The notes under the pieces were generated by a model. The model saw only the letters and a list, made by a program, of their open reading frames with translations, searched no databases and was not told the DNA's origin. From Paracoccus laeviglucosivorans (GTDB lineage: Bacteria > Pseudomonadota > Alphaproteobacteria > Rhodobacterales > Rhodobacteraceae): 64,000 nt of DNA. Numbering within the stretch: the stretch's first letter is position 1; every line of letters starts with the position of its first letter. This document shows, one piece after another, positions 1 to 64,000 of the stretch. Position numbers and translations under genes: made by a program. Location: positions 124,001 to 188,000 of the forward strand of contig NZ_FXTK01000005.1 of the NCBI RefSeq assembly GCF_900182695.1. The letters run 5' to 3'.

Positions 1-156
1 GAAATGCCGGAACGGCGCACCGGCAGAGACGCCCGACCGCTTGGCCGCCTCGCGGATCGAGACATGCTCGACGCCTTTTTCCTCGATGATGGCGACGGTC
101 GCGGCCAGCAGGGTCTCGACCAGATTGCCGTGGTGATAGGGGCGGTCATCCGTCAT
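1..156 (-). CDS. TetR/AcrR-family transcriptional regulator (N-terminal part, runs off window)
   Basis: Only the first 52 codons are inside the window; the gene continues past base 1. The visible protein begins MTDDRPYHHGNLVETLL and then reads like a TetR helix-turn-helix: an amphipathic first helix, then IREAAKRSGVSAGAPFRHF as the recognition region. Members of this family are dimeric repressors whose C-terminal half binds a small ligand; that half is not visible, so the ligand is unknown. I chose the ATG at 156 rather than the one at 162 because the AAAGGA ribosome-binding site lies 6 nt before 156 and directly abuts 162. The gene diverges from an exported-protein gene, and two palindromic sites lie between them, which suggests autoregulation and control of the neighbour. 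Confidence 0.85.
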   Translation of the reverse strand, partial: MTDDRPYHHGNLVETLLAATVAIIEEKGVEHVSIREAAKRSGVSAGAPFRHF

Positions 157-168
157 CGGCATTCCTTT

Positions 169-183
169 GTAATCACCGTTTAC
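169..183. promoter_or_regulatory. Putative TetR operator, copy 1 (imperfect)
   Basis: GTAATC-ACC-GTTTAC: two 6-bp arms with 5 of 6 positions complementary around a 3-bp spacer. It is a degenerate copy of the perfect palindrome at 211-225, centred 42 bp away (about four helical turns), and it sits just upstream of the TetR-type start. This suggests an autoregulatory site; binding is inferred. Confidence 0.5.
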
Positions 184-210
184 TTAGCGCGAAACTGTGG
201 GCAAGGTAAA

Positions 211-225
211 GTAATCAGCGATTAC
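211..225. promoter_or_regulatory. Putative TetR operator, copy 2 (perfect palindrome)
   Basis: GTAATC-AGC-GATTAC is a perfect 6-bp inverted repeat with a 3-bp spacer, placed 16 bp before the start codon of the exported-protein gene. Palindromes of this size between a TetR gene and a divergent gene are the usual operator arrangement, so binding here would block transcription of the neighbour. Confidence 0.55.
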
Positions 226-241
226 ATGAATGGAATCAGCC

Positions 242-682
242 ATGCTGCGACTGTCCCTGACCCTGACCCTGCTTGTCCTGACCAACCCGGCGATTGCGCA
301 GGACGCGCCGCGCCTGTCGATCAAGTGGCCGCCTGCGGGTGCGACCGTGCCTTTGGGCGCTGATCCCGAACGTGCCGTCGGCATCGTCGTGGACACCAAT
401 ATTGCGCTGAAACCCGCCGGAACCTGTCAAGGCGATCCTGCCTGCGGCCACATCCACATGAAGATCGATCCCGATGGGGATAGCTGCAACATACCGGGCC
501 GCCCCTATAACAGCATGAACAGCGACACGGGCGGTGATCTGGTCAAGGCGCGTTTCGGCCATTGCCCGGCACCTGCGGGCCGGCATGTCATCGGGATCCT
601 GCTGGCCGACGACCATCATCGCCCGATCCTTGTAGATGGGAAACCCGTGACCGCGCTGGTCGAGGTCCAGACCACGGATTGA
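242..682 (+). CDS. Small exported protein of unknown function
   Basis: A 146-residue protein with a clear Sec signal peptide: MLRLS, a leucine-rich core, and a likely cut after AIA before QDAPRL. The mature part has four cysteines (in [17 protein letters not shown] and FGHCPAP) and a histidine-rich stretch near residue 120 (ADDHHRP), suggesting a disulfide-bonded or metal-contacting periplasmic domain. I do not recognise the family. The start at 242 is preferred to the ATG at 230 because it puts the charged signal-peptide start first and has GGAA 6 nt upstream. It diverges from a TetR-type regulator, with a perfect palindrome 16 bp before its start, so it is probably the regulator's target. 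No second gene follows in the same transcript before carB. Confidence 0.7.
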
Positions 683-692
683 CGCAAGGGCA

Positions 693-719
693 GGGGCGGC
701 GCATCTTTTCCGCCGCCCC
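693..719 (+). terminator. GC-rich hairpin after the exported-protein gene
   Basis: Nine-base arms (GGGGCGGCG and CGCCGCCCC) flank a 9-nt loop, 10 bp after the stop codon. There is no T-run after the stem, so as an intrinsic terminator it is only moderate. Confidence 0.4.
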
Positions 720-733
720 CGTGCCGCACACCC

Positions 734-761
734 TTGCGCCGCTGCCTGCCATGGCTATAAC
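734..761 (+). promoter_or_regulatory. Putative sigma-70-type promoter for carB
   Basis: TTGCGC at 734-739 and TATAAC at 756-761 are 16 bp apart, giving a transcript start near 768, about 33 nt before the carB start codon. Good fit at both boxes; not tested. Confidence 0.5.
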
Positions 762-800
762 CCCGGTCGATTTACCTGCCGCCAGCCCGAGGATGCCGCC

Positions 801-4133
<3,333 letters not shown>

Positions 4134-4157
4134 TCGCTGCCTTGGCAAACTGAACGA

Positions 4158-4185
4158 AAAAGGCCTCTCATCCGAGAGGCCTTTT
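4158..4185. terminator. Bidirectional intrinsic terminator between carB and the APC permease
   Basis: A 12-bp perfect stem (AAAAGGCCTCTC / GAGAGGCCTTTT) with a 4-nt ATCC loop, and T-rich sequence on the 3' side of both strands. It sits between two convergent genes and would stop both transcripts. Confidence 0.9.
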
Positions 4186-4202
4186 GCTTTTGCGGATGCC
4201 CG

Positions 4203-5663
4203 TCAGTTCCGGGGCGAGTCGCCGTGATGCGATGACATGTCGTCGATATGGCTCATGTCGCCGGGACGGTGCGTGCTGCGGTTCCAGATATAGGTGGCGA
4301 TCCACAGGATGATGCCGATGCCCAGAAGCCATGCGGCGACGCGATACTGGCCCATCTGCGCCTCGCTTCGGGCCCAGGGGCCGACAAGGAATGCGCAGGT
4401 GATCGCGCCGATCCAGGGCAGGAAGGCTGGCGTGCGGAAATGTTCATGCTCGACCGGATGCTTGCGCAGCACCAAAAGCGAGATGTTCACGATGGTGAAC
4501 ACAGCCAGCAGCAACAACGATGTCGTGCCGCCCAGCAGGCTGACCGCAGGCGTGGCGGAACGGGTGACGACGAAATAGATCAGCCCGAATGCCAACAGGG
4601 TGGTGAAGATGATCGCCACCCATGGCGTGCGGCGTTCGTGATGCACCAGCCCCAGCGCGTGGGGCAGAACCCGCTGACGGGCAAGACCGTAAAGCAGGCG
4701 GCTGGCCATCAGCATATTGATCAGCGCCGAGTTCGCGACAGCAAACATGCCGATGAACGGGAAGATTTTGTCAAAGGGCAGTCCGGGCGCGCCCGCGCGC
4801 ACGACCTGCGTCAGGGCTGAGCCGTTATCGGGGTTGGAAAGCTGACCGACCGGCACCAACGCCACCGCGCAGATCGCGACCAGCACATAGATGACGCCGG
4901 TGATCGCAAGGCCCGTCAGCATGATCCGCGGAAAGATGCGAACCGGGTCTTTGACCTCTTCGGCCATGTTGACCGAATCCTCGAATCCCACCATCGCGAA
5001 AAAGGCCAACGCGGTCGCCGCCGTCAACGCCATGAATGCGCCCTTTTCGTCGGCAGAGCGGAAGATCATCACCTCGGTAAAGTCGGCGCGACCCTGGGAC
5101 ATGGCGTAAAAGCCGATGAAGATGACCATCAGCAGGCCCGACAATTCCACCAGCGTCAGAACGACGTTGGCTTTTACGCTTTCGCCGACACCGCGAAAGT
5201 TGATCAGCGCGACCAGTGCCATGAAGCCAAGCGCAAGTATCAGGATGCCGCTGCCATCCTTGGCAAAGCCAAGGCCGAAGCCGTCATTCAGAAAGCCCGC
5301 AAAGGCGTTCGACGCGGTCGAGGCCGAGGTGATCCCGGAACACATCACCGTAAATGCGACTAGGAATGTCAGGAAGTGGATGCCAAAGGCGCGGTGGGTG
5401 TATAGCGCTGCACCGGCAGCCTGCGGATAGCGCGTCACCAGCTCAAGATACGACATGGCGGTGATCGTCGCGACAAGGAATGCTACAAGGAAGGGTGCCC
5501 ATGCCGCACCACCAACCTCACCCGCGACGGTGCCGGTCAGGGCATAGACGCCCGTGCCCAGAATGTCGCCGACGATGAATAGCAGCAGCAGCTTTGGTCC
5601 CATCACGCGCTTCAGCTCGGGCTGATGCGGCGTGCCCGGTTCGGTTTGGGTCTTGGCCGTCAT
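4203..5663 (-). CDS. APC-family amino acid permease
   Basis: A 486-residue inner-membrane protein with about twelve hydrophobic segments. It begins with a polar N-terminus and the APC signature in TM1 (LLLLFIVGDILGTGVYALTG), followed by the conserved SYLELVTRYPQAAGAA stretch of TM2-TM3. The GFEDSVNMAEEVKDP motif in the middle is the loop typical of cationic/neutral amino acid transporters. It probably imports an amino acid or polyamine with protons; the substrate cannot be read from sequence. The C-terminal tail is histidine-rich (HIDDMSSHHGD). It starts at ATG 5663 with AGGGGGA upstream. It is transcribed alone, convergent with carB, and shares a terminator with it. Confidence 0.9.
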   Translation of the reverse strand: MTAKTQTEPGTPHQPELKRVMGPKLLLLFIVGDILGTGVYALTGTVAGEVGGAAWAPFLVAFLVATITAMSYLELVTRYPQAAGAALYTHRAFGIHFLTFLVAFTVMCSGITSASTASNAFAGFLNDGFGLGFAKDGSGILILALGFMALVALINFRGVGESVKANVVLTLVELSGLLMVIFIGFYAMSQGRADFTEVMIFRSADEKGAFMALTAATALAFFAMVGFEDSVNMAEEVKDPVRIFPRIMLTGLAITGVIYVLVAICAVALVPVGQLSNPDNGSALTQVVRAGAPGLPFDKIFPFIGMFAVANSALINMLMASRLLYGLARQRVLPHALGLVHHERRTPWVAIIFTTLLAFGLIYFVVTRSATPAVSLLGGTTSLLLLAVFTIVNISLLVLRKHPVEHEHFRTPAFLPWIGAITCAFLVGPWARSEAQMGQYRVAAWLLGIGIILWIATYIWNRSTHRPGDMSHIDDMSSHHGDSPRN

Positions 5664-6458
5664 GATGTCCCCCTGTTGGACCTAACAGGGGTTATACGTC
5701 CGGCGCGTTGAAATCGTTCCCTGAGCGGGAACTTTCATCCGCCGATGCTGTTGCCAAAGCCGCGCGCGAAATAGGGAAAGGGCGCGGGTGTCTCCGGCCC
5801 GCGCCCTCCCGAGTTGCTTTGCCCGCACCCCACCACAAGCACGGAAAAGCAACTGTTCCGATGCGATCGTTACGATCCGGTCATGCCCGTCAACCCGCAA
5901 TTGGTCGAACCGAGTGCTGCAACCCCGAAAGTCGGTCGCGCGTGTCGGTAGCACTGGGCAACAGGAACGTCTGAACGCCGCCCGAAATATTTACCACGGA
6001 CCACTACTAGTGGTTGAGTAGAAAAAAGGAAATGCATGATTCCTATGACTCTCGCTTTGGTATCCAACCACTTGCGGCTGGTCGACATCCAGTTCGCGCA
6101 TCCGGGCCTTTGCTGGCCTTTCCCTCTACAGCTACCAACGTGCGCCGCCAAGGGCCGGTTCGCAAGCTTCCCGACCAAATTGTAGAAATTCTGGAACCTG
6201 CTGTTGCGAAATCCGCCGACAGGTCCGTTTTTTTGCGCCTTGGTTTGAAAGGACAATACAAACATTCCGCTTAGGGCATTTGACCGTTTTGTCACTATCC
6301 CGCCATACCGTGAATAGCCCGTGAATCGCGCTAGCAATTTGATCATGTGGTAAAATATTGCCGCGATCGATTCGCGCGTGCGATTCGCCGCCTGAATATG
6401 CATTTTCCGTTGCCTGACCACCTATGTCCGGCTATCGCAGGCAAAAAGGGCAGGAAAG
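5664..6458. other. Gene-poor, compositionally odd 795-bp intergenic region
   Basis: No convincing gene found. Two overlapping frames (plus strand from 6014; minus strand ending near 5870) are open, but their third-position GC is far below that of the neighbours, and neither has a well-spaced ribosome-binding site (AAAGGA directly abuts the ATG at 6032). The stretch about 5860-6360 is visibly AT-richer than its flanks. It contains a 10-bp GC hairpin (5779-5807), a CCACTA-C-TAGTGG palindrome (6001-6013) and an unmatched T-run near 6228-6235. It may be decayed acquired DNA, an unannotated small RNA region, or long regulatory DNA ahead of aroC. Confidence 0.6.
5779..5807 (-). terminator. GC-rich hairpin, possible minus-strand terminator or small-RNA 3' end
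   Basis: A 10-bp stem (AGGGCGCGGG / CCCGCGCCCT) with a 9-nt loop. Read on the minus strand it is followed by a loose T-rich tail; on the plus strand there is none. No gene lies directly upstream on the minus strand, so if it terminates anything it would be an unrecognised short transcript. Confidence 0.35.
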
Positions 6459-7559
6459 ATGAGCTTCAACACCTTCGGTCGGGTCTTCACGTTCACCACA
6501 TGGGGCGAAAGCCACGGTCCTGCGCTGGGGGCGACGGTCGATGGTTGCCCGCCGGGTGTCGCGCTGGACGAAGCCTTTATCCAGCAATTTCTGGATCGTC
6601 GCCGTCCGGGCACGTCGAAGTTCACCACGCAGCGTCAGGAACCTGATCAGGTGCGCATTCTGTCGGGCGTGTTCGAAGGCAAAACCACAGGCACGCCGAT
6701 CCAGCTGATGATCGAAAATACCGATCAGCGCAGCAAGGATTACGGCGACATCGCGCAGGCGTTCCGGCCCGGTCACGCCGACATCACCTATCACATGAAA
6801 TACGGCCTGCGTGACTATCGCGGGGGCGGGCGCTCCAGCGCGCGGGAAACGGCGGCGCGGGTCGCTGCGGGTGGCATCGCACATGCGGTCCTGCGCGATC
6901 TTGCGCCCCAGCTGACGATCACGGGCTACATGGTGCAGATGGGGACGCTGCATCTGGACCGCGCGAATTTCGATGCCGAGGAGATCGGCAACAATCCGTT
7001 TTTCCTGCCCGACGCCTCGGCGGTGCCCGCGTGGGAGGACTATCTGAACGGCATCCGCAAGGATCAGAACAGCGTCGGCGCGGCGTTGGAAGTGTTGATC
7101 CGGGGATGCCCCGCGGGTCTTGGCGCGCCGATCTATGCCAAGCTCGACACCGATCTGGCGGCAGCGATGATGTCGATCAACGCGGTCAAAGGCGTCGAGA
7201 TCGGCGAGGGTATGGCTTCGGCCGCGCTGACCGGCACCGATAACGCCGATGAGATCCGCATGGGCAATGACGGCCCGCGTTATCTGTCGAACCACGCAGG
7301 CGGCATTCTGGGCGGGATTTCCACGGGGCAGGACATCGTGGTGCGCTTCGCGGTCAAGCCGACCAGTTCGATCCTGACCCCGCGCCGCACCATCAATCAG
7401 CGCGGCGAGGAAATCGAGCTGATCACCAAGGGTCGTCACGACCCCTGCGTCGGCATCCGCGCAGTGCCCATCGCCGAGGCAATGGCGGCCTGCGTGATTC
7501 TGGACCACCTGCTTTTGGACCGCGCTCAAACGGGCGGGACACGCGGCCGAATCGGTTGA
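6459..7559 (+). CDS. aroC: Chorismate synthase
   Basis: Converts 5-enolpyruvylshikimate-3-phosphate to chorismate using reduced FMN, the last common step to aromatic amino acids, folate and quinones. The 366-residue protein has the family signatures: WGESHG at residues 15-20, RPGHAD near 105, [13 protein letters not shown] near 120, and the C-terminal [17 protein letters not shown] block that helps bind FMN. Length is normal. The start at 6459 has AGGAAAG 1-7 nt upstream. It is preceded by nearly 800 bp of gene-free DNA and followed by the phosphate regulon, and no other aro gene is nearby. It appears to be a single-gene transcript. Confidence 0.97.
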
Positions 7560-7609
7560 CATCCAGGCCGCGGCGCCTGTTTCCACAGACAATTTTTGCG
7601 AATTCGGCA

Positions 7610-7638
7610 TTGTCGCAACCTTGTTACATTCCTGACGC
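7610..7638 (+). promoter_or_regulatory. Pho box (three 7-bp half-sites in 11-bp register) upstream of pstS
   Basis: TTGTCGC (7610), TTGTTAC (7621) and CTGACGC (7632) repeat every 11 bp with 4-bp spacers, the layout of PhoB-binding direct repeats (CTGTCAT-like). The site lies about 75 bp before the pstS start and in front of an operon that itself encodes PhoB, so phosphate-starvation activation is very likely. Confidence 0.75.
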
Positions 7639-7712
7639 ATAAGCGTCGCATCCGGCCTCTAAGGGGTCGGGCAGGCCGCTACCGGCCCCATGGAAATGTC
7701 AGGAGTGATCCT

Positions 7713-8744
7713 ATGAAATCCGCGAAACTCGCCGTATCGGCCCTCGCAATCATCGCCGCTTCGGCGACCGTCGCCGCTGCCCGTGACCAGGTCCAGGTCT
7801 CGGGTTCTTCGACCGTTCTGCCCTATTCGACCATCGTCGCCGAAGCTTTCGGCGAAAACTCGGACTTCCCGACCCCCGTCGTGGAATCGGGCGGTTCTTC
7901 GGCTGGTCTGAAGAAATTCTGCGAAGGCGTTGGTGAAAACACCATCGACATCGCCAACTCGTCGCGTCCGATCAAATCGTCGGAGGTCGAAGCCTGTAAG
8001 GCCAACGGCGTTGCCGACATCATGGAAGTTCGCATCGGCTACGATGGCATCGTGTTCGCCAACGACATCGCTGGCGCCGATTTCCAATACACCGCTTCGG
8101 ACTGGTTCAACGCTCTGGCCGCTCAGGTCGTCGTTGACGGCAAAGTCGTCGCGAACCCCTATACCAAATGGAACGAAATCCGCGCCGAGCTGCCGGACCA
8201 GGAAATCCTGGCTTTCGTTCCGGGCACCAAGCACGGCACCCGTGAAGTGTTCGAAGAAAAAGTGATCCACGCTGGTTGTGAAGAGTCGGGCGCTGCCGAA
8301 ATCTTCAACAAAGAGCTGGGCGAAGAAAAAGGCGGCGAAGCCTGTGGCGCGCTGCGCACCGATGGCAAGTCGGTCGACATCGACGGTGACTACACCGAGA
8401 CTCTGGCCCGCATCCAGTCGGCCAAGAACGGTATCGGCGTGTTCGGTCTGTCGTTCTACGAAAACAACACCGACAAGCTGAAAGTCGGCACCTTTGCTGG
8501 CGTCGCACCGTCGACCGAAACCATCGCGAAAGGCGAATACGCCGTTTCGCGTCCGCTGTTCTTCTACGTGAAGAAAGCGCATATCGGTGAAATCGCCGGC
8601 CTGAAAGAGTTCGTCGAATTCTTCGTGTCGGACGAAATGGCTGGCCCGGAAGGCCCGCTGGCCGCTTACGGTCTGGTTTCGGACCCGGCGCTGGCTGACG
8701 TGCAAAAAGCCGTTGCCGACGAAACCGTCATGGCTGCGAACTAA
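7713..8744 (+). CDS. pstS: Phosphate ABC transporter substrate-binding protein
   Basis: Periplasmic phosphate-binding protein that delivers phosphate to PstCA. The protein is 343 residues: a signal peptide of about 23 residues (cut near AAA/RDQ), then SGSSTVLPYS, whose Ser/Thr residues ligate phosphate, and DIANSSRPIKSSE later in the same lobe. The mature protein is acidic. The reading frame stays open upstream, but the ATG at 7713 has AGGAG 7 nt before it and starts the signal peptide. It is first in pstSCAB-phoU-phoB, and a Pho box lies about 75 bp upstream. A strong hairpin separates it from pstC, a common way to keep the binding protein in excess over the permease. Confidence 0.97.
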   Translation: MKSAKLAVSALAIIAASATVAAARDQVQVSGSSTVLPYSTIVAEAFGENSDFPTPVVESGGSSAGLKKFCEGVGENTIDIANSSRPIKSSEVEACKANGVADIMEVRIGYDGIVFANDIAGADFQYTASDWFNALAAQVVVDGKVVANPYTKWNEIRAELPDQEILAFVPGTKHGTREVFEEKVIHAGCEESGAAEIFNKELGEEKGGEACGALRTDGKSVDIDGDYTETLARIQSAKNGIGVFGLSFYENNTDKLKVGTFAGVAPSTETIAKGEYAVSRPLFFYVKKAHIGEIAGLKEFVEFFVSDEMAGPEGPLAAYGLVSDPALADVQKAVADETVMAAN

Positions 8745-8757
8745 TTCGCTGCCGGCT

Positions 8758-8784
8758 GGCGCGGGGCCATGACGGTCCCGCGCC
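8758..8784 (+). terminator. Intercistronic hairpin between pstS and pstC
   Basis: An 11-bp stem with one G-T pair (arms GGCGCGGGGCC and GGTCCCGCGCC) and a 5-nt ATGAC loop, followed by a pyrimidine stretch rather than a clean T-run. It probably acts as a partial terminator or a 3'-end stabiliser for pstS mRNA. Confidence 0.6.
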
Positions 8785-8814
8785 TCTTCTCCCCTCCCAT
8801 TCCCCGAGGCTCAC

Positions 8815-10002
8815 ATGCCTGTCACCTGGACCCTGCTGCTTGTCCTGGCTTTGGCAGTTGCCGGTTATTTCATCGGTCGCTCCCGTGTTCTTTCCGCAGC
8901 TGGTGGCGATAGCCGCCGTCTGCATTCGCGCACCAGCTACTATGGCTGGAACGTCGCGCTGTTTACCGCCGTGCCGGCGCTGTTTCTGATTGGAATCTGG
9001 AGCATCGCCAAACCTGCCAGCGGCACCGTCCTTGCTGTCGTTGCGCTGATCATGGCTGCCGTGGGTATGGGCTTCAACCTGATGCGGACGACGCCGGATT
9101 TCCGCGCGCGCAACGCCGTTGAAACCTTCGTGCGCTATTTGCTGATCCTGTGCTCGATGATCGCCATCGCGACCACCGCCGGGATCGTGTTCTCGATGGT
9201 GTTCGAGACGAGCAACTTCTTCAAACAATACTCGTGGACCGAGTTCTTCTTTGGCAGCACCTGGTCGCCCCGCTTTGGTGGTGGTTCGCAGCTGGGCATC
9301 CTGCCGCTGGTCTGGGGCACGCTGTATATCTCGTTCATCGCGCTTGCCGTTTCGATCCCGATCGGCCTGTTCGCCGCGATCTACATGTCCGAATACGCCT
9401 CGCCCCGTCTGCGCAGCTTCGCGAAACCCGCGATCGAGGTGCTGGCCGGTATCCCGACCATCGTCTATGGTCTGTTCGCGCTGGTGACCGTCGGTCCGAT
9501 GCTGCGCGACTATTTCGCGCAACCGCTGGGGCTGGGCAGCTCGGGGTCGTCCGTGATGACCGCCGGTCTGGTCATGGGCATCATGCTGATCCCGTTCGTC
9601 AGCTCGCTGTCCGATGACATCATCAACGCCGTGCCGCAATCCATGCGCGACGGTGCCTTGGGTCTGGGCTCGACGCCTTCGGAAACCGTGCGCAAGGTGG
9701 TTCTGCCCGCCGCGCTTCCGGGCATCGTCGGTGCGATCCTGCTGGCCGCATCGCGCGCCATCGGTGAAACCATGATCGTGGTGCTGGGGGCAGGGGCCGC
9801 CGCACAAATGAGCATGAACCCATTCGAGGCGATGACGACGATCACCGTCAAGATCGTCAGCCAGCTGACCGGCGATACCGATTTCGCCGCGCCTGAAACG
9901 CTGGTCGCATTCGCCCTGGGCATCACCCTTTTCGTCGTCACGCTGGGCCTGAACATCGTCGCCCTTTACGTCGTGCGTAAATACCGGGAGCAGTACGAAT
10001 GA
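8815..10002 (+). CDS. pstC: Phosphate ABC transporter permease PstC
   Basis: One of the two membrane channels of the high-affinity phosphate importer. At 395 residues it is longer than E. coli PstC (319) because of an extra N-terminal membrane region (residues about 1-110), typical of the alphaproteobacterial form. The transport domain has the EAA-type cytoplasmic loop (MRDGALGLGSTPSETVRKVVLP), which contacts the PstB ATPase, and around six membrane helices. It starts at ATG with GAGG 6 nt upstream. Its last codons overlap the pstA start (ATGA), so the two permeases are translationally coupled. It is expressed from the pstS promoter, behind the intercistronic hairpin. Confidence 0.95.
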   Translation: MPVTWTLLLVLALAVAGYFIGRSRVLSAAGGDSRRLHSRTSYYGWNVALFTAVPALFLIGIWSIAKPASGTVLAVVALIMAAVGMGFNLMRTTPDFRARNAVETFVRYLLILCSMIAIATTAGIVFSMVFETSNFFKQYSWTEFFFGSTWSPRFGGGSQLGILPLVWGTLYISFIALAVSIPIGLFAAIYMSEYASPRLRSFAKPAIEVLAGIPTIVYGLFALVTVGPMLRDYFAQPLGLGSSGSSVMTAGLVMGIMLIPFVSSLSDDIINAVPQSMRDGALGLGSTPSETVRKVVLPAALPGIVGAILLAASRAIGETMIVVLGAGAAAQMSMNPFEAMTTITVKIVSQLTGDTDFAAPETLVAFALGITLFVVTLGLNIVALYVVRKYREQYE

Positions 10003-11351
10003 CAGACGCAACCTTTCCCGTGTCCAGCGCGCCTGCCGCAAAAAGCTCGCTTCTGGTCGTCGATGCCCGCACCCGCAAGCGCAATGCCGCAGAAGCCCGT
10101 TTTCGTGCCTATGGTCTTGGCGCGATCCTGATCTCGGTGGCGCTGCTGGTCATCCTGATGTTCACGATCTTTCGTGACGGGACCGGCGCATTCCGCCAGA
10201 CCTATTTGGAGATCCCGGTTACGTTGGACGCCGCCCAGCTGGACAAGGTCGGCAACCGCGACCCCGAGGATCTGAAGAAAGTCCTGACCACCAGCTATGG
10301 CAAGATCCTTGAGAACTCGCTGCAACAGGCGATTACCTCGAACGGGATCAACGTCGAAGGTCTGTCCGGCCCTGACGTGGCCAACCTGATCTCGAAAGAG
10401 GCGTCGGCCCAGCTGCGCAACCGCGTGTTGGCCAATCCCGATCTGGTGGGTCAGACTGTTGACGCCCGCGTGCTGACCAACGGTCGCGTGGACGGCTATT
10501 ACAAAGGCCGCGTCACCATGGAAACGGCGGCGCGTGACAGCAATACCTCTCCGGCGCAGCTGCAACTTGCGGACGCGCTGAAGGAAAAAGGGCTGATCGC
10601 CACCGAATGGAACTGGTCGTTCCTGACCATGCCCGACGCCTCGGATCAACGTCCCGAAGCGGCCGGTGTCGGCATCGCCATCCTCGGTTCGCTTTACATG
10701 ATGCTGGTCGTGCTGGTTCTGGCCGTGCCGATCGGTGTCGCAGCCTCGATCTATCTTGAGGAATTCGCGCCCAAGAACCGCCTGACCGACATCATCGAGG
10801 TGAACATCTCGAACCTGGCCGCCGTGCCGTCGATCGTGTTCGGTATCCTTGGTCTGGCCGCTTTCATCAACGTCGCAGGCCTGCCGCAATCGGCGCCCAT
10901 CGTCGGCGGTCTGGTTCTGACGCTGATGACGCTGCCGACCATCATCATCGCCACCCGCGCGGCGCTGAAGGCGGTCCCGCCGTCGATCCGCGATGCGGCA
11001 CTGGGTGTTGGCGCGTCCAAGATGCAGTCGGTGTTCCACCACGTCCTGCCGCTGGCCATGCCGGGCATCCTGACCGGCACCATCATCGGTCTGGCACAGG
11101 CGCTGGGTGAAACCGCCCCGCTGCTGCTGATCGGTATGGTGGCCTTTGTCCGCAACTTCCCCGGCGCTCCGCCGGAAGGTCTGATGGACCCCGCCTCGGC
11201 TCTGCCGGTTCAGGTCTATAACTGGACCCAGCGCGCCGACCCCGCATTCTTCGAACGTGCCTCGGGAGCGATCATCGTCTTGCTGGTCTTCCTGCTGTGT
11301 ATGAACCTTTTCGCCATCTTCCTGCGCCGCAAGTTCGAGCGCCGCTGGTAA
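9999..11351 (+). CDS. pstA: Phosphate ABC transporter permease PstA
   Basis: Second membrane subunit of the phosphate importer. It is 450 residues, about 150 longer than E. coli PstA: after the first membrane helix (residues about 40-60) there is a large soluble insertion to about residue 225, matching the DUF3333-type N-terminal domain of alphaproteobacterial PstA. The C-terminal half carries the permease helices and the EAA loop (IRDAALGVGASKMQSVFHHVLP). The start overlaps the pstC stop by 4 nt. The periplasmic insertion has no known catalytic residues; its role (perhaps docking PstS) is unproven. Confidence 0.95.
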   Translation: MTDATFPVSSAPAAKSSLLVVDARTRKRNAAEARFRAYGLGAILISVALLVILMFTIFRDGTGAFRQTYLEIPVTLDAAQLDKVGNRDPEDLKKVLTTSYGKILENSLQQAITSNGINVEGLSGPDVANLISKEASAQLRNRVLANPDLVGQTVDARVLTNGRVDGYYKGRVTMETAARDSNTSPAQLQLADALKEKGLIATEWNWSFLTMPDASDQRPEAAGVGIAILGSLYMMLVVLVLAVPIGVAASIYLEEFAPKNRLTDIIEVNISNLAAVPSIVFGILGLAAFINVAGLPQSAPIVGGLVLTLMTLPTIIIATRAALKAVPPSIRDAALGVGASKMQSVFHHVLPLAMPGILTGTIIGLAQALGETAPLLLIGMVAFVRNFPGAPPEGLMDPASALPVQVYNWTQRADPAFFERASGAIIVLLVFLLCMNLFAIFLRRKFERRW

Positions 11352-11372
11352 AGCCAGGAAGGAGTTACCATT

Positions 11373-12170
11373 ATGAACGACATGAGCAAAGTGGAGCGCA
11401 CCGTGAGCCAAACGGACATCAAGATTTCGGCCCGTAAGGTTCAGGTGTATTACGGCGACAAGCACGCGATCAAAGACGTGGACGTGGACATTCTGGACAA
11501 GACGGTCACCGCCTTCATCGGCCCGTCGGGTTGCGGCAAGTCGACCTTCCTGCGCTGCCTGAACCGGATGAACGACACGATCGACATCAGCCGCGTCGAA
11601 GGCAAGATCATGCTGGACGGCGAAGACATCTACGACAAGCGCGTCGATCCGGTGCAGCTGCGCGCCAAGGTCGGCATGGTGTTCCAGAAACCGAACCCCT
11701 TCCCGAAGTCGATCTATGACAACGTGGCTTACGGTCCCCGCATCCACGGTCTGGCCCGCAACCGCGCCGAGCTGGACGAGATCGTCGAAAAATCGCTGCG
11801 CGGGGCCGCGCTGTGGAATGAGGTCAAGGACCGTCTGGCCGAGCCGGGCACGGGCCTGTCGGGTGGTCAGCAACAGCGTCTGTGCATCGCTCGCGCCGTG
11901 GCGACCCAGCCGGAAGTCCTGCTGATGGACGAACCCTGTTCGGCACTGGACCCGATCGCAACCAGCCAGGTTGAGGAACTGATCGACCAGCTGCGCACCG
12001 AGTTCTCGGTCGTGATCGTGACGCACTCGATGCAGCAGGCAGCGCGTGTCAGCCAGAAAACGGCTTTCTTCCATCTGGGCAACCTTGTGGAATACGATGA
12101 CACCGACACCATCTTTACCCGTCCGCAAGACCCGCGCACGGAAAGCTACATCTCGGGCCGCATCGGCTGA
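11373..12170 (+). CDS. pstB: Phosphate ABC transporter ATP-binding protein
   Basis: Cytoplasmic ATPase that powers PstCA. It has 265 residues, the usual length. Walker [10 protein letters not shown] (residues about 50-58), Q-loop [12 protein letters not shown], signature LSGGQQQR, Walker B VLLMDEP and the switch histidine in VIVTHSM are all present, so it should be an active ATPase. AGGAG lies about 8 nt before the ATG. A second in-frame ATG three codons on could also serve as start. PstB, with PhoU, also relays phosphate status to the PhoR sensor in species where this is known. Confidence 0.97.
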
Positions 12171-12193
12171 TCCTGTCTCGGAAAGGACATATC

Positions 12194-12916
12194 ATGAATA
12201 CCGAACGGCATATCATGTCGGCCTTTGACCGTGACCTGGAGACCGTCCAGGCACTGGTCGTCAAGATGGGTGGCATGGTCGAAAGCGCGATCCATGACGC
12301 GGCAATCGCGCTGGAAACCCGCGATGAGGAACTGGCCGAAAACGTCCGCCGCCGCGACAAGGCCGTGGATGAGCTGGAAGTCCAGATCAACGAAGAAGCG
12401 GCGCGTCTGATCGCGCTGCGTGCGCCGACCGCGACCGACCTGCGCACCGTGCTGACCGTGATCAAGATCTCGGGCATTCTTGAACGTGTGGGCGATTACT
12501 CCAAGAACATCGCGAAACGCAGCCATGTTCTGGTGCATATGCCCGCCGTCGAAAGCTCGGGCATGGCGCTGCGCCGCATGTCGGCCACCGTCGAAGGCAT
12601 GATGAAAGACGCGCTGGACGCTTATATCCAGCGCGACGCAGCACTGGCGACTGACGTTCGCAACCGCGATCTGGAAGTCGATCAGATGTATAACGCGCTG
12701 TTCCGCGAATTCCTGACCTACATGATGGAAGACCCGCGCAACATCACGGCCTGTATGCACCTGCATTTCATCGCCAAGAACATCGAACGGATGGGTGACC
12801 ACGCCACCGGTATCGCCGAGCAGGTAATCTATCTGGCCACCGGCCAACTGCCCGACGATTCGCGCCCGAAAAGCGACAGCGTGACCCGTGCCACCCTGAA
12901 CGAAGGCGAGGACTGA
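12194..12916 (+). CDS. phoU: Phosphate signalling regulator PhoU
   Basis: Negative regulator that couples Pst transporter activity to the PhoR/PhoB two-component system. The 240-residue all-helical protein has the two tandem PhoU repeats, each with its metal-contacting motif: ERVGDYSKNI near residue 96 and ERMGDHATGI near residue 198. AAGGA lies 7 nt upstream of ATG. It sits between pstB and phoB with short gaps, so it is made from the same phosphate-controlled transcript. No anomaly seen. Confidence 0.96.
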   Translation: MNTERHIMSAFDRDLETVQALVVKMGGMVESAIHDAAIALETRDEELAENVRRRDKAVDELEVQINEEAARLIALRAPTATDLRTVLTVIKISGILERVGDYSKNIAKRSHVLVHMPAVESSGMALRRMSATVEGMMKDALDAYIQRDAALATDVRNRDLEVDQMYNALFREFLTYMMEDPRNITACMHLHFIAKNIERMGDHATGIAEQVIYLATGQLPDDSRPKSDSVTRATLNEGED

Positions 12917-12920
12917 ACTA

Positions 12921-13610
12921 ATGGCTCAGGCGCAACCCTGCGTGCTGGTGGTCGAGGATGAAGGCGCGCAACGCGAGGTGTTGAAATACAACCTCGAAGC
13001 CGAGGGTTTCTCGGTCGTGCTCGCCGAAAACGGTGACGAGGCAATGCTTCTCGTTGCCGAAGAACAGCCCGATCTGATCGTGCTCGACTGGATGCTGCCC
13101 AATGTCAGCGGCATCGAAATCTGTCGTCGCGTCAAGGCCGACCCGCATACCCGCCAGATCCCCATCATCATGCTCTCGGCCCGCTCGGAAGAGGTGGACC
13201 GGGTGCGTGGGTTGGAAACCGGCGCGGACGATTATGTGGTGAAACCCTATTCAGTGGTTGAGCTGATGGCCCGGTTGCGCACGCAATTGCGCCGGACCCG
13301 TCCTGCCTCGATGGGTGAACGCCTGAGCTATGGCGACATCATTCTGGACGCCGGCGAACATCGGGTGTTCCGCGCCGGTCTGGCGCTGCATCTGGGTCCG
13401 ACTGAATTCCGGCTGCTGTCCACGCTGATGGAGAAGCCCGGTCGGGTCTGGACGCGCGAACAGCTGCTGGATCGGGTCTGGGGTCGCGACATCTATGTCG
13501 ATACCCGCACGATTGATGTGCATGTCGGCAGGCTGCGCAAAGCGCTGATGGTGAATGGCGGCGACAATCCCGTTCGCACCGTTCGCGGCACGGGTTACGC
13601 GCTCGGCTGA
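12921..13610 (+). CDS. phoB: Phosphate response regulator PhoB
   Basis: OmpR-type response regulator that, when phosphorylated, binds Pho boxes and activates phosphate-starvation genes. Receiver domain (1-120): acidic pocket E12/D13, phosphoacceptor D56 (in IVLDWMLP), S86 and K108 all intact. DNA-binding winged helix (about 130-229) includes RTIDVHVGRLRKAL. GAGGA in the end of phoU serves as ribosome-binding site, with only 4 bp between the genes. A matching Pho box is upstream of pstS, giving positive feedback on its own operon. The partner kinase gene phoR is not next to it, and a terminator follows directly. Confidence 0.96.
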   Translation: MAQAQPCVLVVEDEGAQREVLKYNLEAEGFSVVLAENGDEAMLLVAEEQPDLIVLDWMLPNVSGIEICRRVKADPHTRQIPIIMLSARSEEVDRVRGLETGADDYVVKPYSVVELMARLRTQLRRTRPASMGERLSYGDIILDAGEHRVFRAGLALHLGPTEFRLLSTLMEKPGRVWTREQLLDRVWGRDIYVDTRTIDVHVGRLRKALMVNGGDNPVRTVRGTGYALG

Positions 13611-13630
13611 TCCGGATCTTCTGAAAACGA

Positions 13631-13659
13631 AAAAGCCGCGGGTCTTGCCCGCGGCTTTT
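13631..13659. terminator. Bidirectional terminator between phoB and the OmpA-family gene
   Basis: A 12-bp perfect stem (AAAAGCCGCGGG / CCCGCGGCTTTT) with a 5-nt TCTTG loop. It would end the pst operon on the plus strand and the OmpA-family transcript on the minus strand. Confidence 0.9.
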
Positions 13660-13670
13660 GTTTTCTGGGG

Positions 13671-15965
13671 TTAGCTGCCCTGTTCCAGCAGATCGGTGAT
13701 CCGGCGCACGCTGACGCGGCGGTTTTCACGCTCATCCCCGTCCGAGGGCACAAGCTGGAACTGTTCGCCGTAACCCTGCACCACCATGTTTTCCGGCGGA
13801 ACCTGGAAATACTCGGTCAGGGCAAGCGCCACCGATTCCGCGCGACGGTCGGATAGCGCAAGGTTTGCGGCATTCGAGCCGACGGAATCGGTATAGCCCT
13901 CGATCATGAATATCTCATTCGGGTTCTGTTGAACCGCGTCGCCGATGACCTTGCCCAGCGTCGCAAGCTGTTCTGCCTGACCCGAGGACAGCGCCGCCGA
14001 GCCGGTATCGAAGGTGATTTCCGGCACATTGACCGGCGCCACCAGCGAACGCACCTCGGGGATGTCGCGGATCTGGCCCAGCGTAAAGCGACGATCAGTC
14101 GACGATTCGGTCAACAGGGCCTGACGCAGCTCATCCTCCTGCCACGGGCGGTTGGTATAGACGACGGGCTGCGGCGCGGGCAGGGTCGCGACATCGACGG
14201 GCTGCACCGCCGTATCGTCGATCAGCCGCGTCTCGGTCCCATTCGGGCGGATCAGGGTGCGACGCAGGATATTCATATCGGCATCGCGGATCGTCACGAC
14301 CTGACTGCCATCCGAACGCAACACCGTCGTGCGGGTCGAGCCGTCCTGATAGGTTTCGGTCCGCACGTCCGAGCCGGGCTGATACAACAGCGCGTTGTCA
14401 TCGCGCACGACCTGCTGGCTGCCATCGGGCAGCATCAGCACCGCGCGGTCGCCGGTATTCAGCGCGACCTGACGGTTCCCCGACATCATCTTGCCGACGG
14501 CAAAACCGGCGGCACCTGCCAGCAGCAACTTGGCGATGTCGCTTGAATTGTCATCGTCGTCATTGTCGCGCCATTCATCGCGGCGATCGTCCCAACGGTT
14601 GTCGCGGCGGTCCATCCACGCATCGCGCCGATCAAGCCGATCTTCGCGGCGGTCTGCCTCACGCTCGCCGTCGCGCAGGTCGCGTTCCCCCTCGCGCAGG
14701 TTGCGCTCGCGGCGTTCAAGGTCGCGGCGCATTTCTTCGTCGGTCAGGCGGCGCTGACCTTCGCCACGACGCTCGCCGTCCTGCACTCGGGTGCGGAAGT
14801 CCTGATCCGAGCGGCGGCGGTCGTCATCCGAGATTTTGCGTTCGCTGACTTCGCCCTTGGCTTCGCCATTGGCGGCAAGTGCGGCAGCGGGACCGATCTT
14901 GGCACCTTCGGCGGCGCGGCGGGCAATGTCGTTTTGCTGGCCCGATGCCTCGGGCGGGGGCAGCTTCGCCTCGCCATTGCCTTCGCGCAGGCGGTTCTGC
15001 AGATCCTGCGGCGACAGGCGCGGCTGATTGCCAGCCTGCTGCTGGCGCTGCTGCTGCGCGCGGTTCGGTTGCTGTTCGTTGCCGGCCTGTTCGGGGTGGT
15101 TACGATTGGGCATCTGAGGTTCGCGTCCGCCGTTTTCGCGCTGCTCCATCGCACGGCGCAACTCATCGGCATTGCGGGGCGGAGTTTCAGGATTGCCGTT
15201 TCGGTTGGCGGGGCGATCTCCCGGCTCTGCCGCCTGACGGTTCCCTTCCTGCTGATTGGCAGGGCGCTGCTGCGGCTGGCCGTTGCCAGCCTGTTCGGGG
15301 CGGTTACGGTTGGGTTGCGCTTCGCGTCCGCCGTTTTCACGCTGCTCCATCGCGCGGCGCAGATCATCGGCGTTGCGCGGCGGGGTCGCGTCGTTGGCAG
15401 GGGCGCGATTTTCGCGCTGCTGTTGCGCGTCGGCGGCAGGGCGGCGGGCTGGGGCATCGCCGTTCTGGCGCTGCTGCGGCTGACGGTTTTGCTGCTCCTC
15501 GGCCTGACGAGGGCGGGGCTGCTGAACATCGCGCTGCGGCTGGGCTTCCCGTTGCGGCGCAGGGCGCTGCTGTTGCTGCGGTTCGCGCCGCGGCTGGGGC
15601 TGTTCGCGCTGCTGCGCCTGTTCGCGCTGCGGCTGTTGTTGCTGTGCGCGTTGACGCTGCTGCTGAGCTTCGGGCTGCGGGCGGCGCTGCTGCCCCTCGG
15701 CCTGCGCAGGGCGCTGTTGGCGCTGCGGCTGTTCGGCTTGCTCACGACGTTTCGGCTGTTCGGCCTTTTGCTGCTGGCGAGGCGCTTCGCGCTGCTCGGC
15801 CCGTGGCTTCGGCTGCTGCTTACGCTCAGGCTGGGCTTGTTCTTTCTGGCGCTGCTGCTGTTCCTTGCGAATGATCTGGCCTTGTTCCTGCGCCACCGCA
15901 ATCTGCGGGGCGATCAGCGAAAAGCACGTGACCAGCGCAGTGGTGGCCCTGAGAATGCGACGCAT
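13671..15965 (-). CDS. OmpA-family outer-membrane protein with giant Q/R/P/E-rich segment
   Basis: A 764-residue exported protein. Signal peptide to about residue 25 (cut after AVA before QEQGQ), then about 300 residues of low-complexity Gln/Arg/Pro/Glu sequence containing two copies of a RNADxLRRAMEQRENGGRE unit. Next comes a highly charged Arg/Asp/Glu stretch (about 370-475), a possible hydrophobic segment (LLLAGAAGFAVGKMM, about 485-500), a beta-rich region, and a C-terminal OmpA peptidoglycan-binding domain (about 640-760) with FMIEGYTDSVGSNAAN and LSDRRAESV. It likely tethers the envelope to peptidoglycan; the job of the disordered segment is unknown. A well-placed AAGGAA precedes the ATG. 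A hairpin-forming repeat lies just before the ribosome-binding site. Confidence 0.85.
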   Translation of the reverse strand: MRRILRATTALVTCFSLIAPQIAVAQEQGQIIRKEQQQRQKEQAQPERKQQPKPRAEQREAPRQQQKAEQPKRREQAEQPQRQQRPAQAEGQQRRPQPEAQQQRQRAQQQQPQREQAQQREQPQPRREPQQQQRPAPQREAQPQRDVQQPRPRQAEEQQNRQPQQRQNGDAPARRPAADAQQQRENRAPANDATPPRNADDLRRAMEQRENGGREAQPNRNRPEQAGNGQPQQRPANQQEGNRQAAEPGDRPANRNGNPETPPRNADELRRAMEQRENGGREPQMPNRNHPEQAGNEQQPNRAQQQRQQQAGNQPRLSPQDLQNRLREGNGEAKLPPPEASGQQNDIARRAAEGAKIGPAAALAANGEAKGEVSERKISDDDRRRSDQDFRTRVQDGERRGEGQRRLTDEEMRRDLERRERNLREGERDLRDGEREADRREDRLDRRDAWMDRRDNRWDDRRDEWRDNDDDDNSSDIAKLLLAGAAGFAVGKMMSGNRQVALNTGDRAVLMLPDGSQQVVRDDNALLYQPGSDVRTETYQDGSTRTTVLRSDGSQVVTIRDADMNILRRTLIRPNGTETRLIDDTAVQPVDVATLPAPQPVVYTNRPWQEDELRQALLTESSTDRRFTLGQIRDIPEVRSLVAPVNVPEITFDTGSAALSSGQAEQLATLGKVIGDAVQQNPNEIFMIEGYTDSVGSNAANLALSDRRAESVALALTEYFQVPPENMVVQGYGEQFQLVPSDGDERENRRVSVRRITDLLEQGS
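15120..15186 (-). repeat. Direct repeat A inside the OmpA-family gene
   Basis: About 67 bp, nearly identical to 15321-15387 (offset 201 bp, or 67 codons, so in frame). Encodes the second RNADELRRAMEQRENGGRE unit of the disordered segment. The pair looks like an internal in-frame duplication and could recombine to change repeat number. Confidence 0.75.
15321..15387 (-). repeat. Direct repeat B inside the OmpA-family gene
   Basis: Partner of 15120-15186. Encodes the first RNADDLRRAMEQRENGGRE unit. A handful of substitutions separate the two copies, mostly at third codon positions, implying selection to keep the peptide. Confidence 0.75.
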
Positions 15966-15981
15966 GTCGGTTCCTTTTCCG

Positions 15982-16002
15982 ATGCGAATAAATTCATCGC
16001 AT
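15982..16002. promoter_or_regulatory. Inverted repeat in the OmpA-family leader
   Basis: ATGCGA and TCGCAT arms around 9 AT-rich bases, with a nested GAAT/ATTC pair, immediately upstream of the ribosome-binding site of the OmpA-family gene. Could be an operator or a leader hairpin; no regulator is identified. Confidence 0.3.
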
Positions 16003-16118
16003 TCTTAACCGCCCTTAATCTGGGCAGTTCCAGAACATCCGCGTGAACATATGTGAACAGGCCATAAATGGCCGGTTACAGCCGCTTTTGGGCGATAAGG
16101 GGCCGCGGTCAAAGGATT

Positions 16119-17333
16119 TCAATCACCAATCCGTGCGATTTTGCCCCCTGATATGCGCTGAACACGACCTGAAAGCTCCAGCGCAAGGATTGCGGGGGCC
16201 AAGGTCGCTGCGGGCAGGCCAAGATCGCGGATCAGCAGGTTTTCCTCGGTCGGACTGGGGCCAAGCATGGACAGGATCCGCGTCTCCAATTCGATGGGAC
16301 CGCCCTGAGCCGGTCGTTTGGATGATTGCGGCAAGACGGCACGACCGACATCGACCAGACGGCGCGCCATCGCAGTCGGTTGCAAGGGCTTGGCGGCAGG
16401 TTGAACGGCGGGGGAAACGACGCGTTGTTCATGCAGCATGGCACCGTTTTCGGCAAGCGCGGCGATCACGTCGGCAGAGTTGCGCACCAGCACCGCCCCA
16501 TCGCGGATCAGAGCGTTGCAGCCTGCCGCGCGCGCATCCATGGGATGCCCCGGCACGGCCATCACTTCGCGCCCCTGATCCAGCGCGGTTTTGGCCGTGA
16601 TCAGGCTGCCTGAACGATGCGCCGCTTCGACCACCACGACGGCCCGTGACAGACCCGAGATGATGCGGTTTCGCGCCGGGAAATGCCGCGCTACCGGCTC
16701 GGTCCCCGGCGGTTGTTCGGTCATCAACAGGCCGGTTTCGCAAATACATGCGGCCAACCCCGCATTTTCGCTGGGATAGATCATGTCGATGCCGCCTGCC
16801 ATGACCGCGACTGTCCCGGTGGTCAGCGTTGCCTCATGCGCGACGGTGTCGATCCCGCGGGCCAGTCCGGCAACGACCGCAGCACCGTTTTCGGCCAACC
16901 CCAGCGCCAGCCCCCGCGCCATGCGCAGCCCAAGGGATGAGGCGTTGCGCGCGCCAACCACCGCCACCGGCAGCCGATGCAGCACTGTCATGTCACCCTT
17001 GACCCACAGCACTGGCGGGGCTTCGGCAATTTCGCGCAGCTGCGGCGGATAATGCGGGTCGTCCCATGCGATCAGCTTTGCCCCGGCGCGGTGACCTGCG
17101 GCCATCTCAGCCTCTGCCACACCCATGGGGCAGGGGGCATAGTCCTGAATACCTGCGCCACGCGCCATATGGGGCAGGGCGTCCAGCGCGGCTTCTGCGC
17201 TGCCATGTTCGGCCATCAGCCGGTGAAACGTCGCAGGCCCCACCTTGCGCGAGCGGATGAGGCGCAGGACCGCAATCGCATCCCCGTTCTTGATCGTTCT
17301 GTGGTGGAGATCAAAAAGGGGAAGACTTGCCAT
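16119..17333 (-). CDS. dprA: DNA-processing protein DprA
   Basis: Binds incoming single-stranded DNA during natural transformation and loads RecA. At 404 residues it has an N-terminal SAM-like region (about 1-80), the Rossmann-fold DprA core (about 85-300; VAVVGARNAS, GLARGIDTVAH, FPARNRIISGLS, EAAHRSGSLITA) and a C-terminal winged helix (about 340-404). No other competence gene is near, and DprA is widespread in bacteria never shown to be competent, so transformability cannot be concluded. The ribosome-binding site before the ATG at 17333 is weak. It lies upstream of the OmpA-family gene with about 150 bp between them, so they may be separate transcripts. Confidence 0.93.
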   Translation of the reverse strand: MASLPLFDLHHRTIKNGDAIAVLRLIRSRKVGPATFHRLMAEHGSAEAALDALPHMARGAGIQDYAPCPMGVAEAEMAAGHRAGAKLIAWDDPHYPPQLREIAEAPPVLWVKGDMTVLHRLPVAVVGARNASSLGLRMARGLALGLAENGAAVVAGLARGIDTVAHEATLTTGTVAVMAGGIDMIYPSENAGLAACICETGLLMTEQPPGTEPVARHFPARNRIISGLSRAVVVVEAAHRSGSLITAKTALDQGREVMAVPGHPMDARAAGCNALIRDGAVLVRNSADVIAALAENGAMLHEQRVVSPAVQPAAKPLQPTAMARRLVDVGRAVLPQSSKRPAQGGPIELETRILSMLGPSPTEENLLIRDLGLPAATLAPAILALELSGRVQRISGGKIARIGD

Positions 17334-17424
17334 CGCTTTCGAACCACTGCCTCATCCGCTGGGGTGGTGATGGCACGGCAATGGTTAAGAATGGGTTAGC
17401 CGCCGAAGAATTTTCCGACGACAA

Positions 17425-18846
17425 TCAGGAAGATGAGCCGCCCACGGTCAGCCCGCCGATCATCAGGGACGGCATCCCGACGCCGACCGGAACCCATTGC
17501 CCCGACTTGCCGCAATTGCCGATACCGGGATCCAGCGCCAGATCGTTGCCGATGGCGCGGATCTGTTGCAGCGCGGTCGCGCCATCGCCGATCAGCGTCG
17601 CGCCGCGCACCGGATCGCCGATCTGGCCGTTCCTGACGCGGTAAGCCTCGGTGCAGGAAAACACGAACTTGCCGTTGGTGATGTCCACCTGACCACCGCC
17701 AAAGCCCACGGCATAGATGCCGTCTTTCAGATCGGCCAGAATCGCCCCCGGATCGTCCTGCCCAGCCAGCATGAAGGTGTTGGTCATGCGCGGCATGGGT
17801 GCGTGGGCATAGCTTTCGCGCCGACCGTTGCCGGTGGGTTCAACCCCCATCAGCCGGGCGTTCTGGCGGTCCTGCATATAGCCGACCAGAATCCCGTCCT
17901 CGATCAGCACGTTGCGGGCGGGCGCGTTGCCTTCGTCATCGACCGAGATCGAGCCGCGGCGGTCGGGGATCGTGCCGTCGTCCAGCACCGTCACGCCGGG
18001 GGACGCCACGCGCTGGCCCATCAGCCCGGCAAAAGCAGAATGGCCCTTGCGGTTGAAATCGCCTTCCAGCCCATGTCCCACGGCTTCATGCAGCAGGATG
18101 CCGGGCCAGCCGGGGCCCAGCACCACGTCCATCACTCCGGCAGGGGCCGGGACCGAACGCAGGTTGACCAATGCGATGCGCAGCGCCTCGTGCACCTGTG
18201 CCTGCCAATGTTCGGGCGCGATCAGCCCGTCCAATGCGATGCGCCCGCCGCCGCCTGCGGTGCCGGCTTCGCGGCGGCTGTTCGATTCCACGATGACCGA
18301 GACATTCACCCGCGCCATGGGCCGGATGTCGGTCGCAAGCCCGCCTTCGGGGCGAAGAATCGCGATTTCCTGAACCGAGGTCGAGATGCTGGCCGAAACC
18401 TGCACCACGCGGGGATCAAGCCCGCGCGCGAAGGCGTCGATTTCGCGCAGCACGGCCACGCGGGTGGCAAAGCTGATCCCCTCGGCGGGGTCGATGGGCG
18501 CGTATAGCGGGGTGATATTGGCCGATGGCGGCAAAGCCAGCGAAGCCCCGCCGTCGCCCACCGCAAGGCGCACCGTCTGCGCGGCCTTTTTCAGTGCGTT
18601 TTCATCAATCTCGGTCGAATGGGCATAGCCGGTCACTTCGCCGCGTACGGCACGCAGTCCGAAACCCTGTTCCGCATCATAGCTGGCGGTGCGCAGGCGT
18701 CCGTCATCAAAGACCAGCGTTTCTGCGCGCGAGCGTTCCATGAACAGCTCTCCGTCATCAGCCCCGGCAAGCGCATCTTGCAGCACACGCAGGGCGCGTT
18801 CGCGGTCAAGATGGGTTTCAAACGGGGAAAATGGCGCGTCTGTCAT
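17425..18846 (-). CDS. tldD: Metalloprotease TldD
   Basis: Subunit of the TldD/TldE (PmbA) zinc protease, which in E. coli matures peptides such as microcin B17 and degrades the CcdA antitoxin. At 473 residues it is normal length. The zinc-binding, HExxxH-like motif HEAVGHGLEGD near residue 255 identifies it as the catalytic TldD rather than the inactive PmbA partner. The GGGGR stretch and the C-terminal PSLMIGGLTVGG strand are also typical. No substrate peptide or pmbA gene is adjacent. It diverges from ctaC, with about 160 bp between them holding an inverted repeat. Confidence 0.95.
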   Translation of the reverse strand: MTDAPFSPFETHLDRERALRVLQDALAGADDGELFMERSRAETLVFDDGRLRTASYDAEQGFGLRAVRGEVTGYAHSTEIDENALKKAAQTVRLAVGDGGASLALPPSANITPLYAPIDPAEGISFATRVAVLREIDAFARGLDPRVVQVSASISTSVQEIAILRPEGGLATDIRPMARVNVSVIVESNSRREAGTAGGGGRIALDGLIAPEHWQAQVHEALRIALVNLRSVPAPAGVMDVVLGPGWPGILLHEAVGHGLEGDFNRKGHSAFAGLMGQRVASPGVTVLDDGTIPDRRGSISVDDEGNAPARNVLIEDGILVGYMQDRQNARLMGVEPTGNGRRESYAHAPMPRMTNTFMLAGQDDPGAILADLKDGIYAVGFGGGQVDITNGKFVFSCTEAYRVRNGQIGDPVRGATLIGDGATALQQIRAIGNDLALDPGIGNCGKSGQWVPVGVGMPSLMIGGLTVGGSSS

Positions 18847-18892
18847 GCGAAAGTCCTTTGCCTGGAAGCATCGACTAGGGGTTTTTTGGTCG

Positions 18893-18913
18893 CAAGTCGA
18901 TAGGTATGACTTG
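18893..18913. promoter_or_regulatory. Inverted repeat between tldD and ctaC
   Basis: CAAGTC and GACTTG: perfect 6-bp arms with a 9-bp spacer in the divergent tldD/ctaC control region, about 100 bp before the ctaC start. A possible operator; the regulator is unknown. Confidence 0.35.
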
Positions 18914-18957
18914 CCCGTGAACAGAGAATATGGTTGTCAAACAATACCGATGTTGGC

Positions 18958-18979
18958 TGAGCCGGAGGAGGTTGGCTCA
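18958..18979 (+). promoter_or_regulatory. Leader hairpin exposing a Shine-Dalgarno-like loop before ctaC
   Basis: TGAGCC and GGCTCA arms (6 bp) with a 10-nt purine-rich loop GGAGGAGGTT. The loop looks like a very strong ribosome-binding site but lies about 40 nt before the real ctaC ATG. It could be a standby ribosome site or a protein-binding element. Confidence 0.3.
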
Positions 18980-19010
18980 CCGACAAGACAGTAGGCAACG
19001 GGATGGGATA

Positions 19011-19904
19011 ATGGCAATTGCGACGATGCGCCGCAAATTCGCGGCAGTTACTGGCCTTGGTTTCGCGGCATTGTCAGGCGTTCCAGCCGCCGCCCAAGAG
19101 GTGCTGGGCGATCTGCCGGTGATCGGCAAGCCGCACGCCAAGGGAATGGGTTTTCAGCCGCCTTCAAGCCCGCTTGCGCATGACCAGCAATGGCTGGACC
19201 ACTTCGTCCTTTATATCATCACCGCCGTCACGATCTTTGTCTGCCTGCTGCTGCTGATCTGCATTCTGCGCTACAATCGGCGCGCGAATCCGGTTCCGGC
19301 GCGCTTTACCCACAACACCCCGATCGAGATCGCATGGACGCTGGTTCCGGTGCTGATCCTTGTCGCGATCGGTGCGTTTTCGCTGCCGATCCTGTTCCGC
19401 AGCCAGGAAATGCCCAACAATCCCGATCTGGTCATCAAGGCCATCGGCCACCAGTGGTATTGGTCCTATGAATACCCCAATGACGGCGTGGCTTTCGATG
19501 CGCTGATGCTGGAAAAGGATGCCCTGGCCGATGCGGGATATTCCGAGGATGAATATCTGCTGGCCGCCGATAACCCGGTCGTCGTGCCGGTCGGCAAGAC
19601 GGTGCTTGTTCAAGTCACCGCGACCGACGTGATTCACAGCTGGACGATCCCGGCATTCGCCGTAAAGCAGGATGCGGTGCCTGGTCGCATTGCGCAGCTC
19701 TGGTTTTCGGCGGATCATGAGGGCGTATATTTCGGCCAATGCTCCGAACTCTGCGGCATCAACCACGCCTATATGCCCATCGTGGTCAAGGCTGTGAGCC
19801 AAGAGAAATACGACGCTTGGCTGGCCGGTGCGAAGGAAGAATTCGCCGCCGACGCCTCTGACTATCTGCCTGCCCAGCCGGTCAAGCTGGCGCAGGCGCA
19901 ATAA
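19011..19904 (+). CDS. ctaC: Cytochrome c oxidase subunit II
   Basis: CuA-bearing subunit of the aa3-type terminal oxidase; accepts electrons from cytochrome c in the periplasm. The 297-residue precursor has a signal peptide ending AAA before QEVLGDLP, so the mature protein starts at Q29, as in Paracoccus denitrificans. Two membrane helices follow (about 60-85 and 105-125). The CuA ligands C244, E246, C248, H252 and M255 (mature 216, 218, 220, 224, 227) sit in [15 protein letters not shown], with the remaining histidine in TDVIHSW. The reading frame extends upstream, but ATG 19011 begins the signal peptide. It leads the ctaC-ctaB-orf-ctaG-ctaE cluster; subunit I (ctaD) is elsewhere. Confidence 0.98.
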
Positions 19905-19913
19905 GGGAAAGCT

Positions 19914-20831
19914 GTGGCTGATACCAACGCATATGAGGGGCCCGCCGAAGCGGGCTTCGGTGACTACGTCGCGCTTTTGAAGCCGCGCGTGATGTCTTTG
20001 GTCGTGTTTACGGCCTTTGTCGGCCTGTGGATCGCCCCGGTGCCGATGAATCCGTTCGTCGCCTTCTGCTCGGTGCTGTTCATCGCGCTGGGGGGCGGGG
20101 CGTCGGGCGCGCTGAACATGTGGTATGATTCGGACATCGACGCCGTGATGAAACGCACGGCGGGTCGCCCCGTACCGTCCGGCCGCGTGTCGCGCGATGA
20201 TGCGCTGGCCGTGGGGCTGGCACTGTCGGGTCTGTCGGTGATGATGCTGGGGCTGGCTGCGAACTGGTTCGCGGCGGGCTTTCTGGCCTTCACCATCTTC
20301 TTTTACGCTGTGGTCTACACGATCTGGCTGAAACGCTCGACACCGCAGAACATCGTCATCGGCGGTGCGGCGGGGGCATTCCCGCCGATGATCGGCTGGG
20401 CCTGCGCCACGGGCGGCATCGGGCTGGAATCGCTGCTGATGTTCGCGTTGATCTTTTTCTGGACGCCGCCGCATTTCTGGGCCTTGGCGCTGTTCATGAA
20501 CAACGACTACACCAAGGCGGGCGTGCCGATGCTGACCGTGACGCATGGCCGCCGCGTCACGCGCCGCCACATCTTTGGCTACACGCTGGTGCTGGCGCCC
20601 TTCGCGATCTGGCTGGCCTTCACCTCGGTCGGTGGGCCGTTCTACCTTGCGGTCTCGGCCGTGCTGAACGTCATGTTCATTGCGGGCGGCTGGCAGATCC
20701 TGCGCCGTTCCGAAGAACAGGCCGAGGCGGATGGCTACAAGGTCGAGAAACGCTATTTCCGCCAGTCGCTGTATTACACCTTCCTGCATTTCCTGGCGCT
20801 GCTGGTGCAGCACTGGATGGGGGGATGGTGA
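19914..20831 (+). CDS. ctaB: Protoheme IX farnesyltransferase (heme O synthase)
   Basis: Adds the farnesyl tail to heme B to give heme O, the precursor of the heme A used by aa3 oxidase. A 305-residue membrane protein with about nine helices. The prenyl-diphosphate/Mg-binding motif [15 protein letters not shown] near residue 70 and the second loop (about 220) typical of the UbiA family are present. The start codon is GTG at 19914 with AGGGAAAG just upstream; ctaC ends 9 bp before. Its stop codon overlaps the start of the next gene, pointing to co-translation within the oxidase cluster. Confidence 0.97.
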
Positions 20832-21087
20832 TGCTGCCACGGGTCGAGCATGAGCTGCACAAGCGCCGCCGCAGCCGCAATATCGGCCTTCTGGTCGTGC
20901 TTCTGGCCTTTGCCGCGCTGGTTTTCGGCCTGTCGATCGTCAAGATCACCAATGGCGACATGATGGAGGGCTTCGACCACCAGCCCCGCGCCTCGGTCCT
21001 GCCGCAGGACCCGAACCCGCCCGCCAAGCCCGCCGGTCCCGTGGCCGCGCCGGGCACGCCGGGCGCCCGAGCTTTGGAGGAAAGCCC

Positions 21088-21091
<4 letters not shown>
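20831..21091 (+). CDS. Small single-span membrane protein of the cytochrome oxidase cluster (CoxF-like)
   Basis: An 86-residue protein: a basic, positive-inside N-terminus ([10 protein letters not shown]), one membrane helix (about 18-38), and a periplasmic proline-rich tail ([11 protein letters not shown]). A small gene occurs at this position between ctaB and ctaG in related alphaproteobacteria and is sometimes called CoxF-like; its function is not established. I chose the ATG at 20831, which overlaps the ctaB stop (TGATG) and has GGGGG 6 nt upstream, over the ATG two codons earlier. The end overlaps the ctaG GTG start by 4 nt, so it is locked into the assembly operon. Confidence 0.8.
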
Positions 21092-22525
<1,434 letters not shown>

Positions 22526-22544
22526 CCCCTGAAGATTTTCCGGG

Positions 22545-22573
22545 CGGCGCGGGGACAGCCCTCGCGCCGTTTT
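22545..22573 (+). terminator. Intrinsic terminator after ctaE
   Basis: A 10-bp stem (one G-T pair) from CGGCGCGGGG to CCTCGCGCCG-type arms with a 5-nt loop, followed by TTTT. It lies between ctaE and surf1 and would reduce read-through into surf1. Confidence 0.8.
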
Positions 22574-22585
22574 CTATGAGGGTAT

Positions 22586-23257
22586 ATGCGCCGCTATCTG
22601 TTTCCGTTGATCCTTGGCGTGCTGGGCTGCGCGGCGCTGATTTCGCTTGGCGTCTGGCAATTGCAGCGCATGGCATGGAAGGAAGCGATGCTGGCGCAGA
22701 TCCAGTCCCGCATCGACGGCGCGCCGGTCGCGCTGCCTGCGGATCCCGACCCGTCCATGAAATACCAGCCCGTCACCGTTTCCGGCACGACCACCGGCGA
22801 TGAAATCGACGTGCTTTCGGGCACCAAGGATCTGGGTGGCGGCTATCAGGTGATTTCCGGCTTTGTGACCGATGACGGGCGCCGCATCATGCTGGATCGC
22901 GGTTTCGTTGATCAGGATCATCGCCGCGACCCGCGCCCGCCCACGCGGCTTGAGGTGGTGGGCAACCTGCATTGGCCGGACGAAAAGGGTTCGGCCACAC
23001 CTGCGCCGAACCTGTCGGAAAACATCTGGTTCGCCCGCGACGTGCCCGCGATGGCGCAAAAGCTGGGCACGGACCCGGTGCTGGTCGTCGTGGCGCAGGC
23101 TGCAGGTGACATGCAGGGCGTCGCACCCATGCCAGTCGCCATTCAGGGCATTCCGAACAACCATCTTAGCTATGCCGTGCAATGGTTAATGATTGCGGTT
23201 GTCTGGGCAGGGATGACAGTCGCGCTGATCTGGCGTATCAGGCAGCGTCAATTCTAA
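22586..23257 (+). CDS. Surf1-family cytochrome oxidase assembly protein
   Basis: Helps deliver heme a to oxidase subunit I. The 223-residue protein has the Surf1 layout of two membrane helices, at the N-terminus (about 5-24) and C-terminus (about 197-217), around a periplasmic domain. Typical positions are LGVWQLQRMAWKE after the first helix and NNHLSYAVQWLMIA at the start of the last. GAGGGT lies just before the ATG. It follows the ctaE terminator, so it may use its own promoter or partial read-through. thrC begins 11 bp after its stop. Confidence 0.93.
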   Translation: MRRYLFPLILGVLGCAALISLGVWQLQRMAWKEAMLAQIQSRIDGAPVALPADPDPSMKYQPVTVSGTTTGDEIDVLSGTKDLGGGYQVISGFVTDDGRRIMLDRGFVDQDHRRDPRPPTRLEVVGNLHWPDEKGSATPAPNLSENIWFARDVPAMAQKLGTDPVLVVVAQAAGDMQGVAPMPVAIQGIPNNHLSYAVQWLMIAVVWAGMTVALIWRIRQRQF

Positions 23258-23268
23258 AGGGATCAAGG

Positions 23269-24657
23269 ATGCGCTACGTTTCGACCCGAGGCCGGGCAGA
23301 GGTTCTGGATTTCGCGCAGGCCATGATGACGGGCCTTGCCCGCGATGGCGGGTTGTATCTGCCGGAAACGATTCCGACCTTTACCGCTGAGGAGATCGCG
23401 GCGCTTGACGGCCTGTCCTATGAGGAAGTCGCGCTGCGCGTCCTGACCCCCTTTGTCGGCGAAAGCTTTACGCAGGACGAGCTGAAGGGCGCGATCAGCC
23501 GCGCCTATGCAGGCTTCGATCACGTCGCCCGCGCGCCCATGGTGCAACTCGCCCCCGGTCATTTCCTGCTGGAGCTGTTCCACGGGCCCACGCTGGCCTT
23601 CAAGGACTTTGCCATGCAGCTGATCGGTCAGCTGTTCCAACTGGCGCTGGCGAAATCGGGGCAGCGGGTCACGATCCTTGGCGCGACCTCGGGCGATACC
23701 GGCTCGGCCGCGATCGAGGCGTTCCGGGGCCTGTCCAACGTCGATGTGTTCATCATGTATCCGCATGGCCGCGTCAGCGAAGTGCAGCGCCGCCAGATGT
23801 CCACGCCTGCGGATGCAAACGTGCACGCGCTGGCCGTGGACGGCACCTTCGATGACTGCCAGGCACGGCTGAAAGATCTGTTCAACGACCATGATTTCCG
23901 CGATGGCGTGGGTCTGGCGGGCGTGAACTCGATCAACTGGGCGCGGGTGCTGGCGCAGATCGTCTATTACTTCACCGCCGCCGTCAGTGTGGGCGCGCCG
24001 GGGCGCCAGGTCGATTTCACCGTGCCCACGGGGAATTTCGGTGACATCTTCGCGGGTTCGATCGCCAAGGCCATGGGCCTGCCGGTCGGCCAACTGGTCG
24101 TTGCGACGAACCAGAACGACATCCTGCACCGCGCGCTGACCACCGGCGAATATCGCGTGGGCACGGTCGAACCCTCGATCAGCCCCTCGATGGACATTCA
24201 GGTCAGCTCGAATTTCGAACGTGCCTTGTGGCTGGCCTATGGTCAGGACGGCGCGGCCGTGACGCAGTTGATGGAGGAGCTGAAATCCGGCGGTTTCACC
24301 ATCAGCCAAGGTGCGTTGCAGGCGTTGCGCGAAACCTTCGTTTCGGGCCGCGTGTCCGAAGCCGAGACGACGGAAACCATCGCCGTGATCCGTGATGAAA
24401 CGGCAGAAGTCATCTGCCCGCACACCGCCGTCGCCGTGAAGATCGCGCGCGAACATCTGCGCCCCGGCGTGCCGATGATCAGCCTGTCCACCGCGCATCC
24501 GGCCAAATTCCCCGATGCGGTCGAGGCCGCAATCGGCATCCGCCCGGCGCTGCCGCCGCATATGGCCGATCTTTTCGACAAACCCGAACGCATCACCCGA
24601 GTTGAAAACGACCCGGAAAAGCTTAAATCGCTGATCCTTGAACGGAGAACAGCTTGA
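23269..24657 (+). CDS. thrC: Threonine synthase
   Basis: PLP enzyme converting O-phosphohomoserine to threonine. It is 462 residues, in the long class found in proteobacteria and fungi. The PLP lysine is K112 in GPTLAFKDF, the phosphate-binding loop is in GATSGDTGSAA, and PTGNFGDIFAG also matches the family. The frame is open upstream, but ATG 23269 has AAGGGA 7 nt before it and gives the standard N-terminus MRYVSTRG. Its stop overlaps the TTG start of the M16 peptidase, suggesting coupling; the thrC-peptidase order is common in Rhodobacterales. Confidence 0.97.
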   Translation: MRYVSTRGRAEVLDFAQAMMTGLARDGGLYLPETIPTFTAEEIAALDGLSYEEVALRVLTPFVGESFTQDELKGAISRAYAGFDHVARAPMVQLAPGHFLLELFHGPTLAFKDFAMQLIGQLFQLALAKSGQRVTILGATSGDTGSAAIEAFRGLSNVDVFIMYPHGRVSEVQRRQMSTPADANVHALAVDGTFDDCQARLKDLFNDHDFRDGVGLAGVNSINWARVLAQIVYYFTAAVSVGAPGRQVDFTVPTGNFGDIFAGSIAKAMGLPVGQLVVATNQNDILHRALTTGEYRVGTVEPSISPSMDIQVSSNFERALWLAYGQDGAAVTQLMEELKSGGFTISQGALQALRETFVSGRVSEAETTETIAVIRDETAEVICPHTAVAVKIAREHLRPGVPMISLSTAHPAKFPDAVEAAIGIRPALPPHMADLFDKPERITRVENDPEKLKSLILERRTA

Positions 24658-25919
24658 ACGACACCCGCATCAGCACCTTGCCGAACGGTCTGCGCGTCAT
24701 CACCCGCGACATGCCCGGCCTGCATTCAGCCGCCATCGGCATCTGGGTCAGCGCCGGTTGTCGCGACGAACGCGCCGAACAGAACGGCATCGCGCATTTT
24801 CTTGAACATATGGCCTTCAAGGGGACGCCCACGCGCACGCCCCTGCAAATCGCCGAAGCGATCGAAAATGTCGGCGGCTATATCAACGCCTATACCTCGC
24901 GCGATGTGACCAGCTATTACGTCCGCGTTCTGGCGGGCGATGTCGGCATGGCGCTGGACGTGATTTCCGACATCGTGCTGAACCCGATCTTTGATCAGCG
25001 CGAGATCGAGGTCGAGCGTGGCGTGATCCTGCAGGAAATCGGCCAGTCGCTGGACACGCCCGATGACGTGATCTTTGACTGGCTGCAGGAAGCTGCCTAT
25101 CCGAACCAGCCGATGGGCCGCACCATCCTTGGCCCGGCCGAGCGTGTCAGCAATTTCAGCCGCGACGATCTTTCGGGCTTCATAGGCGAACATTACGGGC
25201 CGGAACGCATGATCGTGGCCGCCGCTGGCGCGGTCGATCACGATGCCATTCTGGCGCAGGTTCAGGCGACGTTTTCGCATCTGGCGGCGCGTCCGTTGAC
25301 CTCGCGCGAACCGGCGCGGTGGCAGGGCGCCGAGACGCGGCGCGTGAAAAAGCTGGAGCAGGCGCATTTCGCGCTGGCCTTCGAAGGTCCGGGCTATCTG
25401 GACCCGGATTTCTATGCGGCGCAGATCTGGACCTCGGCACTGGGGGGCGGCATGTCATCGCGCCTGTTCCAGAAGCTGCGCGAGGAAAAGGGGCTGTGCT
25501 ATTCGATATTCGCACAGTCGGGTTTCCATGACGATACCGGCATGGTCACGATCTATGCTGGCACCTCGGGCGACCAGATCGCGGATCTGGCGAACCTGAC
25601 GGTCGATGAAATCCGCCGCTCGGCCGAGGATATGACCGAAGGTGAAATCGCCCGTGCCCGTGCGCAGCTAAAGGCCGGTCTGCTGATGGGGCTGGAAAGC
25701 CCGACCGGGCAGGCCGAACGCATGGCGCGTTCGCTGGCGATCTGGGGCCGCGTTGCCGACCCCGCCGAGGTGGCCGCGCGCATCGACGCCGTGACCATTC
25801 AGGACGTTCGCGACCACGCGGTGCGGCTGATCCAGAATGCCCGGCCTGCGCTTGCGCTATATGGGCCGGTGAAATCGGCCCCATCGCGCGACAAGCTGTC
25901 CGAAAGGCTTGCCGCATAA
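24654..25919 (+). CDS. M16-family zinc metallopeptidase (mitochondrial-processing-peptidase-like)
   Basis: A 421-residue protein related to the beta subunit of the mitochondrial processing peptidase. It carries the inverted zinc motif HFLEH at residues 48-52 (H48, E51, H52) and a downstream glutamate in ERGVILQEI. The second M16 lobe (about 240-410) has LGGGMSSRLFQKLREEKGLCYS, the substrate-gripping region. It is predicted to cleave peptides in the cytoplasm or periplasm; no signal peptide is seen. The start is a TTG at 24654 that overlaps the thrC stop (TTGA), with GGAG upstream. Its stop overlaps the next gene (TAATG). Confidence 0.93.
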   Translation: MNDTRISTLPNGLRVITRDMPGLHSAAIGIWVSAGCRDERAEQNGIAHFLEHMAFKGTPTRTPLQIAEAIENVGGYINAYTSRDVTSYYVRVLAGDVGMALDVISDIVLNPIFDQREIEVERGVILQEIGQSLDTPDDVIFDWLQEAAYPNQPMGRTILGPAERVSNFSRDDLSGFIGEHYGPERMIVAAAGAVDHDAILAQVQATFSHLAARPLTSREPARWQGAETRRVKKLEQAHFALAFEGPGYLDPDFYAAQIWTSALGGGMSSRLFQKLREEKGLCYSIFAQSGFHDDTGMVTIYAGTSGDQIADLANLTVDEIRRSAEDMTEGEIARARAQLKAGLLMGLESPTGQAERMARSLAIWGRVADPAEVAARIDAVTIQDVRDHAVRLIQNARPALALYGPVKSAPSRDKLSERLAA

Positions 25920-26500
25920 TGTTCAACCGCCGCCGTCCGCCTCGTTTGGAAACCGAGCGGATGGTGCTGCGTTTGCCCGTGCATGGCGACCATCATCCTT
26001 GGGCCGCCCTGCGCGTCACCAGCCGCGATTTCCTGACGCCGTGGGAACCTGTCTGGGCAGCCGACCACCTGTCCAAGCGCAGTTTCACCAACCGCGTCTA
26101 TTGGGCGCAGCGGGCGCATCGCAACGGCTCGGCGCTGCCGCTGTTTCTGATGCGGCATGACAACACGCTGCTGGGGGCGATCACGCTGGACAATATCCGG
26201 CGCGGGCCTGCGCAGATGGCCAGCATCGGCTATTGGATCGGCCAGCCCTTCGCGCGGCAGGGCTATATGCGCGAAGCGATCGACGCGCTGGTAAAATACG
26301 CCTTTCACGCGCTGGATCTGTCGCGGATCGAGGCCGCCTGCCTGCCGGAAAACGCCGCCTCGCGCGGGGTGCTGGAACGCGCGGGCTTCAAATATGAAGG
26401 CGTGGCGCAAAGCTATCTGCAGATCAACGGGCGCTGGCGCAACCACGTGCTATACGCCAACCTGCGGGGCGATCGTCGCGGCAAGACCGAGGTGCGCTGA
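25919..26500 (+). CDS. GNAT-family N-acetyltransferase (RimJ/RimL-like)
   Basis: A 193-residue acetyl-CoA-dependent acetyltransferase. The fold is seen as an N-terminal RLETERMVLRLP strand, the SIGYWIGQPFARQGYMREAI acetyl-CoA-binding segment (Q/RxxGxG/A type) near 105, and NAASRGVLERAGF near 150. This is the pattern of enzymes acetylating protein N-termini or ribosomal proteins, but the target cannot be named. ATG 25919 overlaps the preceding stop, and its own stop overlaps the next ATG (TGATG), so three successive genes are translationally coupled. Confidence 0.9.
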   Translation: MFNRRRPPRLETERMVLRLPVHGDHHPWAALRVTSRDFLTPWEPVWAADHLSKRSFTNRVYWAQRAHRNGSALPLFLMRHDNTLLGAITLDNIRRGPAQMASIGYWIGQPFARQGYMREAIDALVKYAFHALDLSRIEAACLPENAASRGVLERAGFKYEGVAQSYLQINGRWRNHVLYANLRGDRRGKTEVR

Positions 26501-27903
26501 TGCTGAACCCTGCCGATTCCGCTTTGGCCGCAGCCCTGCCGGATGGCGTGCTGCGTGAACTGACGCCCGCCTATCTTGAGGAACCTCGGGGGCGGTATCT
26601 GGGGCAGGCGGGTCTGGTCGCTGCGCCGCGAAACACGGCTGAGGTGGCAGCCATCGTCCGGGCCTGTGCTGCCGCGCGTGTGGGTATCGTGCCGCGTGGC
26701 GGCGGGACGGGGCTGGTCGCCGGGCAGGTCATGCCCGATGGTCCCGCGCCGCTGATCCTGTCGCTGGAACGCATGACCGCGCTGCGTGGCCTGTGGCCCG
26801 AGGAAAACGTGCTGGTGGCCGAGGCGGGCATGACCCTGCAAACCGTGCGCGACGCGGCGGCGGGCGCGGGACGGCTGTTCCCGCTGTCGCTGGCCAGTCA
26901 GGGGACGGCCGCGATTGGCGGCTGCCTTGCGACCAATGCGGGCGGCGTGTCAGCGCTGCGCCACGGCACGGCCCGCGCGCTGTGTCTGGGGATCGAGGCA
27001 GTGCTGCCCGATGGCAGCGTCATTCACGACCTGAAACGCCTGCGCAAAGACAATACCGGTTACGATCTGCGCGACCTGCTGATCGGGGCCGAGGGGACGC
27101 TGGGCATCATCACTGCTGCCAGCCTGCGTCTGGTCGTGCCGCCTGCGGCGACGGGCGTGGCGATGCTGCAAGTGCCTTCCCCAGATGCCGCGCTGACACT
27201 GTTGTCGCTGGCCGAGGGGCGCATGGCAGGCGGTGTCACCAGCTTTGAGCTGATCTCCGGGCAGGGGCTGGCCTTTCTGGCCGAGAAGCTGCCCGAGATC
27301 CGCCAGCCCTTGCCCGGCGCCGAATGGTCGGTGCTGTTGGAGGTCGGTTTGCCCGAAGGTCTGCCCTCGGACACCGCGCTGGAGGGGCTGCTGACCGACG
27401 CCATGGAACGCGGGCTGGTCACGGACGGGGTTATCGCGCAGTCGGGCCAGCAGGCGGCGGATTTCTGGAACCTGCGCGAACATCTGCCCGAAGGAAATCG
27501 CCGCATCGGTGCCATTGCCAGCCATGACATCAGCTTGCCGCTCTCGGAAATCGCGGGCTTCATCCGCGATGCGGGCGCGGCGCTGGCGGGCCATGATCTG
27601 CGCATCAACTGCTTTGGCCATCTGGGCGACGGCAATCTGCATTACAACCTGTTCCCGGCGGCGGGGCGGCAGCGCGGCGAATATGATGCCAGCCGCAAGG
27701 CGTTGTCGCGGCTGGTCCATCAGATGGTGGTGGATCGGGGCGGCAGCTTTTCGGCGGAACATGGCGTCGGTCGCCTGAAGGTGGCCGAGCTTGCCGAATG
27801 GGGCGACCCCGCCCGTCTGGCCGCGATGCGGGCGATCAAGACGGCGCTGGACCCGCTGGGCATCATGAATCCGGGGGCGGTGCTTTCCCAAGCGCAGGAC
27901 TAA
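26500..27903 (+). CDS. FAD-linked D-2-hydroxyacid dehydrogenase
   Basis: A 467-residue flavoprotein of the vanillyl-alcohol-oxidase fold. The FAD-binding PP-loop region is GIVPRGGGTGLVAGQV near residue 65 and ASQGTAAIGGCLATNAGG near 135; the C-terminal cap ends with CFGHLGDGNLHYN and FSAEHGVGRLK, the metal/substrate histidine motifs of D-lactate, D-2-hydroxyglutarate and glycolate dehydrogenases. It is closest in look to D-2-hydroxyglutarate dehydrogenase-like proteins, but substrate is not certain. Translation is coupled to the GNAT gene. Its last 41 bp overlap the end of the convergent LysR gene. Confidence 0.9.
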   Translation: MLNPADSALAAALPDGVLRELTPAYLEEPRGRYLGQAGLVAAPRNTAEVAAIVRACAAARVGIVPRGGGTGLVAGQVMPDGPAPLILSLERMTALRGLWPEENVLVAEAGMTLQTVRDAAAGAGRLFPLSLASQGTAAIGGCLATNAGGVSALRHGTARALCLGIEAVLPDGSVIHDLKRLRKDNTGYDLRDLLIGAEGTLGIITAASLRLVVPPAATGVAMLQVPSPDAALTLLSLAEGRMAGGVTSFELISGQGLAFLAEKLPEIRQPLPGAEWSVLLEVGLPEGLPSDTALEGLLTDAMERGLVTDGVIAQSGQQAADFWNLREHLPEGNRRIGAIASHDISLPLSEIAGFIRDAGAALAGHDLRINCFGHLGDGNLHYNLFPAAGRQRGEYDASRKALSRLVHQMVVDRGGSFSAEHGVGRLKVAELAEWGDPARLAAMRAIKTALDPLGIMNPGAVLSQAQD

Positions 27904-28777
27904 GGTTGTGGCGCAGGTGATCCAGATAGGCGGTCAGACGCGGCGGGATGAACGGCTGCGGCAGATACAGCGCCTGAATATCCAGCTGCGGACCCGGAAA
28001 GCCGTCCAGCAGGCGCACCAGCCGCCCCTGTGACACGTCCTCGGTGATGATGAAACGCGGGATCAGCCCGATCCCTTCGCCCTGTAGCGCCAGACGCCGC
28101 ACGGCCTGCGCGCTGTTTACCGTGATCTTGCCCGGCAGGGGAACGCTGATCGCCCGCCCTTCGATCACGAAGGTGCCACGATGGGCGGATGCCGCATTAC
28201 TGTCGCGGATATTGCGATGGTCGCGCAGGTCGTCGGGATGACGCGGGGCAGGGTGCTGCGCCAGATAATCGGGGCTGGCGACCGCCCATGTCTCGGTCCG
28301 GCCGATCCGGCGCGAAATCAGGCTGGAATCGCCCAGAACGCCGATGCGGATGGCCAGATCGAACCCTTCGGCGGCCAGATCGACATAGCGGTCGGTCAGG
28401 CGCAGATCGACCTCGATCCCGCTATGCTGGCTTAGGAAATCCGAGGTCAGGACACGCACGAACATCTCGCCGAAACTGACGGGGGCGGTGATGCGCAACC
28501 GACCCGACAGCGCGCCTTCGTCGGCGCTGGCCTGTGCGTCCAGCTCCTCGACTGCCGACAGCACGCGACGGGCGGCCAGCAGATAGCGTTCGCCTGCCGT
28601 TGTCAGCGACAGCGCGCGGGTGGTGCGGTTCAGCAGCGTGATGCCCTGCTGCCCCTCAAGCGCTGCGACATATTTGCTGACCAGCTTATTCGAGATGCCC
28701 AGCCGCTGCCCCGCCCGCGTGAACGAGCCGGAATCCACCACGGCGACGAATGCACGGATGCCGTCAAGTCTGTCCAT
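27863..28777 (-). CDS. LysR-family transcriptional regulator
   Basis: A 304-residue regulator: N-terminal helix-turn-helix (GSFTRAGQRLGISNKLVSKYVAALE, about 18-42) and a periplasmic-binding-protein-like effector domain (about 90-295). I start it at the ATG 28777 with GGGGA upstream; the longer frame to 28819 has no such site. It diverges from a DoxX-type membrane protein gene with two palindromes between them, the standard LysR layout for an auto-repressed activator. The 3' end overlaps the dehydrogenase gene by 41 bp tail to tail. The effector is unknown; regulators of this subgroup often sense redox-active or aromatic compounds. Confidence 0.92.
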   Translation of the reverse strand: MDRLDGIRAFVAVVDSGSFTRAGQRLGISNKLVSKYVAALEGQQGITLLNRTTRALSLTTAGERYLLAARRVLSAVEELDAQASADEGALSGRLRITAPVSFGEMFVRVLTSDFLSQHSGIEVDLRLTDRYVDLAAEGFDLAIRIGVLGDSSLISRRIGRTETWAVASPDYLAQHPAPRHPDDLRDHRNIRDSNAASAHRGTFVIEGRAISVPLPGKITVNSAQAVRRLALQGEGIGLIPRFIITEDVSQGRLVRLLDGFPGPQLDIQALYLPQPFIPPRLTAYLDHLRHNLSPALGKAPPPDS

Positions 28778-28790
28778 TGATCCCCATATC

Positions 28791-28807
28791 GGCGACAATA
28801 TTTCGCC
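28791..28807. promoter_or_regulatory. Palindrome 1 in the LysR/DoxX control region
   Basis: GGCGA and TCGCC arms around a 7-bp AT-rich centre, 14 bp before the LysR start. Its centre is 30 bp from the second palindrome (about three helical turns). Confidence 0.45.
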
Positions 28808-28822
28808 AATCATACCCATTTC

Positions 28823-28835
28823 TGCGATAGTCGCA
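28823..28835. promoter_or_regulatory. LysR-type box (T-N11-A) in the LysR/DoxX control region
   Basis: TGCGA-TAG-TCGCA is a perfect inverted repeat with the T-N11-A spacing characteristic of LysR-family binding sites, about 47 bp before the DoxX start codon. Likely the main activator site. Confidence 0.55.
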
Positions 28836-28881
28836 AAGGCTTAGGTTCGCTTCATGCAAATTGTTCGACGGAGCAAATGAA

Positions 28882-29277
28882 ATGACCAACAATAATGCGG
28901 ACATCGCCGCCTTTATCCTGCGCGTCTCGACCGGGGCGGTGTTTCTGGTCCATGGCCTGACCAAGCTGATCGTGTTCACCCCTGCGGGCACGGCGGGCTA
29001 TTTCCAGTCAATTGGCCTGCCGGGTGCGCTTGGCTATCTGACCATGCTGATCGAGATTCTGGGCGGTCTTGCCCTGATCGCCGGGATCGCCACCCGTTGG
29101 GTGTCGCTGGTGATGGTGCCAGTGCTGCTGGGTGCGGCCTTGTTCGGCCATGCCGGCAACGGGTTCACCTTCAGCAATCCGGGCGGCGGCTGGGAATATC
29201 CCGTGCTGTGGGCCGTGGTGATGGGGGCGCTGTCGCTGTTGGGCGACGGGGCTTGGTCCTTGGGCCGCAAACGCTGA
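28882..29277 (+). CDS. DoxX-family membrane protein
   Basis: A 131-residue protein with four membrane helices, matching the DoxX/DoxD-like family: FILRVSTGAVFLVHGLTKL at the start, then GYFQSIGLPGALGYL and IEILGGLALIAGIATRW. Family members associate with quinone or thiosulfate oxidation or with organic-hydroperoxide stress, but the role here is not known. ATG 28882 has GGAG 8 nt upstream. It diverges from the LysR regulator and is probably its target. A bidirectional terminator follows directly. Confidence 0.88.
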   Translation: MTNNNADIAAFILRVSTGAVFLVHGLTKLIVFTPAGTAGYFQSIGLPGALGYLTMLIEILGGLALIAGIATRWVSLVMVPVLLGAALFGHAGNGFTFSNPGGGWEYPVLWAVVMGALSLLGDGAWSLGRKR

Positions 29278-29283
29278 AATGAA

Positions 29284-29309
29284 AAACGCCCCGCTTTCGC
29301 GGGGCGTTT
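29284..29309. terminator. Bidirectional terminator between the DoxX gene and metQ
   Basis: An 11-bp stem (AAACGCCCCGC / GCGGGGCGTTT) with a TTTC loop, placed 7 bp after the DoxX stop and 6 bp before the metQ stop on the other strand. Confidence 0.85.
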
Positions 29310-29314
29310 ACGTA

Positions 29315-30097
29315 TTACCAGGCGGGGATGACCGCGCCGGTATATTTGTTCTGGATGTATGCCTTTACCTCGGGCGAGTGATAGGCTTCGACCAGCGTTT
29401 TCGCCCAATCCGCATCCTTGTCGGCGGTGCGCACGACGATGATGTTGGCATAGGGGCTGTCGGCATCTTCGATGGCGATGGCGTCTTTTTCCGGGTTCAG
29501 GCCGGCTTCCAGCGCATAGTTGGTGTTGATGACCGCCGCATCGGCATCGGCCAGCGCGCGGGGCAGTTGCGCCGCGTCCAGTTCAAGGAATTTCAGCTTT
29601 TTCGCGTTTTCGGTCACGTCCAGCGGTGTGGGAGACAGGCCAGCCGCGTCATCGACCTTGATCAGTCCCTTGGCTTGCAGCAGCAGCAGCGCGCGGCCAC
29701 CATTGGTCGGGTCGTTCGGGATCGCGACGCTGTTGCCTTCGGCCAGATCGTCCAGCGATTTCAGCTTTTGCGAATAGACGCCCATGGGCGTGGTGATGGT
29801 CTTGCCCACCGACACCAGATCGAAGCCGCGATCCTTGATCTGGTTGTCCAGATAGGGCTGGTGCTGGAAGCTGTTGGCTTGCAGGTCGCCATCGTTCAGG
29901 GCCTGGTTCGGCACGACGTAATCGGTGAATTCGATGATGTCGATGGTCAGGCCCTTGGTTTCGGCGACCTTGGCGACCTGTTCCATGATTTCGGCATGTT
30001 CGCCGACCGAAACGCCGACCTTGATTTCTTCGGCCGAGGCCATGCCCGCGATCAGCGCAAGCGTCGAGGCGAGGGCGGCAATGCGAAGTTTACGCAT
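29315..30097 (-). CDS. metQ: Methionine ABC transporter substrate-binding protein
   Basis: Periplasmic binding protein of the NlpA/MetQ family, capturing methionine for MetI/MetN. It has 260 residues, with signal peptide MRKLRIAALASTLALIAGMASA cut before EEIKVG. Unlike E. coli MetQ there is no lipobox cysteine, so it is likely a soluble periplasmic protein. Family positions include EHAEIMEQVAKVAETKGL, DGDLQANSFQHQPYLD and NDPTNGGRALLLL. It is last in metN-metI-metQ, 17 bp after metI. It is followed by a shared terminator with the DoxX gene. Confidence 0.95.
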   Translation of the reverse strand: MRKLRIAALASTLALIAGMASAEEIKVGVSVGEHAEIMEQVAKVAETKGLTIDIIEFTDYVVPNQALNDGDLQANSFQHQPYLDNQIKDRGFDLVSVGKTITTPMGVYSQKLKSLDDLAEGNSVAIPNDPTNGGRALLLLQAKGLIKVDDAAGLSPTPLDVTENAKKLKFLELDAAQLPRALADADAAVINTNYALEAGLNPEKDAIAIEDADSPYANIIVVRTADKDADWAKTLVEAYHSPEVKAYIQNKYTGAVIPAW

Positions 30098-30114
30098 GTT
30101 TGGTCCTTTCAGGG

Positions 30115-30789
30115 TTAACGGCCCCGGTTGCGGGGTGCGCGTTTGTCAAAGCGCGATGCGATCCATTCCCCAAGGGACTGGACCAGTTGCACCAGCACGA
30201 TCAGGATGACCACCACGGCCAGCATCACTTCGGGCATGAAGCGTTGATAGCCATAGCGGATGCCAAGGTCGCCCAAGCCTTCCCCGCCGACTGCGCCGAC
30301 CATGGCGGAATAGCCGATCAGGCTGACCACCGCGAGCGTCAGGCCAAGGATGATGCCGGGCATCGCCTCGGGGATCAGCACCTTGCGGACGATCTGGCCG
30401 GGGGTGGCACCCATGGCGCGCGCGGCCTCGATCAGGCCGGCATCCACCTCGCGGATGGCGGTTTCGATCAGGCGGGCGATGAAGGGGGCGCTTGCAATGG
30501 TCAGGGGCACGATGGCGGCGGTGGTGCCGATGGACGTGCCCGCGATCAGCCGCGTCAGCGGAATGATCGCCACGACCAGAATGATAAAGGGGGTCGAACG
30601 CGCGGCGTTCACGACCAGCCCCAGCACCGTGTTAAGGATCGGGGCCGACAGCAATTCGCCCCGGCGCGAAGTGGCCAGAAAAATGCCCAAGGGGCCACCG
30701 ATCAGCGTGCCGATCAGCGTGGACATGGCGACCATGTAAAGCGTTTGCAGCGTGGATTCCCACAGCAGGGGCGCAAGGTTAGTCCACAT
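30115..30789 (-). CDS. metI: Methionine ABC transporter permease
   Basis: A 224-residue inner-membrane permease with five or six helices and the EAA loop EAARAMGATPGQIVRKVLIPEA, which docks to MetN. I use ATG 30789, which has GAGGTG 7 nt upstream and overlaps the metN stop by 11 nt, rather than a TTG two codons earlier. Middle gene of metN-metI-metQ. Nothing missing or unusual. Confidence 0.95.
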   Translation of the reverse strand: MWTNLAPLLWESTLQTLYMVAMSTLIGTLIGGPLGIFLATSRRGELLSAPILNTVLGLVVNAARSTPFIILVVAIIPLTRLIAGTSIGTTAAIVPLTIASAPFIARLIETAIREVDAGLIEAARAMGATPGQIVRKVLIPEAMPGIILGLTLAVVSLIGYSAMVGAVGGEGLGDLGIRYGYQRFMPEVMLAVVVILIVLVQLVQSLGEWIASRFDKRAPRNRGR

Positions 30790-31816
30790 AGCCAAGCACC
30801 TCGGTCAGCAGCCCGTGTTCTTCCAGAAAGCGGCGCGATTCCTCGGCCCGTTCGGCGGGGATGCCGACGATCAGGCTGCCAAAGGGCTGATCGCCGATCT
30901 CCTCAATGGCGCCGGCAAGGATGTTGACGCTGACGCCGCGTTCCGCCGTCAGACGGGCCAGCATCGGGTCGGTCGCGTGCGTGCCGGTGAATGTGATCTG
31001 CACCACCGCCTCGGACGCGCCTTCCGGGGTGTCGCGCAGGCGTTCGGCCACGAATTGCGGCATGGTGACGCCGGTGACGCCTTTCAGGAACGACCGCGTG
31101 GTCGGATGCGCTGGCCGAGAGAAGACGGCGTAAGTCTCACCCGCCTCGACGATCTGGCCGCCTTCGATCACGGCGACATGGCTGCAGATGTCACGCACCA
31201 CGGCCATTTCGTGGGTGATCAGCAGGATCGTCAGGCCAAGATCGCGGTTGATCCGTGCCAGTAGGTCCAGCACCTGCCGCGTGGTGTCGGGATCAAGGGC
31301 CGAGGTCGCCTCATCTGACAGCAGCACCTTGGGGCCGGTCGCCAAGGCGCGGGCAATGCCGACGCGCTGTTTCTGCCCGCCCGACAGTTCCGCCGGATAG
31401 CGGTTCGTCTGCGCGGTCAGACCGACCCGTTCGATCAGTTCGGCCACACGCGGGGCGATATTGCGTTCGCCCGCGATTTCCAGCGGCAGCGCGATGTTTT
31501 CCGCCACCGTGCGGCTGGCCAGCAGATTGAAGTGCTGAAATATCATGCCGACCTCGCGCCGGATGGCGCGCAGCTCCGACCCCGATGCCGCGCCCACGTC
31601 GCGCCCGTTCACCATCACCTGTCCGGCGCTGGGACGTTCCAGCCCGTTCACCATGCGCAGCAGCGTGGATTTGCCCGCGCCGGAACGCCCGATGATGCCG
31701 GTGACGGCACCCTGTGGCACCGATAGCGTGATGTCCTGCAACGCGATCACGTCACTGCCACCCTTTTGCGGATAGCGGCGCGTCACGTCCAGAAATGAGA
31801 TTGCGGGAGCCTGCAT
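30779..31816 (-). CDS. metN: Methionine ABC transporter ATP-binding protein
   Basis: ATPase of the methionine importer, 345 residues. Walker A GRSGAGKST (about 45-53), LSGGQKQR signature, Walker B VLLSDEATSALD and switch histidine in LLITHEM are intact. The C-terminal ~90 residues form the NIL/ACT-like domain that in E. coli MetN binds methionine and inhibits transport (substrate feedback). The frame is open to 31906, but ATG 31816 is preceded by AGGAAGGA. The leader upstream can form alternative hairpins, so the operon may be controlled at the RNA level or by a repressor. Confidence 0.96.
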   Translation of the reverse strand: MQAPAISFLDVTRRYPQKGGSDVIALQDITLSVPQGAVTGIIGRSGAGKSTLLRMVNGLERPSAGQVMVNGRDVGAASGSELRAIRREVGMIFQHFNLLASRTVAENIALPLEIAGERNIAPRVAELIERVGLTAQTNRYPAELSGGQKQRVGIARALATGPKVLLSDEATSALDPDTTRQVLDLLARINRDLGLTILLITHEMAVVRDICSHVAVIEGGQIVEAGETYAVFSRPAHPTTRSFLKGVTGVTMPQFVAERLRDTPEGASEAVVQITFTGTHATDPMLARLTAERGVSVNILAGAIEEIGDQPFGSLIVGIPAERAEESRRFLEEHGLLTEVLGYVD

Positions 31817-31881
31817 AAGTCCTTCCTGAAGTTCAGGCTGACCTATGCGCGCAAGCCCCCGCTTTGCAAGAGGCACCTGCC

Positions 31882-31927
31882 CATGGAAACGGCAATGCCA
31901 TTCCATCCGCGGCGTTACGGATGGAAT
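31882..31927 (-). promoter_or_regulatory. metN leader with three mutually exclusive hairpin arms
   Basis: A 10-bp perfect inverted repeat ATTCCATCCG (31900-31909) / CGGATGGAAT (31918-31927) is followed, in the metN direction, by another ATGGAA/TTCCAT partner at 31882-31887. The middle arm can pair with either neighbour, the layout of an attenuator or of tandem operators. It is about 65 bp before metN. It does not match SAM-I or SAM-II consensus that I can recognise. Confidence 0.5.
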
Positions 31928-31955
31928 AGCGTTCTTTTTGAGTGAAATTCTGCGG

Positions 31956-32687
31956 TCAGGCTGCCGAAAGCGCCGCGACTATGGGGGCGAAATCGGCGGC
32001 CTTCAGGCTGGCCCCGCCCACCAGCGCGCCATTCACATGCGCGATGGCAAAGATTTCCGCCGCGTTGCCGGGCTTGACCGAGCCGCCGTAAAGCAGGCTG
32101 AAATCGGCGCCATCGGCAAAACGCTCGGACAGGCGTTCGCGCATCAGGGCGTGAACCTCGGCAATCTGGGCGTCTGTGGGCGTGCGGCCGGTGCCGATGG
32201 CCCAGACGGGTTCATAGGCGATGACCGTATTCGCCGCCGTGGCGCAATCGGGAACCGAGCCGGCCAACTGCGCCGAGATCACGTCCAGCGTCGCGCCGCT
32301 GTCGCGCTGGGTCTCGGTCTCGCCGACGCAGATCACGGCGATCAGGCCCGCCTCATGCGCAGCGACGGATTTCGCGGCAATCTGCGCGTCGGTTTCGGCA
32401 TGGTCGGTGCGGCGTTCGGAATGGCCCAGAATGACATGGCTTGCGCCCGCATCTTTCAACTGCGCCGCCGCGATGTCGCCGGTATGCGCGCCCGAGGCGT
32501 TGGCGTGGCAATCCTGACCGCCGGTGGCGATGCCTTTGGCCGCGACCGCATGGATCAGCGTGGCGGGCGGGCAGATCAGCACATCGCAACCCGGCACGGC
32601 ATCGGCCAGAAGCTGGTCGATCTGGGCCAGCGAGGCCAGGGTTCCGTTCATCTTCCAGTTACCGGCAGCAAGTTTGCGCGGGGCCAT
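31956..32687 (-). CDS. tpiA: Triosephosphate isomerase
   Basis: Interconverts dihydroxyacetone phosphate and glyceraldehyde 3-phosphate in glycolysis and gluconeogenesis. It is 243 residues, a TIM barrel of normal length. Catalytic residues are present: N10 and K12 (GNWKMNG), H89 (ILGHSERR) and E159 ([11 protein letters not shown]), plus the phosphate-binding YGGSVKPGN loop near 205. ATG 32687 is preferred to the one six codons upstream because AGGGAG lies just ahead and it gives the standard N-terminus. It is a single gene, preceded by the HesB-type gene about 100 bp away. Confidence 0.97.
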
Positions 32688-32723
32688 CAGCCTCTCCCTT
32701 GTCATGGTCTGCCAAGGGGATAG

Positions 32724-32752
32724 GGGCCGCGCGCCGGGGGATCAAGCGGCCC
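32724..32752 (-). terminator. Hairpin between the HesB/IscA gene and tpiA
   Basis: GGGCCGC and GCGGCCC arms (7 bp) with a 15-nt loop, without a good T-run on the minus strand. Weak candidate for ending the HesB/IscA transcript. Confidence 0.3.
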
Positions 32753-32786
32753 TTTGGGATGTGTGCGCTAACGTGTGAAAAAAGCC

Positions 32787-33149
32787 TTAGGCTTTGGCAC
32801 CGGGCAGGGCGAAGCTGACCGATTCACCGCAACCGCAAGCATCGGTCACGTTCGGATTGCGGAATTTGAAGCCCGATTCCAGCATGCCGTTTTCGTAGTC
32901 GATTTCCGTGCCGAACAGATACATCTGCGCGGTGGGCGCGATCAGCACCCGTGCGTCGCCCTGTTCGACGACCTCATCACCCGGCGATGCGGTCTGGGCC
33001 AGTTCCATCGTATATTCCATACCTGCGCAGCCGCCCTTTTTCAGGCCGATGCGCAGCCCGCTTGCGGACTTGGATGCCATCAGCCGCGCGATGTGCTTTT
33101 CAGCGGCGGGGGTGATGGTGACGGGTGACTTGCCGGGGATCGCAAACAT
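32787..33149 (-). CDS. HesB/IscA-family iron-sulfur cluster assembly protein
   Basis: A 120-residue A-type carrier for Fe-S clusters. The three family cysteines are present, in GGCAGMEY (about residue 41) and CGCGES near the end (about 104-106). It has the usual VTITPAAEKHI start and FRNPNVTDACGCG end. The GGCAGMEY variant is nearer IscA/SufA than ErpA, but I do not assign a subfamily. AAGGAAGG precedes the ATG. It diverges from rpsD, and each gene has its own promoter in the 190-bp gap. No other suf or isc gene is adjacent. Confidence 0.93.
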   Translation of the reverse strand: MFAIPGKSPVTITPAAEKHIARLMASKSASGLRIGLKKGGCAGMEYTMELAQTASPGDEVVEQGDARVLIAPTAQMYLFGTEIDYENGMLESGFKFRNPNVTDACGCGESVSFALPGAKA

Positions 33150-33176
33150 CGCGGGCCTTCCTTGTTCTGTCCCCCC

Positions 33177-33205
33177 TATTTAAGGGCATCGGGCCCGCCG
33201 CTCAA
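33177..33205 (-). promoter_or_regulatory. Putative promoter of the HesB/IscA gene
   Basis: On the minus strand, TTGAGC and TAAATA are 17 bp apart, with the -10 box about 28 bp before the ATG. Close to consensus spacing. Confidence 0.5.
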
Positions 33206-33212
33206 GGGGTGC

Positions 33213-33240
33213 TTGACACGGGCGGCAACGCAGCTATAAG
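33213..33240 (+). promoter_or_regulatory. Strong sigma-70 promoter of rpsD
   Basis: A consensus TTGACA at 33213-33218 and TATAAG at 33235-33240 with a 16-bp spacer. The start of transcription should be near 33247, giving a leader of about 90 nt that can form small hairpins (CCCC/GGGG at about 33266-33277), a possible site for S4 feedback. Confidence 0.75.
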
Positions 33241-33338
33241 CGCCGCTTCACTGGTGTTGGTGGACCCCGCAAGGGGAACCCTGTCAGGCTTCGGCCAGAG
33301 GACAACGCCCTTCGACAACTTAAAGAAGGAGATCAGCC

Positions 33339-33959
33339 GTGACCAAACGCACGTCTGCCAAGTACAAAATTGACCGCCGCATGGGCGAAAACATCTGGGG
33401 CCGCGCCAAGTCGCCGCTGAACAAGCGCGAATACGGTCCGGGCCAGCACGGCCAGCGCCGCAAGGGCAAACTGTCCGACTTCGGCACCCAGCTGCGCGCC
33501 AAGCAAAAACTCAAAGGTTACTACGGCGACCTGACGGAAAAGCAATTCCGCCGCATCTATGCCGAAGCCGAGCGCGTCAAGGGCGACACCGGTGAAAACC
33601 TGGTTGGCCTGCTGGAGCGCCGCCTGGACGCCGTTGTCTACCGCGCGAAATTCGTCGCCACCATCTTTGCCGCACGCCAGTTCGTGAACCACGGCCATAT
33701 CGAGGTGAACGGCCAGCGCGTGAACATCGCGTCCTACCGCGTCAAAGAAGGCGATGTCATCTCGATCCGTGAGCGTTCGCGTCAACTGGCCGTCGTGCTG
33801 GAAGCCGTCGCCCTGACCGAGCGTGACGTTCCCGACTATCTGGAAGTCGACCACAACAAGATGACCGCGTCCTTCGTTCGCACCCCGGCTCTGGGCGATG
33901 TTCCCTATGCCGTGCAGATGGAACCGAACCTGGTCGTCGAATTCTACGCGAAGAACTGA
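33339..33959 (+). CDS. rpsD: 30S ribosomal protein S4
   Basis: Primary 16S rRNA-binding protein that nucleates 30S assembly. It is 206 residues, starts at GTG 33339 with AAGGAG 7 nt upstream, and has the S4 RNA-binding domain (about 95-160; [21 protein letters not shown]). The N-terminal region lacks the CxxC zinc ribbon found in some S4 proteins, so this is the zinc-free form. It is a single gene with a consensus promoter and a terminator. Confidence 0.98.
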
Positions 33960-33985
33960 TCCTTTTCGGTTCTTGCAGCGATCCG

Positions 33986-34012
33986 GGCCGTCCCTTTCGG
34001 GGCGGCCTTTTT
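33986..34012 (+). terminator. Intrinsic terminator after rpsD
   Basis: A 9-bp stem (GGCCGTCCC / GGGGCGGCC, one T-G pair) with a TTTC loop and five T residues. Classic form. Confidence 0.88.
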
Positions 34013-34121
34013 CGTTCATGTGCCCCGCCCGCATCACAATGGCCGGAGGTTGTGTCGTGGCGGATTGAAACCGGCACGGCATTTCGGCTTTTAGTGCCAA
34101 GATTCGATTTCGGGGGATGCG

Positions 34122-34925
34122 ATGCGGGCAAGATCGGCGCTTCTAGTGGTGGCCATGATGGCGGGGCTGGCCGGTCCGGTCACGGCGCAGGATACTGTGC
34201 CGCCCGCGCCGCTGCTTGAACTGGCCGCGCCCGAGACGGTCGCGCCCGACGCTACCCCCGAGCCAGCCGAGGCAGTTGCCCCCGAACCCGCGCCGGAAAC
34301 ACCTGCGCCTGACGCCGCCATGCCCGAAGTCGCGCCAGATGTCGCCCCGGCCCAGGAAGCGGCCGCGCCCACCGGCAAATCCGCGCGGGATGAGCGGCTG
34401 TGGACCTGCGAAACCTCGATCGCGGGTGCCCGGACCGAGATCAAATATGTCCGCGACGATGAATTCCGCGCGAATGTCGGGCGGATGGAAAAGAACTTCT
34501 CGGGCTGGGGCAAGATTTCCTGCCCCGGCTATGTCACCCTGCGCGAGATTTTGCGCCGCAACGCCATGGGCGACGATGGCAGCTATTGCCTGCTGTGGGA
34601 CAGCCAGAACGACACCTATATCGGGGCGCAGCAGGGGCCGCGCAAAAACAATGCGGTCTGTCGCAAGACGTTCTGCGAGCGTGTGAACAGCACCCGCGCA
34701 GCCACTTTCCGCAACGCCAATGCGATGGCGGTGGCAGGCTACGACGCGATCACGCAGCGGCCCGGTGCGGCGGTTTTGGCCGCGACCTCCGGTTCCATGG
34801 TCGGCACGCTTGAGGCGGCGGGGGCAGCGGCAATGGGCGTGGCCGCATCGCCCGTGGCCGTGGGTTCGATGGTCATCGGATCAGCCGCCGTGGGCGGGAC
34901 GATGTGGTATTGCTCGGAAGGCTAA
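34122..34925 (+). CDS. Exported protein with Ala/Pro/Glu-rich linker and cysteine-rich domain
   Basis: A 267-residue protein I do not recognise. Signal peptide to about residue 22 (cut TAQ/DTVPP), then an Ala/Pro/Glu-rich low-complexity linker (about 25-85) suited to spanning the periplasm. A folded domain (about 90-200) carries five cysteines (TCET, SCPG, YCLLW, VCRK, FCERV). The C-terminal region is Ala/Gly/Val-rich and hydrophobic (about 210-262), perhaps a membrane-associated hairpin, ending WYCSEG. GGGGGA lies upstream of ATG. It overlaps the next gene, on the opposite strand, by 4 bp. It has no obvious operon partners. Confidence 0.7.
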   Translation: MRARSALLVVAMMAGLAGPVTAQDTVPPAPLLELAAPETVAPDATPEPAEAVAPEPAPETPAPDAAMPEVAPDVAPAQEAAAPTGKSARDERLWTCETSIAGARTEIKYVRDDEFRANVGRMEKNFSGWGKISCPGYVTLREILRRNAMGDDGSYCLLWDSQNDTYIGAQQGPRKNNAVCRKTFCERVNSTRAATFRNANAMAVAGYDAITQRPGAAVLAATSGSMVGTLEAAGAAAMGVAASPVAVGSMVIGSAAVGGTMWYCSEG

Positions 34926-35467
34926 AGCCTGCGGAACAGCTGCGGATAGTCCAGCACCAGGCCGTCCGCATCGACGTGAAGTTCGGCGCTGAAGTCGTTG
35001 CTTTCATAGCGGTATAGATCGCGTTCCAGTCGCGTGTAGTGCTGTAACATACGCCGTGCCTGAAACTTCGGGAATTCGCCCGGTAAGGGGACATAGGCCG
35101 CGCGGATGTCGGCGGTCTGGCCGATGTCCAGCCCCAACCGCAGGATCGGCAGGGTGTTCGTCACGGGCGACATGCCCAGATCGACATCTATGCATCCAGC
35201 CAAAGCGGGCAGGGAACTGCCGTCGCGCAGGTCGTGCCAATGGCCCAGACCGTCCGAATGCAGATGCAGGCGCGGGCCGCTGGTCAGCCACACCAAGACC
35301 TCGCGCGTGCGGAAATGCGCGTCGGTCGTGACCAGATAAAAGCCGCCATCGCCGCTTTCGCGAATGCCCGCGACCACGCCCGACAAGCGCAGGCCCGTGC
35401 TGTCGCGATCAAGCTGGCAATGCTCGATCCCCGTGCCGTTCGCATCCTGCCAGCGCACAACTGTCAT
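34922..35467 (-). CDS. Putative glycolipid-binding family protein
   Basis: A 181-residue soluble protein resembling the putative glycolipid-binding family (PF06475): it starts VRWQDANGTGIEHCQL, has a central HLHSDGLGHWHDLRDG and ends in the typical FSAELHVDADGLVLDYPQLFRRL pattern. The family's biochemical role is poorly established, so I give no function. GGAGG precedes the ATG at 35467. It lies downstream of the aconitase terminator and is convergent with the cysteine-rich exported protein, overlapping it by 4 bp. Confidence 0.7.
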   Translation of the reverse strand: MTVVRWQDANGTGIEHCQLDRDSTGLRLSGVVAGIRESGDGGFYLVTTDAHFRTREVLVWLTSGPRLHLHSDGLGHWHDLRDGSSLPALAGCIDVDLGMSPVTNTLPILRLGLDIGQTADIRAAYVPLPGEFPKFQARRMLQHYTRLERDLYRYESNDFSAELHVDADGLVLDYPQLFRRL

Positions 35468-35490
35468 CTGGAACCTCCAGCCAGCCCAAT

Positions 35491-35518
35491 GAAAAAGGCC
35501 CCGGAGAGTTCCGGGGCC
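35491..35518 (-). terminator. Intrinsic terminator after acnA
   Basis: On the minus strand, an 8-bp stem (GGCCCCGG / CCGGGGCC) with a 6-nt loop is followed by five T residues. It lies 18 bp after the acnA stop and separates it from the glycolipid-binding-type gene. Confidence 0.88.
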
Positions 35519-35536
35519 GTTGTGATTTTCAGGCGG

Positions 35537-38308
35537 TCAGGCTTTCGCAAGGTTGCGCAGCACGTAATGCAGCACGCCGCCGTTCTCCAGGTATTCGATC
35601 TCGACCTCGGTATCGACGCGGGCTTTCAGCTGGATCACCTTTTCCGTGCCATCGGCGTATTTGATGGTGCAGGGAACCAGCGAAAGCGGCTTGAAGTCCC
35701 CTTCCAGCCCGTCGATTGAGATCACCTCGTCGCCTTTCAGGTCCAGCGTCTTGCGGTTGTCGCCGCCGGTGAATTCGAACGGCACGACGCCCATGCCCAC
35801 AAGGTTCGAGCGGTGGATACGCTCGAACGACTCGGCGATCACAGCCTTGACGCCTAGAAGGTTGGTGCCCTTGGCCGCCCAGTCGCGCGACGAACCCGCG
35901 CCGTATTCGATGCCGCCGATCACGACCAGCGGAATGCCTGCCGCCTTATAGGCCATGGCCGCGTCATAGATCGCCGCCTGTTCACCGTCCGGGCCTTTGG
36001 AAAAGCCGCCTTCGACGCCGTCCAGCATCTCGTTCTTGATGCGGATATTGGCGAACGTGCCGCGCATCATGATTTCGTGGTTGCCGCGACGCGAGCCGTA
36101 GCTGTTGAAATCCTTGGGCGCGACCTGCCGTTCGGTCAGATAGACGCCTGCCGGGGTTGTCGGCTTGAACGAACCAGCGGGCGAGATGTGGTCGGTGGTG
36201 ATCATGTCGCCCAGCAGCGCCAGCACGCGGGCGCCGTGGATGTTGTGGATCTCGCCCTTTTCCGCCGACATGCCCTGGAAGTAAGGCGGGTTCTGGATGT
36301 AGGTCGAAGATGCCGGCCAGTCATAGGTTTCGCTATCGGTGATCTCGACCGCCTGCCAGCGTTCGTCGCCCTTGAAAACGTCCGCATATTTCGTCTGGAA
36401 CATTTCGCGCGTGACGATGGTATCGACCAGTTCCGCCACCTCTTTCGAGCTGGGCCACAGGTCTTTCAGGAAGACCGGCTTGCCCTCGGCGGTGTGGGCC
36501 AGCGGTTCGGTGGTCAGGTCGATGTTCATGTCGCCCGCGATGGCATAGGCTACTACCAGCGGCGGCGAGGCCAGATAGTTCGCGCGCACGTCAGGGCTGA
36601 TCCGGCCTTCGAAGTTGCGGTTGCCCGACAGGACCGACACCGCGACAAGATCGTTTTCGTTGATAGACTTCGAGATTTCGGGCTGCAGCGGACCCGAGTT
36701 CCCGATGCAGGTCGTGCAGCCGAAGCCGACAAGGTTGAACCCAAGTGCGTCCAGATCCTCTTGCAGGTTCGCCGCTTCAAGGTATTCGGCAACCACCTGC
36801 GATCCAGGCGCAAGCGAGGTCTTGACCCAAGGCTTGCGCGTCAGGCCAAGCGCACGCGCCTTGCGCGCCACCAGCCCGGCGGCCATCAGCACATAGGGGT
36901 TCGAGGTGTTGGTGCATGAGGTAATCGAGGCGATCACGATTGATCCGTCATGTAGCTGATAGGTTTCGCCATCGACTGCGCCGGATTTATAGCCTTCGTG
37001 ATGGCCGGGCAGCTCACCTTCGGCGGGGGCGCCGCCTTCGCCGTTCCAGCGTTTCAGCGATTCGCGGGTGGGTTCGGCCAGCTTGCGCGTGCCGCTGATA
37101 TATTTCGCGAACTCAAAGGCCGAATCGGTCAGTGCGACGTGATCCTGCGGACGTTTCGGGCCCGAAATCGCCGGGACCACCGTGCCCTGATCCAGTTCCA
37201 GCGTCGAGGTATAAACTGGCGCGTAATCCTGCGTCCGCCAGAAGCCGTTCTGCTTGGCATAAGCCTCGACCAGCGCGATGCGGGTTTCCTCGCGGCCCGT
37301 TTGGCGCAGATAGCGCAGGGTTTCGTCGTCGATGGGGAAAAAGCCGCAGGTCGCGCCATATTCGGGCGCCATGTTGGCGATGGTGGCGCGATCGGCCAGC
37401 GGCATGTGGTCCAGACCTTCGCCGTAGAATTCGACGAATTTGCCGACCACGCCATGCTTGCGCAGCATCTGCACAACCTTCAGCACAAGGTCGGTCGCCG
37501 TGACGCCTTCGCGCAGCGCGCCGGTGATCTTGAAGCCCACGACCTCGGGGATCAGCATCGAGATCGGCTGACCCAGCATCGCGGCCTCGGCCTCGATCCC
37601 GCCGACGCCCCAGCCAAGGACGGCTAGGCCGTTGACCATGGTGGTGTGGCTGTCGGTGCCGACCAGCGTATCGGGATAGGCGACTTCGGCGCCGGTCTGA
37701 TCCTTGTCGGTCCAGACGGTCTGGGCCAGATATTCAAGGTTCACCTGATGGCAGATGCCGGTTCCCGGCGGCACGACGCGGAAATTGTTGAACGCATTCT
37801 GCCCCCATTTCAGGAAGGTATAGCGTTCAAGGTTACGTTCGTATTCCAGTTCCACGTTGCGCTGGAACGCACGGGGATTGCCGAATTCGTCGATCATCAC
37901 CGAATGGTCGATGACCAGATCGACCGGGTTCAGCGGGTTGATCTTTTGTGCATCGCCACCCCGCGATTTGATGCCATCGCGCATTGCGGCAAGGTCCACC
38001 ACTGCGGGCACGCCGGTAAAGTCCTGCATCAGCACGCGGGCAGGGCGATAGGCGATCTCGCGCGGGTTCTGGCCGCCTTGCACGGCCCATTCGGCGAATG
38101 CCTTGATGTCGTCCACGCTGACGGTGCGGCCGTTATCCTCGAACCGCAGCAGGTTCTCCAAGACGACTTTCAGCGAGGCAGGAAGCCGCGAGAAATCACC
38201 CAGTCCCGCCTCGGTCGCGGCATCGATCGAGTAATAGGCGATGGAGGAACCACCCACGTCAAGCTGACGGCGCGTCTTGGCGGTGTCGGTTCCGGTTACG
38301 ATGGTCAT
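35537..38308 (-). CDS. acnA: Aconitate hydratase A
   Basis: Isomerises citrate to isocitrate in the TCA cycle with a [4Fe-4S] cluster. At 923 residues it is the AcnA/IRP1-type length. Cluster cysteines are in SITSCTNTSNP (one) and GFGCTTCIGNSG (two), and the active-site DSHTTMVNGL and GSSRDWAAKG segments are intact. GGGAG precedes the ATG. IRP1-type aconitases can bind RNA when the cluster is lost; nothing in the sequence tests that here. About 100 bp upstream are a tandem repeat and a hairpin that could be control sites. Confidence 0.98.
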   Translation of the reverse strand: MTIVTGTDTAKTRRQLDVGGSSIAYYSIDAATEAGLGDFSRLPASLKVVLENLLRFEDNGRTVSVDDIKAFAEWAVQGGQNPREIAYRPARVLMQDFTGVPAVVDLAAMRDGIKSRGGDAQKINPLNPVDLVIDHSVMIDEFGNPRAFQRNVELEYERNLERYTFLKWGQNAFNNFRVVPPGTGICHQVNLEYLAQTVWTDKDQTGAEVAYPDTLVGTDSHTTMVNGLAVLGWGVGGIEAEAAMLGQPISMLIPEVVGFKITGALREGVTATDLVLKVVQMLRKHGVVGKFVEFYGEGLDHMPLADRATIANMAPEYGATCGFFPIDDETLRYLRQTGREETRIALVEAYAKQNGFWRTQDYAPVYTSTLELDQGTVVPAISGPKRPQDHVALTDSAFEFAKYISGTRKLAEPTRESLKRWNGEGGAPAEGELPGHHEGYKSGAVDGETYQLHDGSIVIASITSCTNTSNPYVLMAAGLVARKARALGLTRKPWVKTSLAPGSQVVAEYLEAANLQEDLDALGFNLVGFGCTTCIGNSGPLQPEISKSINENDLVAVSVLSGNRNFEGRISPDVRANYLASPPLVVAYAIAGDMNIDLTTEPLAHTAEGKPVFLKDLWPSSKEVAELVDTIVTREMFQTKYADVFKGDERWQAVEITDSETYDWPASSTYIQNPPYFQGMSAEKGEIHNIHGARVLALLGDMITTDHISPAGSFKPTTPAGVYLTERQVAPKDFNSYGSRRGNHEIMMRGTFANIRIKNEMLDGVEGGFSKGPDGEQAAIYDAAMAYKAAGIPLVVIGGIEYGAGSSRDWAAKGTNLLGVKAVIAESFERIHRSNLVGMGVVPFEFTGGDNRKTLDLKGDEVISIDGLEGDFKPLSLVPCTIKYADGTEKVIQLKARVDTEVEIEYLENGGVLHYVLRNLAKA

Positions 38309-38405
38309 GACTCGGCTCCCAATTCTTGGAAAAAAAGGTGGCTGATTGGCATCTTCGCCCTGTCATTTGATCCTTTTCAGGCAGGGGTTCAAGGGCAGGG
38401 CGTAA

Positions 38406-38437
38406 ATGGTATGCGATGGTATGCAGATTTTTCTGCA
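38406..38437. promoter_or_regulatory. Tandem repeat and palindrome in the acnA upstream region
   Basis: ATGGTATGC is repeated 10 bp apart (38406 and 38416), and the second copy runs into TGCAGA-TTTT-TCTGCA (38422-38437), a perfect 6-bp palindrome. The block lies about 100 bp before acnA on the minus strand and 130 bp before the DUF1223 gene on the plus strand. A regulator-binding region is plausible. Confidence 0.4.
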
Positions 38438-38566
38438 CCTGCATGATGTGTGTTTCAGGCAACGATCACATGACGGGAACGGCCTGCTAACAAAGCATTG
38501 ATTTGTTCCCTTGGCGGCGTGGGCGTTAGGTGATGCGGATCGAAAATTTCGGGAATAAGCAGACTC

Positions 38567-39748
38567 ATGGCTTCTCGCTTGGCAGTTGGATACATGCAGG
38601 TTGGGCATGGAACGCAAGGATCATCGCGCGGCGCGGTCCTTGGGTTCCGTCTTGCCGCATCGGTCCTGATTGCGGGGCTGATGATGGGGCAGGCCGCACT
38701 GGCACAGGACATGCAGGTCGGCGGGCAGGCCGCGCCCCTGTCTGCCGATCCGGGAATGCCGCTGTCGCATATGGATCCCGGCGTCGAAAGCCCGGTGCCG
38801 TTGGACGAACCCGTGGGCGTCTCGGTCCTGCCTGCGCAGGGTTCGGACATATCGGCCAGCACGGCGACTGCCGATGCTGCCCCCGGCGGCGAAGATGTGG
38901 GCCTGATCGAGGCGCCTGACGGCGATCCCGGTTTTGCCGCCGATGCAATGACCGAAGGCGAAGCCGATCCGTTTGCAAACACCCCCTTTGCCGAGGGGCC
39001 GGGGGTTGCATCCTTTGCCGAACGCCGCACCGCGCAAAGCCGCGCCCGCATGTTCGGCCCGATCGGTCATCCCCCCGTGGTGGTTGAGCTTTTCACCTCT
39101 CAGGGCTGTTCGTCCTGTCCGCCCGCCGATCAGATGCTGGCGGAACTGGCCGAGCGCGACGACATTCTGGCGCTGTCGTGGCATGTGGATTACTGGGATT
39201 ATCTGGGTTGGGCGGATGAATTCGCGAACCCGGCCTTTACCCGGCGTCAGCAGGCCTATGCCCATGCGTGGGGCGAACGTGGGATCTATACGCCGCAGAT
39301 GGTCGTGGGCGGCACCGATACGCTGATCGCCCTGCGCCCGGCGGAACTGATGTCGCTGCTGGAAACCCAGATGGCCCGTCCGGCCCCGGTGCTGGTCACG
39401 GCAAGCCAGCACGATGCCGATTACCAGATCGAGCTGACCCCGCGCGCCCAGATCCGCAGCCGCGTCGCGATTTTGCTGGTGCGTTATGCGCCTGAACGCA
39501 GCGTGACGATCAAGGCGGGCGAAAATCGCGGCGTCGCGGTGAATTATCGCAACGTGGTTCTGGCCGTGGACCGGATCGGCGAATGGGATGGGCGCGCGCC
39601 CTTGCGCATGACCGTCAAGGCGGATGCGCAAAGCGGCGACGCCTTCCCGGCCGATACGCGCCACGCCATTCTGGCGCAGGCCATGGGGCGCGGGCATGAA
39701 AAGACGGCGGCGACCGGGCCGATCCTTGCTGCGATCCGGCTGGACTGA
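38567..39748 (+). CDS. DUF1223 thioredoxin-like exported protein
   Basis: A 393-residue protein. After a charged start there is a hydrophobic signal segment (about 28-47, ending AALAQDM), a low-complexity acidic linker (about 50-155), and a DUF1223 domain (about 165-385) beginning VVELFTSQGCSSCPPAD, with the thioredoxin-like CxxC at about 175-178. The family is thought to be redox-active but is uncharacterised. The ATG at 38567 lacks a close ribosome-binding site; an in-frame ATG nine codons on is an alternative. It is followed by yciB about 70 bp later. Confidence 0.82.
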   Translation: MASRLAVGYMQVGHGTQGSSRGAVLGFRLAASVLIAGLMMGQAALAQDMQVGGQAAPLSADPGMPLSHMDPGVESPVPLDEPVGVSVLPAQGSDISASTATADAAPGGEDVGLIEAPDGDPGFAADAMTEGEADPFANTPFAEGPGVASFAERRTAQSRARMFGPIGHPPVVVELFTSQGCSSCPPADQMLAELAERDDILALSWHVDYWDYLGWADEFANPAFTRRQQAYAHAWGERGIYTPQMVVGGTDTLIALRPAELMSLLETQMARPAPVLVTASQHDADYQIELTPRAQIRSRVAILLVRYAPERSVTIKAGENRGVAVNYRNVVLAVDRIGEWDGRAPLRMTVKADAQSGDAFPADTRHAILAQAMGRGHEKTAATGPILAAIRLD

Positions 39749-39820
39749 CCCAGCGAACGGGCTGGACTGGGGCCGCGCGCTGCGCCAGACAGGCCAAGCG
39801 ATGAACCCGGAGGCCATGCG

Positions 39821-40423
39821 ATGACCCAGACGAAAAAGATCAACCCGCTGCTGAAGGCCGCTTTGGAATTCGGGCCTTTGATCCTGTTCTTTGTCGTCTT
39901 CATGCGGTTGCGCGACAAGACGGTGGCCATCGGCGGCACGGAATATTCCGGTTTCATCGTGGCCACGCTGGTCTTTATCCCGGTGCTGATCCTCAGCACG
40001 CTGGCGCTGTGGCGGCTGACGGGCAAGCTTGCGCCCATGCAGATCGCCACGCTGGTTCTGGTGATCGTCTTCGGCGGTCTGTCCGTCTGGCTGAACGATC
40101 CGCGCTTTTTCAAGATGAAGCCCACGCTGATCTATCTGCTGTTCGCGGGTGCGCTGGGGATCAGTCTGGCCCTGCGCCGCAACTGGCTGCAACTGGTCAT
40201 GTCCGAGGCGCTGCCGATGTCCGCCGAAGGCTGGCGCATCCTGACCCAGCGGCTGGTCGGGCTATTCCTTGGCCTTGCCCTTGCCAATGAGGTCGTCTGG
40301 CGCAGCATGTCGGAAACGGCTTGGGTCAATTTCAAGACCTTTGGCCTGCCTGCGGTCATGGTCGTGTTTTTCGTCCTGAACGCCAAGCTGTTTGAGCGTC
40401 ACGCCCTGCCCAAGGACGAATGA
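39821..40423 (+). CDS. yciB: Inner-membrane protein YciB (septation protein A / IspZ family)
   Basis: A 200-residue membrane protein with five or six helices, matching the YciB/IspZ family involved in septation and envelope maintenance. Typical features are the opening PLLKAALEFGPLILFFVVF, and GWRILTQRLVGLFLGLALANEVVWR near 145-170. GGAGG lies 7 nt before the ATG. It follows the DUF1223 gene and precedes metZ with only 63 bp, where structured leader sequence begins. Confidence 0.9.
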   Translation: MTQTKKINPLLKAALEFGPLILFFVVFMRLRDKTVAIGGTEYSGFIVATLVFIPVLILSTLALWRLTGKLAPMQIATLVLVIVFGGLSVWLNDPRFFKMKPTLIYLLFAGALGISLALRRNWLQLVMSEALPMSAEGWRILTQRLVGLFLGLALANEVVWRSMSETAWVNFKTFGLPAVMVVFFVLNAKLFERHALPKDE

Positions 40424-40437
40424 CGGCCCCTTGCACG

Positions 40438-40482
40438 CCTGCGCGCGCAGGAGTAACCCGGCCTGACCCATTCAATGAGGCC
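40438..40482 (+). promoter_or_regulatory. Structured leader before metZ that may mask the ribosome-binding site
   Basis: A 14-bp perfect palindrome CCTGCGCGCGCAGG (40438-40451) is followed by a second hairpin, GGCCT (40460-40464) pairing with AGGCC (40478-40482), which contains part of the GAGG ribosome-binding site of metZ. This could allow translational control. It does not match the SAM-II consensus. Confidence 0.4.
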
Positions 40483-40486
40483 CGCT

Positions 40487-41662
40487 ATGTCTGACAAAGC
40501 CCTGCATCCGCGCACCCGCGCCGTCCATCACGGCATCCGCCGCAGCCAATATGGCGAGATGGCCGAGGCGCTGTTCATGACGCAGGGCTTTGCCTATGAC
40601 AATTCGGAACAGGCCGAAGCCCGCTTCATCAAGACTGGACCCGACGAATTCATCTATGCCCGCTATGGCAACCCCACCTCGCGCATGTTCGAGGATCGGA
40701 TCGCCAATCTGGAAGGCACCGAGGACGCATTTGCCACGGCCTCGGGGATGGCTGCGGTGAACGGCGCGCTGATGTGTTTCGCCAAGCCCGGCGATCACAT
40801 CGTGTCGTCCAGGGCGTTGTTCGGTTCCTGCCTGTACGTGCTGGACGTGCTGGCCCGCTTCGGGGTCGAAATCAGCTATGTCGATGGCACCGATCTGGAT
40901 CAATGGCAGGCCGCGATCCGGCCCGACACCAAGGCCGTGTTCTTTGAATCCGTGTCGAACCCCACGCTTGAGATCGTGGACATCGCGGGCGTGGCCAAGC
41001 TGGCCCATGCGGTCGGCGCGCTGGTCATCGTCGATAACGTCTTTGCCACGCCGGTCTATTCCCGTGCGGTAGAGCAGGGGGCGGATGTCGTCGTCTATTC
41101 CTCGACCAAGCATATCGACGGGGCGGGGCGTTGCCTTGGCGGCGTGATCTGCGGCACGCGCGAATTCGTGCGTGAGGTGGCCGAGCCCTATCTGAAACAT
41201 ACCGGCGCGGCGATCAGCCCCTTCAACGCATGGATCATGCTGAACGGGCTGACGACGCTGGACCTGCGCGTGCGCGCCCAGTCGGACACCGCGCTGACGC
41301 TTGCCACGGCGCTGCAGGATCAGCCCGGCGTTTCGCGCGTCATCTATCCGGGTCTTGCCAGCCATGCCCAGCACGATCTGGCGATGCGCCAGATGGGTGC
41401 GGGCGGCACGATGGTCGCGGTCGATCTGGGCAGCAAGGAAGCCGCCTTTGCCGCGATGGACCGGATGCGGATCTTCCTGATCTCGAACAACCTTGGCGAC
41501 GCGAAATCCATCGTGACCCATCCCTCGACCACGACCCATTCGCGTCTGGCCGAGGAGGTTCGTCTGGGCCTGGGTATCACGCCGGGTCTGCTGCGCCTGT
41601 CCATCGGGCTGGAACATGCCGACGATCTGATTGCAGATATTCGTCAGGCGATGGCCGGGTAA
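40487..41662 (+). CDS. metZ: O-succinylhomoserine sulfhydrylase
   Basis: PLP enzyme of the Cys/Met-metabolism family, making homocysteine directly from O-succinylhomoserine and sulfide. It is 391 residues with PLP lysine K208 in YSSTKHIDGAGRCLGG, the alphaproteobacterial MetZ version of the motif. Other landmarks are YARYGNPTSRMFE and SNPTLEIVDI. I use ATG 40487, which has GAGG 6 nt upstream, over the ATG four codons earlier. It complements the metNIQ importer at 29315-31816. A strong hairpin follows. Confidence 0.94.
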   Translation: MSDKALHPRTRAVHHGIRRSQYGEMAEALFMTQGFAYDNSEQAEARFIKTGPDEFIYARYGNPTSRMFEDRIANLEGTEDAFATASGMAAVNGALMCFAKPGDHIVSSRALFGSCLYVLDVLARFGVEISYVDGTDLDQWQAAIRPDTKAVFFESVSNPTLEIVDIAGVAKLAHAVGALVIVDNVFATPVYSRAVEQGADVVVYSSTKHIDGAGRCLGGVICGTREFVREVAEPYLKHTGAAISPFNAWIMLNGLTTLDLRVRAQSDTALTLATALQDQPGVSRVIYPGLASHAQHDLAMRQMGAGGTMVAVDLGSKEAAFAAMDRMRIFLISNNLGDAKSIVTHPSTTTHSRLAEEVRLGLGITPGLLRLSIGLEHADDLIADIRQAMAG

Positions 41663-41682
41663 GCGCGTCCCCCTTTCTTTTC

Positions 41683-41709
41683 GGGGCAACAATCCCCAGA
41701 TTGTGCCCC
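41683..41709 (+). terminator. Long hairpin between metZ and folE2
   Basis: GGGGCA plus CAATC (one bulged A) pair with GATTG plus TGCCCC around a CCCA loop, 11 bp in all. A clean T-run is missing, so it could be the metZ terminator or a leader element for folE2, whose start is 23 nt on. Confidence 0.5.
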
Positions 41710-41732
41710 GACCTGCTTTGGGGGAGATGACC

Positions 41733-42698
<966 letters not shown>

Positions 42699-42723
42699 TC
42701 CGGAACAAGGCGTGAACATGGGC

Positions 42724-42752
42724 TTTCCCCCTCGCGCCGCAGGGGCTATGCT
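42724..42752 (+). promoter_or_regulatory. Putative leaderless promoter of uvrD
   Basis: TATGCT at 42747-42752 ends 6 bp before the ATG, so transcription would start at or next to the start codon. The -35 match (about TTTCCC at 42724-42729, 17-bp spacer) is weak. No well-spaced ribosome-binding site precedes the ATG. Confidence 0.4.
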
Positions 42753-42758
42753 GACGCC

Positions 42759-45149
42759 ATGAGCGATTTCGACGATCAGGACGCCTTCGAGGCTGCTACC
42801 GCGCCCGTGCCCCTTTCGCAGCGGGCCATGTCGGCGCGGCCCACGCCCTATCTGGATGGGCTGAACGATGCGCAGCGCGCCGCCGTGCTGGCGCTGGACG
42901 GCCCGGTCCTGCTGCTGGCGGGCGCGGGGACGGGTAAGACGCGGGCGCTGACCACGCGCATCGCGCATCTGCTGACCTTGGGCAAGGCGCGGCCCGGCCA
43001 GATCCTTGCCGTGACCTTTACCAACAAAGCCGCGCGCGAGATGAAGGACCGCATCGGCCGCCTGCTGGGCGAGATGGTCGAGGGGATGCCGTGGCTGGGC
43101 ACCTTCCACAGCATCAGCGTCAAGATCCTGCGCCGCCATGCCGAATTGGTGGGCGATGCCACGCTGCATCTGAAGCCCAGCTTCACCATTCTGGACACCG
43201 ACGACCAGATCCGTCTGCTGAAGCAGCTGATCGCGGCGGAAAACATCGACGAAAAGCGCTGGCCCGCGCGGCAATTGGCGGGCCTGATCGACGGCTGGAA
43301 GAACCGCTGCGTCACGCCTGCGACCCTGCCCAAGGGCGAGGAACGCGCCTATGACGGCCATGGCGGCAAGCTTTACGCGGCCTATCAGCGCCGCCTGCTG
43401 GAACTGAACGCCGTCGATTTCGGTGACCTGCTGATGCATTGCGTCACCATCTTTCAGGCGCATCCCGATGTGCTGAAACAATGGCAGGACCGCTTCCGCT
43501 ATATCCTTGTCGACGAATATCAGGACACCAACGTCGCGCAGTATATGTGGCTGCGCTTGTTGGCACGGGCGCATCGCAACATCTGCTGCGTGGGCGATGA
43601 CGACCAGTCGATCTATGGCTGGCGCGGGGCCGAAGTGGGCAACATCCTGCGGTTCGAAACCGATTTCCCCGGCGCGCAGGTGATCCGGCTGGAACAGAAC
43701 TACCGCTCGACCCCGCATATTCTTGCGGCAGCCTCGGGTCTGATCGCGGCCAACAAGGGGCGGTTGGGCAAGACGCTGTGGACCGACGCCGTGGGCGGCG
43801 AACCCGTGCGCCTGATCGGCCATTGGGACAGCGAGGCCGAGGCGCGCTGGATCGGCGAAGAAATCGAAAGCTTCCAGGGCGGTCACCGCCGCAGCATTGG
43901 CAAGCGCAGCCTGAACGACATCGCGATCCTTGTCCGCGCCTCGCACCAGATGCGCGCGTTCGAGGACCGGTTTATGACCATCGGCCTGCCATATCGTGTG
44001 ATCGGCGGGCCGCGCTTCTATGAACGGCAGGAAATCCGCGACGCGATGGCCTATTTCCGGCTGGCCGTCAGCCCCGCCGACGATCTGGCGTTTGAGCGGG
44101 TGGTGAACGTGCCCAAGCGCGGTCTTGGTGACAAGGCGGTGCAGACCATCCAGCGCGAAGCGCGAGACCGGGGGCTGTCACTGCTGGAAGGTGCGGCCTC
44201 GGTCGTGGCGACCGCAGGTATCGGCGGCAAGGGCGGCGCGGCGCTGCGCCAGTTCACGCAAAGCATGGGCCGCTGGCATGCCGACGCCATCGATGATCGC
44301 GTGAACCATGTCGAACTGGCCGAGCGGATTCTGGACGAATCCGGCTATACGACCATGTGGCAGAATGACAAGAATCCCGACGCTCCGGGGCGGCTGGACA
44401 ACTTGAAAGAATTGATAAAGGCGCTGGAAGAATTTGAAAACCTGCAAGGTTTTCTGGAACACGTCGCGCTGGTCATGGATACCGACAAGGGCGAGCAGGA
44501 AGAACAGGTCAGCATCATGACCCTGCACGCCGCCAAGGGTCTGGAATACCCCATCGTCTTCCTGCCAGGGTGGGAGGACGGTTTGTTCCCCAGCCAGCGC
44601 AGCATGGACGAATCCGGCCTGAAGGGCCTGGAGGAAGAGCGGCGCCTTGGCTATGTCGGCATCACGCGCGGCGAGGAATTGGTGACCATCACCTTTGCCG
44701 GAAACCGCCGCATGTATGGGCAATGGCAATCCAGCCTGCCGTCGCGCTTTATCGACGAATTGCCCGAGGAACATGTCGAGGTGCTGACGCCCCCCGGCCT
44801 TTACGGCGGCGGTTTCGGTGCGGCGGCACAGCCCTTTGCGCAGACGCAGATGCATGACCGCGCGGCCAAGGCGGATGTCTACAACTCGCCCGGCTGGAAG
44901 CGGATGCAGGAACGCACCGCGCAACGATCCGCCCCGGTGCATCGCGTCCCGGTGACGATCGACGCGGAACCGGCGGCCCGCTATTCGGTGGGCGACCGGG
45001 TGTTTCACCAGAAATTCGGCAATGGCACGATCCAGGGCATCGCCGAAGATACGCTGACCGTCGAGTTCCCCACGGGCTTCAAGACGATCAAGGCGGGCTA
45101 TGTGCAGCCCGCCTCGGACGCTGGTGGCCTGGACGATGTGCCGTTCTAA
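42759..45149 (+). CDS. uvrD: ATP-dependent DNA helicase UvrD/PcrA family
   Basis: A 796-residue superfamily-1A 3'-5' helicase used in nucleotide-excision and mismatch repair. Motifs: I (Walker A) LAGAGTGKTRAL near 54, Ia VTFTNKAAREMKDR, II VDEYQDTN near 252, III CVGDDDQSIYGWRGA near 280, IV LEQNYRST, V MTLHAAKGLEYPIVFLPG and VI YVGITRG, all intact. The C-terminal ~50 residues (GDRVFHQKFGNGTI) form the Tudor-like domain that binds RNA polymerase in PcrA/UvrD. The ATG is close behind a -10-like box. Its 3' end overlaps the NmrA-type gene on the other strand by 4 bp. Confidence 0.95.
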   Translation: MSDFDDQDAFEAATAPVPLSQRAMSARPTPYLDGLNDAQRAAVLALDGPVLLLAGAGTGKTRALTTRIAHLLTLGKARPGQILAVTFTNKAAREMKDRIGRLLGEMVEGMPWLGTFHSISVKILRRHAELVGDATLHLKPSFTILDTDDQIRLLKQLIAAENIDEKRWPARQLAGLIDGWKNRCVTPATLPKGEERAYDGHGGKLYAAYQRRLLELNAVDFGDLLMHCVTIFQAHPDVLKQWQDRFRYILVDEYQDTNVAQYMWLRLLARAHRNICCVGDDDQSIYGWRGAEVGNILRFETDFPGAQVIRLEQNYRSTPHILAAASGLIAANKGRLGKTLWTDAVGGEPVRLIGHWDSEAEARWIGEEIESFQGGHRRSIGKRSLNDIAILVRASHQMRAFEDRFMTIGLPYRVIGGPRFYERQEIRDAMAYFRLAVSPADDLAFERVVNVPKRGLGDKAVQTIQREARDRGLSLLEGAASVVATAGIGGKGGAALRQFTQSMGRWHADAIDDRVNHVELAERILDESGYTTMWQNDKNPDAPGRLDNLKELIKALEEFENLQGFLEHVALVMDTDKGEQEEQVSIMTLHAAKGLEYPIVFLPGWEDGLFPSQRSMDESGLKGLEEERRLGYVGITRGEELVTITFAGNRRMYGQWQSSLPSRFIDELPEEHVEVLTPPGLYGGGFGAAAQPFAQTQMHDRAAKADVYNSPGWKRMQERTAQRSAPVHRVPVTIDAEPAARYSVGDRVFHQKFGNGTIQGIAEDTLTVEFPTGFKTIKAGYVQPASDAGGLDDVPF

Positions 45150-45985
45150 AGCGCGGCCTTGACGGTCTCTGCCAACGAGGTCGTCGGGCGACCGATCAGG
45201 CGCGACAGGGTGTGGCTGTCATCGTAAAGCGCGCCTTGCGAGGCGCCCACGTCCCAGCTTGCGATGGCGGCGGCAAGCCCTTCGGGCAGGCCGAAACCGG
45301 CCAGCGCCCCGGCATATTCCGCCTCGGGCAGGTCGTTATAGGCGACGGGCTTGCCCGATTGCGCCGCTATCTCGGCGGCCAGATCGGCCAGCGTCCATGC
45401 CTCATCCGCGGCCAGCTCATAGGTCTTGCCCGCATGGCCGTCGCTGGTCAGCACAATGGCAGCCGCCTCGGCATAGTCCTTGCGCGGTGCGCCGGACACG
45501 CGCCCATCGCCGACCGAACCGATCAGCGCGCCATGTTCCAGCGCGGCGGACAGGGCGCCCAGATAATTCTCGGTATACCAACCATTGCGCAGGATGGTGT
45601 GGGGGATGCCTGCGCCCTCCAGCATCGCCTCGGTCGCCAGATGTTCATCGGCCAGCGACAGGGGCGAGCGGTCGGCGTGCAGCAGGCTGGTATAGACGAT
45701 TTCCTTGACGCCCGCGTCCCGCGCAGCCTCGATCACGGCGCGGTGCTGCGCGGCACGCTTGCCGACCTCGGAGGATGAGATCAACAGCAGCTTGTCCACG
45801 CCTGCCAGCGCGGTCGCCAGCGTCTCGGGCACGTCATAGTCGAAGGCGCGGGTGGTCACGCCCAGATCGACCTTGGCCGGGTTGCGGGCCAGCGCGATGA
45901 TTTCTCCCTCGGGCAGCCGTTTGCGCAGGGCTGCGATGACAAGCTGGCCAAGCTGGCCGGTGGCTCCGGTGATTGCGATGGTCAT
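45146..45985 (-). CDS. NAD(P)-binding NmrA/QOR2-type oxidoreductase
   Basis: A 279-residue protein of the atypical short-chain dehydrogenase class. It opens with TIAITGATGQLGQLVI, the dinucleotide-binding GxxGxxG motif, and reads like NAD(P)H:quinone oxidoreductase 2 (QorB/ytfG type), with LLLISSSEVGKR and YTSLLHADRSPLSLADEH. It probably reduces quinones or senses redox state; substrate not certain. The frame is open far upstream, but ATG 45985 follows GGAGAG closely. It diverges from an HxlR-type regulator, the usual arrangement for such quinone-stress pairs, with a palindrome in between. Confidence 0.88.
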   Translation of the reverse strand: MTIAITGATGQLGQLVIAALRKRLPEGEIIALARNPAKVDLGVTTRAFDYDVPETLATALAGVDKLLLISSSEVGKRAAQHRAVIEAARDAGVKEIVYTSLLHADRSPLSLADEHLATEAMLEGAGIPHTILRNGWYTENYLGALSAALEHGALIGSVGDGRVSGAPRKDYAEAAAIVLTSDGHAGKTYELAADEAWTLADLAAEIAAQSGKPVAYNDLPEAEYAGALAGFGLPEGLAAAIASWDVGASQGALYDDSHTLSRLIGRPTTSLAETVKAAL

Positions 45986-46030
45986 GGTATCTCTCCGATA
46001 ACTCTTGTGAGGAGGAAGATACGCGCCTAA

Positions 46031-46045
46031 CTTACGATTAGTAAG
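46031..46045. promoter_or_regulatory. Putative HxlR operator between the oxidoreductase and regulator genes
   Basis: CTTAC and GTAAG arms with a 5-bp spacer, midway in the 79-bp divergent region. HxlR/QorR-type repressors bind short palindromes of this kind in front of quinone-oxidoreductase genes. Confidence 0.5.
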
Positions 46046-46064
46046 AACGCACAGGAATGTTAGT

Positions 46065-46430
46065 GTGAAAAATCCTGCCGAATGCCTGCGGGGCAATGTG
46101 ATGGCTGCGGAATGCCCGTCGCGCGATGTGCTGCGGCGGCTGACCGGGCGCTGGGGGATGCTGGTGCTGGTGGTGCTGGCGGACGGCCCGCACCGCTTTA
46201 GCGCGCTGCGTAAACGCATCGGTGGCGTCAGCGAACGGATGCTGGCCCAGACCCTGCAAGGGTTGGAGGGGGACGGCATGGTGAAGCGTCACGATTTCCA
46301 CACCGTGCCGCCGCATGTCGAATACGCCCTGACCCCTCTGGGCGTCGAGGCGGCCGAGCGGGTCCACGCGCTGCTGGGCTGGATCGAAGGCGCGCTGCCC
46401 CGGATCGCGGAAAACTGGGCGGACGCTTGA
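46065..46430 (+). CDS. HxlR-family transcriptional regulator
   Basis: A 121-residue winged-helix regulator: LRRLTGRWGMLVLVVLADGPHRFSALRKRI (about 24-52), then GVSERMLAQTLQGLEGDGMVKR, the recognition helix, and a wing. Two cysteines near the N-terminus (C7 and C17, in AECLRG and AECPSRD) occupy the position of the redox-sensing cysteine of this family. The start is GTG 46065. It diverges from the quinone-oxidoreductase-type gene and likely represses it until an electrophile or quinone modifies the cysteines. The RNase P RNA gene follows. Confidence 0.9.
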   Translation: MKNPAECLRGNVMAAECPSRDVLRRLTGRWGMLVLVVLADGPHRFSALRKRIGGVSERMLAQTLQGLEGDGMVKRHDFHTVPPHVEYALTPLGVEAAERVHALLGWIEGALPRIAENWADA

Positions 46431-46460
46431 CCCTGCGCCACGCCCGGCCTATCTGGCCCC

Positions 46461-46840
46461 ACACGCGGATGGCCGGATGACCGCGGCGGGGTAACCTGTC
46501 GAGGAAAGTCCGGACTCCATGAAGGCACGGTGCCGGGTAACGCCCGGCGGGGGCAACCCCAGGGAAAGCGCAACAGAGAACAGACCGCCCGCGCATCCGC
46601 GCAGGTAAGGGTGAAACGGTGGGGTAAGAGCCCACCGCGGGACTGGCAACAGGACCGGCATGGCAAGCCCCACCGGGAGCAACGCCGAATAGGGACCGCG
46701 CGCCGCAAGGCAGGGCTGCTTTCGCCCCAGCAGGTCCGGGTTGGCAGCTAGATCCCGTCAGCAATGGCGGGACCAGAGGAATGGTCATCGAAGGGGGCGA
46801 CCCCGGAACAAAATCCGGCTTACAGGCCATCCGCGTGTTT
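46461..46840 (+). ncRNA. rnpB: RNase P RNA (bacterial class A)
   Basis: Catalytic RNA of the ribonuclease that matures tRNA 5' ends. The ends are set by helix P1: ACACGCGGATGGCC (46461-46474) pairs perfectly with GGCCATCCGCGTGT (46825-46838). The universally conserved GAGGAAAGTCCGGACTCC is at 46502-46519 and the 3' core AAAATCCGGCTTACAGGCC is at 46810-46828. Length of about 380 nt fits class A. The strand is plus. The antisense frame that crosses it is an artefact. Confidence 0.97.
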
Positions 46841-46887
46841 ATGGCCGTATCGCTGGCACAGATTGGGGAAAACCGGGTGATTCCCGG

Positions 46888-46914
46888 TTGACTTCGGCCT
46901 TGTGACAGTTAAAA
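46888..46914 (+). promoter_or_regulatory. Putative promoter of rpmG
   Basis: TTGACT at 46888-46893 and a TTAAAA/TAAAAG -10 region at 46909-46915 (15-16 bp apart), about 65 bp before the rpmG start. A 7-bp hairpin (AACCGGG / CCCGGTT, 46871-46889) lies immediately upstream. Confidence 0.4.
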
Positions 46915-46980
46915 GGCGGCTTCCAAGAGATTCCACGGGGTTCGCAAGAAGGCGTCTTTCCCCGCAGCAGGAGCAAGACA

Positions 46981-47148
46981 ATGGCGAAGCCGACCACGAT
47001 CAAGATCCGCCTGAACTCGAGCGCCGGGACCGGGCACTTCTACGTTACCAAGAAGAACGCCCGCACGATGACCGAAAAGATGACGGTCAACAAGTACGAC
47101 CCGGTTGTGCGCAAGCATGTCGAGTACAAAGAAGGCAAGATCAAGTAA
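46981..47148 (+). CDS. rpmG: 50S ribosomal protein L33
   Basis: A 55-residue ribosomal protein: [14 protein letters not shown] at the start, FYVTKKNAR in the middle and a basic end KEGKIK. It lacks the CxxC pairs of the zinc-binding L33, so it is the zinc-free form usual in alphaproteobacteria. AGGAG lies 7 nt before the ATG. It is a single short gene between the RNase P RNA and a terminator shared with dnaE2. Confidence 0.96.
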
Positions 47149-47174
47149 GATCTGCCTTTTCGGGACATCTACCG

Positions 47175-47203
47175 AAGCCGCGCCCCGCAAAAGGCGCGGT
47201 TTT
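47175..47203. terminator. Terminator between rpmG and dnaE2
   Basis: CCGCGCC and GGCGCGG (7 bp, extendable to about 10 with flanking A-T and G-T pairs) around an 8-nt loop, followed by TTTT on the plus strand. It ends rpmG and may also act on the convergent dnaE2 transcript. Confidence 0.8.
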
Positions 47204-47217
47204 CGCATATCTGTCGG

Positions 47218-50200
47218 CTAGTGGAAATCACGCGAACGCGGCACGATTCGGGCATCGCGTGGATGGGCCGCGCGCGGGGCTGACAGCCGCCCTTCGGGGG
47301 CATCGCCAGACAGGCGCAGCAATGCGTCCGAACGATCCTCGATGCGATGCGCGACGACATGGGTGACGCCTTCGGCGCGCTGCACCTCGCCATGGACCAC
47401 CATCAGGCGGGCGGTCATGGCAACGCGGCGGAAGGCGTTGAAGGTCTTTTCCCACAGCACAAGATTGGCGACGCCGGTTTCATCCTCCAGCGTGATGAAG
47501 CAGACGCCCTTGGCGCTGCCGGGGCGCTGACGGATCAGCACCAGCCCCGCCATGCGCAGCCGCGTCTTGCCCGGCAAATCGTCCAGCCCCTTGGCCGAAA
47601 CATAGCCCTGCCGCGCCATGCTGGGCCGCAGGAAGGCCATGGGATGGCGTTTCAGCGACAGGCGCAGGGTCTGGTAATCGGCGGTCACATGCTCGCATAG
47701 CGGCATCCGGGGCAGGGTGATGGTGGGCTCCTCGCCCTCGTCTTCGGTGCGAAACAGCGGCAGATCGGGGGCATCACGCAGGGCGCGCGCCTGCCACAGC
47801 CCGGCACGGCGGTCCATATCCATCGAGCGCAGCGCATCCGCCGCCGCGATCAGCCGGACGGCGCGGGCATCCAGCCGGGCGCGGGTTTTCAGGTCGGCCA
47901 GATCAGAGAACGGATCGCTGGCGGCAGCTTCGATCCGCAGGGCCGACGGCTTGGGCAGCCCCTCGATCTGGCGCAGGCCCAGCCGCAGGGCGAAGCCTTT
48001 GCCCAAGGGTTGCAGCGTATTGTCCCATGCGCTGAAATTCACATCGACCGGCAGGACGGTCACGTCATGTTCCCGCGCATCCCGCACGATCTGGGCGGGG
48101 GCGTAAAAGCCCATGGGCTGGCTGTTCAGCAGCGCCGCCGCGAAGGCCGCCGGATAGTGGCATTTCAAATAGGCCGAGACATAGGCCAGATGCGCAAACG
48201 CCGCCGCATGGCTTTCGGGAAAGCCGTAATCGCCAAAGCCCTTGATCTGGTTGAAGCAGCGTTCGGCGAAAACCGGATCATAGCCACGGGCGATCATGCG
48301 CCCGACCATCTTGTCCTGAAGTTGGCCGATGGTGCCACGAGAGCGGAAGGTGGCCATCGCCTTGCGGAGCTCGTCCAGTTCCTTGGCATCGAACTTTGCT
48401 GCCTCCATGGCGATCTTCATCGCCTGTTCCTGAAAAATCGGAACGCCATATGTGCGGCGAAGGACGTTTTCCAATTCGTCCGGCGGACCGAATTCGGGTC
48501 CGGGCCGGGGATAATCGACCGTCTCGGCCTTCGACCGCCGCCGCAGATAGGGATGCACCATATTCCCCTGGATCGGGCCGGGGCGGACGATAGCGACCTG
48601 AATCACCAGATCGTATTTTTCCTTGGGTTTAAGGCGGGGCAGCATGTTCATCTGCGCCCGGCTTTCGACCTGAAACGTGCCGATGCTGTCGCCCCGGCAC
48701 AGCATCTCGTAAGTCTCGGCGTCGTCATTGTTGAAATCCTCCAGCGTCAGGCTGTCGCCGTGATGCGCCCGGATCAGGTCGAAGCATTTGCGGATGCAGG
48801 TCAGCATTCCCAAGGCCAGCACATCGACTTTCAGAATAGCCAATGCGTCGATGTCGTCCTTGTCCCATTCAATGAAGCTGCGGTCCGGCATGGCGGCATT
48901 GCCGATGGGCACGGTTTCGGACAGCGGACCTTGGGTCAGGATGAAGCCGCCGACATGCTGCGAGAGGTGGCGAGGCATACCGATCATTTCTTCGGCCAGT
49001 TTGACGGCCAGCGCCATGACCGGATCGTGCAGGTCGATACCGGCCTGGTCAGGATGGGCCGCGGACATGTCATGGCCCCAGCTGCCCCATACGGTATTGG
49101 CAAGCGCCGAGGTCACATCCTCGGACAGGCCCATGACCTTGCCGACCTCGCGGATGGCGCTGCGGGGGCGGTAATGGATGACGGTGGCGCAAAGCCCGGC
49201 GCGGTGGCGGCCATATTTGGCGTAGATATGCTGGATGACCTCCTCGCGCCGCTCATGTTCGAAATCGACGTCGATGTCTGGCGGCTCGGTGCGGTTTTCG
49301 CTGATGAAGCGTTCGAACAGCAGGTTGCCGCCATCGGGATCGACCGGAGTGATCCCAAGCATGAAGCAGACGGCCGAATTCGCCGCCGAGCCGCGACCCT
49401 GGCACAGGATGCCTTGGCCGCGCGCATAGGCCACGATGTCGTGGATGGTCAGGAAATAGGTCGGGAAGCCCTTATTGGCGATGATCCGCAATTCCTTGCG
49501 CAACTGGGCATGAATGGCGGGCGGAATCTGCGAGGCATAGCGCTGATGCGCGTAGCGCCAGGTCAATGTCCGCAGATGCCGTTCCGGCGTCATCCCCTCG
49601 GGCACGGTTTCGTTCGGATATTCGTATTTCAGATCCTCCAGCGAAAACCGGCAGCTGTCGGCAATCTCGCGCGTGGCGCGCAGGGCGTGGGGCCATTCGG
49701 CGAACAGCTCGACCATCTCGGCGGGGGATTTCAGGTGGCGCTCGGCGTTCTGGGCCAGCAGGTGGCCTGCGCGGGCGATGGTCGTGCCTTCACGGATGCA
49801 GGTCATCACGTCCTGCAGTGGGCGGCGGTCCGGGATGTGGTAATGCACGTCGTTCGTTGCGACGATGGACAGGCCCAAGGCGCGGGAGGCGCGGTCAAGA
49901 CGGTTGATCCGGGCCCGGTCGTCGCTGCGATACAGCCAGCTTGCGGCGACATGGGACAGCTGCGGCAGGCGGGCGGCCAGCATTGGCAAATCCGCCGGAT
50001 CGCCCGGCAGCCAGATCAGGCGCAACCCTTGGGCATGGGCGGCCAGATCGTCCAGCGACAGATCGCAGGCGCCCTTTTTCTGCCACGCGCCGCCCAGATC
50101 GTGCCGTCGCCCTTTGGTGATCAGCGCCGACAGCCGTCCGTAAGCCGCCCGGTCGGTCGGATAGGCCAGAAACGCCGTCCCATCCGCCAGCACAATCCGC

Positions 50201-50457
50201 GCCCCGATCACCGGGCGCAGGTGCAATTGCCTGCCCGCTGCGTGCAATTTGACGACGCCGGCAAGGCTGTTGATGTCGGCAATCCCCAAAGCGTCATGGC
50301 CCAGCAGATGCGCGGCCAGCGCCAGTTCATCGGGTTTCGAGGCTCCGTGCAGAAAGCTGTAGGCGGTGGTCACGCCCAGCTCGACATAGGGCGCAGGGGG
50401 ATTGGGGGCCGCGACATCAGGCAGTTTCAGCGCGACTTTGGGATGGCTGTCGGGCAT
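47218..50457 (-). CDS. dnaE2: Error-prone DNA polymerase DnaE2 (ImuC)
   Basis: C-family polymerase that synthesises across DNA damage as part of the ImuA-ImuB-DnaE2 mutasome. It is 1079 residues. An N-terminal PHP domain (about 25-250; YVELGVTTAYSFLHGASKPDEL), the catalytic palm with PDIDVDF near 395 and further acidic residues in LAILKVDVLALGML, a helix-hairpin-helix region and a C-terminal OB fold (about 960-1045) are visible. The ATG overlaps the imuB stop (TGATG), so the two are coupled. The proofreading epsilon subunit is not used by this family. The SOS operator is before imuA. Confidence 0.96.
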   Translation of the reverse strand: MPDSHPKVALKLPDVAAPNPPAPYVELGVTTAYSFLHGASKPDELALAAHLLGHDALGIADINSLAGVVKLHAAGRQLHLRPVIGARIVLADGTAFLAYPTDRAAYGRLSALITKGRRHDLGGAWQKKGACDLSLDDLAAHAQGLRLIWLPGDPADLPMLAARLPQLSHVAASWLYRSDDRARINRLDRASRALGLSIVATNDVHYHIPDRRPLQDVMTCIREGTTIARAGHLLAQNAERHLKSPAEMVELFAEWPHALRATREIADSCRFSLEDLKYEYPNETVPEGMTPERHLRTLTWRYAHQRYASQIPPAIHAQLRKELRIIANKGFPTYFLTIHDIVAYARGQGILCQGRGSAANSAVCFMLGITPVDPDGGNLLFERFISENRTEPPDIDVDFEHERREEVIQHIYAKYGRHRAGLCATVIHYRPRSAIREVGKVMGLSEDVTSALANTVWGSWGHDMSAAHPDQAGIDLHDPVMALAVKLAEEMIGMPRHLSQHVGGFILTQGPLSETVPIGNAAMPDRSFIEWDKDDIDALAILKVDVLALGMLTCIRKCFDLIRAHHGDSLTLEDFNNDDAETYEMLCRGDSIGTFQVESRAQMNMLPRLKPKEKYDLVIQVAIVRPGPIQGNMVHPYLRRRSKAETVDYPRPGPEFGPPDELENVLRRTYGVPIFQEQAMKIAMEAAKFDAKELDELRKAMATFRSRGTIGQLQDKMVGRMIARGYDPVFAERCFNQIKGFGDYGFPESHAAAFAHLAYVSAYLKCHYPAAFAAALLNSQPMGFYAPAQIVRDAREHDVTVLPVDVNFSAWDNTLQPLGKGFALRLGLRQIEGLPKPSALRIEAAASDPFSDLADLKTRARLDARAVRLIAAADALRSMDMDRRAGLWQARALRDAPDLPLFRTEDEGEEPTITLPRMPLCEHVTADYQTLRLSLKRHPMAFLRPSMARQGYVSAKGLDDLPGKTRLRMAGLVLIRQRPGSAKGVCFITLEDETGVANLVLWEKTFNAFRRVAMTARLMVVHGEVQRAEGVTHVVAHRIEDRSDALLRLSGDAPEGRLSAPRAAHPRDARIVPRSRDFH

Positions 50458-51965
50458 CAGGCGAAAATCCCGTGCAGGAACCAGCGGGGCGTGCCGCCGC
50501 GTCCGTCATGGACCAGCCCTTCGCGGTAAATCCACAGGCGCAGGCCCGAGGGGTCTTCGACGCGGAAATAATCGCGCAGCCGCGTGCCGGGGCGGTCGCG
50601 CCACCATTCCGGCGCGATACGCTCAGGCCCGGCATAGCGGGCGACGCGCAGGGTCTGGCGGCGCCAACTGAATTGCGCGGGCGGCCCTTCGGGAATGGCG
50701 TAAAGGACGCGGATTTCTTCGGGCGGGGTCAGCAGGCGCAGGGGGCGGTCGGGGCGCGCATCGGGAACGGGCGTCTGGCCCAGCGGCGGGGCGGGCGTTT
50801 CGCTGCGTTCGGGGATGTGGCTTTCCACGGCTTCGGGGCGATGGATCGCCGCTGCCCCGAAGCGCGCGGTCAGGCGGTCGATCAGGCGGGCCAGCTCCAA
50901 CCCCTCGGACCTGGCATCAAGGTCGGGCTGGGCGTCGGGCAAGGCCTCGACCGCCTCGGCCGTCAGTTGCAGCAGGTCAAAGCCGAAGCCGGGATCCAGC
51001 CCGTCCAGCTTGCCCTGAAACAGCCGCAGCAGATGCGCGGCTTCGCGCGATGGGCTGGCGATGCGCAGATGCGTGTCGCGCCGTTCGCCATCTACGCGAA
51101 AGATCGACAGGCGCAGGCGGCGGCAGCCCTGCGCCTTGGCGGCAAGCTGGGTGCAAAGATCGGCGATCAGTTGGGGCAGCCAATCGGTCGGGTCCATCAC
51201 CGGCTCGGCCAGCCGCGTCTGGGCCATGAAACGGGGGGCGGGGTCGGGGGCGTCCAGCGGCTCGGCCAGATGGCCCAGCATCTGGTCAAGACGCAGCAGC
51301 GGGTTTTCCGGCAGATCCGCGCGGGCAAAGCGGCGCATCAGCGACAGGCGCGGGATAGCGGCAAGATCGCCGATGGTCTTTAGCCCCAACCGCCGCATCA
51401 GCAGCAGCGTGGGGCCGTCCAGCCGCAGCCCGGCGACCGGCAGAGGCGCCAGATCGCTTTGCAGATCATGGCAGATCACGCGCCCCGCCCCGAACCGCGC
51501 CAAGGCCCACGCGGCCCCCCGCGTCGGCGCAATGGCCAGCGCCGCTGTCAGTCCCGCCCGTGCCAGACGGCCCTGCATATCGGCCAGCATCGCGTCTTCG
51601 CCGCCGAACAGGTGATCGGCCCCGGTCGTGTCGATCAGCAGGCCGTCGGCCCTGTCAGGCGCGCTCCACGGTCCCCAGCGGCGGCACCAAAAGGCCAGAC
51701 GCGCCAGACAAGCGGCATCCCCCGGCAGATCGGCATCCTCGATCCGCAAGGTCGGACAGACGGCGCGCATATCGGTCACCCGCGCGCCCGACCGTGCGCC
51801 CGCCAGCGCGGCGGCCCGGTTCAGCCCGTGGATCACCGGGCCGTGCGGGCCGGGTGCGGCCAAGGCCAACGGCACGTCGTCAGGCCACGCCACGGTCTGC
51901 TTGCGCTGCCAATTCTCGATCGCCAGTCCAGGCAACCAGATCGAGACGATCCGCCGCCCGGTCAT
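50457..51965 (-). CDS. imuB: DNA polymerase Y-family-like protein ImuB
   Basis: A non-catalytic Y-family polymerase relative that links DnaE2 to the beta clamp. It is 502 residues, beginning RIVSIWLPGLAIENW, where true Y polymerases have the metal-binding aspartates; those are replaced here, consistent with an inactive scaffold. The palm and fingers (about 1-240) and little-finger-like region are followed by a C-terminal extension (about 350-502). The frame is open for 55 codons upstream, but ATG 51965 has GGGAGGGG just before it. Its start overlaps the end of imuA by 86 bp and its stop overlaps the dnaE2 start. Confidence 0.93.
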   Translation of the reverse strand: MTGRRIVSIWLPGLAIENWQRKQTVAWPDDVPLALAAPGPHGPVIHGLNRAAALAGARSGARVTDMRAVCPTLRIEDADLPGDAACLARLAFWCRRWGPWSAPDRADGLLIDTTGADHLFGGEDAMLADMQGRLARAGLTAALAIAPTRGAAWALARFGAGRVICHDLQSDLAPLPVAGLRLDGPTLLLMRRLGLKTIGDLAAIPRLSLMRRFARADLPENPLLRLDQMLGHLAEPLDAPDPAPRFMAQTRLAEPVMDPTDWLPQLIADLCTQLAAKAQGCRRLRLSIFRVDGERRDTHLRIASPSREAAHLLRLFQGKLDGLDPGFGFDLLQLTAEAVEALPDAQPDLDARSEGLELARLIDRLTARFGAAAIHRPEAVESHIPERSETPAPPLGQTPVPDARPDRPLRLLTPPEEIRVLYAIPEGPPAQFSWRRQTLRVARYAGPERIAPEWWRDRPGTRLRDYFRVEDPSGLRLWIYREGLVHDGRGGTPRWFLHGIFA

Positions 51966-52542
51966 GTCGCCCCTCCCATATCGACGGGGGGGTGCCACGG
52001 GCGCGAAACAGCTCGGCCCGCCAGCGCGGATCGCCGGGGGCCTGCGGATCGTCCGGGTCGATGGCCGAGGGCAGCGCACCGATCCGCCAGCGCATCCGCG
52101 CCGCACTGGCATCGGCGGCGGGGGCAGCATGACGGATCAGCCAGCAGGGCAGACCGCCGCGTTCCGCACGCAGGGCAAGCCTGCGGCTGGCGGTAAAGTT
52201 CAGGGCATTCGGCGCACCGTGGATTTCCCCCACCACCGCGGCAAGGGCATGGCTTTGCAGCCCATCCTCCAGCGCGCTGAGCACATCTGCGGGGCGCGTC
52301 AGGTCCAGCCGGATCAGCGCCCGTCCCATGCCGGGCAGAAAGGGCGCGCCATGTTCGATGCGGCTTAGCCGGTCCTGTGCCCAAAGCACCTGACCCAAGG
52401 GCAGGGCGGCCCGGACGAATCCAATCACCGCACCGTCCAGAGGGCGCAGTCCGAAAGCTTCGGACAGAATGGGCGCTGTCAGCGATGGGGCAGGCGTTCG
52501 CCCAAAAGGCGCCACCCCCTGCGGGAAAGGGTTTGCGGTCAT
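51880..52542 (-). CDS. imuA: SOS mutagenesis protein ImuA
   Basis: A 220-residue protein, first gene of the imuA-imuB-dnaE2 damage-tolerance cassette. It is RecA-like in fold (SEAFGLRPLDGAVIGFVRAALPLGQVLWAQDR) but without an obvious Walker A, and its tail overlaps imuB by 86 bp. It is needed with ImuB to recruit DnaE2. I use ATG 52542 with AGGAA 9 nt upstream. A LexA-type GTTC-N7-GTTC box lies 8 bp before the ATG, so the cassette should be induced by DNA damage. The gene upstream on the same strand ends 56 bp away. Confidence 0.9.
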   Translation of the reverse strand: MTANPFPQGVAPFGRTPAPSLTAPILSEAFGLRPLDGAVIGFVRAALPLGQVLWAQDRLSRIEHGAPFLPGMGRALIRLDLTRPADVLSALEDGLQSHALAAVVGEIHGAPNALNFTASRRLALRAERGGLPCWLIRHAAPAADASAARMRWRIGALPSAIDPDDPQAPGDPRWRAELFRARGTPPSIWEGRHDRAADRLDLVAWTGDRELAAQADRGVA

Positions 52543-52549
52543 GTCGATT

Positions 52550-52564
52550 GTTCCTGATTTGTTC
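52550..52564. promoter_or_regulatory. LexA (SOS) box before imuA
   Basis: GTTC-N7-GTTC, the direct-repeat LexA site of alphaproteobacteria, on the plus strand (GAAC-N7-GAAC toward imuA). It overlaps the region immediately upstream of the imuA start codon, so LexA binding would block transcription of imuA-imuB-dnaE2. Confidence 0.85.
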
Positions 52565-52597
52565 TTATTCTTGCAGGAACGATTCGTCAATTCGCCG

Positions 52598-54115
52598 TCA
52601 GGGCTCATCCATGGGGACGTGGAAATCGTCGATGGGCAGCTTTTTCACGAAACGCTCGGCGATTTCGGTGATGACGATCTGCGGGCGGATACGGGCGATG
52701 AAGTCATAATCAAGACTGGTGGACCAGACGAAATGCACTTCGCGATAGGTTTCGGCCAGCATCGCGGTCAGCAGATGCGGGCGGAATTCGCTGAAGGAAT
52801 CGCCGAACAGCACCACGGTCTCGGGCCGCGCGGTGGGGGATTCGTTCAGCGTGCGGATATGGCAACCGACAAAGCGAGGCGTGCCCTTGGCGAACCCCTC
52901 GGCCTCGTTATAGCGCACCATCTCGTTGTCGCCCACGCGGCGGGCATGGCGCAGGACCGGCAGAAAGCGGGCGTTTTCTTGGATGGGGGGCTGGAATTTG
53001 TTGCCAAGGTCCAGCACCATCTCTCGGGCGGGGCGGCTATGCGTGGGAAACACCTGCGGCGTGACGTCCAGCGATGCGCAAAGCCGCTGATAAGCGATCA
53101 GGCAGCCCTCATGGTTCCAATGCGTGTCGGTCTTGTAAAAGATCGGCTGTGCGGCGGTGCCACGACGCAGATCGTTAAGGATGTCCAGATTGAAATGCGC
53201 ATCGACCAGAGCAGCAATCTGGCGGACGGGATGGCGATCAGGATGGGGCAGCGATCGCGGCAGGTGATCGCGATAGACTGAGATTTTGTCGGGTACGGTC
53301 AGATGCCTATAGGTCGCCCCAAGCGCCGCGATCCGCGTCCGCCGCGTGTTCAGCAAGTCTGCCCAGTCTTGCGCATCACGATCGGTGAAATAGCCTGAAT
53401 CGGTGTAATAGCGATGCACGTCGTTCGAGCCGCTCCATAGAAACAGCCAGCCATCCTTGCCGACCATTACGCCGTTTTCAACGGTGCCGGGCGGAGGGCC
53501 GTTCCATGCGGGTGCTTGTTCGGGCGGGGTATCTGCTGTCAAACCCAGCTTGGCCAGCAAGGGCTGAAGCCGGTCCGGATTGCCTGCCCATTCTTCGTGC
53601 TGCAACGAAATGCAGCTTTGCGGATGCTGTTCGGCATAGCTGCGGAAACTGGCCTGAGCCCGTCGGATCGCCGAAATGTCGGGATTGCCATCAGCCGGCA
53701 AATCATCGGGATCGCGGGTCTGAAAGATCAGCAATGCGCCGGGGAAATAGGTGCGCAGAAAATCGAGATATTCGAAAAGCTGCGGCTCTGGCATCAGGTG
53801 GCGCGTTTCCGAAAAACCAGTAAGCCGCGTGCCTGTTGGCGGTGTCAGGACGTGGTGCACGAAACCGGAAACGGTCTGGGCTATGAATTCCTCGATCTGC
53901 ATCCGGTCTGCGCCGTGCCAAGGCGATCCCGATGCGGCGGCGGTATCGGCAAAACGCTGGCTGGCTTGCAGGTTTGCGGCCATGCGCGACAGTGAAAACA
54001 GGGCACCGGCATTGGCCCCGCGAATGCAGGTGCCAGACTGACGGTTCAGATACTCCTGCAACGGACCTGCACCGCCATGCATATGAGAGATAATGAATGC
54101 ATAAGTGTATGTCAT
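52598..54115 (-). CDS. Fusion of a sulfotransferase-like domain and an AlgX/AlgJ-type O-acetyltransferase domain
   Basis: A 505-residue protein with two halves. The N-terminal half (about 1-190) is sulfotransferase-like: YAFIISHMHGGAGPLQEYL, LLIFQTRDPDDL and a closing LQHEEWAGNPDRLQPLLAKLGL, but with a degenerate P-loop. The C-terminal half (about 210-505) is an SGNH acetyltransferase-like domain of the AlgX/AlgJ kind: KDGWLFLWSGSND near 217, the Asp/His pair in YKTDTHWNHEG near 330 and a serine in VLFGDSFSEF near 438, so the D-H-S triad looks complete. I start at ATG 54115 (AAGG upstream); the longer frame would overlap the upstream gene. No signal peptide is evident. Likely modifies a surface polysaccharide. 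Confidence 0.72.
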   Translation of the reverse strand: MTYTYAFIISHMHGGAGPLQEYLNRQSGTCIRGANAGALFSLSRMAANLQASQRFADTAAASGSPWHGADRMQIEEFIAQTVSGFVHHVLTPPTGTRLTGFSETRHLMPEPQLFEYLDFLRTYFPGALLIFQTRDPDDLPADGNPDISAIRRAQASFRSYAEQHPQSCISLQHEEWAGNPDRLQPLLAKLGLTADTPPEQAPAWNGPPPGTVENGVMVGKDGWLFLWSGSNDVHRYYTDSGYFTDRDAQDWADLLNTRRTRIAALGATYRHLTVPDKISVYRDHLPRSLPHPDRHPVRQIAALVDAHFNLDILNDLRRGTAAQPIFYKTDTHWNHEGCLIAYQRLCASLDVTPQVFPTHSRPAREMVLDLGNKFQPPIQENARFLPVLRHARRVGDNEMVRYNEAEGFAKGTPRFVGCHIRTLNESPTARPETVVLFGDSFSEFRPHLLTAMLAETYREVHFVWSTSLDYDFIARIRPQIVITEIAERFVKKLPIDDFHVPMDEP

Positions 54116-54131
54116 GGGGCGGCCTTCATGG

Positions 54132-54902
54132 TCACCATTTGAATTCCAGTCCGACCACATTGCAAAAAGCACGATAGTTCGGTTTGAACATCTCGCTAAG
54201 TCTTTCGCGCGTTTTAGGGGAAAGCACCGCTGAGTCTTTTTTCATGTGGCTGTATTTGCGTTGGCCGAATGCATCGCTGGTGATGGGATCGACCTGCACA
54301 TGGCGGAAAATCCGGTTCATGGTTTCCTGCGGCTCTGCTGATAAATTCGCATTATCGACCACCATGAAGCGGTCTCCAAAAATGCGTTTGTAATGAATGG
54401 CCTTGCGATAATAGCAGCTGAATTCCAGCGTCTGGAAATGATAGATGTCAGCCGCCGAAGTCCCCGAAATCGCATGTTCGATAGGGCGTGAAAAGAATTC
54501 GTCCGCCGTCATTTCGGTGACGCCCGGTGCCTTGTTCACCTTTTTCACATGGTTGAAATGCGACAGGGCGCGATCGATGGGATGGCGCGCCAGCATGACG
54601 ATCCGCGCCTGCGGGTTATAGGCATCGATCTTCGAAGGAATCGTGGGCGCCGCAGCCATATCGAAATATGTGGGACTGGCATCCATGTAGTGCTGGTTCG
54701 GAGGAAGCCCTTCGAACTGTTGATGATACCAGGCCAGCCCCTTGGCTTCGTAAAGCGAGAAGTAGTGGATTTCCTTGTCTCGTCCCGGATGGATTTCCGG
54801 GTGATGGCCCAGAAACTCGTGCAAGATCGTCGTGCCGCCCTTCATCGTGCCGACGATAAAGATGTCCGGACGGTTTGGGTTGTTCATGGTTGCGCTGGTC
54901 AT
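54132..54902 (-). CDS. Sulfotransferase domain protein
   Basis: A 256-residue PAPS-dependent sulfotransferase. The 5'-phosphosulfate loop is FIVGTMKGGTTILHEFL (about 15-31), and the 3'-phosphate-binding motif is ARHPIDRALSHFNHV (about 105-119). The acceptor is not known; its neighbours suggest a cell-surface glycan. The ATG overlaps the end of the large glycosyltransferase gene (ATGA). An in-frame ATG five codons later is an alternative start. It is followed 17 bp later by the fusion gene. The three are probably one operon. Confidence 0.88.
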   Translation of the reverse strand: MTSATMNNPNRPDIFIVGTMKGGTTILHEFLGHHPEIHPGRDKEIHYFSLYEAKGLAWYHQQFEGLPPNQHYMDASPTYFDMAAAPTIPSKIDAYNPQARIVMLARHPIDRALSHFNHVKKVNKAPGVTEMTADEFFSRPIEHAISGTSAADIYHFQTLEFSCYYRKAIHYKRIFGDRFMVVDNANLSAEPQETMNRIFRHVQVDPITSDAFGQRKYSHMKKDSAVLSPKTRERLSEMFKPNYRAFCNVVGLEFKW

Positions 54903-57900
54903 ATGGCTTTGCGCTTTCCGCTGTCGGTTTTGGCCTGATCCAGACCGAATTGCTGTTCAAGCTCGGCGATATAGGCGTCGGTTCTGGCCTGCCTGTCGGG
55001 GCGCTCGCCGATCATTCCTGCCGCCTTGCGCTGCATGGCGCGGATTTCGTCCAGCTGCTGGGCGTTGAAATTCGAGATGGTGACGCTGGATTGATGCCTG
55101 CGGTGATAGTTTTTCGACAGGGAGGAATAGGCCACCGAGCCCTGCGCCAGCAGGTTCAGGTAAACCGCCCAGTCGCCCGCGAAACGCAGCCCCTCGATTT
55201 CGGCCTTATGTTCGGCAAAGACCTGGCGCAGCGCATCGGCACGCATCACCACCGCCGAAGCGTTCAGGATGGTGTTCTTCAGGAAAAGCGCCTGCTCAAT
55301 TTCCACCTTGCCCGAGGCGATGTAATTGCTGTCCCATTTCCCCGGCGCGATGGGGTTGGTGTAATAGCGATAATCGGCGGCCAACGGATTGCCCTCGCCG
55401 TCGATCTGCGCGGATTCGGTGTAAGAAAGGACCACATCCGGGTCTTCGAAACCGCGCATGGCGGTGGACAGGAAATCCGGCGCGGCAAGATCGTCGGCCT
55501 CGGCGATCCAGATATAATCGCCCCGCGCCAAGTCCAGCCCCTTTTGCCATTGGCGGAAGACATTGCCGGAATTCACCGTGTTCGGGACAAAGCGGATTGG
55601 GGCGGGGCTGTTTGCCGCCAGTTCCGCGATGATCTCGGGGCTGCGATCGGTCGAGCAATCGTCCAGCACGATGATTTCAAGGATCGGCATATCCTGTGCC
55701 GCGACGCTTTCGATCCGGTCGCGGATATAGGCTTCGTAATTATAGCTGGGAACGATGACCGAAATGCGCGGCACCGGCTTGCCCGCCAGCTTCAGCAGGT
55801 CAAAGGCATAGTCGGTAAAGCCGGTTTCCTCGGCGATCGCCTTGGCGGCGCGGGCGGTCATCTCGGCCCGGCCAGCGGGGCGGTCCAGCAGGCGGGCGAC
55901 GGCTTCGGCCATGGCTTCGGGATCCTCGGCCTCGACCGCCAGCGCAAGGCCGCGTTCGGCCATATCCTCGGAACCCGTGACGCCTGCGAACATGATCACG
56001 GGCAGGTCCGATGCCATCGCCTCAAGCACGACCGAGGGGTAGGGGTCTTCGCGAGAGGTCAGCAGGAACACGTCCGCCGCCGCATAGAAAGGCGCGGGAT
56101 CGGTCTGACGACCGGGGAAATGCACCGCATCGCGCAGGCCAAGGCTATCGGCCAGCTTCTGCACTTCGGGCAGGAAATCGCGTTCGGCATGGCCGATCCA
56201 AATCGCTTCGGCAGGCACGCCCTTGGCGCGCAGCGCCGCCAGCGCACGGACGAACAGGTCCACCCCCTTGCGATGGTCGATATAGCCCGAACCCATCAGC
56301 AAGGGCACATCTGCGCCGATGCCGTATTCCTGACGCAGGCCATCGCGCAGGCTGGGATCGTGCGGGGCGGGACGCAGATACATACCCTGCGGACGCAGCA
56401 CGGCGTTTTCGACCTTGTGCCCCAGCGCCTCTTCAAAATGTTCGCGCACGATGCGGGCGGGGAAGACCACCGGCACATCCGCCGCAGCCAGATCGCCGAT
56501 CTGCCGCGCCAGATCCATCTGCGCATAGACCGAGCGCATCTCATGGACCAGCGATAGCACGCCATAGCCCGCCTCGCGCAGCAGGGGCACGGCGCTGCCG
56601 GAAACTGTGGTGTTGCAGATCGCCGCCTCGCCATGTTCGTTGCGCAGGCCGCGCAGCAGGCGCAGCGCCTCGTCCCGGCGGGTCACGGGGTCGGGCAGTT
56701 CGATAAGTTCGGCGACTTCGGCGTAATCCTTGACCAAGGGGCCGCCTTCCAGCAGCACGATCTTGACCGTCAGTCCGGCCTGCCGATAGGCGCGGGCAAG
56801 GTTCAGAAGCAGGAATTGCGCACCATGCGGATGGGCGTCATGGCCGACCAGCGTGACGTGGCGCGGGCGGGCATGGGGGTCCAGCGCATCGCGCGTGGTT
56901 TCCAGCCAAGCATAGCCAAAGCGGGTATCCGGCTCCAGATGCGCGCCTTCGGCCCATTCGTTCCATGCGTTGCAGAAGATGATGCGTTCGTCCGGCGTCG
57001 GCGCGTCCAGCATGGTGCGGGTGACGGCGTTGCCCAGCCAGCGCGAATATTCCTCGGGCGTGCTGTTGAGAAAGATCGCCCCGCCCTTTTTCCGGCGCGC
57101 GGTATTGTCCCATGCCGGGCAGACCGAGCGGATCAGCCGGTAATCGGGCTGCGGATAATCGCGCGAGCGATCCACATAGGAATTCCAGTCATAGACGATG
57201 CCGGTGAATTCCGGGTCCAGATCCTTGATCTGGTCGGTCAGCACCGTGGGCGAGGCGTTGTTGGGCGGAAATTCGATCGCCGCATCGAAGCCGTAGTCGC
57301 GCGGGTCTTCGGATTCAAAGGATTGGGTATAGGCCAGATAAATCTCGCCAATGCCGTTTTCGCGGCACCAGACGCGCCAGCGTTCGGCGGTGGCCTGCGG
57401 ATCGGGCAGCAGGCGCGGGCGATAGACCATGACCAAGGGCTTGCCGTCGATGCGGATATAGCGCGCATCGCGCAGATAAGGCGCGAGATCTGCGATAAAG
57501 GCAAGATCGTCCTCGGGTGAATGGTTCTGGCCGATCAGCACCTCGCTGTCCTTGCCGTCCCAGCGCCGGGTCCAGTTTTCATTCGCCCAGCAGGCGCAGA
57601 AAGGAAAATCCAGCGTCTCGGGATTGGCCAGCCATTGCTGCATCGGCTTTTCCATCAGCCGCTTGCCGTCGAACCAATACCAGTAGAAGCAAAAGCCGCC
57701 GATGCCGTAAAGCTTGGCCAGCTCGATCTGTTTTTGCTGAGCTTGAATGTCGGTCAGGTCGTAATAGCCGATGTCCAGCGGCTCATGCGGCTGGTGATGG
57801 CCGGGGAACATGGGCTTGGCGGGCCGCACATTCGTCCATTCGGTAAAGCCCGCGCCCCACCACGCATCGTTTTCCGGGAAGGTGTGGAATTGCGGCAGAT

Positions 57901-59731
57901 AGAATGTGATCAGCCGCGCCTTGGGATCGGTCAGATTGGTCTGCACGCGGCGCGGCACGAAATGGTCGGCGGTATCGACTGTGACCCATTCGCCCGAAGC
58001 CTTTGCCGCGGGCGAGGCATCCGCCGCATCGAACCGGCTGCGCGACTTGGGTGCGGCGGGCTTTTCGAAGCGGGTGATCTGAAGGCTTTGCCATTGCTGG
58101 TAAAGCGCCGTCGTGCCGAATAGCTTGCGCCCGAAATCAGAGCCGAAAATGCGGTTCTTCCACGCGATCCGCTTGCTGGTCGAAATGGGCATCCGCCGCC
58201 ATGCCGCCAGCGCCACACCACCTGCCAGCAGGCGCAGACCGCGCTGCAGCTTGCGAACGCCCCGGCCCAGTTTGCGCACCGGCGCGGTCATGCGCCACGA
58301 GCGGCTGTCATAGGTGGCGCGCAGCATTCTGGTCAGGTTTTCGATCTCGGCCAGGCGATCCTTGACGCCTTGGGCGTAATGACCGGCTTCGACGCGCTTT
58401 TCCTCATAGGCGCGGCGGCTTTCGGTCAGTTCCGTTTCCTGGGCGGTCAGGGCTGCGGTCAGGGAATGCGCCTGCGTTTCCAGATCGGACATCTGCTGTC
58501 CCATCTGCCGCGCCTGCATTTCGGTCCTTGCCAGTGCCGCTTCCGCAATTTGGCGTTGGCTTTGGCTGTCGTTCAGTGCGGCGCGCTGCGTTTGCAGATC
58601 GTGGCGCACCTGTTCCAGCGTCTGGCGCGCGGCGTCCAGTTGCCGCTGCCTTTCGCCCAGCTGCGTGCGCATGTCGCTGATATAAAGTTCGTTTTTCTTG
58701 TTCAGCTCGGACACGACATCATGAAGCTGCCAGATGCCTTTCAGGTTATGCTCCAACTCGGCATTCTTGCGGGCCAGTGTCTCGGCTTCGGTCTTGCGGG
58801 TTTCCGCATCGGCCGTCGCGCAGGCCAGCGCCTTGCGGGCATCCTGATGAAAGGGCAGCGTCAGTTCGACCAATTCCTCGAACTGCGCGCGCACGGCGTC
58901 AAGCTGGGCCAGCGCCTCGGGGTCTTGCGGGTCGCGGATCAGGCGGTCGCAGGCGGCGGTGACACGCAGCGCCAGACCGCGCGTATAGGCGGTTTCGGCC
59001 AGATCCTTTTCGGTCCAGCGGTTGTGACGCGCATCGCCCACAATGGCCTGCGCGACCAGCGGCGCGATTTCGTCCAGATCATGCGGCCATTCGATGCCCA
59101 GATCGTCCGCCATGCGACGAAACTGCGCGCGCCAATCCCCGAACAGGCTGTCATAGGACACGAAGCTGCGTTTCAGCCCTCGGCTGGCCTGTTCGGCATC
59201 GAGGAAATGGCGCAGCCACAGCAGCACGCCTTCGCGCAGCGTCATGCCATCGCGCGTGGCCAGTGAGCTTGCGACCTCCAGCGGGTTGCGAAACGGGATG
59301 ACGGCCAAGGGTGCGATCCCTTCGGCCTCAAGCGCGCGCAGCAAGGGCGGCAGCATGCGGCAAGTGCGCGGTTCCTTGACCACGCTCAGCGGGGCGTCTC
59401 CCAGCTCGGCCGCGATAAAGCCACGCAGGTCCGAGATGTAATGCGCCAACAGATCGCTGGGTGCCTTGGCCAGATCTATCCGGGACCAGTCATCCCACGA
59501 ACTGCCCAGATCCCGCAAAAGCTGTTCGTTGCGGTCGTTCAGCACCACCGGTTCGAAATGGCCGTATTCGTTATCCTTGGTCGCGCCGATCAGACGCTTG
59601 GGCAGCGCCGCGCCTGCAATCCCCAAAAGCTGGGCCAGCACACTTGTTCCCGAACGGTGCATCCCCAGCACAAGCAGGCATTGGCGGGTGGATGCAGTCT
59701 TTTTCGGGGTCTTGGAACGCTTGCTGGACAA
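54899..59731 (-). CDS. Multidomain surface-glycan enzyme: sulfotransferase, coiled coil, WbsX-like, GT4 and GT2 domains
   Basis: A 1610-residue protein with five modules. About 17-290: sulfotransferase-like with P-loop LVLGMHRSGTSVLAQLL. About 310-470: coiled coil rich in Glu/Gln/Arg. About 600-945: WbsX-like (Glyco_tran_WbsX) domain, ITFYLPQFHTFPENDAWWG and CNAWNEWAEGAHLEPD. About 955-1290: GT4 glycosyltransferase (MGSGYIDHRKGVDLF, LTSREDPYPSVVLEAMA). About 1320-1560: GT2 glycosyltransferase (ISVIVPSYNYEAYIRDRI, LDDCSTDRS, IAEADD). Start is TTG 59731 with GAGAG upstream. No signal peptide or membrane helix is obvious; a hydrophobic patch (about 490-505) is marginal. It probably builds and sulfates a cell-surface glycan. 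The donor sugars cannot be read from sequence. Confidence 0.85.
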   Translation of the reverse strand: MSSKRSKTPKKTASTRQCLLVLGMHRSGTSVLAQLLGIAGAALPKRLIGATKDNEYGHFEPVVLNDRNEQLLRDLGSSWDDWSRIDLAKAPSDLLAHYISDLRGFIAAELGDAPLSVVKEPRTCRMLPPLLRALEAEGIAPLAVIPFRNPLEVASSLATRDGMTLREGVLLWLRHFLDAEQASRGLKRSFVSYDSLFGDWRAQFRRMADDLGIEWPHDLDEIAPLVAQAIVGDARHNRWTEKDLAETAYTRGLALRVTAACDRLIRDPQDPEALAQLDAVRAQFEELVELTLPFHQDARKALACATADAETRKTEAETLARKNAELEHNLKGIWQLHDVVSELNKKNELYISDMRTQLGERQRQLDAARQTLEQVRHDLQTQRAALNDSQSQRQIAEAALARTEMQARQMGQQMSDLETQAHSLTAALTAQETELTESRRAYEEKRVEAGHYAQGVKDRLAEIENLTRMLRATYDSRSWRMTAPVRKLGRGVRKLQRGLRLLAGGVALAAWRRMPISTSKRIAWKNRIFGSDFGRKLFGTTALYQQWQSLQITRFEKPAAPKSRSRFDAADASPAAKASGEWVTVDTADHFVPRRVQTNLTDPKARLITFYLPQFHTFPENDAWWGAGFTEWTNVRPAKPMFPGHHQPHEPLDIGYYDLTDIQAQQKQIELAKLYGIGGFCFYWYWFDGKRLMEKPMQQWLANPETLDFPFCACWANENWTRRWDGKDSEVLIGQNHSPEDDLAFIADLAPYLRDARYIRIDGKPLVMVYRPRLLPDPQATAERWRVWCRENGIGEIYLAYTQSFESEDPRDYGFDAAIEFPPNNASPTVLTDQIKDLDPEFTGIVYDWNSYVDRSRDYPQPDYRLIRSVCPAWDNTARRKKGGAIFLNSTPEEYSRWLGNAVTRTMLDAPTPDERIIFCNAWNEWAEGAHLEPDTRFGYAWLETTRDALDPHARPRHVTLVGHDAHPHGAQFLLLNLARAYRQAGLTVKIVLLEGGPLVKDYAEVAELIELPDPVTRRDEALRLLRGLRNEHGEAAICNTTVSGSAVPLLREAGYGVLSLVHEMRSVYAQMDLARQIGDLAAADVPVVFPARIVREHFEEALGHKVENAVLRPQGMYLRPAPHDPSLRDGLRQEYGIGADVPLLMGSGYIDHRKGVDLFVRALAALRAKGVPAEAIWIGHAERDFLPEVQKLADSLGLRDAVHFPGRQTDPAPFYAAADVFLLTSREDPYPSVVLEAMASDLPVIMFAGVTGSEDMAERGLALAVEAEDPEAMAEAVARLLDRPAGRAEMTARAAKAIAEETGFTDYAFDLLKLAGKPVPRISVIVPSYNYEAYIRDRIESVAAQDMPILEIIVLDDCSTDRSPEIIAELAANSPAPIRFVPNTVNSGNVFRQWQKGLDLARGDYIWIAEADDLAAPDFLSTAMRGFEDPDVVLSYTESAQIDGEGNPLAADYRYYTNPIAPGKWDSNYIASGKVEIEQALFLKNTILNASAVVMRADALRQVFAEHKAEIEGLRFAGDWAVYLNLLAQGSVAYSSLSKNYHRRHQSSVTISNFNAQQLDEIRAMQRKAAGMIGERPDRQARTDAYIAELEQQFGLDQAKTDSGKRKAI

Positions 59732-59824
59732 GTTGTATCTCTCGAAGGAATTTCAGCGCAGCTTGGCGACAGTCCCTGCGCGATGGGCAAGGATGTCTGG
59801 CTTGGCGGCAATGGTCTGACGAAA

Positions 59825-59852
59825 GGCCCGCGCGGCAAAACGCCGGCGGGCC
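59825..59852 (-). terminator. Terminator after ssb
   Basis: On the minus strand, a stem of GGCCCGC / GCGGGCC extended by CGGC / GCCG with one bulged G, and a 5-nt loop, followed by TTT. It is 12 bp after the ssb stop and should insulate ssb from the glycan operon downstream. Confidence 0.75.
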
Positions 59853-59864
59853 GATTTCATTCGA

Positions 59865-60410
59865 TCAGAACGGGATCTCGTCATCGAAATCCGGGCGTCC
59901 GCCACCCGAGGACTGACCGCCCCCAGAAGCGCCGCCACGCCCGCCGCCATAGCCGCCACCGCCCGAGGACGAGCCGCCACCGCCATATTCGCCACCGCCG
60001 TAGCCGCCGCCACCATAACCGCCGTCATCATCGCGACCGCCGCCGCCACCCGAACCGCCACGCCCGTCAAGCATGGTCAATTCGCTGCGAAAGGGGCGCA
60101 GCGCCACTTCGGTCGAATAGCGGTCGTTGCCTTGCTGGTCCTGCCATTTGCGGGTTTCCAGCTGGCCTTCGACATAGACCTTGCTGCCCTTTTTCAGGAA
60201 CTGCTCGGCCACGCGCACCAGCGGTTCGGAATAGATGGCGATGGTGTGCCACTCCGTGCGCTCGCGGCGTTCGCCCGAATTGCGGTCCTTCCACGTCTCC
60301 GAGGTGGCGATGCGCAGGTTCGCGACCTTTCCGCCGTTCTGGAAGCTGCGGATTTCGGGGTCTTGACCCAGATTGCCGATCAGGATCACCTTGTTCACGC
60401 TGCCTGCCAT
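59865..60410 (-). CDS. ssb: Single-stranded DNA-binding protein
   Basis: Coats single-stranded DNA during replication and repair. It is 181 residues: an OB fold (about 1-115; [36 protein letters not shown]), a Gly-rich flexible linker (about 118-170) and the acidic C-terminal tip DFDDEIPF that recruits partner proteins. The AAGGA ribosome-binding site is 7 nt upstream of ATG. It is a single gene, divergent from a lytic transglycosylase, and no LexA box is seen in its 197-bp upstream region. Confidence 0.97.
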
Positions 60411-60541
60411 GCGTTGGTCCTTTTTAGTCGTGCATGTATTGTCGGGTTTGATCTAACGCCTTGGGGCATGGCGCGGCAAGGGGCTTGGTCTGGGCGGAAA
60501 CCCGCCGATTTTTCGGGCATTGCCGTGTTCCTCCAAACGAC

Positions 60542-60572
60542 TTGCAGCGTTCCCGTGGCTTTGCGCTATAGT
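60542..60572 (+). promoter_or_regulatory. Putative promoter of the transglycosylase gene with nested palindromes
   Basis: TTGCAG (60542-60547) and TATAGT (60567-60572) with a long 19-bp spacer. The -10 box is embedded in GCGCTATAGTGC (10 of 12 palindromic), itself inside TTTGCG/CGCAAA arms (60560-60565 and 60577-60582), as if a repressor site overlaps it. Confidence 0.45.
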
Positions 60573-60607
60573 GCAACGCAAAAAATATGCGGCATGAGGG
60601 ACGAGAG

Positions 60608-61252
60608 ATGCTTTCACATGAACGCGCGGGGCTGCGCCGTTTCGGTCGCGCTGCCCTTGTCCTGACGCTGGGCCTTGGCCTTGCGGCCCCTGCCTTTGCC
60701 GATGGCCTGCGCATCCAGAAAGGCGGCAAGTCGCGGATCGCCCAGTTCGAGCGTCAGACCCGCCTGATGGATTCGCGCCTGTCGGGCCAGTATGAAAAAT
60801 CGGTGCGCCTGAAACCCGGCAGCGCCAGTTCCAAAAGCGTGGTGATACTGGATCTGCCCGGCAATATTCCGGCCTATCAGGGCAGCCGCCGCAGCCAGTA
60901 TCTGCCCCATGCCCGCGCGATGGCGCGCAAACATGGCATCCCCGAAGACCTGTTCCTGCGCCTTGTGCAGCAGGAATCGGGCTGGAACCCCTCGGCCCGG
61001 TCGCACAAGGGCGCGCGGGGACTGGCGCAGCTTATGCCCGGCACGGCGGCCAAGCTGGGCGTCGATCCCAACGATCCGGTGCAGAACCTGGAAGGCGGCG
61101 CGCGCTATCTGAAGATGATGTATAACACCTTCGGAAGCTGGCGGCTGGCACTGGCCGCCTATAATGCCGGTCCGGGCGCGGTGCAGAAATATGGCGGCGT
61201 GCCGCCTTTCCGCGAGACCAAGAACTACGTCCGCATCATCCACGGAAGCTAA
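60608..61252 (+). CDS. Lytic transglycosylase (SLT domain)
   Basis: Cuts the glycan strands of peptidoglycan in the periplasm. It is 214 residues: a signal peptide to about residue 31 (ending PAFA), then an SLT domain with catalytic E123 ([19 protein letters not shown]), LAQLMPGTA and [26 protein letters not shown]. No LysM or other wall-binding domain is seen, and no lipobox, so it should be soluble. ATG 60608 has AGGGA 7 nt upstream; the longer frame is disfavoured. It is a single gene ended by a terminator. Confidence 0.93.
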
Positions 61253-61256
61253 GAAA

Positions 61257-61280
61257 AAGGGGCCGCAATCGCGGCCCTTT
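61257..61280. terminator. Bidirectional terminator between the transglycosylase and lipoprotein genes
   Basis: GGGCCGC / GCGGCCC (7 bp plus A-T and G-T extensions) around an AATC loop. On the plus strand the 3' side is TTT; on the minus strand it is followed by five T residues, so it works best for the lipoprotein transcript. Confidence 0.8.
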
Positions 61281-61283
61281 CCA

Positions 61284-61856
61284 TCAGAAGGTCGAAGGGA
61301 TCACACGGGTATACTTGGTCCCCGCGATTGACGCACCAGCCATCAGCCCCGATTGGCCAAATATCATCGCAACGACCGGCTGTTGGGCGGAAATCGTGTC
61401 TGTCCCCAATGCCAACCCGCGCGAGGGCAGGGCGTAATAGGCATCCGCCTCGGCGACCCAGCCGGGGGCGCGGCGGAAATCGGCAAGTGCCGCATCGGTC
61501 TGGAAGATCAGCACATGCGCGTATTGCTGCGCGCCTATCTGAAAGCCGACGCTGGCCTGCGCCGCCGAATAGTAATCCACCGTCACATCGTTGATGCGCA
61601 GCGCACCCTGACCGTAAGCCCCGCCAAAGCCAAAGCCCGCCTCGGTCATCAGGGGCATGTAAAGCACGCCCTTGGCCGATTGCACCATGCCCGCCACGCC
61701 CGGATACATCTGCAACAGATAGTTGCGCGTGGCATCGACACGCGCATCCAGACGCGACGATGCGTTCTGCCCGACCGCATTGGTGCAGGCGGCAAGACCC
61801 GCCACAGCGCCCGCCAGCAGCAGGCTGCGACGGCTTATCACCTTGATATCGTTCAT
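61284..61856 (-). CDS. Ysc84/YLPC-type lipoprotein (lipid-binding SYLF-like domain)
   Basis: A 190-residue lipoprotein. The signal peptide contains paired basic residues (ISRRSLLLAGAVAGLAAC), with C24 as the lipidated cysteine in LAAC. The mature part resembles bacterial Ysc84-like (SYLF) domains: YPGVAGMVQSAKGVLYMPLMTEAGFGFGGAYGQGALR, then DYYSAAQASVGFQIGAQQYAHVLIF. The family binds lipids in eukaryotes; in bacteria its role is unclear. The RR pair suggests possible Tat export but is not diagnostic. I start it at ATG 61856; a TTG three codons earlier has a better ribosome-binding distance and remains possible. Confidence 0.85.
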   Translation of the reverse strand: MNDIKVISRRSLLLAGAVAGLAACTNAVGQNASSRLDARVDATRNYLLQMYPGVAGMVQSAKGVLYMPLMTEAGFGFGGAYGQGALRINDVTVDYYSAAQASVGFQIGAQQYAHVLIFQTDAALADFRRAPGWVAEADAYYALPSRGLALGTDTISAQQPVVAMIFGQSGLMAGASIAGTKYTRVIPSTF

Positions 61857-61925
61857 ATTCGCCAAGTGCCTCTTTGCGGCGGTTGGCCCGCTCGTTAAGC
61901 CGGGATCATAGGCGGAAATACCGGA

Positions 61926-62921
61926 TCATGCCAGCTTTTCGGCCACTTGCGGGGCGTAATAGGTCAGGATGCCGTCGCAGCCCGCCCGGCGGAATGACAG
62001 CAGGCTTTCCATGACCACATCGCGCGACAGCCAGCCATTGCGGATCGCGCCCTCCATCATCGCGTATTCGCCGCTGACCTGATAGGCATAGGTCGGCGCG
62101 GCAAACTGGTCTTTGACCATGCGGCAGATGTCCAGATAGGGCATACCGGGTTTCACCATGACCATATCCGCGCCCTCGGCCAGATCGCGGGCGACGCAGC
62201 GCATCGCCTCGTCGCGGTTGGCAGGGTTCATCTGATAGGTCTTCTTGTCGCCCACCAGCCGCCCCGAGGCGCCCACCGCATCGCGGAACGGGCCGTAAAA
62301 GCCGGATGCGTATTTCGCGGCATAGGACAGGATCGCCACGTCCTTGTGCCCCTCGGCCTCCAGCAGCGCCCGCAGCGCGCCGATGCGCCCGTCCATCATG
62401 TCCGAGGGGCCAAGGATGTCCGCCCCGGCTTGCGCCTGCACCAAGGCCATGCGGGCCAGCGCCTCGACGGTTTCGTCGTTCAGGATCACGCCGTCGCGGA
62501 CGATTCCGTCATGGCCGTTGGCGTTATAGGGGTCCAGCGCGATGTCGGTCATCACGGCCAGATCGGGGGCGACTTCCTTGATCGCGCGGATGGCGCGGTT
62601 GCCGATATTGTCGGGATCCCATGCACGTTCGCAGGTCTCGGTCTTCTGGTCGGGGTCGGAATGCGGGAAAATGCAGACCGCCGGGATGTTCAGCCGCATC
62701 GCCGTTTCCGCCGCGCGCTTGGCGCCGTCCAGCGTCAGGCGTTCCACGCCGGGCATCGAGGAAATCTCGCCTGCGCCGCCCTCGATCTCGGTGACGAAAA
62801 TCGGCCAGATCAGGTTCGCGGGGGTCAGGTTCACCTCGGTCGTCAGGGCACGCAGGGCGGGGGTGCGGCGCAGGCGGCGCAGGCGGGTCGCGGGAAAGGG
62901 GGCGATGATCGGGTTCTGCAT
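61926..62921 (-). CDS. hemB: Delta-aminolevulinic acid dehydratase (porphobilinogen synthase)
   Basis: Condenses two aminolevulinate molecules to porphobilinogen for heme, chlorophyll and B12 synthesis. It is 331 residues with Schiff-base lysines K203 (YAAKYASGF) and K257 (MVKPGMPYLD). The usual catalytic zinc cysteines are absent: residues about 125-139 read TDIALDPYNANGHDG instead. This is the metal-independent or magnesium-assisted type described for Rhodobacter relatives. ATG 62921 follows AAAGG; the longer frame is an artefact. It is a single gene on the minus strand, convergent with nothing close. Confidence 0.96.
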   Translation of the reverse strand: MQNPIIAPFPATRLRRLRRTPALRALTTEVNLTPANLIWPIFVTEIEGGAGEISSMPGVERLTLDGAKRAAETAMRLNIPAVCIFPHSDPDQKTETCERAWDPDNIGNRAIRAIKEVAPDLAVMTDIALDPYNANGHDGIVRDGVILNDETVEALARMALVQAQAGADILGPSDMMDGRIGALRALLEAEGHKDVAILSYAAKYASGFYGPFRDAVGASGRLVGDKKTYQMNPANRDEAMRCVARDLAEGADMVMVKPGMPYLDICRMVKDQFAAPTYAYQVSGEYAMMEGAIRNGWLSRDVVMESLLSFRRAGCDGILTYYAPQVAEKLA

Positions 62922-63073
62922 GGCATGGGCCTTTCTTCGGGTGTTGCCCGGAAATTGCACCTTGCGTTGCAAGGGCGCAACCCCTGCAAGCCGCCCGTGC
63001 CGGATCAAGGTTTTCCTTTGCGCGCGCCGGGGTTAGGGTCCGCTTTGCCGCCATTTGCACGGATAGGGACAAC

Positions 63074-63631
63074 TTGACGCAGGGCATCCTGACCATTCTT
63101 GACAGCCGTTCGTTCAGCTCGATCTGGTTCTGGCTGCTGCTGACGCTGTCATGGACCCTTGCCGGGCGGCGTATCGCGGGCGTGCCCAGCGATGTGCTGG
63201 GCGCGGTGCGCAAGCCCAAGGGGCCGGACGATCCCGCGTCGCTGATGCTGCTGGACTGGCTGTCGCTGACCTTGCCGCGCCGACAACTTGGCCGGGCCGA
63301 GGCGGTGGGGCTGATGGGCATGGCGACATTCGTCCTGACCGCGCTGTTCATCCTGGGCTTTTTCTACGGGCTAGAGATGGCGCAGGCGCTGGTCCTGCTG
63401 ATGCTGCCGTTCGGGCTGCTGTTTGCAGCGGAAATGCGCTTGTCGCACCGGCTGGCCGGCATCGTCGATGCGGCGGAAAGCGGGGCGCTGACAGTCAATG
63501 ACGCGGCGGCCAAGGCGGCGAAACTGATGCGACGCCAGCGCGTTGCGATCAATGTGGGATCGCTTGTGGCGGTCGCGGTGACGGCATGGCGCGGCGCGAT
63601 CTGGATCGTGACGCATCCCTTTGGATTTTGA
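63074..63631 (+). CDS. Small membrane protein (possible SufBCD-associated family)
   Basis: A 185-residue protein with about four membrane helices, starting at TTG 63074 (AGGGA 4 nt upstream). N-terminal ILTILDSRSFSSIWFWLLLTLSWTLAGRRIAGVP resembles proteins annotated in Rhodobacterales as a component of the SufBCD complex, but that label has little experimental support and no suf gene is nearby. The C-terminal half has an amphipathic stretch (AAKAAKLMRRQRVAINVG) between two helices. It lies between hemB and mfd. I treat the function as unknown. Confidence 0.72.
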   Translation: MTQGILTILDSRSFSSIWFWLLLTLSWTLAGRRIAGVPSDVLGAVRKPKGPDDPASLMLLDWLSLTLPRRQLGRAEAVGLMGMATFVLTALFILGFFYGLEMAQALVLLMLPFGLLFAAEMRLSHRLAGIVDAAESGALTVNDAAAKAAKLMRRQRVAINVGSLVAVAVTAWRGAIWIVTHPFGF

Positions 63632-63638
63632 ACGCGGC

Positions 63639-63666
63639 TTGACTCCGTCCGCGCTGGGTTTACCTG
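63639..63666 (+). promoter_or_regulatory. Putative leaderless promoter of mfd
   Basis: TTGACT (63639-63644) and TACCTG (63661-63666) are 16 bp apart, and the -10 box ends 7 bp before the ATG, so the mRNA should begin at the start codon. No ribosome-binding site is visible upstream of the ATG, which supports a leaderless message. Confidence 0.5.
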
Positions 63667-63673
63667 AACTGGC

Positions 63674-64000
63674 ATGTCCGAACATCTGATCCTTTCCGGC
63701 GCTCCCGAAGGTCTTGACGCTGCGCTGGTCGCGCGCGAACTGGGCCGTGGCCAACCCGTCATCCATATCGCCCGCGACGATCGCCGCATGGCCGCGATGC
63801 GCGCGGCATTGGCGTTTTTCGCACCCCAGACCGTGGTGCTGGAATTTCCGGCATGGGACACGACGCCCTATGACCGCGTGTCCCCCGCGGGCGGCGTGAT
63901 GGCGGCGCGGATGGCGGTGCTGACGGCCTTGGCCCATGGCGCGATCAAGGGGCCGTTCGTGCTGCTGACCACGCTGGCTGCCGCCATGCAGCGCGTGCCG
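63674..64000 (+). CDS. mfd: Transcription-repair coupling factor Mfd (N-terminal part, runs off window)
   Basis: The first 109 codons are in the window. The sequence LEFPAWDTTPYDRVSPAGG near residue 58-76 is the N-terminal UvrB-like region of Mfd, and the following MAARMAVLTALAHG and FVLLTTLAAAMQRVP fit the same domain. Mfd removes stalled RNA polymerase from damage and recruits UvrA; the RNA polymerase and helicase domains lie beyond the window. It starts close behind a -10-like box without an obvious ribosome-binding site. Confidence 0.9.
   Translation, partial: MSEHLILSGAPEGLDAALVARELGRGQPVIHIARDDRRMAAMRAALAFFAPQTVVLEFPAWDTTPYDRVSPAGGVMAARMAVLTALAHGAIKGPFVLLTTLAAAMQRVP

Follow-up and report, generated by a model that had tools for sequence, protein, structure and literature searches.

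Locus and gene organization

The window analyzed here is a stretch of 64,000 nucleotides from Paracoccus laeviglucosivorans. The sequence-only reading had described an unbroken 1610-residue frame without stating its strand; a frame check confirmed the frame at 54899-59731 on the minus strand, with zero internal stops, and the plus-strand frame at the same coordinates contains stops and is not open. From N- to C-terminus, the encoded protein (hereafter the giant) comprises a sulfotransferase domain, a coiled coil, an amphipathic helix, a WbsX/GH99-like domain, a GT4 module and a GT2 module, and the module identities and order proposed earlier agree with Pfam, predicted folds and ortholog landmarks. 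The features of the locus are as follows.

54899..59731, minus: giant gene, 1610 aa, TTG start (ORF, Pfam, orthologs)
58937..59689, minus: sulfotransferase domain, residues 15-265, proposed to terminate the chain (Pfam below cut-off, fold)
59642..59665, minus: PAPS P-loop GMHRSGTS, residues 23-30
59264..59290, minus: R148-x7-S156
58307..58921, minus: coiled coil, residues 271-475, proposed to act as a molecular ruler (predicted helices, period, length variation)
58193..58300, minus: SWRMTAPVR plus basic amphipathic helix, residues 478-513, proposed to associate with the membrane (hydrophobic moment, conservation)
56897..57910, minus: WbsX/GH99-like domain, residues 608-945 (Pfam E 5.6e-132)
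56948..56959, minus: E925 and E928 (NEWAE), positioned as in the GH99 catalytic pair (alignment to 4ad1)
55775..56869, minus: GT4 (GT-B fold) module, residues 955-1319 (Pfam, fold)
54932..55771, minus: GT2 module, residues 1321-1600, with EADD motif (Pfam)
54132..54902, minus: second sulfotransferase, 256 aa, start overlapping the end of the giant gene by 4 bases (Pfam)
52598..54172, minus: AlgX/SGNH-like protein with a weak sulfotransferase-like N-terminal part (ALGX E 4.2e-17)

The giant gene is probably the first of a three-gene operon that also includes the second sulfotransferase and the AlgX/SGNH-like protein. The second sulfotransferase, which is without a coil, matches Sulfotransfer_3 (E 1.2e-15) and Sulfotransfer_1 (E 4.3e-13), and a homolog is present at seven of eight ortholog loci. 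For the AlgX/SGNH-like protein, Sulfotransfer_3 scored E 9.5e-4, below the cut-off, and further ATG starts lie at 54160 and 54115. Phage and plasmid origins of the giant were considered and rejected, with none of the 63 matching phage records and none of the 667 matching plasmid records reaching 80% query coverage.

The N-terminal sulfotransferase domain

A Pfam search of the giant returned the WbsX, GT4 and GT2 domains; Sulfotransfer_3 aligned to residues 20-216 with E 2.8e-5 and 24.9 bits, under the curated cut-off of 27. Among five orthologs scanned at E <= 1e-4, Pfam recovered the N-terminal sulfotransferase in L007 only (27.2 bits), and Sulfotransfer_3 was not listed at this threshold for the N-terminus of the other four. 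Despite the sub-cut-off score, the sulfotransferase call is well supported by invariant motifs and the predicted fold. The GMHRSGTS segment, already recognized in the sequence-only reading as a sulfotransferase P-loop, is conserved in 9/9 orthologs, as are R148 and S156 of the R148-x7-S156 segment, which we take to be the 3'-phosphate-binding pattern of PAPS sulfotransferases. Of the structure matches listed for the predicted N-terminal fold, 49 of 50 were sulfotransferases, the best among those listed being TPST1 (Z 14.1, 216 residues). With P-loop, 3'-phosphate-binding residues and fold all present, the assignment as a predicted PAPS sulfotransferase is well supported. Tyrosylprotein and other PAPS sulfotransferases have the fold and PAPS motifs in common with the giant, but identity to them is 17%, and the acceptor of the giant is presumably a glycan.

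A length-variable coil and the SWR motif

The coil stood up to analysis, with a hydrophobic period of 3.50 whose power was matched in 0/1000 shuffles and with predicted helices at residues 271-383 and 393-475, the latter of low confidence in the structure model. Across nine orthologs, the coils measure 188, 191, 195, 216, 97, 180, 417, 557 and 397 residues. In all nine, 267 residues separate the P-loop from the start of the coil and 95 residues the GT4 motif from GT2, and WbsX spans 314-315 residues; the linker from SWR to WbsX is also variable (115-173 residues). TRF detected 13 arrays, several of them overlapping, in the coil DNA of six of eight orthologs; the period is a whole number of 21-bp units in 11 of the arrays, and two are not heptad multiples. 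It found no tandem array in the coil DNA of L004 and L007, and none was found in the coil DNA of the window itself. Length variation by itself is insufficient for a ruler, since many proteins have coils that diverge freely.

The far end of the coil is marked by the SWR motif and the basic amphipathic helix. Residues 485-502 have the top 18-residue hydrophobic moment of the entire giant (net +7), and S478, W479, R480, T482, P484 and R486 (alignment numbering) are invariant in nine orthologs. The helix, residues 483-513, is predicted at low pLDDT in the structure model, and its amphipathic character is weak in two of the nine orthologs, L006 (moment 0.21) and L007 (0.31). A search for the SWR motif in 149 family genomes gave a single match in each of six and 0 with a reversed control. 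By eye, each match closes a long coil, and Pfam called the N-terminal parts of these six proteins as sulfotransferase in three (two sub-cut-off) and methyltransferase in one, with no call in two; the motif was not found in 5 of 14 further Paracoccus loci. Wherever both features occur among the proteins listed, the P-loop is close to the N-terminus, with the SWR motif at the opposite end of the coil. The coil does separate the sulfotransferase from the glycosyltransferases, as the sequence-only reading had it; judged by sequence and by analogy, it is more plausibly a ruler of variable length placed between terminator and polymerase than a neutral spacer.

The C-terminal core

Both glycosyltransferase domains were recovered by Pfam, and GT4 additionally by fold. 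The GT4 module matched Glyco_trans_1_4 (residues 1149-1283, E 1.4e-25) and Glycos_transf_1 (1132-1297, E 1.4e-24), and its predicted fold aligned to HepE 4xsp with Z 34.7 over 352 residues; GT4 filled the list of fold matches for the C-terminal model, so that WbsX and GT2 were read from sequence. The GT2 module (Pfam 1324-1502, E 1.4e-28) matched chondroitin synthase 2z87 by phmmer (E 6.5e-14), and its EADD motif is identical across nine orthologs. The WbsX domain that had been proposed is clearly present. Its role as a sugar transferase is unproven: 'Glycosyltransferase WbsX' is how Pfam names the family, and the profile search places it among the relatives of GH99 enzymes, matching the GH99 structures 5ngw (E 1.2e-7) and 4ad1 (E 1.4e-4).

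Distribution, terminator exchange and split forms

A genome-contig search found the full-length module order in 8 of 17 loci, and the full-length giant occurs in 5 of 125 Paracoccus genomes, the source genome counted. The earlier expectation that such modules usually sit in separate or at most two-domain proteins does not hold for the C-terminal half: proteins annotated by NCBI as 'glycoside hydrolase family 99-like domain-containing protein' in Aminobacter, Azospirillum and Bradyrhizobium carry the same WbsX-GT4-GT2 core in a single chain. They differ at the N-terminus, where no similarity to residues 1-290 of the giant was found; Aminobacter has a methyltransferase and a short coil, whereas Azospirillum and Bradyrhizobium have, by inspection, a repeat without a Pfam call. 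The restricted feature looks to be the fused sulfotransferase and coil.

The Aminobacter protein carries a SAM methyltransferase (E 3.3e-26) before a coil weakly homologous to that of the giant (E 9e-4), followed by a homologous core (WbsX 64%, GT4 41%, GT2 49%). Methyltransferases are classical cap enzymes. The same order of methyltransferase, coil (by eye), WbsX, GT4 and GT2 is found in Agrobacterium pusense (L016). In 9/9 orthologs an enzyme domain is present distal to the coil, where it may serve to terminate the chain. Split forms also occur: at three plasmid loci (Ruegeria, Phaeobacter and P. yeei), chosen for showing both annotations from 30 plasmid matches listed, a sulfotransferase-coil gene lies directly upstream of a GT gene that matches the GT4-GT2 part of the giant at 31-34%. 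The Ruegeria locus contains ABC-transporter genes.

Proposed assembly mechanism and alternatives

From sequence and analogy, we propose, at a probability of roughly 0.6, that the giant is a WbbB-like, single-chain polysaccharide assembly protein in which the sulfotransferase acts as chain terminator. The activities, membrane contact, termination and export route that we infer would proceed as follows. The basic amphipathic helix would anchor the giant to the cytoplasmic membrane, a lipid-linked chain would be elongated by the C-terminal block (GT4, GT2 and the GH99-like domain), and the coil would keep the sulfotransferase at a set distance, such that only chains long enough could reach it. 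Sulfate from PAPS would then be added at the non-reducing end and stop chain growth, the finished chain would be exported by an ABC transporter, probably Kps-like, and the second sulfotransferase and the SGNH protein would decorate or finish the same glycan. The processive or scaffolded surface-glycan enzyme of the sequence-only reading is thereby kept in its module outline and in a coil that holds the sulfotransferase apart, with sugar transfer by WbsX regarded as unproven and a ruler preferred to a neutral spacer.

Genome-wide markers were surveyed for export and sulfate supply. Capsule_synth (the KpsC/KpsS kind) is present in 124 of 125 Paracoccus genomes and, being near-universal, fails to single out those bearing the giant. 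Wzt_C (PF14524), which we take to be the cap-reading domain of O12-type exporters (Wzm/Wzt), matched in 0 of 125, and assignment of the giant to the WbbB family by this marker was rejected. APS kinase was uninformative as a co-occurrence marker because it was found in all 15 Paracoccus genomes tested, five with and ten without the full-length giant. About 4 kb upstream of the R. capsulatus homolog (L009) lie a nucleotidyltransferase and a GT2 gene. A link between the giant and the capsule of this species, the gene-transfer-agent receptor for which the accessible part of PMC10218006 names rcc01081-01086, rcc01932 and wza/wzb/wzc, was considered and set aside.

By sequence, a terminal cap is indistinguishable from in-chain sulfation, and the N-terminal sulfotransferase might instead decorate repeats along the chain without terminating it, the coil being a spacer or dimerization rod. 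This would be in line with the second sulfotransferase next in the operon and with the sulfated Vibrio capsule, whose cluster contains sulfotransferase genes and whose model places sulfation during assembly (available text of PMC11641403); the PAPS supply indicated by APS kinase equally fits termination. We nevertheless consider in-chain decoration unlikely, given that the Aminobacter methyltransferase occupies the corresponding position, followed by a homologous coil and core, that coil length is the freest part of these proteins, with arrays mostly in heptad multiples, and that P-loop and SWR motif flank the coil as described above.

A further alternative, compatible with termination by sulfation, concerns the WbsX/GH99-like domain, which could act hydrolytically to trim or proofread the lipid-linked chain, so that length would be set by cutting and capping. 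The NEWAE segment aligns with NEWHE of 4ad1, and 13 of 14 aligned WbsX domains retain both glutamates. A pair of this kind is used by GH99 enzymes, for instance E404/E407 of MANEA, with the same i/i+3 spacing as E925/E928 (PMC11025385, in the portion available). Against this, the best GH99 match, 5ngw, has NNWNI at the aligned place and hence no pair, and many GT or RgpF fusions contain a PF14307 domain. We regard a trimming role as doubtful; to our knowledge, hydrolytic activity has been described for none of the PF14307 family.

A scaffold for an oligosaccharide or protein glycan (e.g., flagellin or a glycolipid), in which each module acts once and the coil merely dimerizes, is quite improbable. 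In its favor are the single GT4 and GT2 seen by Pfam and the lack of export or sugar-nucleotide families among the 20 window ORFs scanned (most of 1-29 kb lying outside the scan). It is opposed by coils that reach 557 residues and carry heptad-multiple repeats, a poor fit to a simple dimerization rod, by the Ruegeria sulfotransferase-coil gene beside a multi-GT gene and ABC-transporter genes, and by the genes upstream of the R. capsulatus homolog.

If the giant does terminate chains by sulfation, sulfate would be a further chain-terminating cap beside methyl, methyl-phosphate and Kdo, the recurring Rhodobacteraceae genes for a sulfotransferase with a long coil would gain the job of setting surface-glycan length, and PF14307 'WbsX', as a GH99 relative with a glutamate pair, would gain a defined biosynthetic setting. 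The series of coils from 97 to 557 residues around nearly fixed enzymes offers a natural experiment on ruler evolution. A broader proposal, that sulfation sets polysaccharide length in fused and split forms across Rhodobacteraceae and that WbsX is a glycosidase-type, polymerizing or transglycosylating third module in the cytoplasm, is tentative and, as a whole, rather unlikely.

Comparison with known systems

In the literature searched on WbsX/GH99, WbdD/WbbB rulers and capsules, which took in few subscription papers, we found no description of a sulfotransferase as chain terminator. An observation that speaks against the proposal, in the available part of PMC4483657, is from Aeromonas salmonicida, where a sulfotransferase gene adjoins wbbB, yet the O antigen carries no matching sulfate. 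With GH99 endo-alpha-mannosidases and mannanases the giant shares a profile match, and with 4ad1 the NEWxE motif, but its domain is fused with GTs and belongs to a separate Pfam family, PF14307. The E. coli group 3 capsule proteins are coiled-coil proteins of variable coil length, as are the orthologs of the giant (PMC13171606, accessible part); they serve transporter-dependent capsules and bear a putative methyltransferase in contrast to the predicted sulfotransferase.

The layout of terminator, coiled-coil ruler and polymerase has been established experimentally for WbbB, WbdD and K. pneumoniae O7, as covered in the accessible text of PMC11231755, from which the following structural parallels are drawn. 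WbbB of Klebsiella pneumoniae O12 and Raoultella terrigena combines an N-terminal terminator, a coil ruler and C-terminal polymerizing GTs in one chain, and the giant resembles it, its single chain continuing beyond the coil into GT4 and GT2 modules with a predicted role in polymerization. The WbbB terminator is a GT99 Kdo transferase, whereas the proposed terminator of the giant has a sulfotransferase fold; the giant, unlike WbbB, has an additional GH99-like domain and belongs to a genus without a Wzt_C match. In K. pneumoniae O7 ORF6 and in WbdD of E. coli O9 and K. pneumoniae O3, the cap enzyme similarly lies beyond a length-setting coil, and in WbdD the coil is followed by an amphipathic helix that associates with the membrane, for which residues 485-502 of the giant are a candidate counterpart of low model confidence. 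The cap made by O7 ORF6 and WbdD is methyl-phosphate, added by a methyltransferase and a kinase; that predicted for the giant is sulfate. Its layout matches the one shown for these three systems, the terminator slot being occupied by a putative sulfotransferase.

Architecture of the fused protein

The gene under study and the third gene of its probable operon lie in the window as follows:
54899-59731, minus strand: giant gene, 1610 aa, TTG start
52598-54115, minus strand: third gene, a weak sulfotransferase-like part plus an AlgX/SGNH domain

The single unbroken 1610-residue frame proposed by the sequence-only reading was borne out, on the minus strand. Of the five modules assigned to it, Pfam recovered WbsX (608-945, E = 5.6e-132), GT4 (E = 1.4e-25) and GT2 (E = 1.4e-28); the sulfotransferase match (Sulfotransfer_3, 24.9 bits, E = 2.8e-5) fell under the Pfam cut-off and is supported by fold and motifs, and the coil by periodicity. 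The nearest named ortholog found, from P. shanxieyensis, is 79% identical over nearly the full length.

In the window protein and eight ortholog loci (L003-L010), G23-MHRSGT-S30, K119-EPR, R148 and S156 are invariant (9/9), the last two matching R-x7-S, the usual 3'-phosphate site. An AlphaFold2 model of residues 1-560 gave a mean pLDDT of 76.1 (sulfotransferase domain mostly 75-96, dipping to 61 near residue 225). All seven Foldseek matches with E ≤ 0.001 were tyrosylprotein sulfotransferases, and sulfotransferases made up 49 of the 50 matches listed by a structural aligner (best Z 14.1, rmsd 4.2, 216 residues, 17% identity). At E 1e-4, Pfam found the N-terminal sulfotransferase in one of five orthologs scanned (L007, 27.2 bits).

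The same model places long helices at 271-383 and 393-475, then a helix at 483-513; its confidence is low over 393-475 and near residues 473-494. The hydrophobic period of the window coil is 3.50 (power attained by 0/1000 shuffles), and the other eight coils peak at 3.48-3.52, with 300 shuffles per coil attaining the power never in six coils, once in L003 and three times in L007. Spacings are nearly fixed among the nine orthologs: 267 from P-loop to coil start (9/9), 314-315 for WbsX, 305 or 308 from WbsX to GT4, 95 from GT4 to GT2 and 86 from GT2 to EADD (both 9/9). The coils measure 188, 191, 195, 216, 97, 180, 417, 557 and 397 residues, followed by linkers of 115-173 residues. Between the Rhodobacter capsulatus records L008 and L009, the coil differs by 140 residues, or 20 heptads. 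TRF found 13 arrays, several overlapping, in 6/8 ortholog coils, 11 with periods of 21, 42, 63 or 105 bp and two of 24 and 66, and no tandem array in the window coil. At the coiled-coil rise of ~0.15 nm per residue, these coils would be rods of ~14 to 83 nm. Directly C-terminal lie SWR[IVM]TxPxR and a basic helix (net +7) with the top 18-residue moment of the giant (rank 1 of 1592 windows); the moment is weak in 2/9 orthologs.

The model of residues 555-1610 (pLDDT 80.1, pTM 0.81) retrieved GT-B GT4 enzymes, including HepE (352 residues aligned, Z 34.7). Searched against the PDB, a profile built from 14 WbsX domains matched the GH99 structures 5ngw (E = 1.2e-7) and 4ad1 (E = 1.4e-4). NEWAE of the giant aligns with NEWHE of 4ad1, whereas 5ngw reads NNWNI at this place and so lacks the glutamates; both NEWAE glutamates are kept in 13/14 domains, the exception being L042. 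The MANEA GH99 pair is E404/E407, identical in bacterial GH99 (PMC11025385, in excerpt). Because of the profile match and the kept pair, the WbsX domain probably performs glycosidic-bond chemistry, either transfer or cutting.

Probable operon and neighboring genes

A 256-aa sulfotransferase gene, whose start overlaps the end of the giant by 4 bases, has homologs in 7/8 ortholog loci (all except L007). A single 2251-aa frame spans the giant, the second sulfotransferase and the SGNH gene in P. lutimaris (L004:9917-16669), and one frame of P. halophilus (L005) matches both the second and the third gene; the operon genes are therefore linked functionally. The third protein begins without a signal peptide (by eye), and its sulfotransferase-like part is degenerate. 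Since AlgX, by contrast, is periplasmic and has a signal peptide, this SGNH/AlgX-like protein may act in the cytoplasm.

Upstream, past some smaller ORFs (one Ysc84-like), is a delta-aminolevulinate dehydratase gene; the downstream genes encode an IMS (Y-family polymerase) domain and a DNA polymerase III alpha domain. None of the 20 window ORFs scanned matched exporter or sugar-nucleotide families. In R. capsulatus, L009:3921-5720 holds a sugar nucleotidyltransferase-like and a GT2 gene; they lie ~4 kb upstream of the homolog of the giant and may point to the sugars of the polymer.

Distribution, exchanged N-termini and split forms

The proposed survey of module order across genomes showed that the full order recurs: a pattern-based scan for close relatives in genome contigs found the full-length giant in 8/17 loci. 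It is also present in 5/125 Paracoccus genomes (its own included; G282 holds a fragment truncated at the edge of a contig) and in 1/198 Rhodobacteraceae genomes (its own). These counts are lower bounds, as few candidates were scored per genome. Among 667 matching plasmid records, none covered >80% of the giant. The WbsX-GT4-GT2 core alone is spread wider (Aminobacter, Azospirillum, Bradyrhizobium, genome G153). In loci L028, L035, L036 and L070-L072, an N-terminal repeat, DPxWYLxxNPDVxxxxxDPLxHYLxxGWREGRxPHPLFD, precedes WbsX and GT modules (by eye); of the two N-terminal parts scanned with Pfam, those of L035 and Aminobacter, neither had a family assigned over the repeat.

An SWR DNA pattern matched once in each of 6/149 family genomes (reversed control, 0), always at the end of a long coil (by eye; window from the AlphaFold2 model). 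Pfam places an N-terminal sulfotransferase in three of these proteins: in L080 the score exceeds the cut-off (29.9 bits), and in the window protein and L081 (22.0 bits) it falls short. L077 has a methyltransferase there, and the N-terminal domains of L078 and L079 drew no call. L080 is a further fusion, ordered sulfotransferase, coil, SWR, GT2, GT4. The L078 protein (1450-3861, minus strand; ~800 aa), whose several-hundred-residue coil (by eye) ends in SWRVTAPIR, is possibly another cap enzyme. Among 14 Paracoccus loci (L045-L058), 13 found via the sulfotransferase part and L050, overlapping L080, via GT2, nine carry SWR (one in an overlapping frame) and five lack it.

Six plasmid loci were opened, comprising three core proteins (Aminobacter, Azospirillum, Bradyrhizobium) and three chosen since their records named a glycosyltransferase and a sulfotransferase. 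The Aminobacter protein has an N-terminal SAM methyltransferase (E = 3.3e-26), a short coil weakly homologous to that of the giant (40% identity over ~42 residues, E = 9e-4) and a core 64, 41 and 49% identical (WbsX, GT4, GT2). The modules of Agrobacterium pusense L016 follow this order too (WbsX 49% identity, coil judged by eye), its GT4 and GT2 detected by Pfam, not by BLAST at E 1e-3. All three chosen loci (Ruegeria pSD20, Phaeobacter sp. G2, P. yeei pLM20P4) are split: a sulfotransferase-coil gene (488, 583, 493 aa) lies directly 5' of a GT gene (1356, 1221, 1299 aa) matching the GT4-GT2 part, with SWR exact in two and SWKITGPLR in the third. In pSD20, ABC-transporter and 'sugar transporter' genes lie near the sulfotransferase-coil gene.

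Comparison with known systems

According to PMC11231755, the systems studied carry their chain-terminating enzyme on the distal tip of a coiled coil that sets chain length; the O12 system carries all enzymes on one chain, and in WbdD a membrane-associated amphipathic helix follows the coil. Because the giant has apparent counterparts of these parts, a sulfotransferase taking the place of the cap enzyme, we propose by analogy, at a probability of roughly 0.6, sulfate-capped, ruler-controlled polymerization: the coil would space the sulfotransferase, sulfate would cap the chain and the coil would set its length. In the main rival explanation, the N-terminal sulfotransferase sulfates within the chain rather than capping it, a mode that has been suggested for a capsule of Vibrio (PMC11641403, in excerpt). 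Because Wzt_C matched in 0/125 and Capsule_synth in 124/125 Paracoccus genomes, export more likely runs through a Kps-type system, albeit one without a specific tie to the giant. Coil length is also described as varying among the putative methyltransferases encoded in E. coli group 3 capsule loci (PMC13171606, in excerpt). We found no description of a sulfotransferase as chain terminator in searches of the literature on WbbB/WbdD rulers, capsule sulfotransferases and WbsX/GH99. The layout of terminator, coiled-coil ruler and polymerase is already known; unlike in the O12 and WbdD systems, the proposed cap enzyme of the giant is a sulfotransferase.
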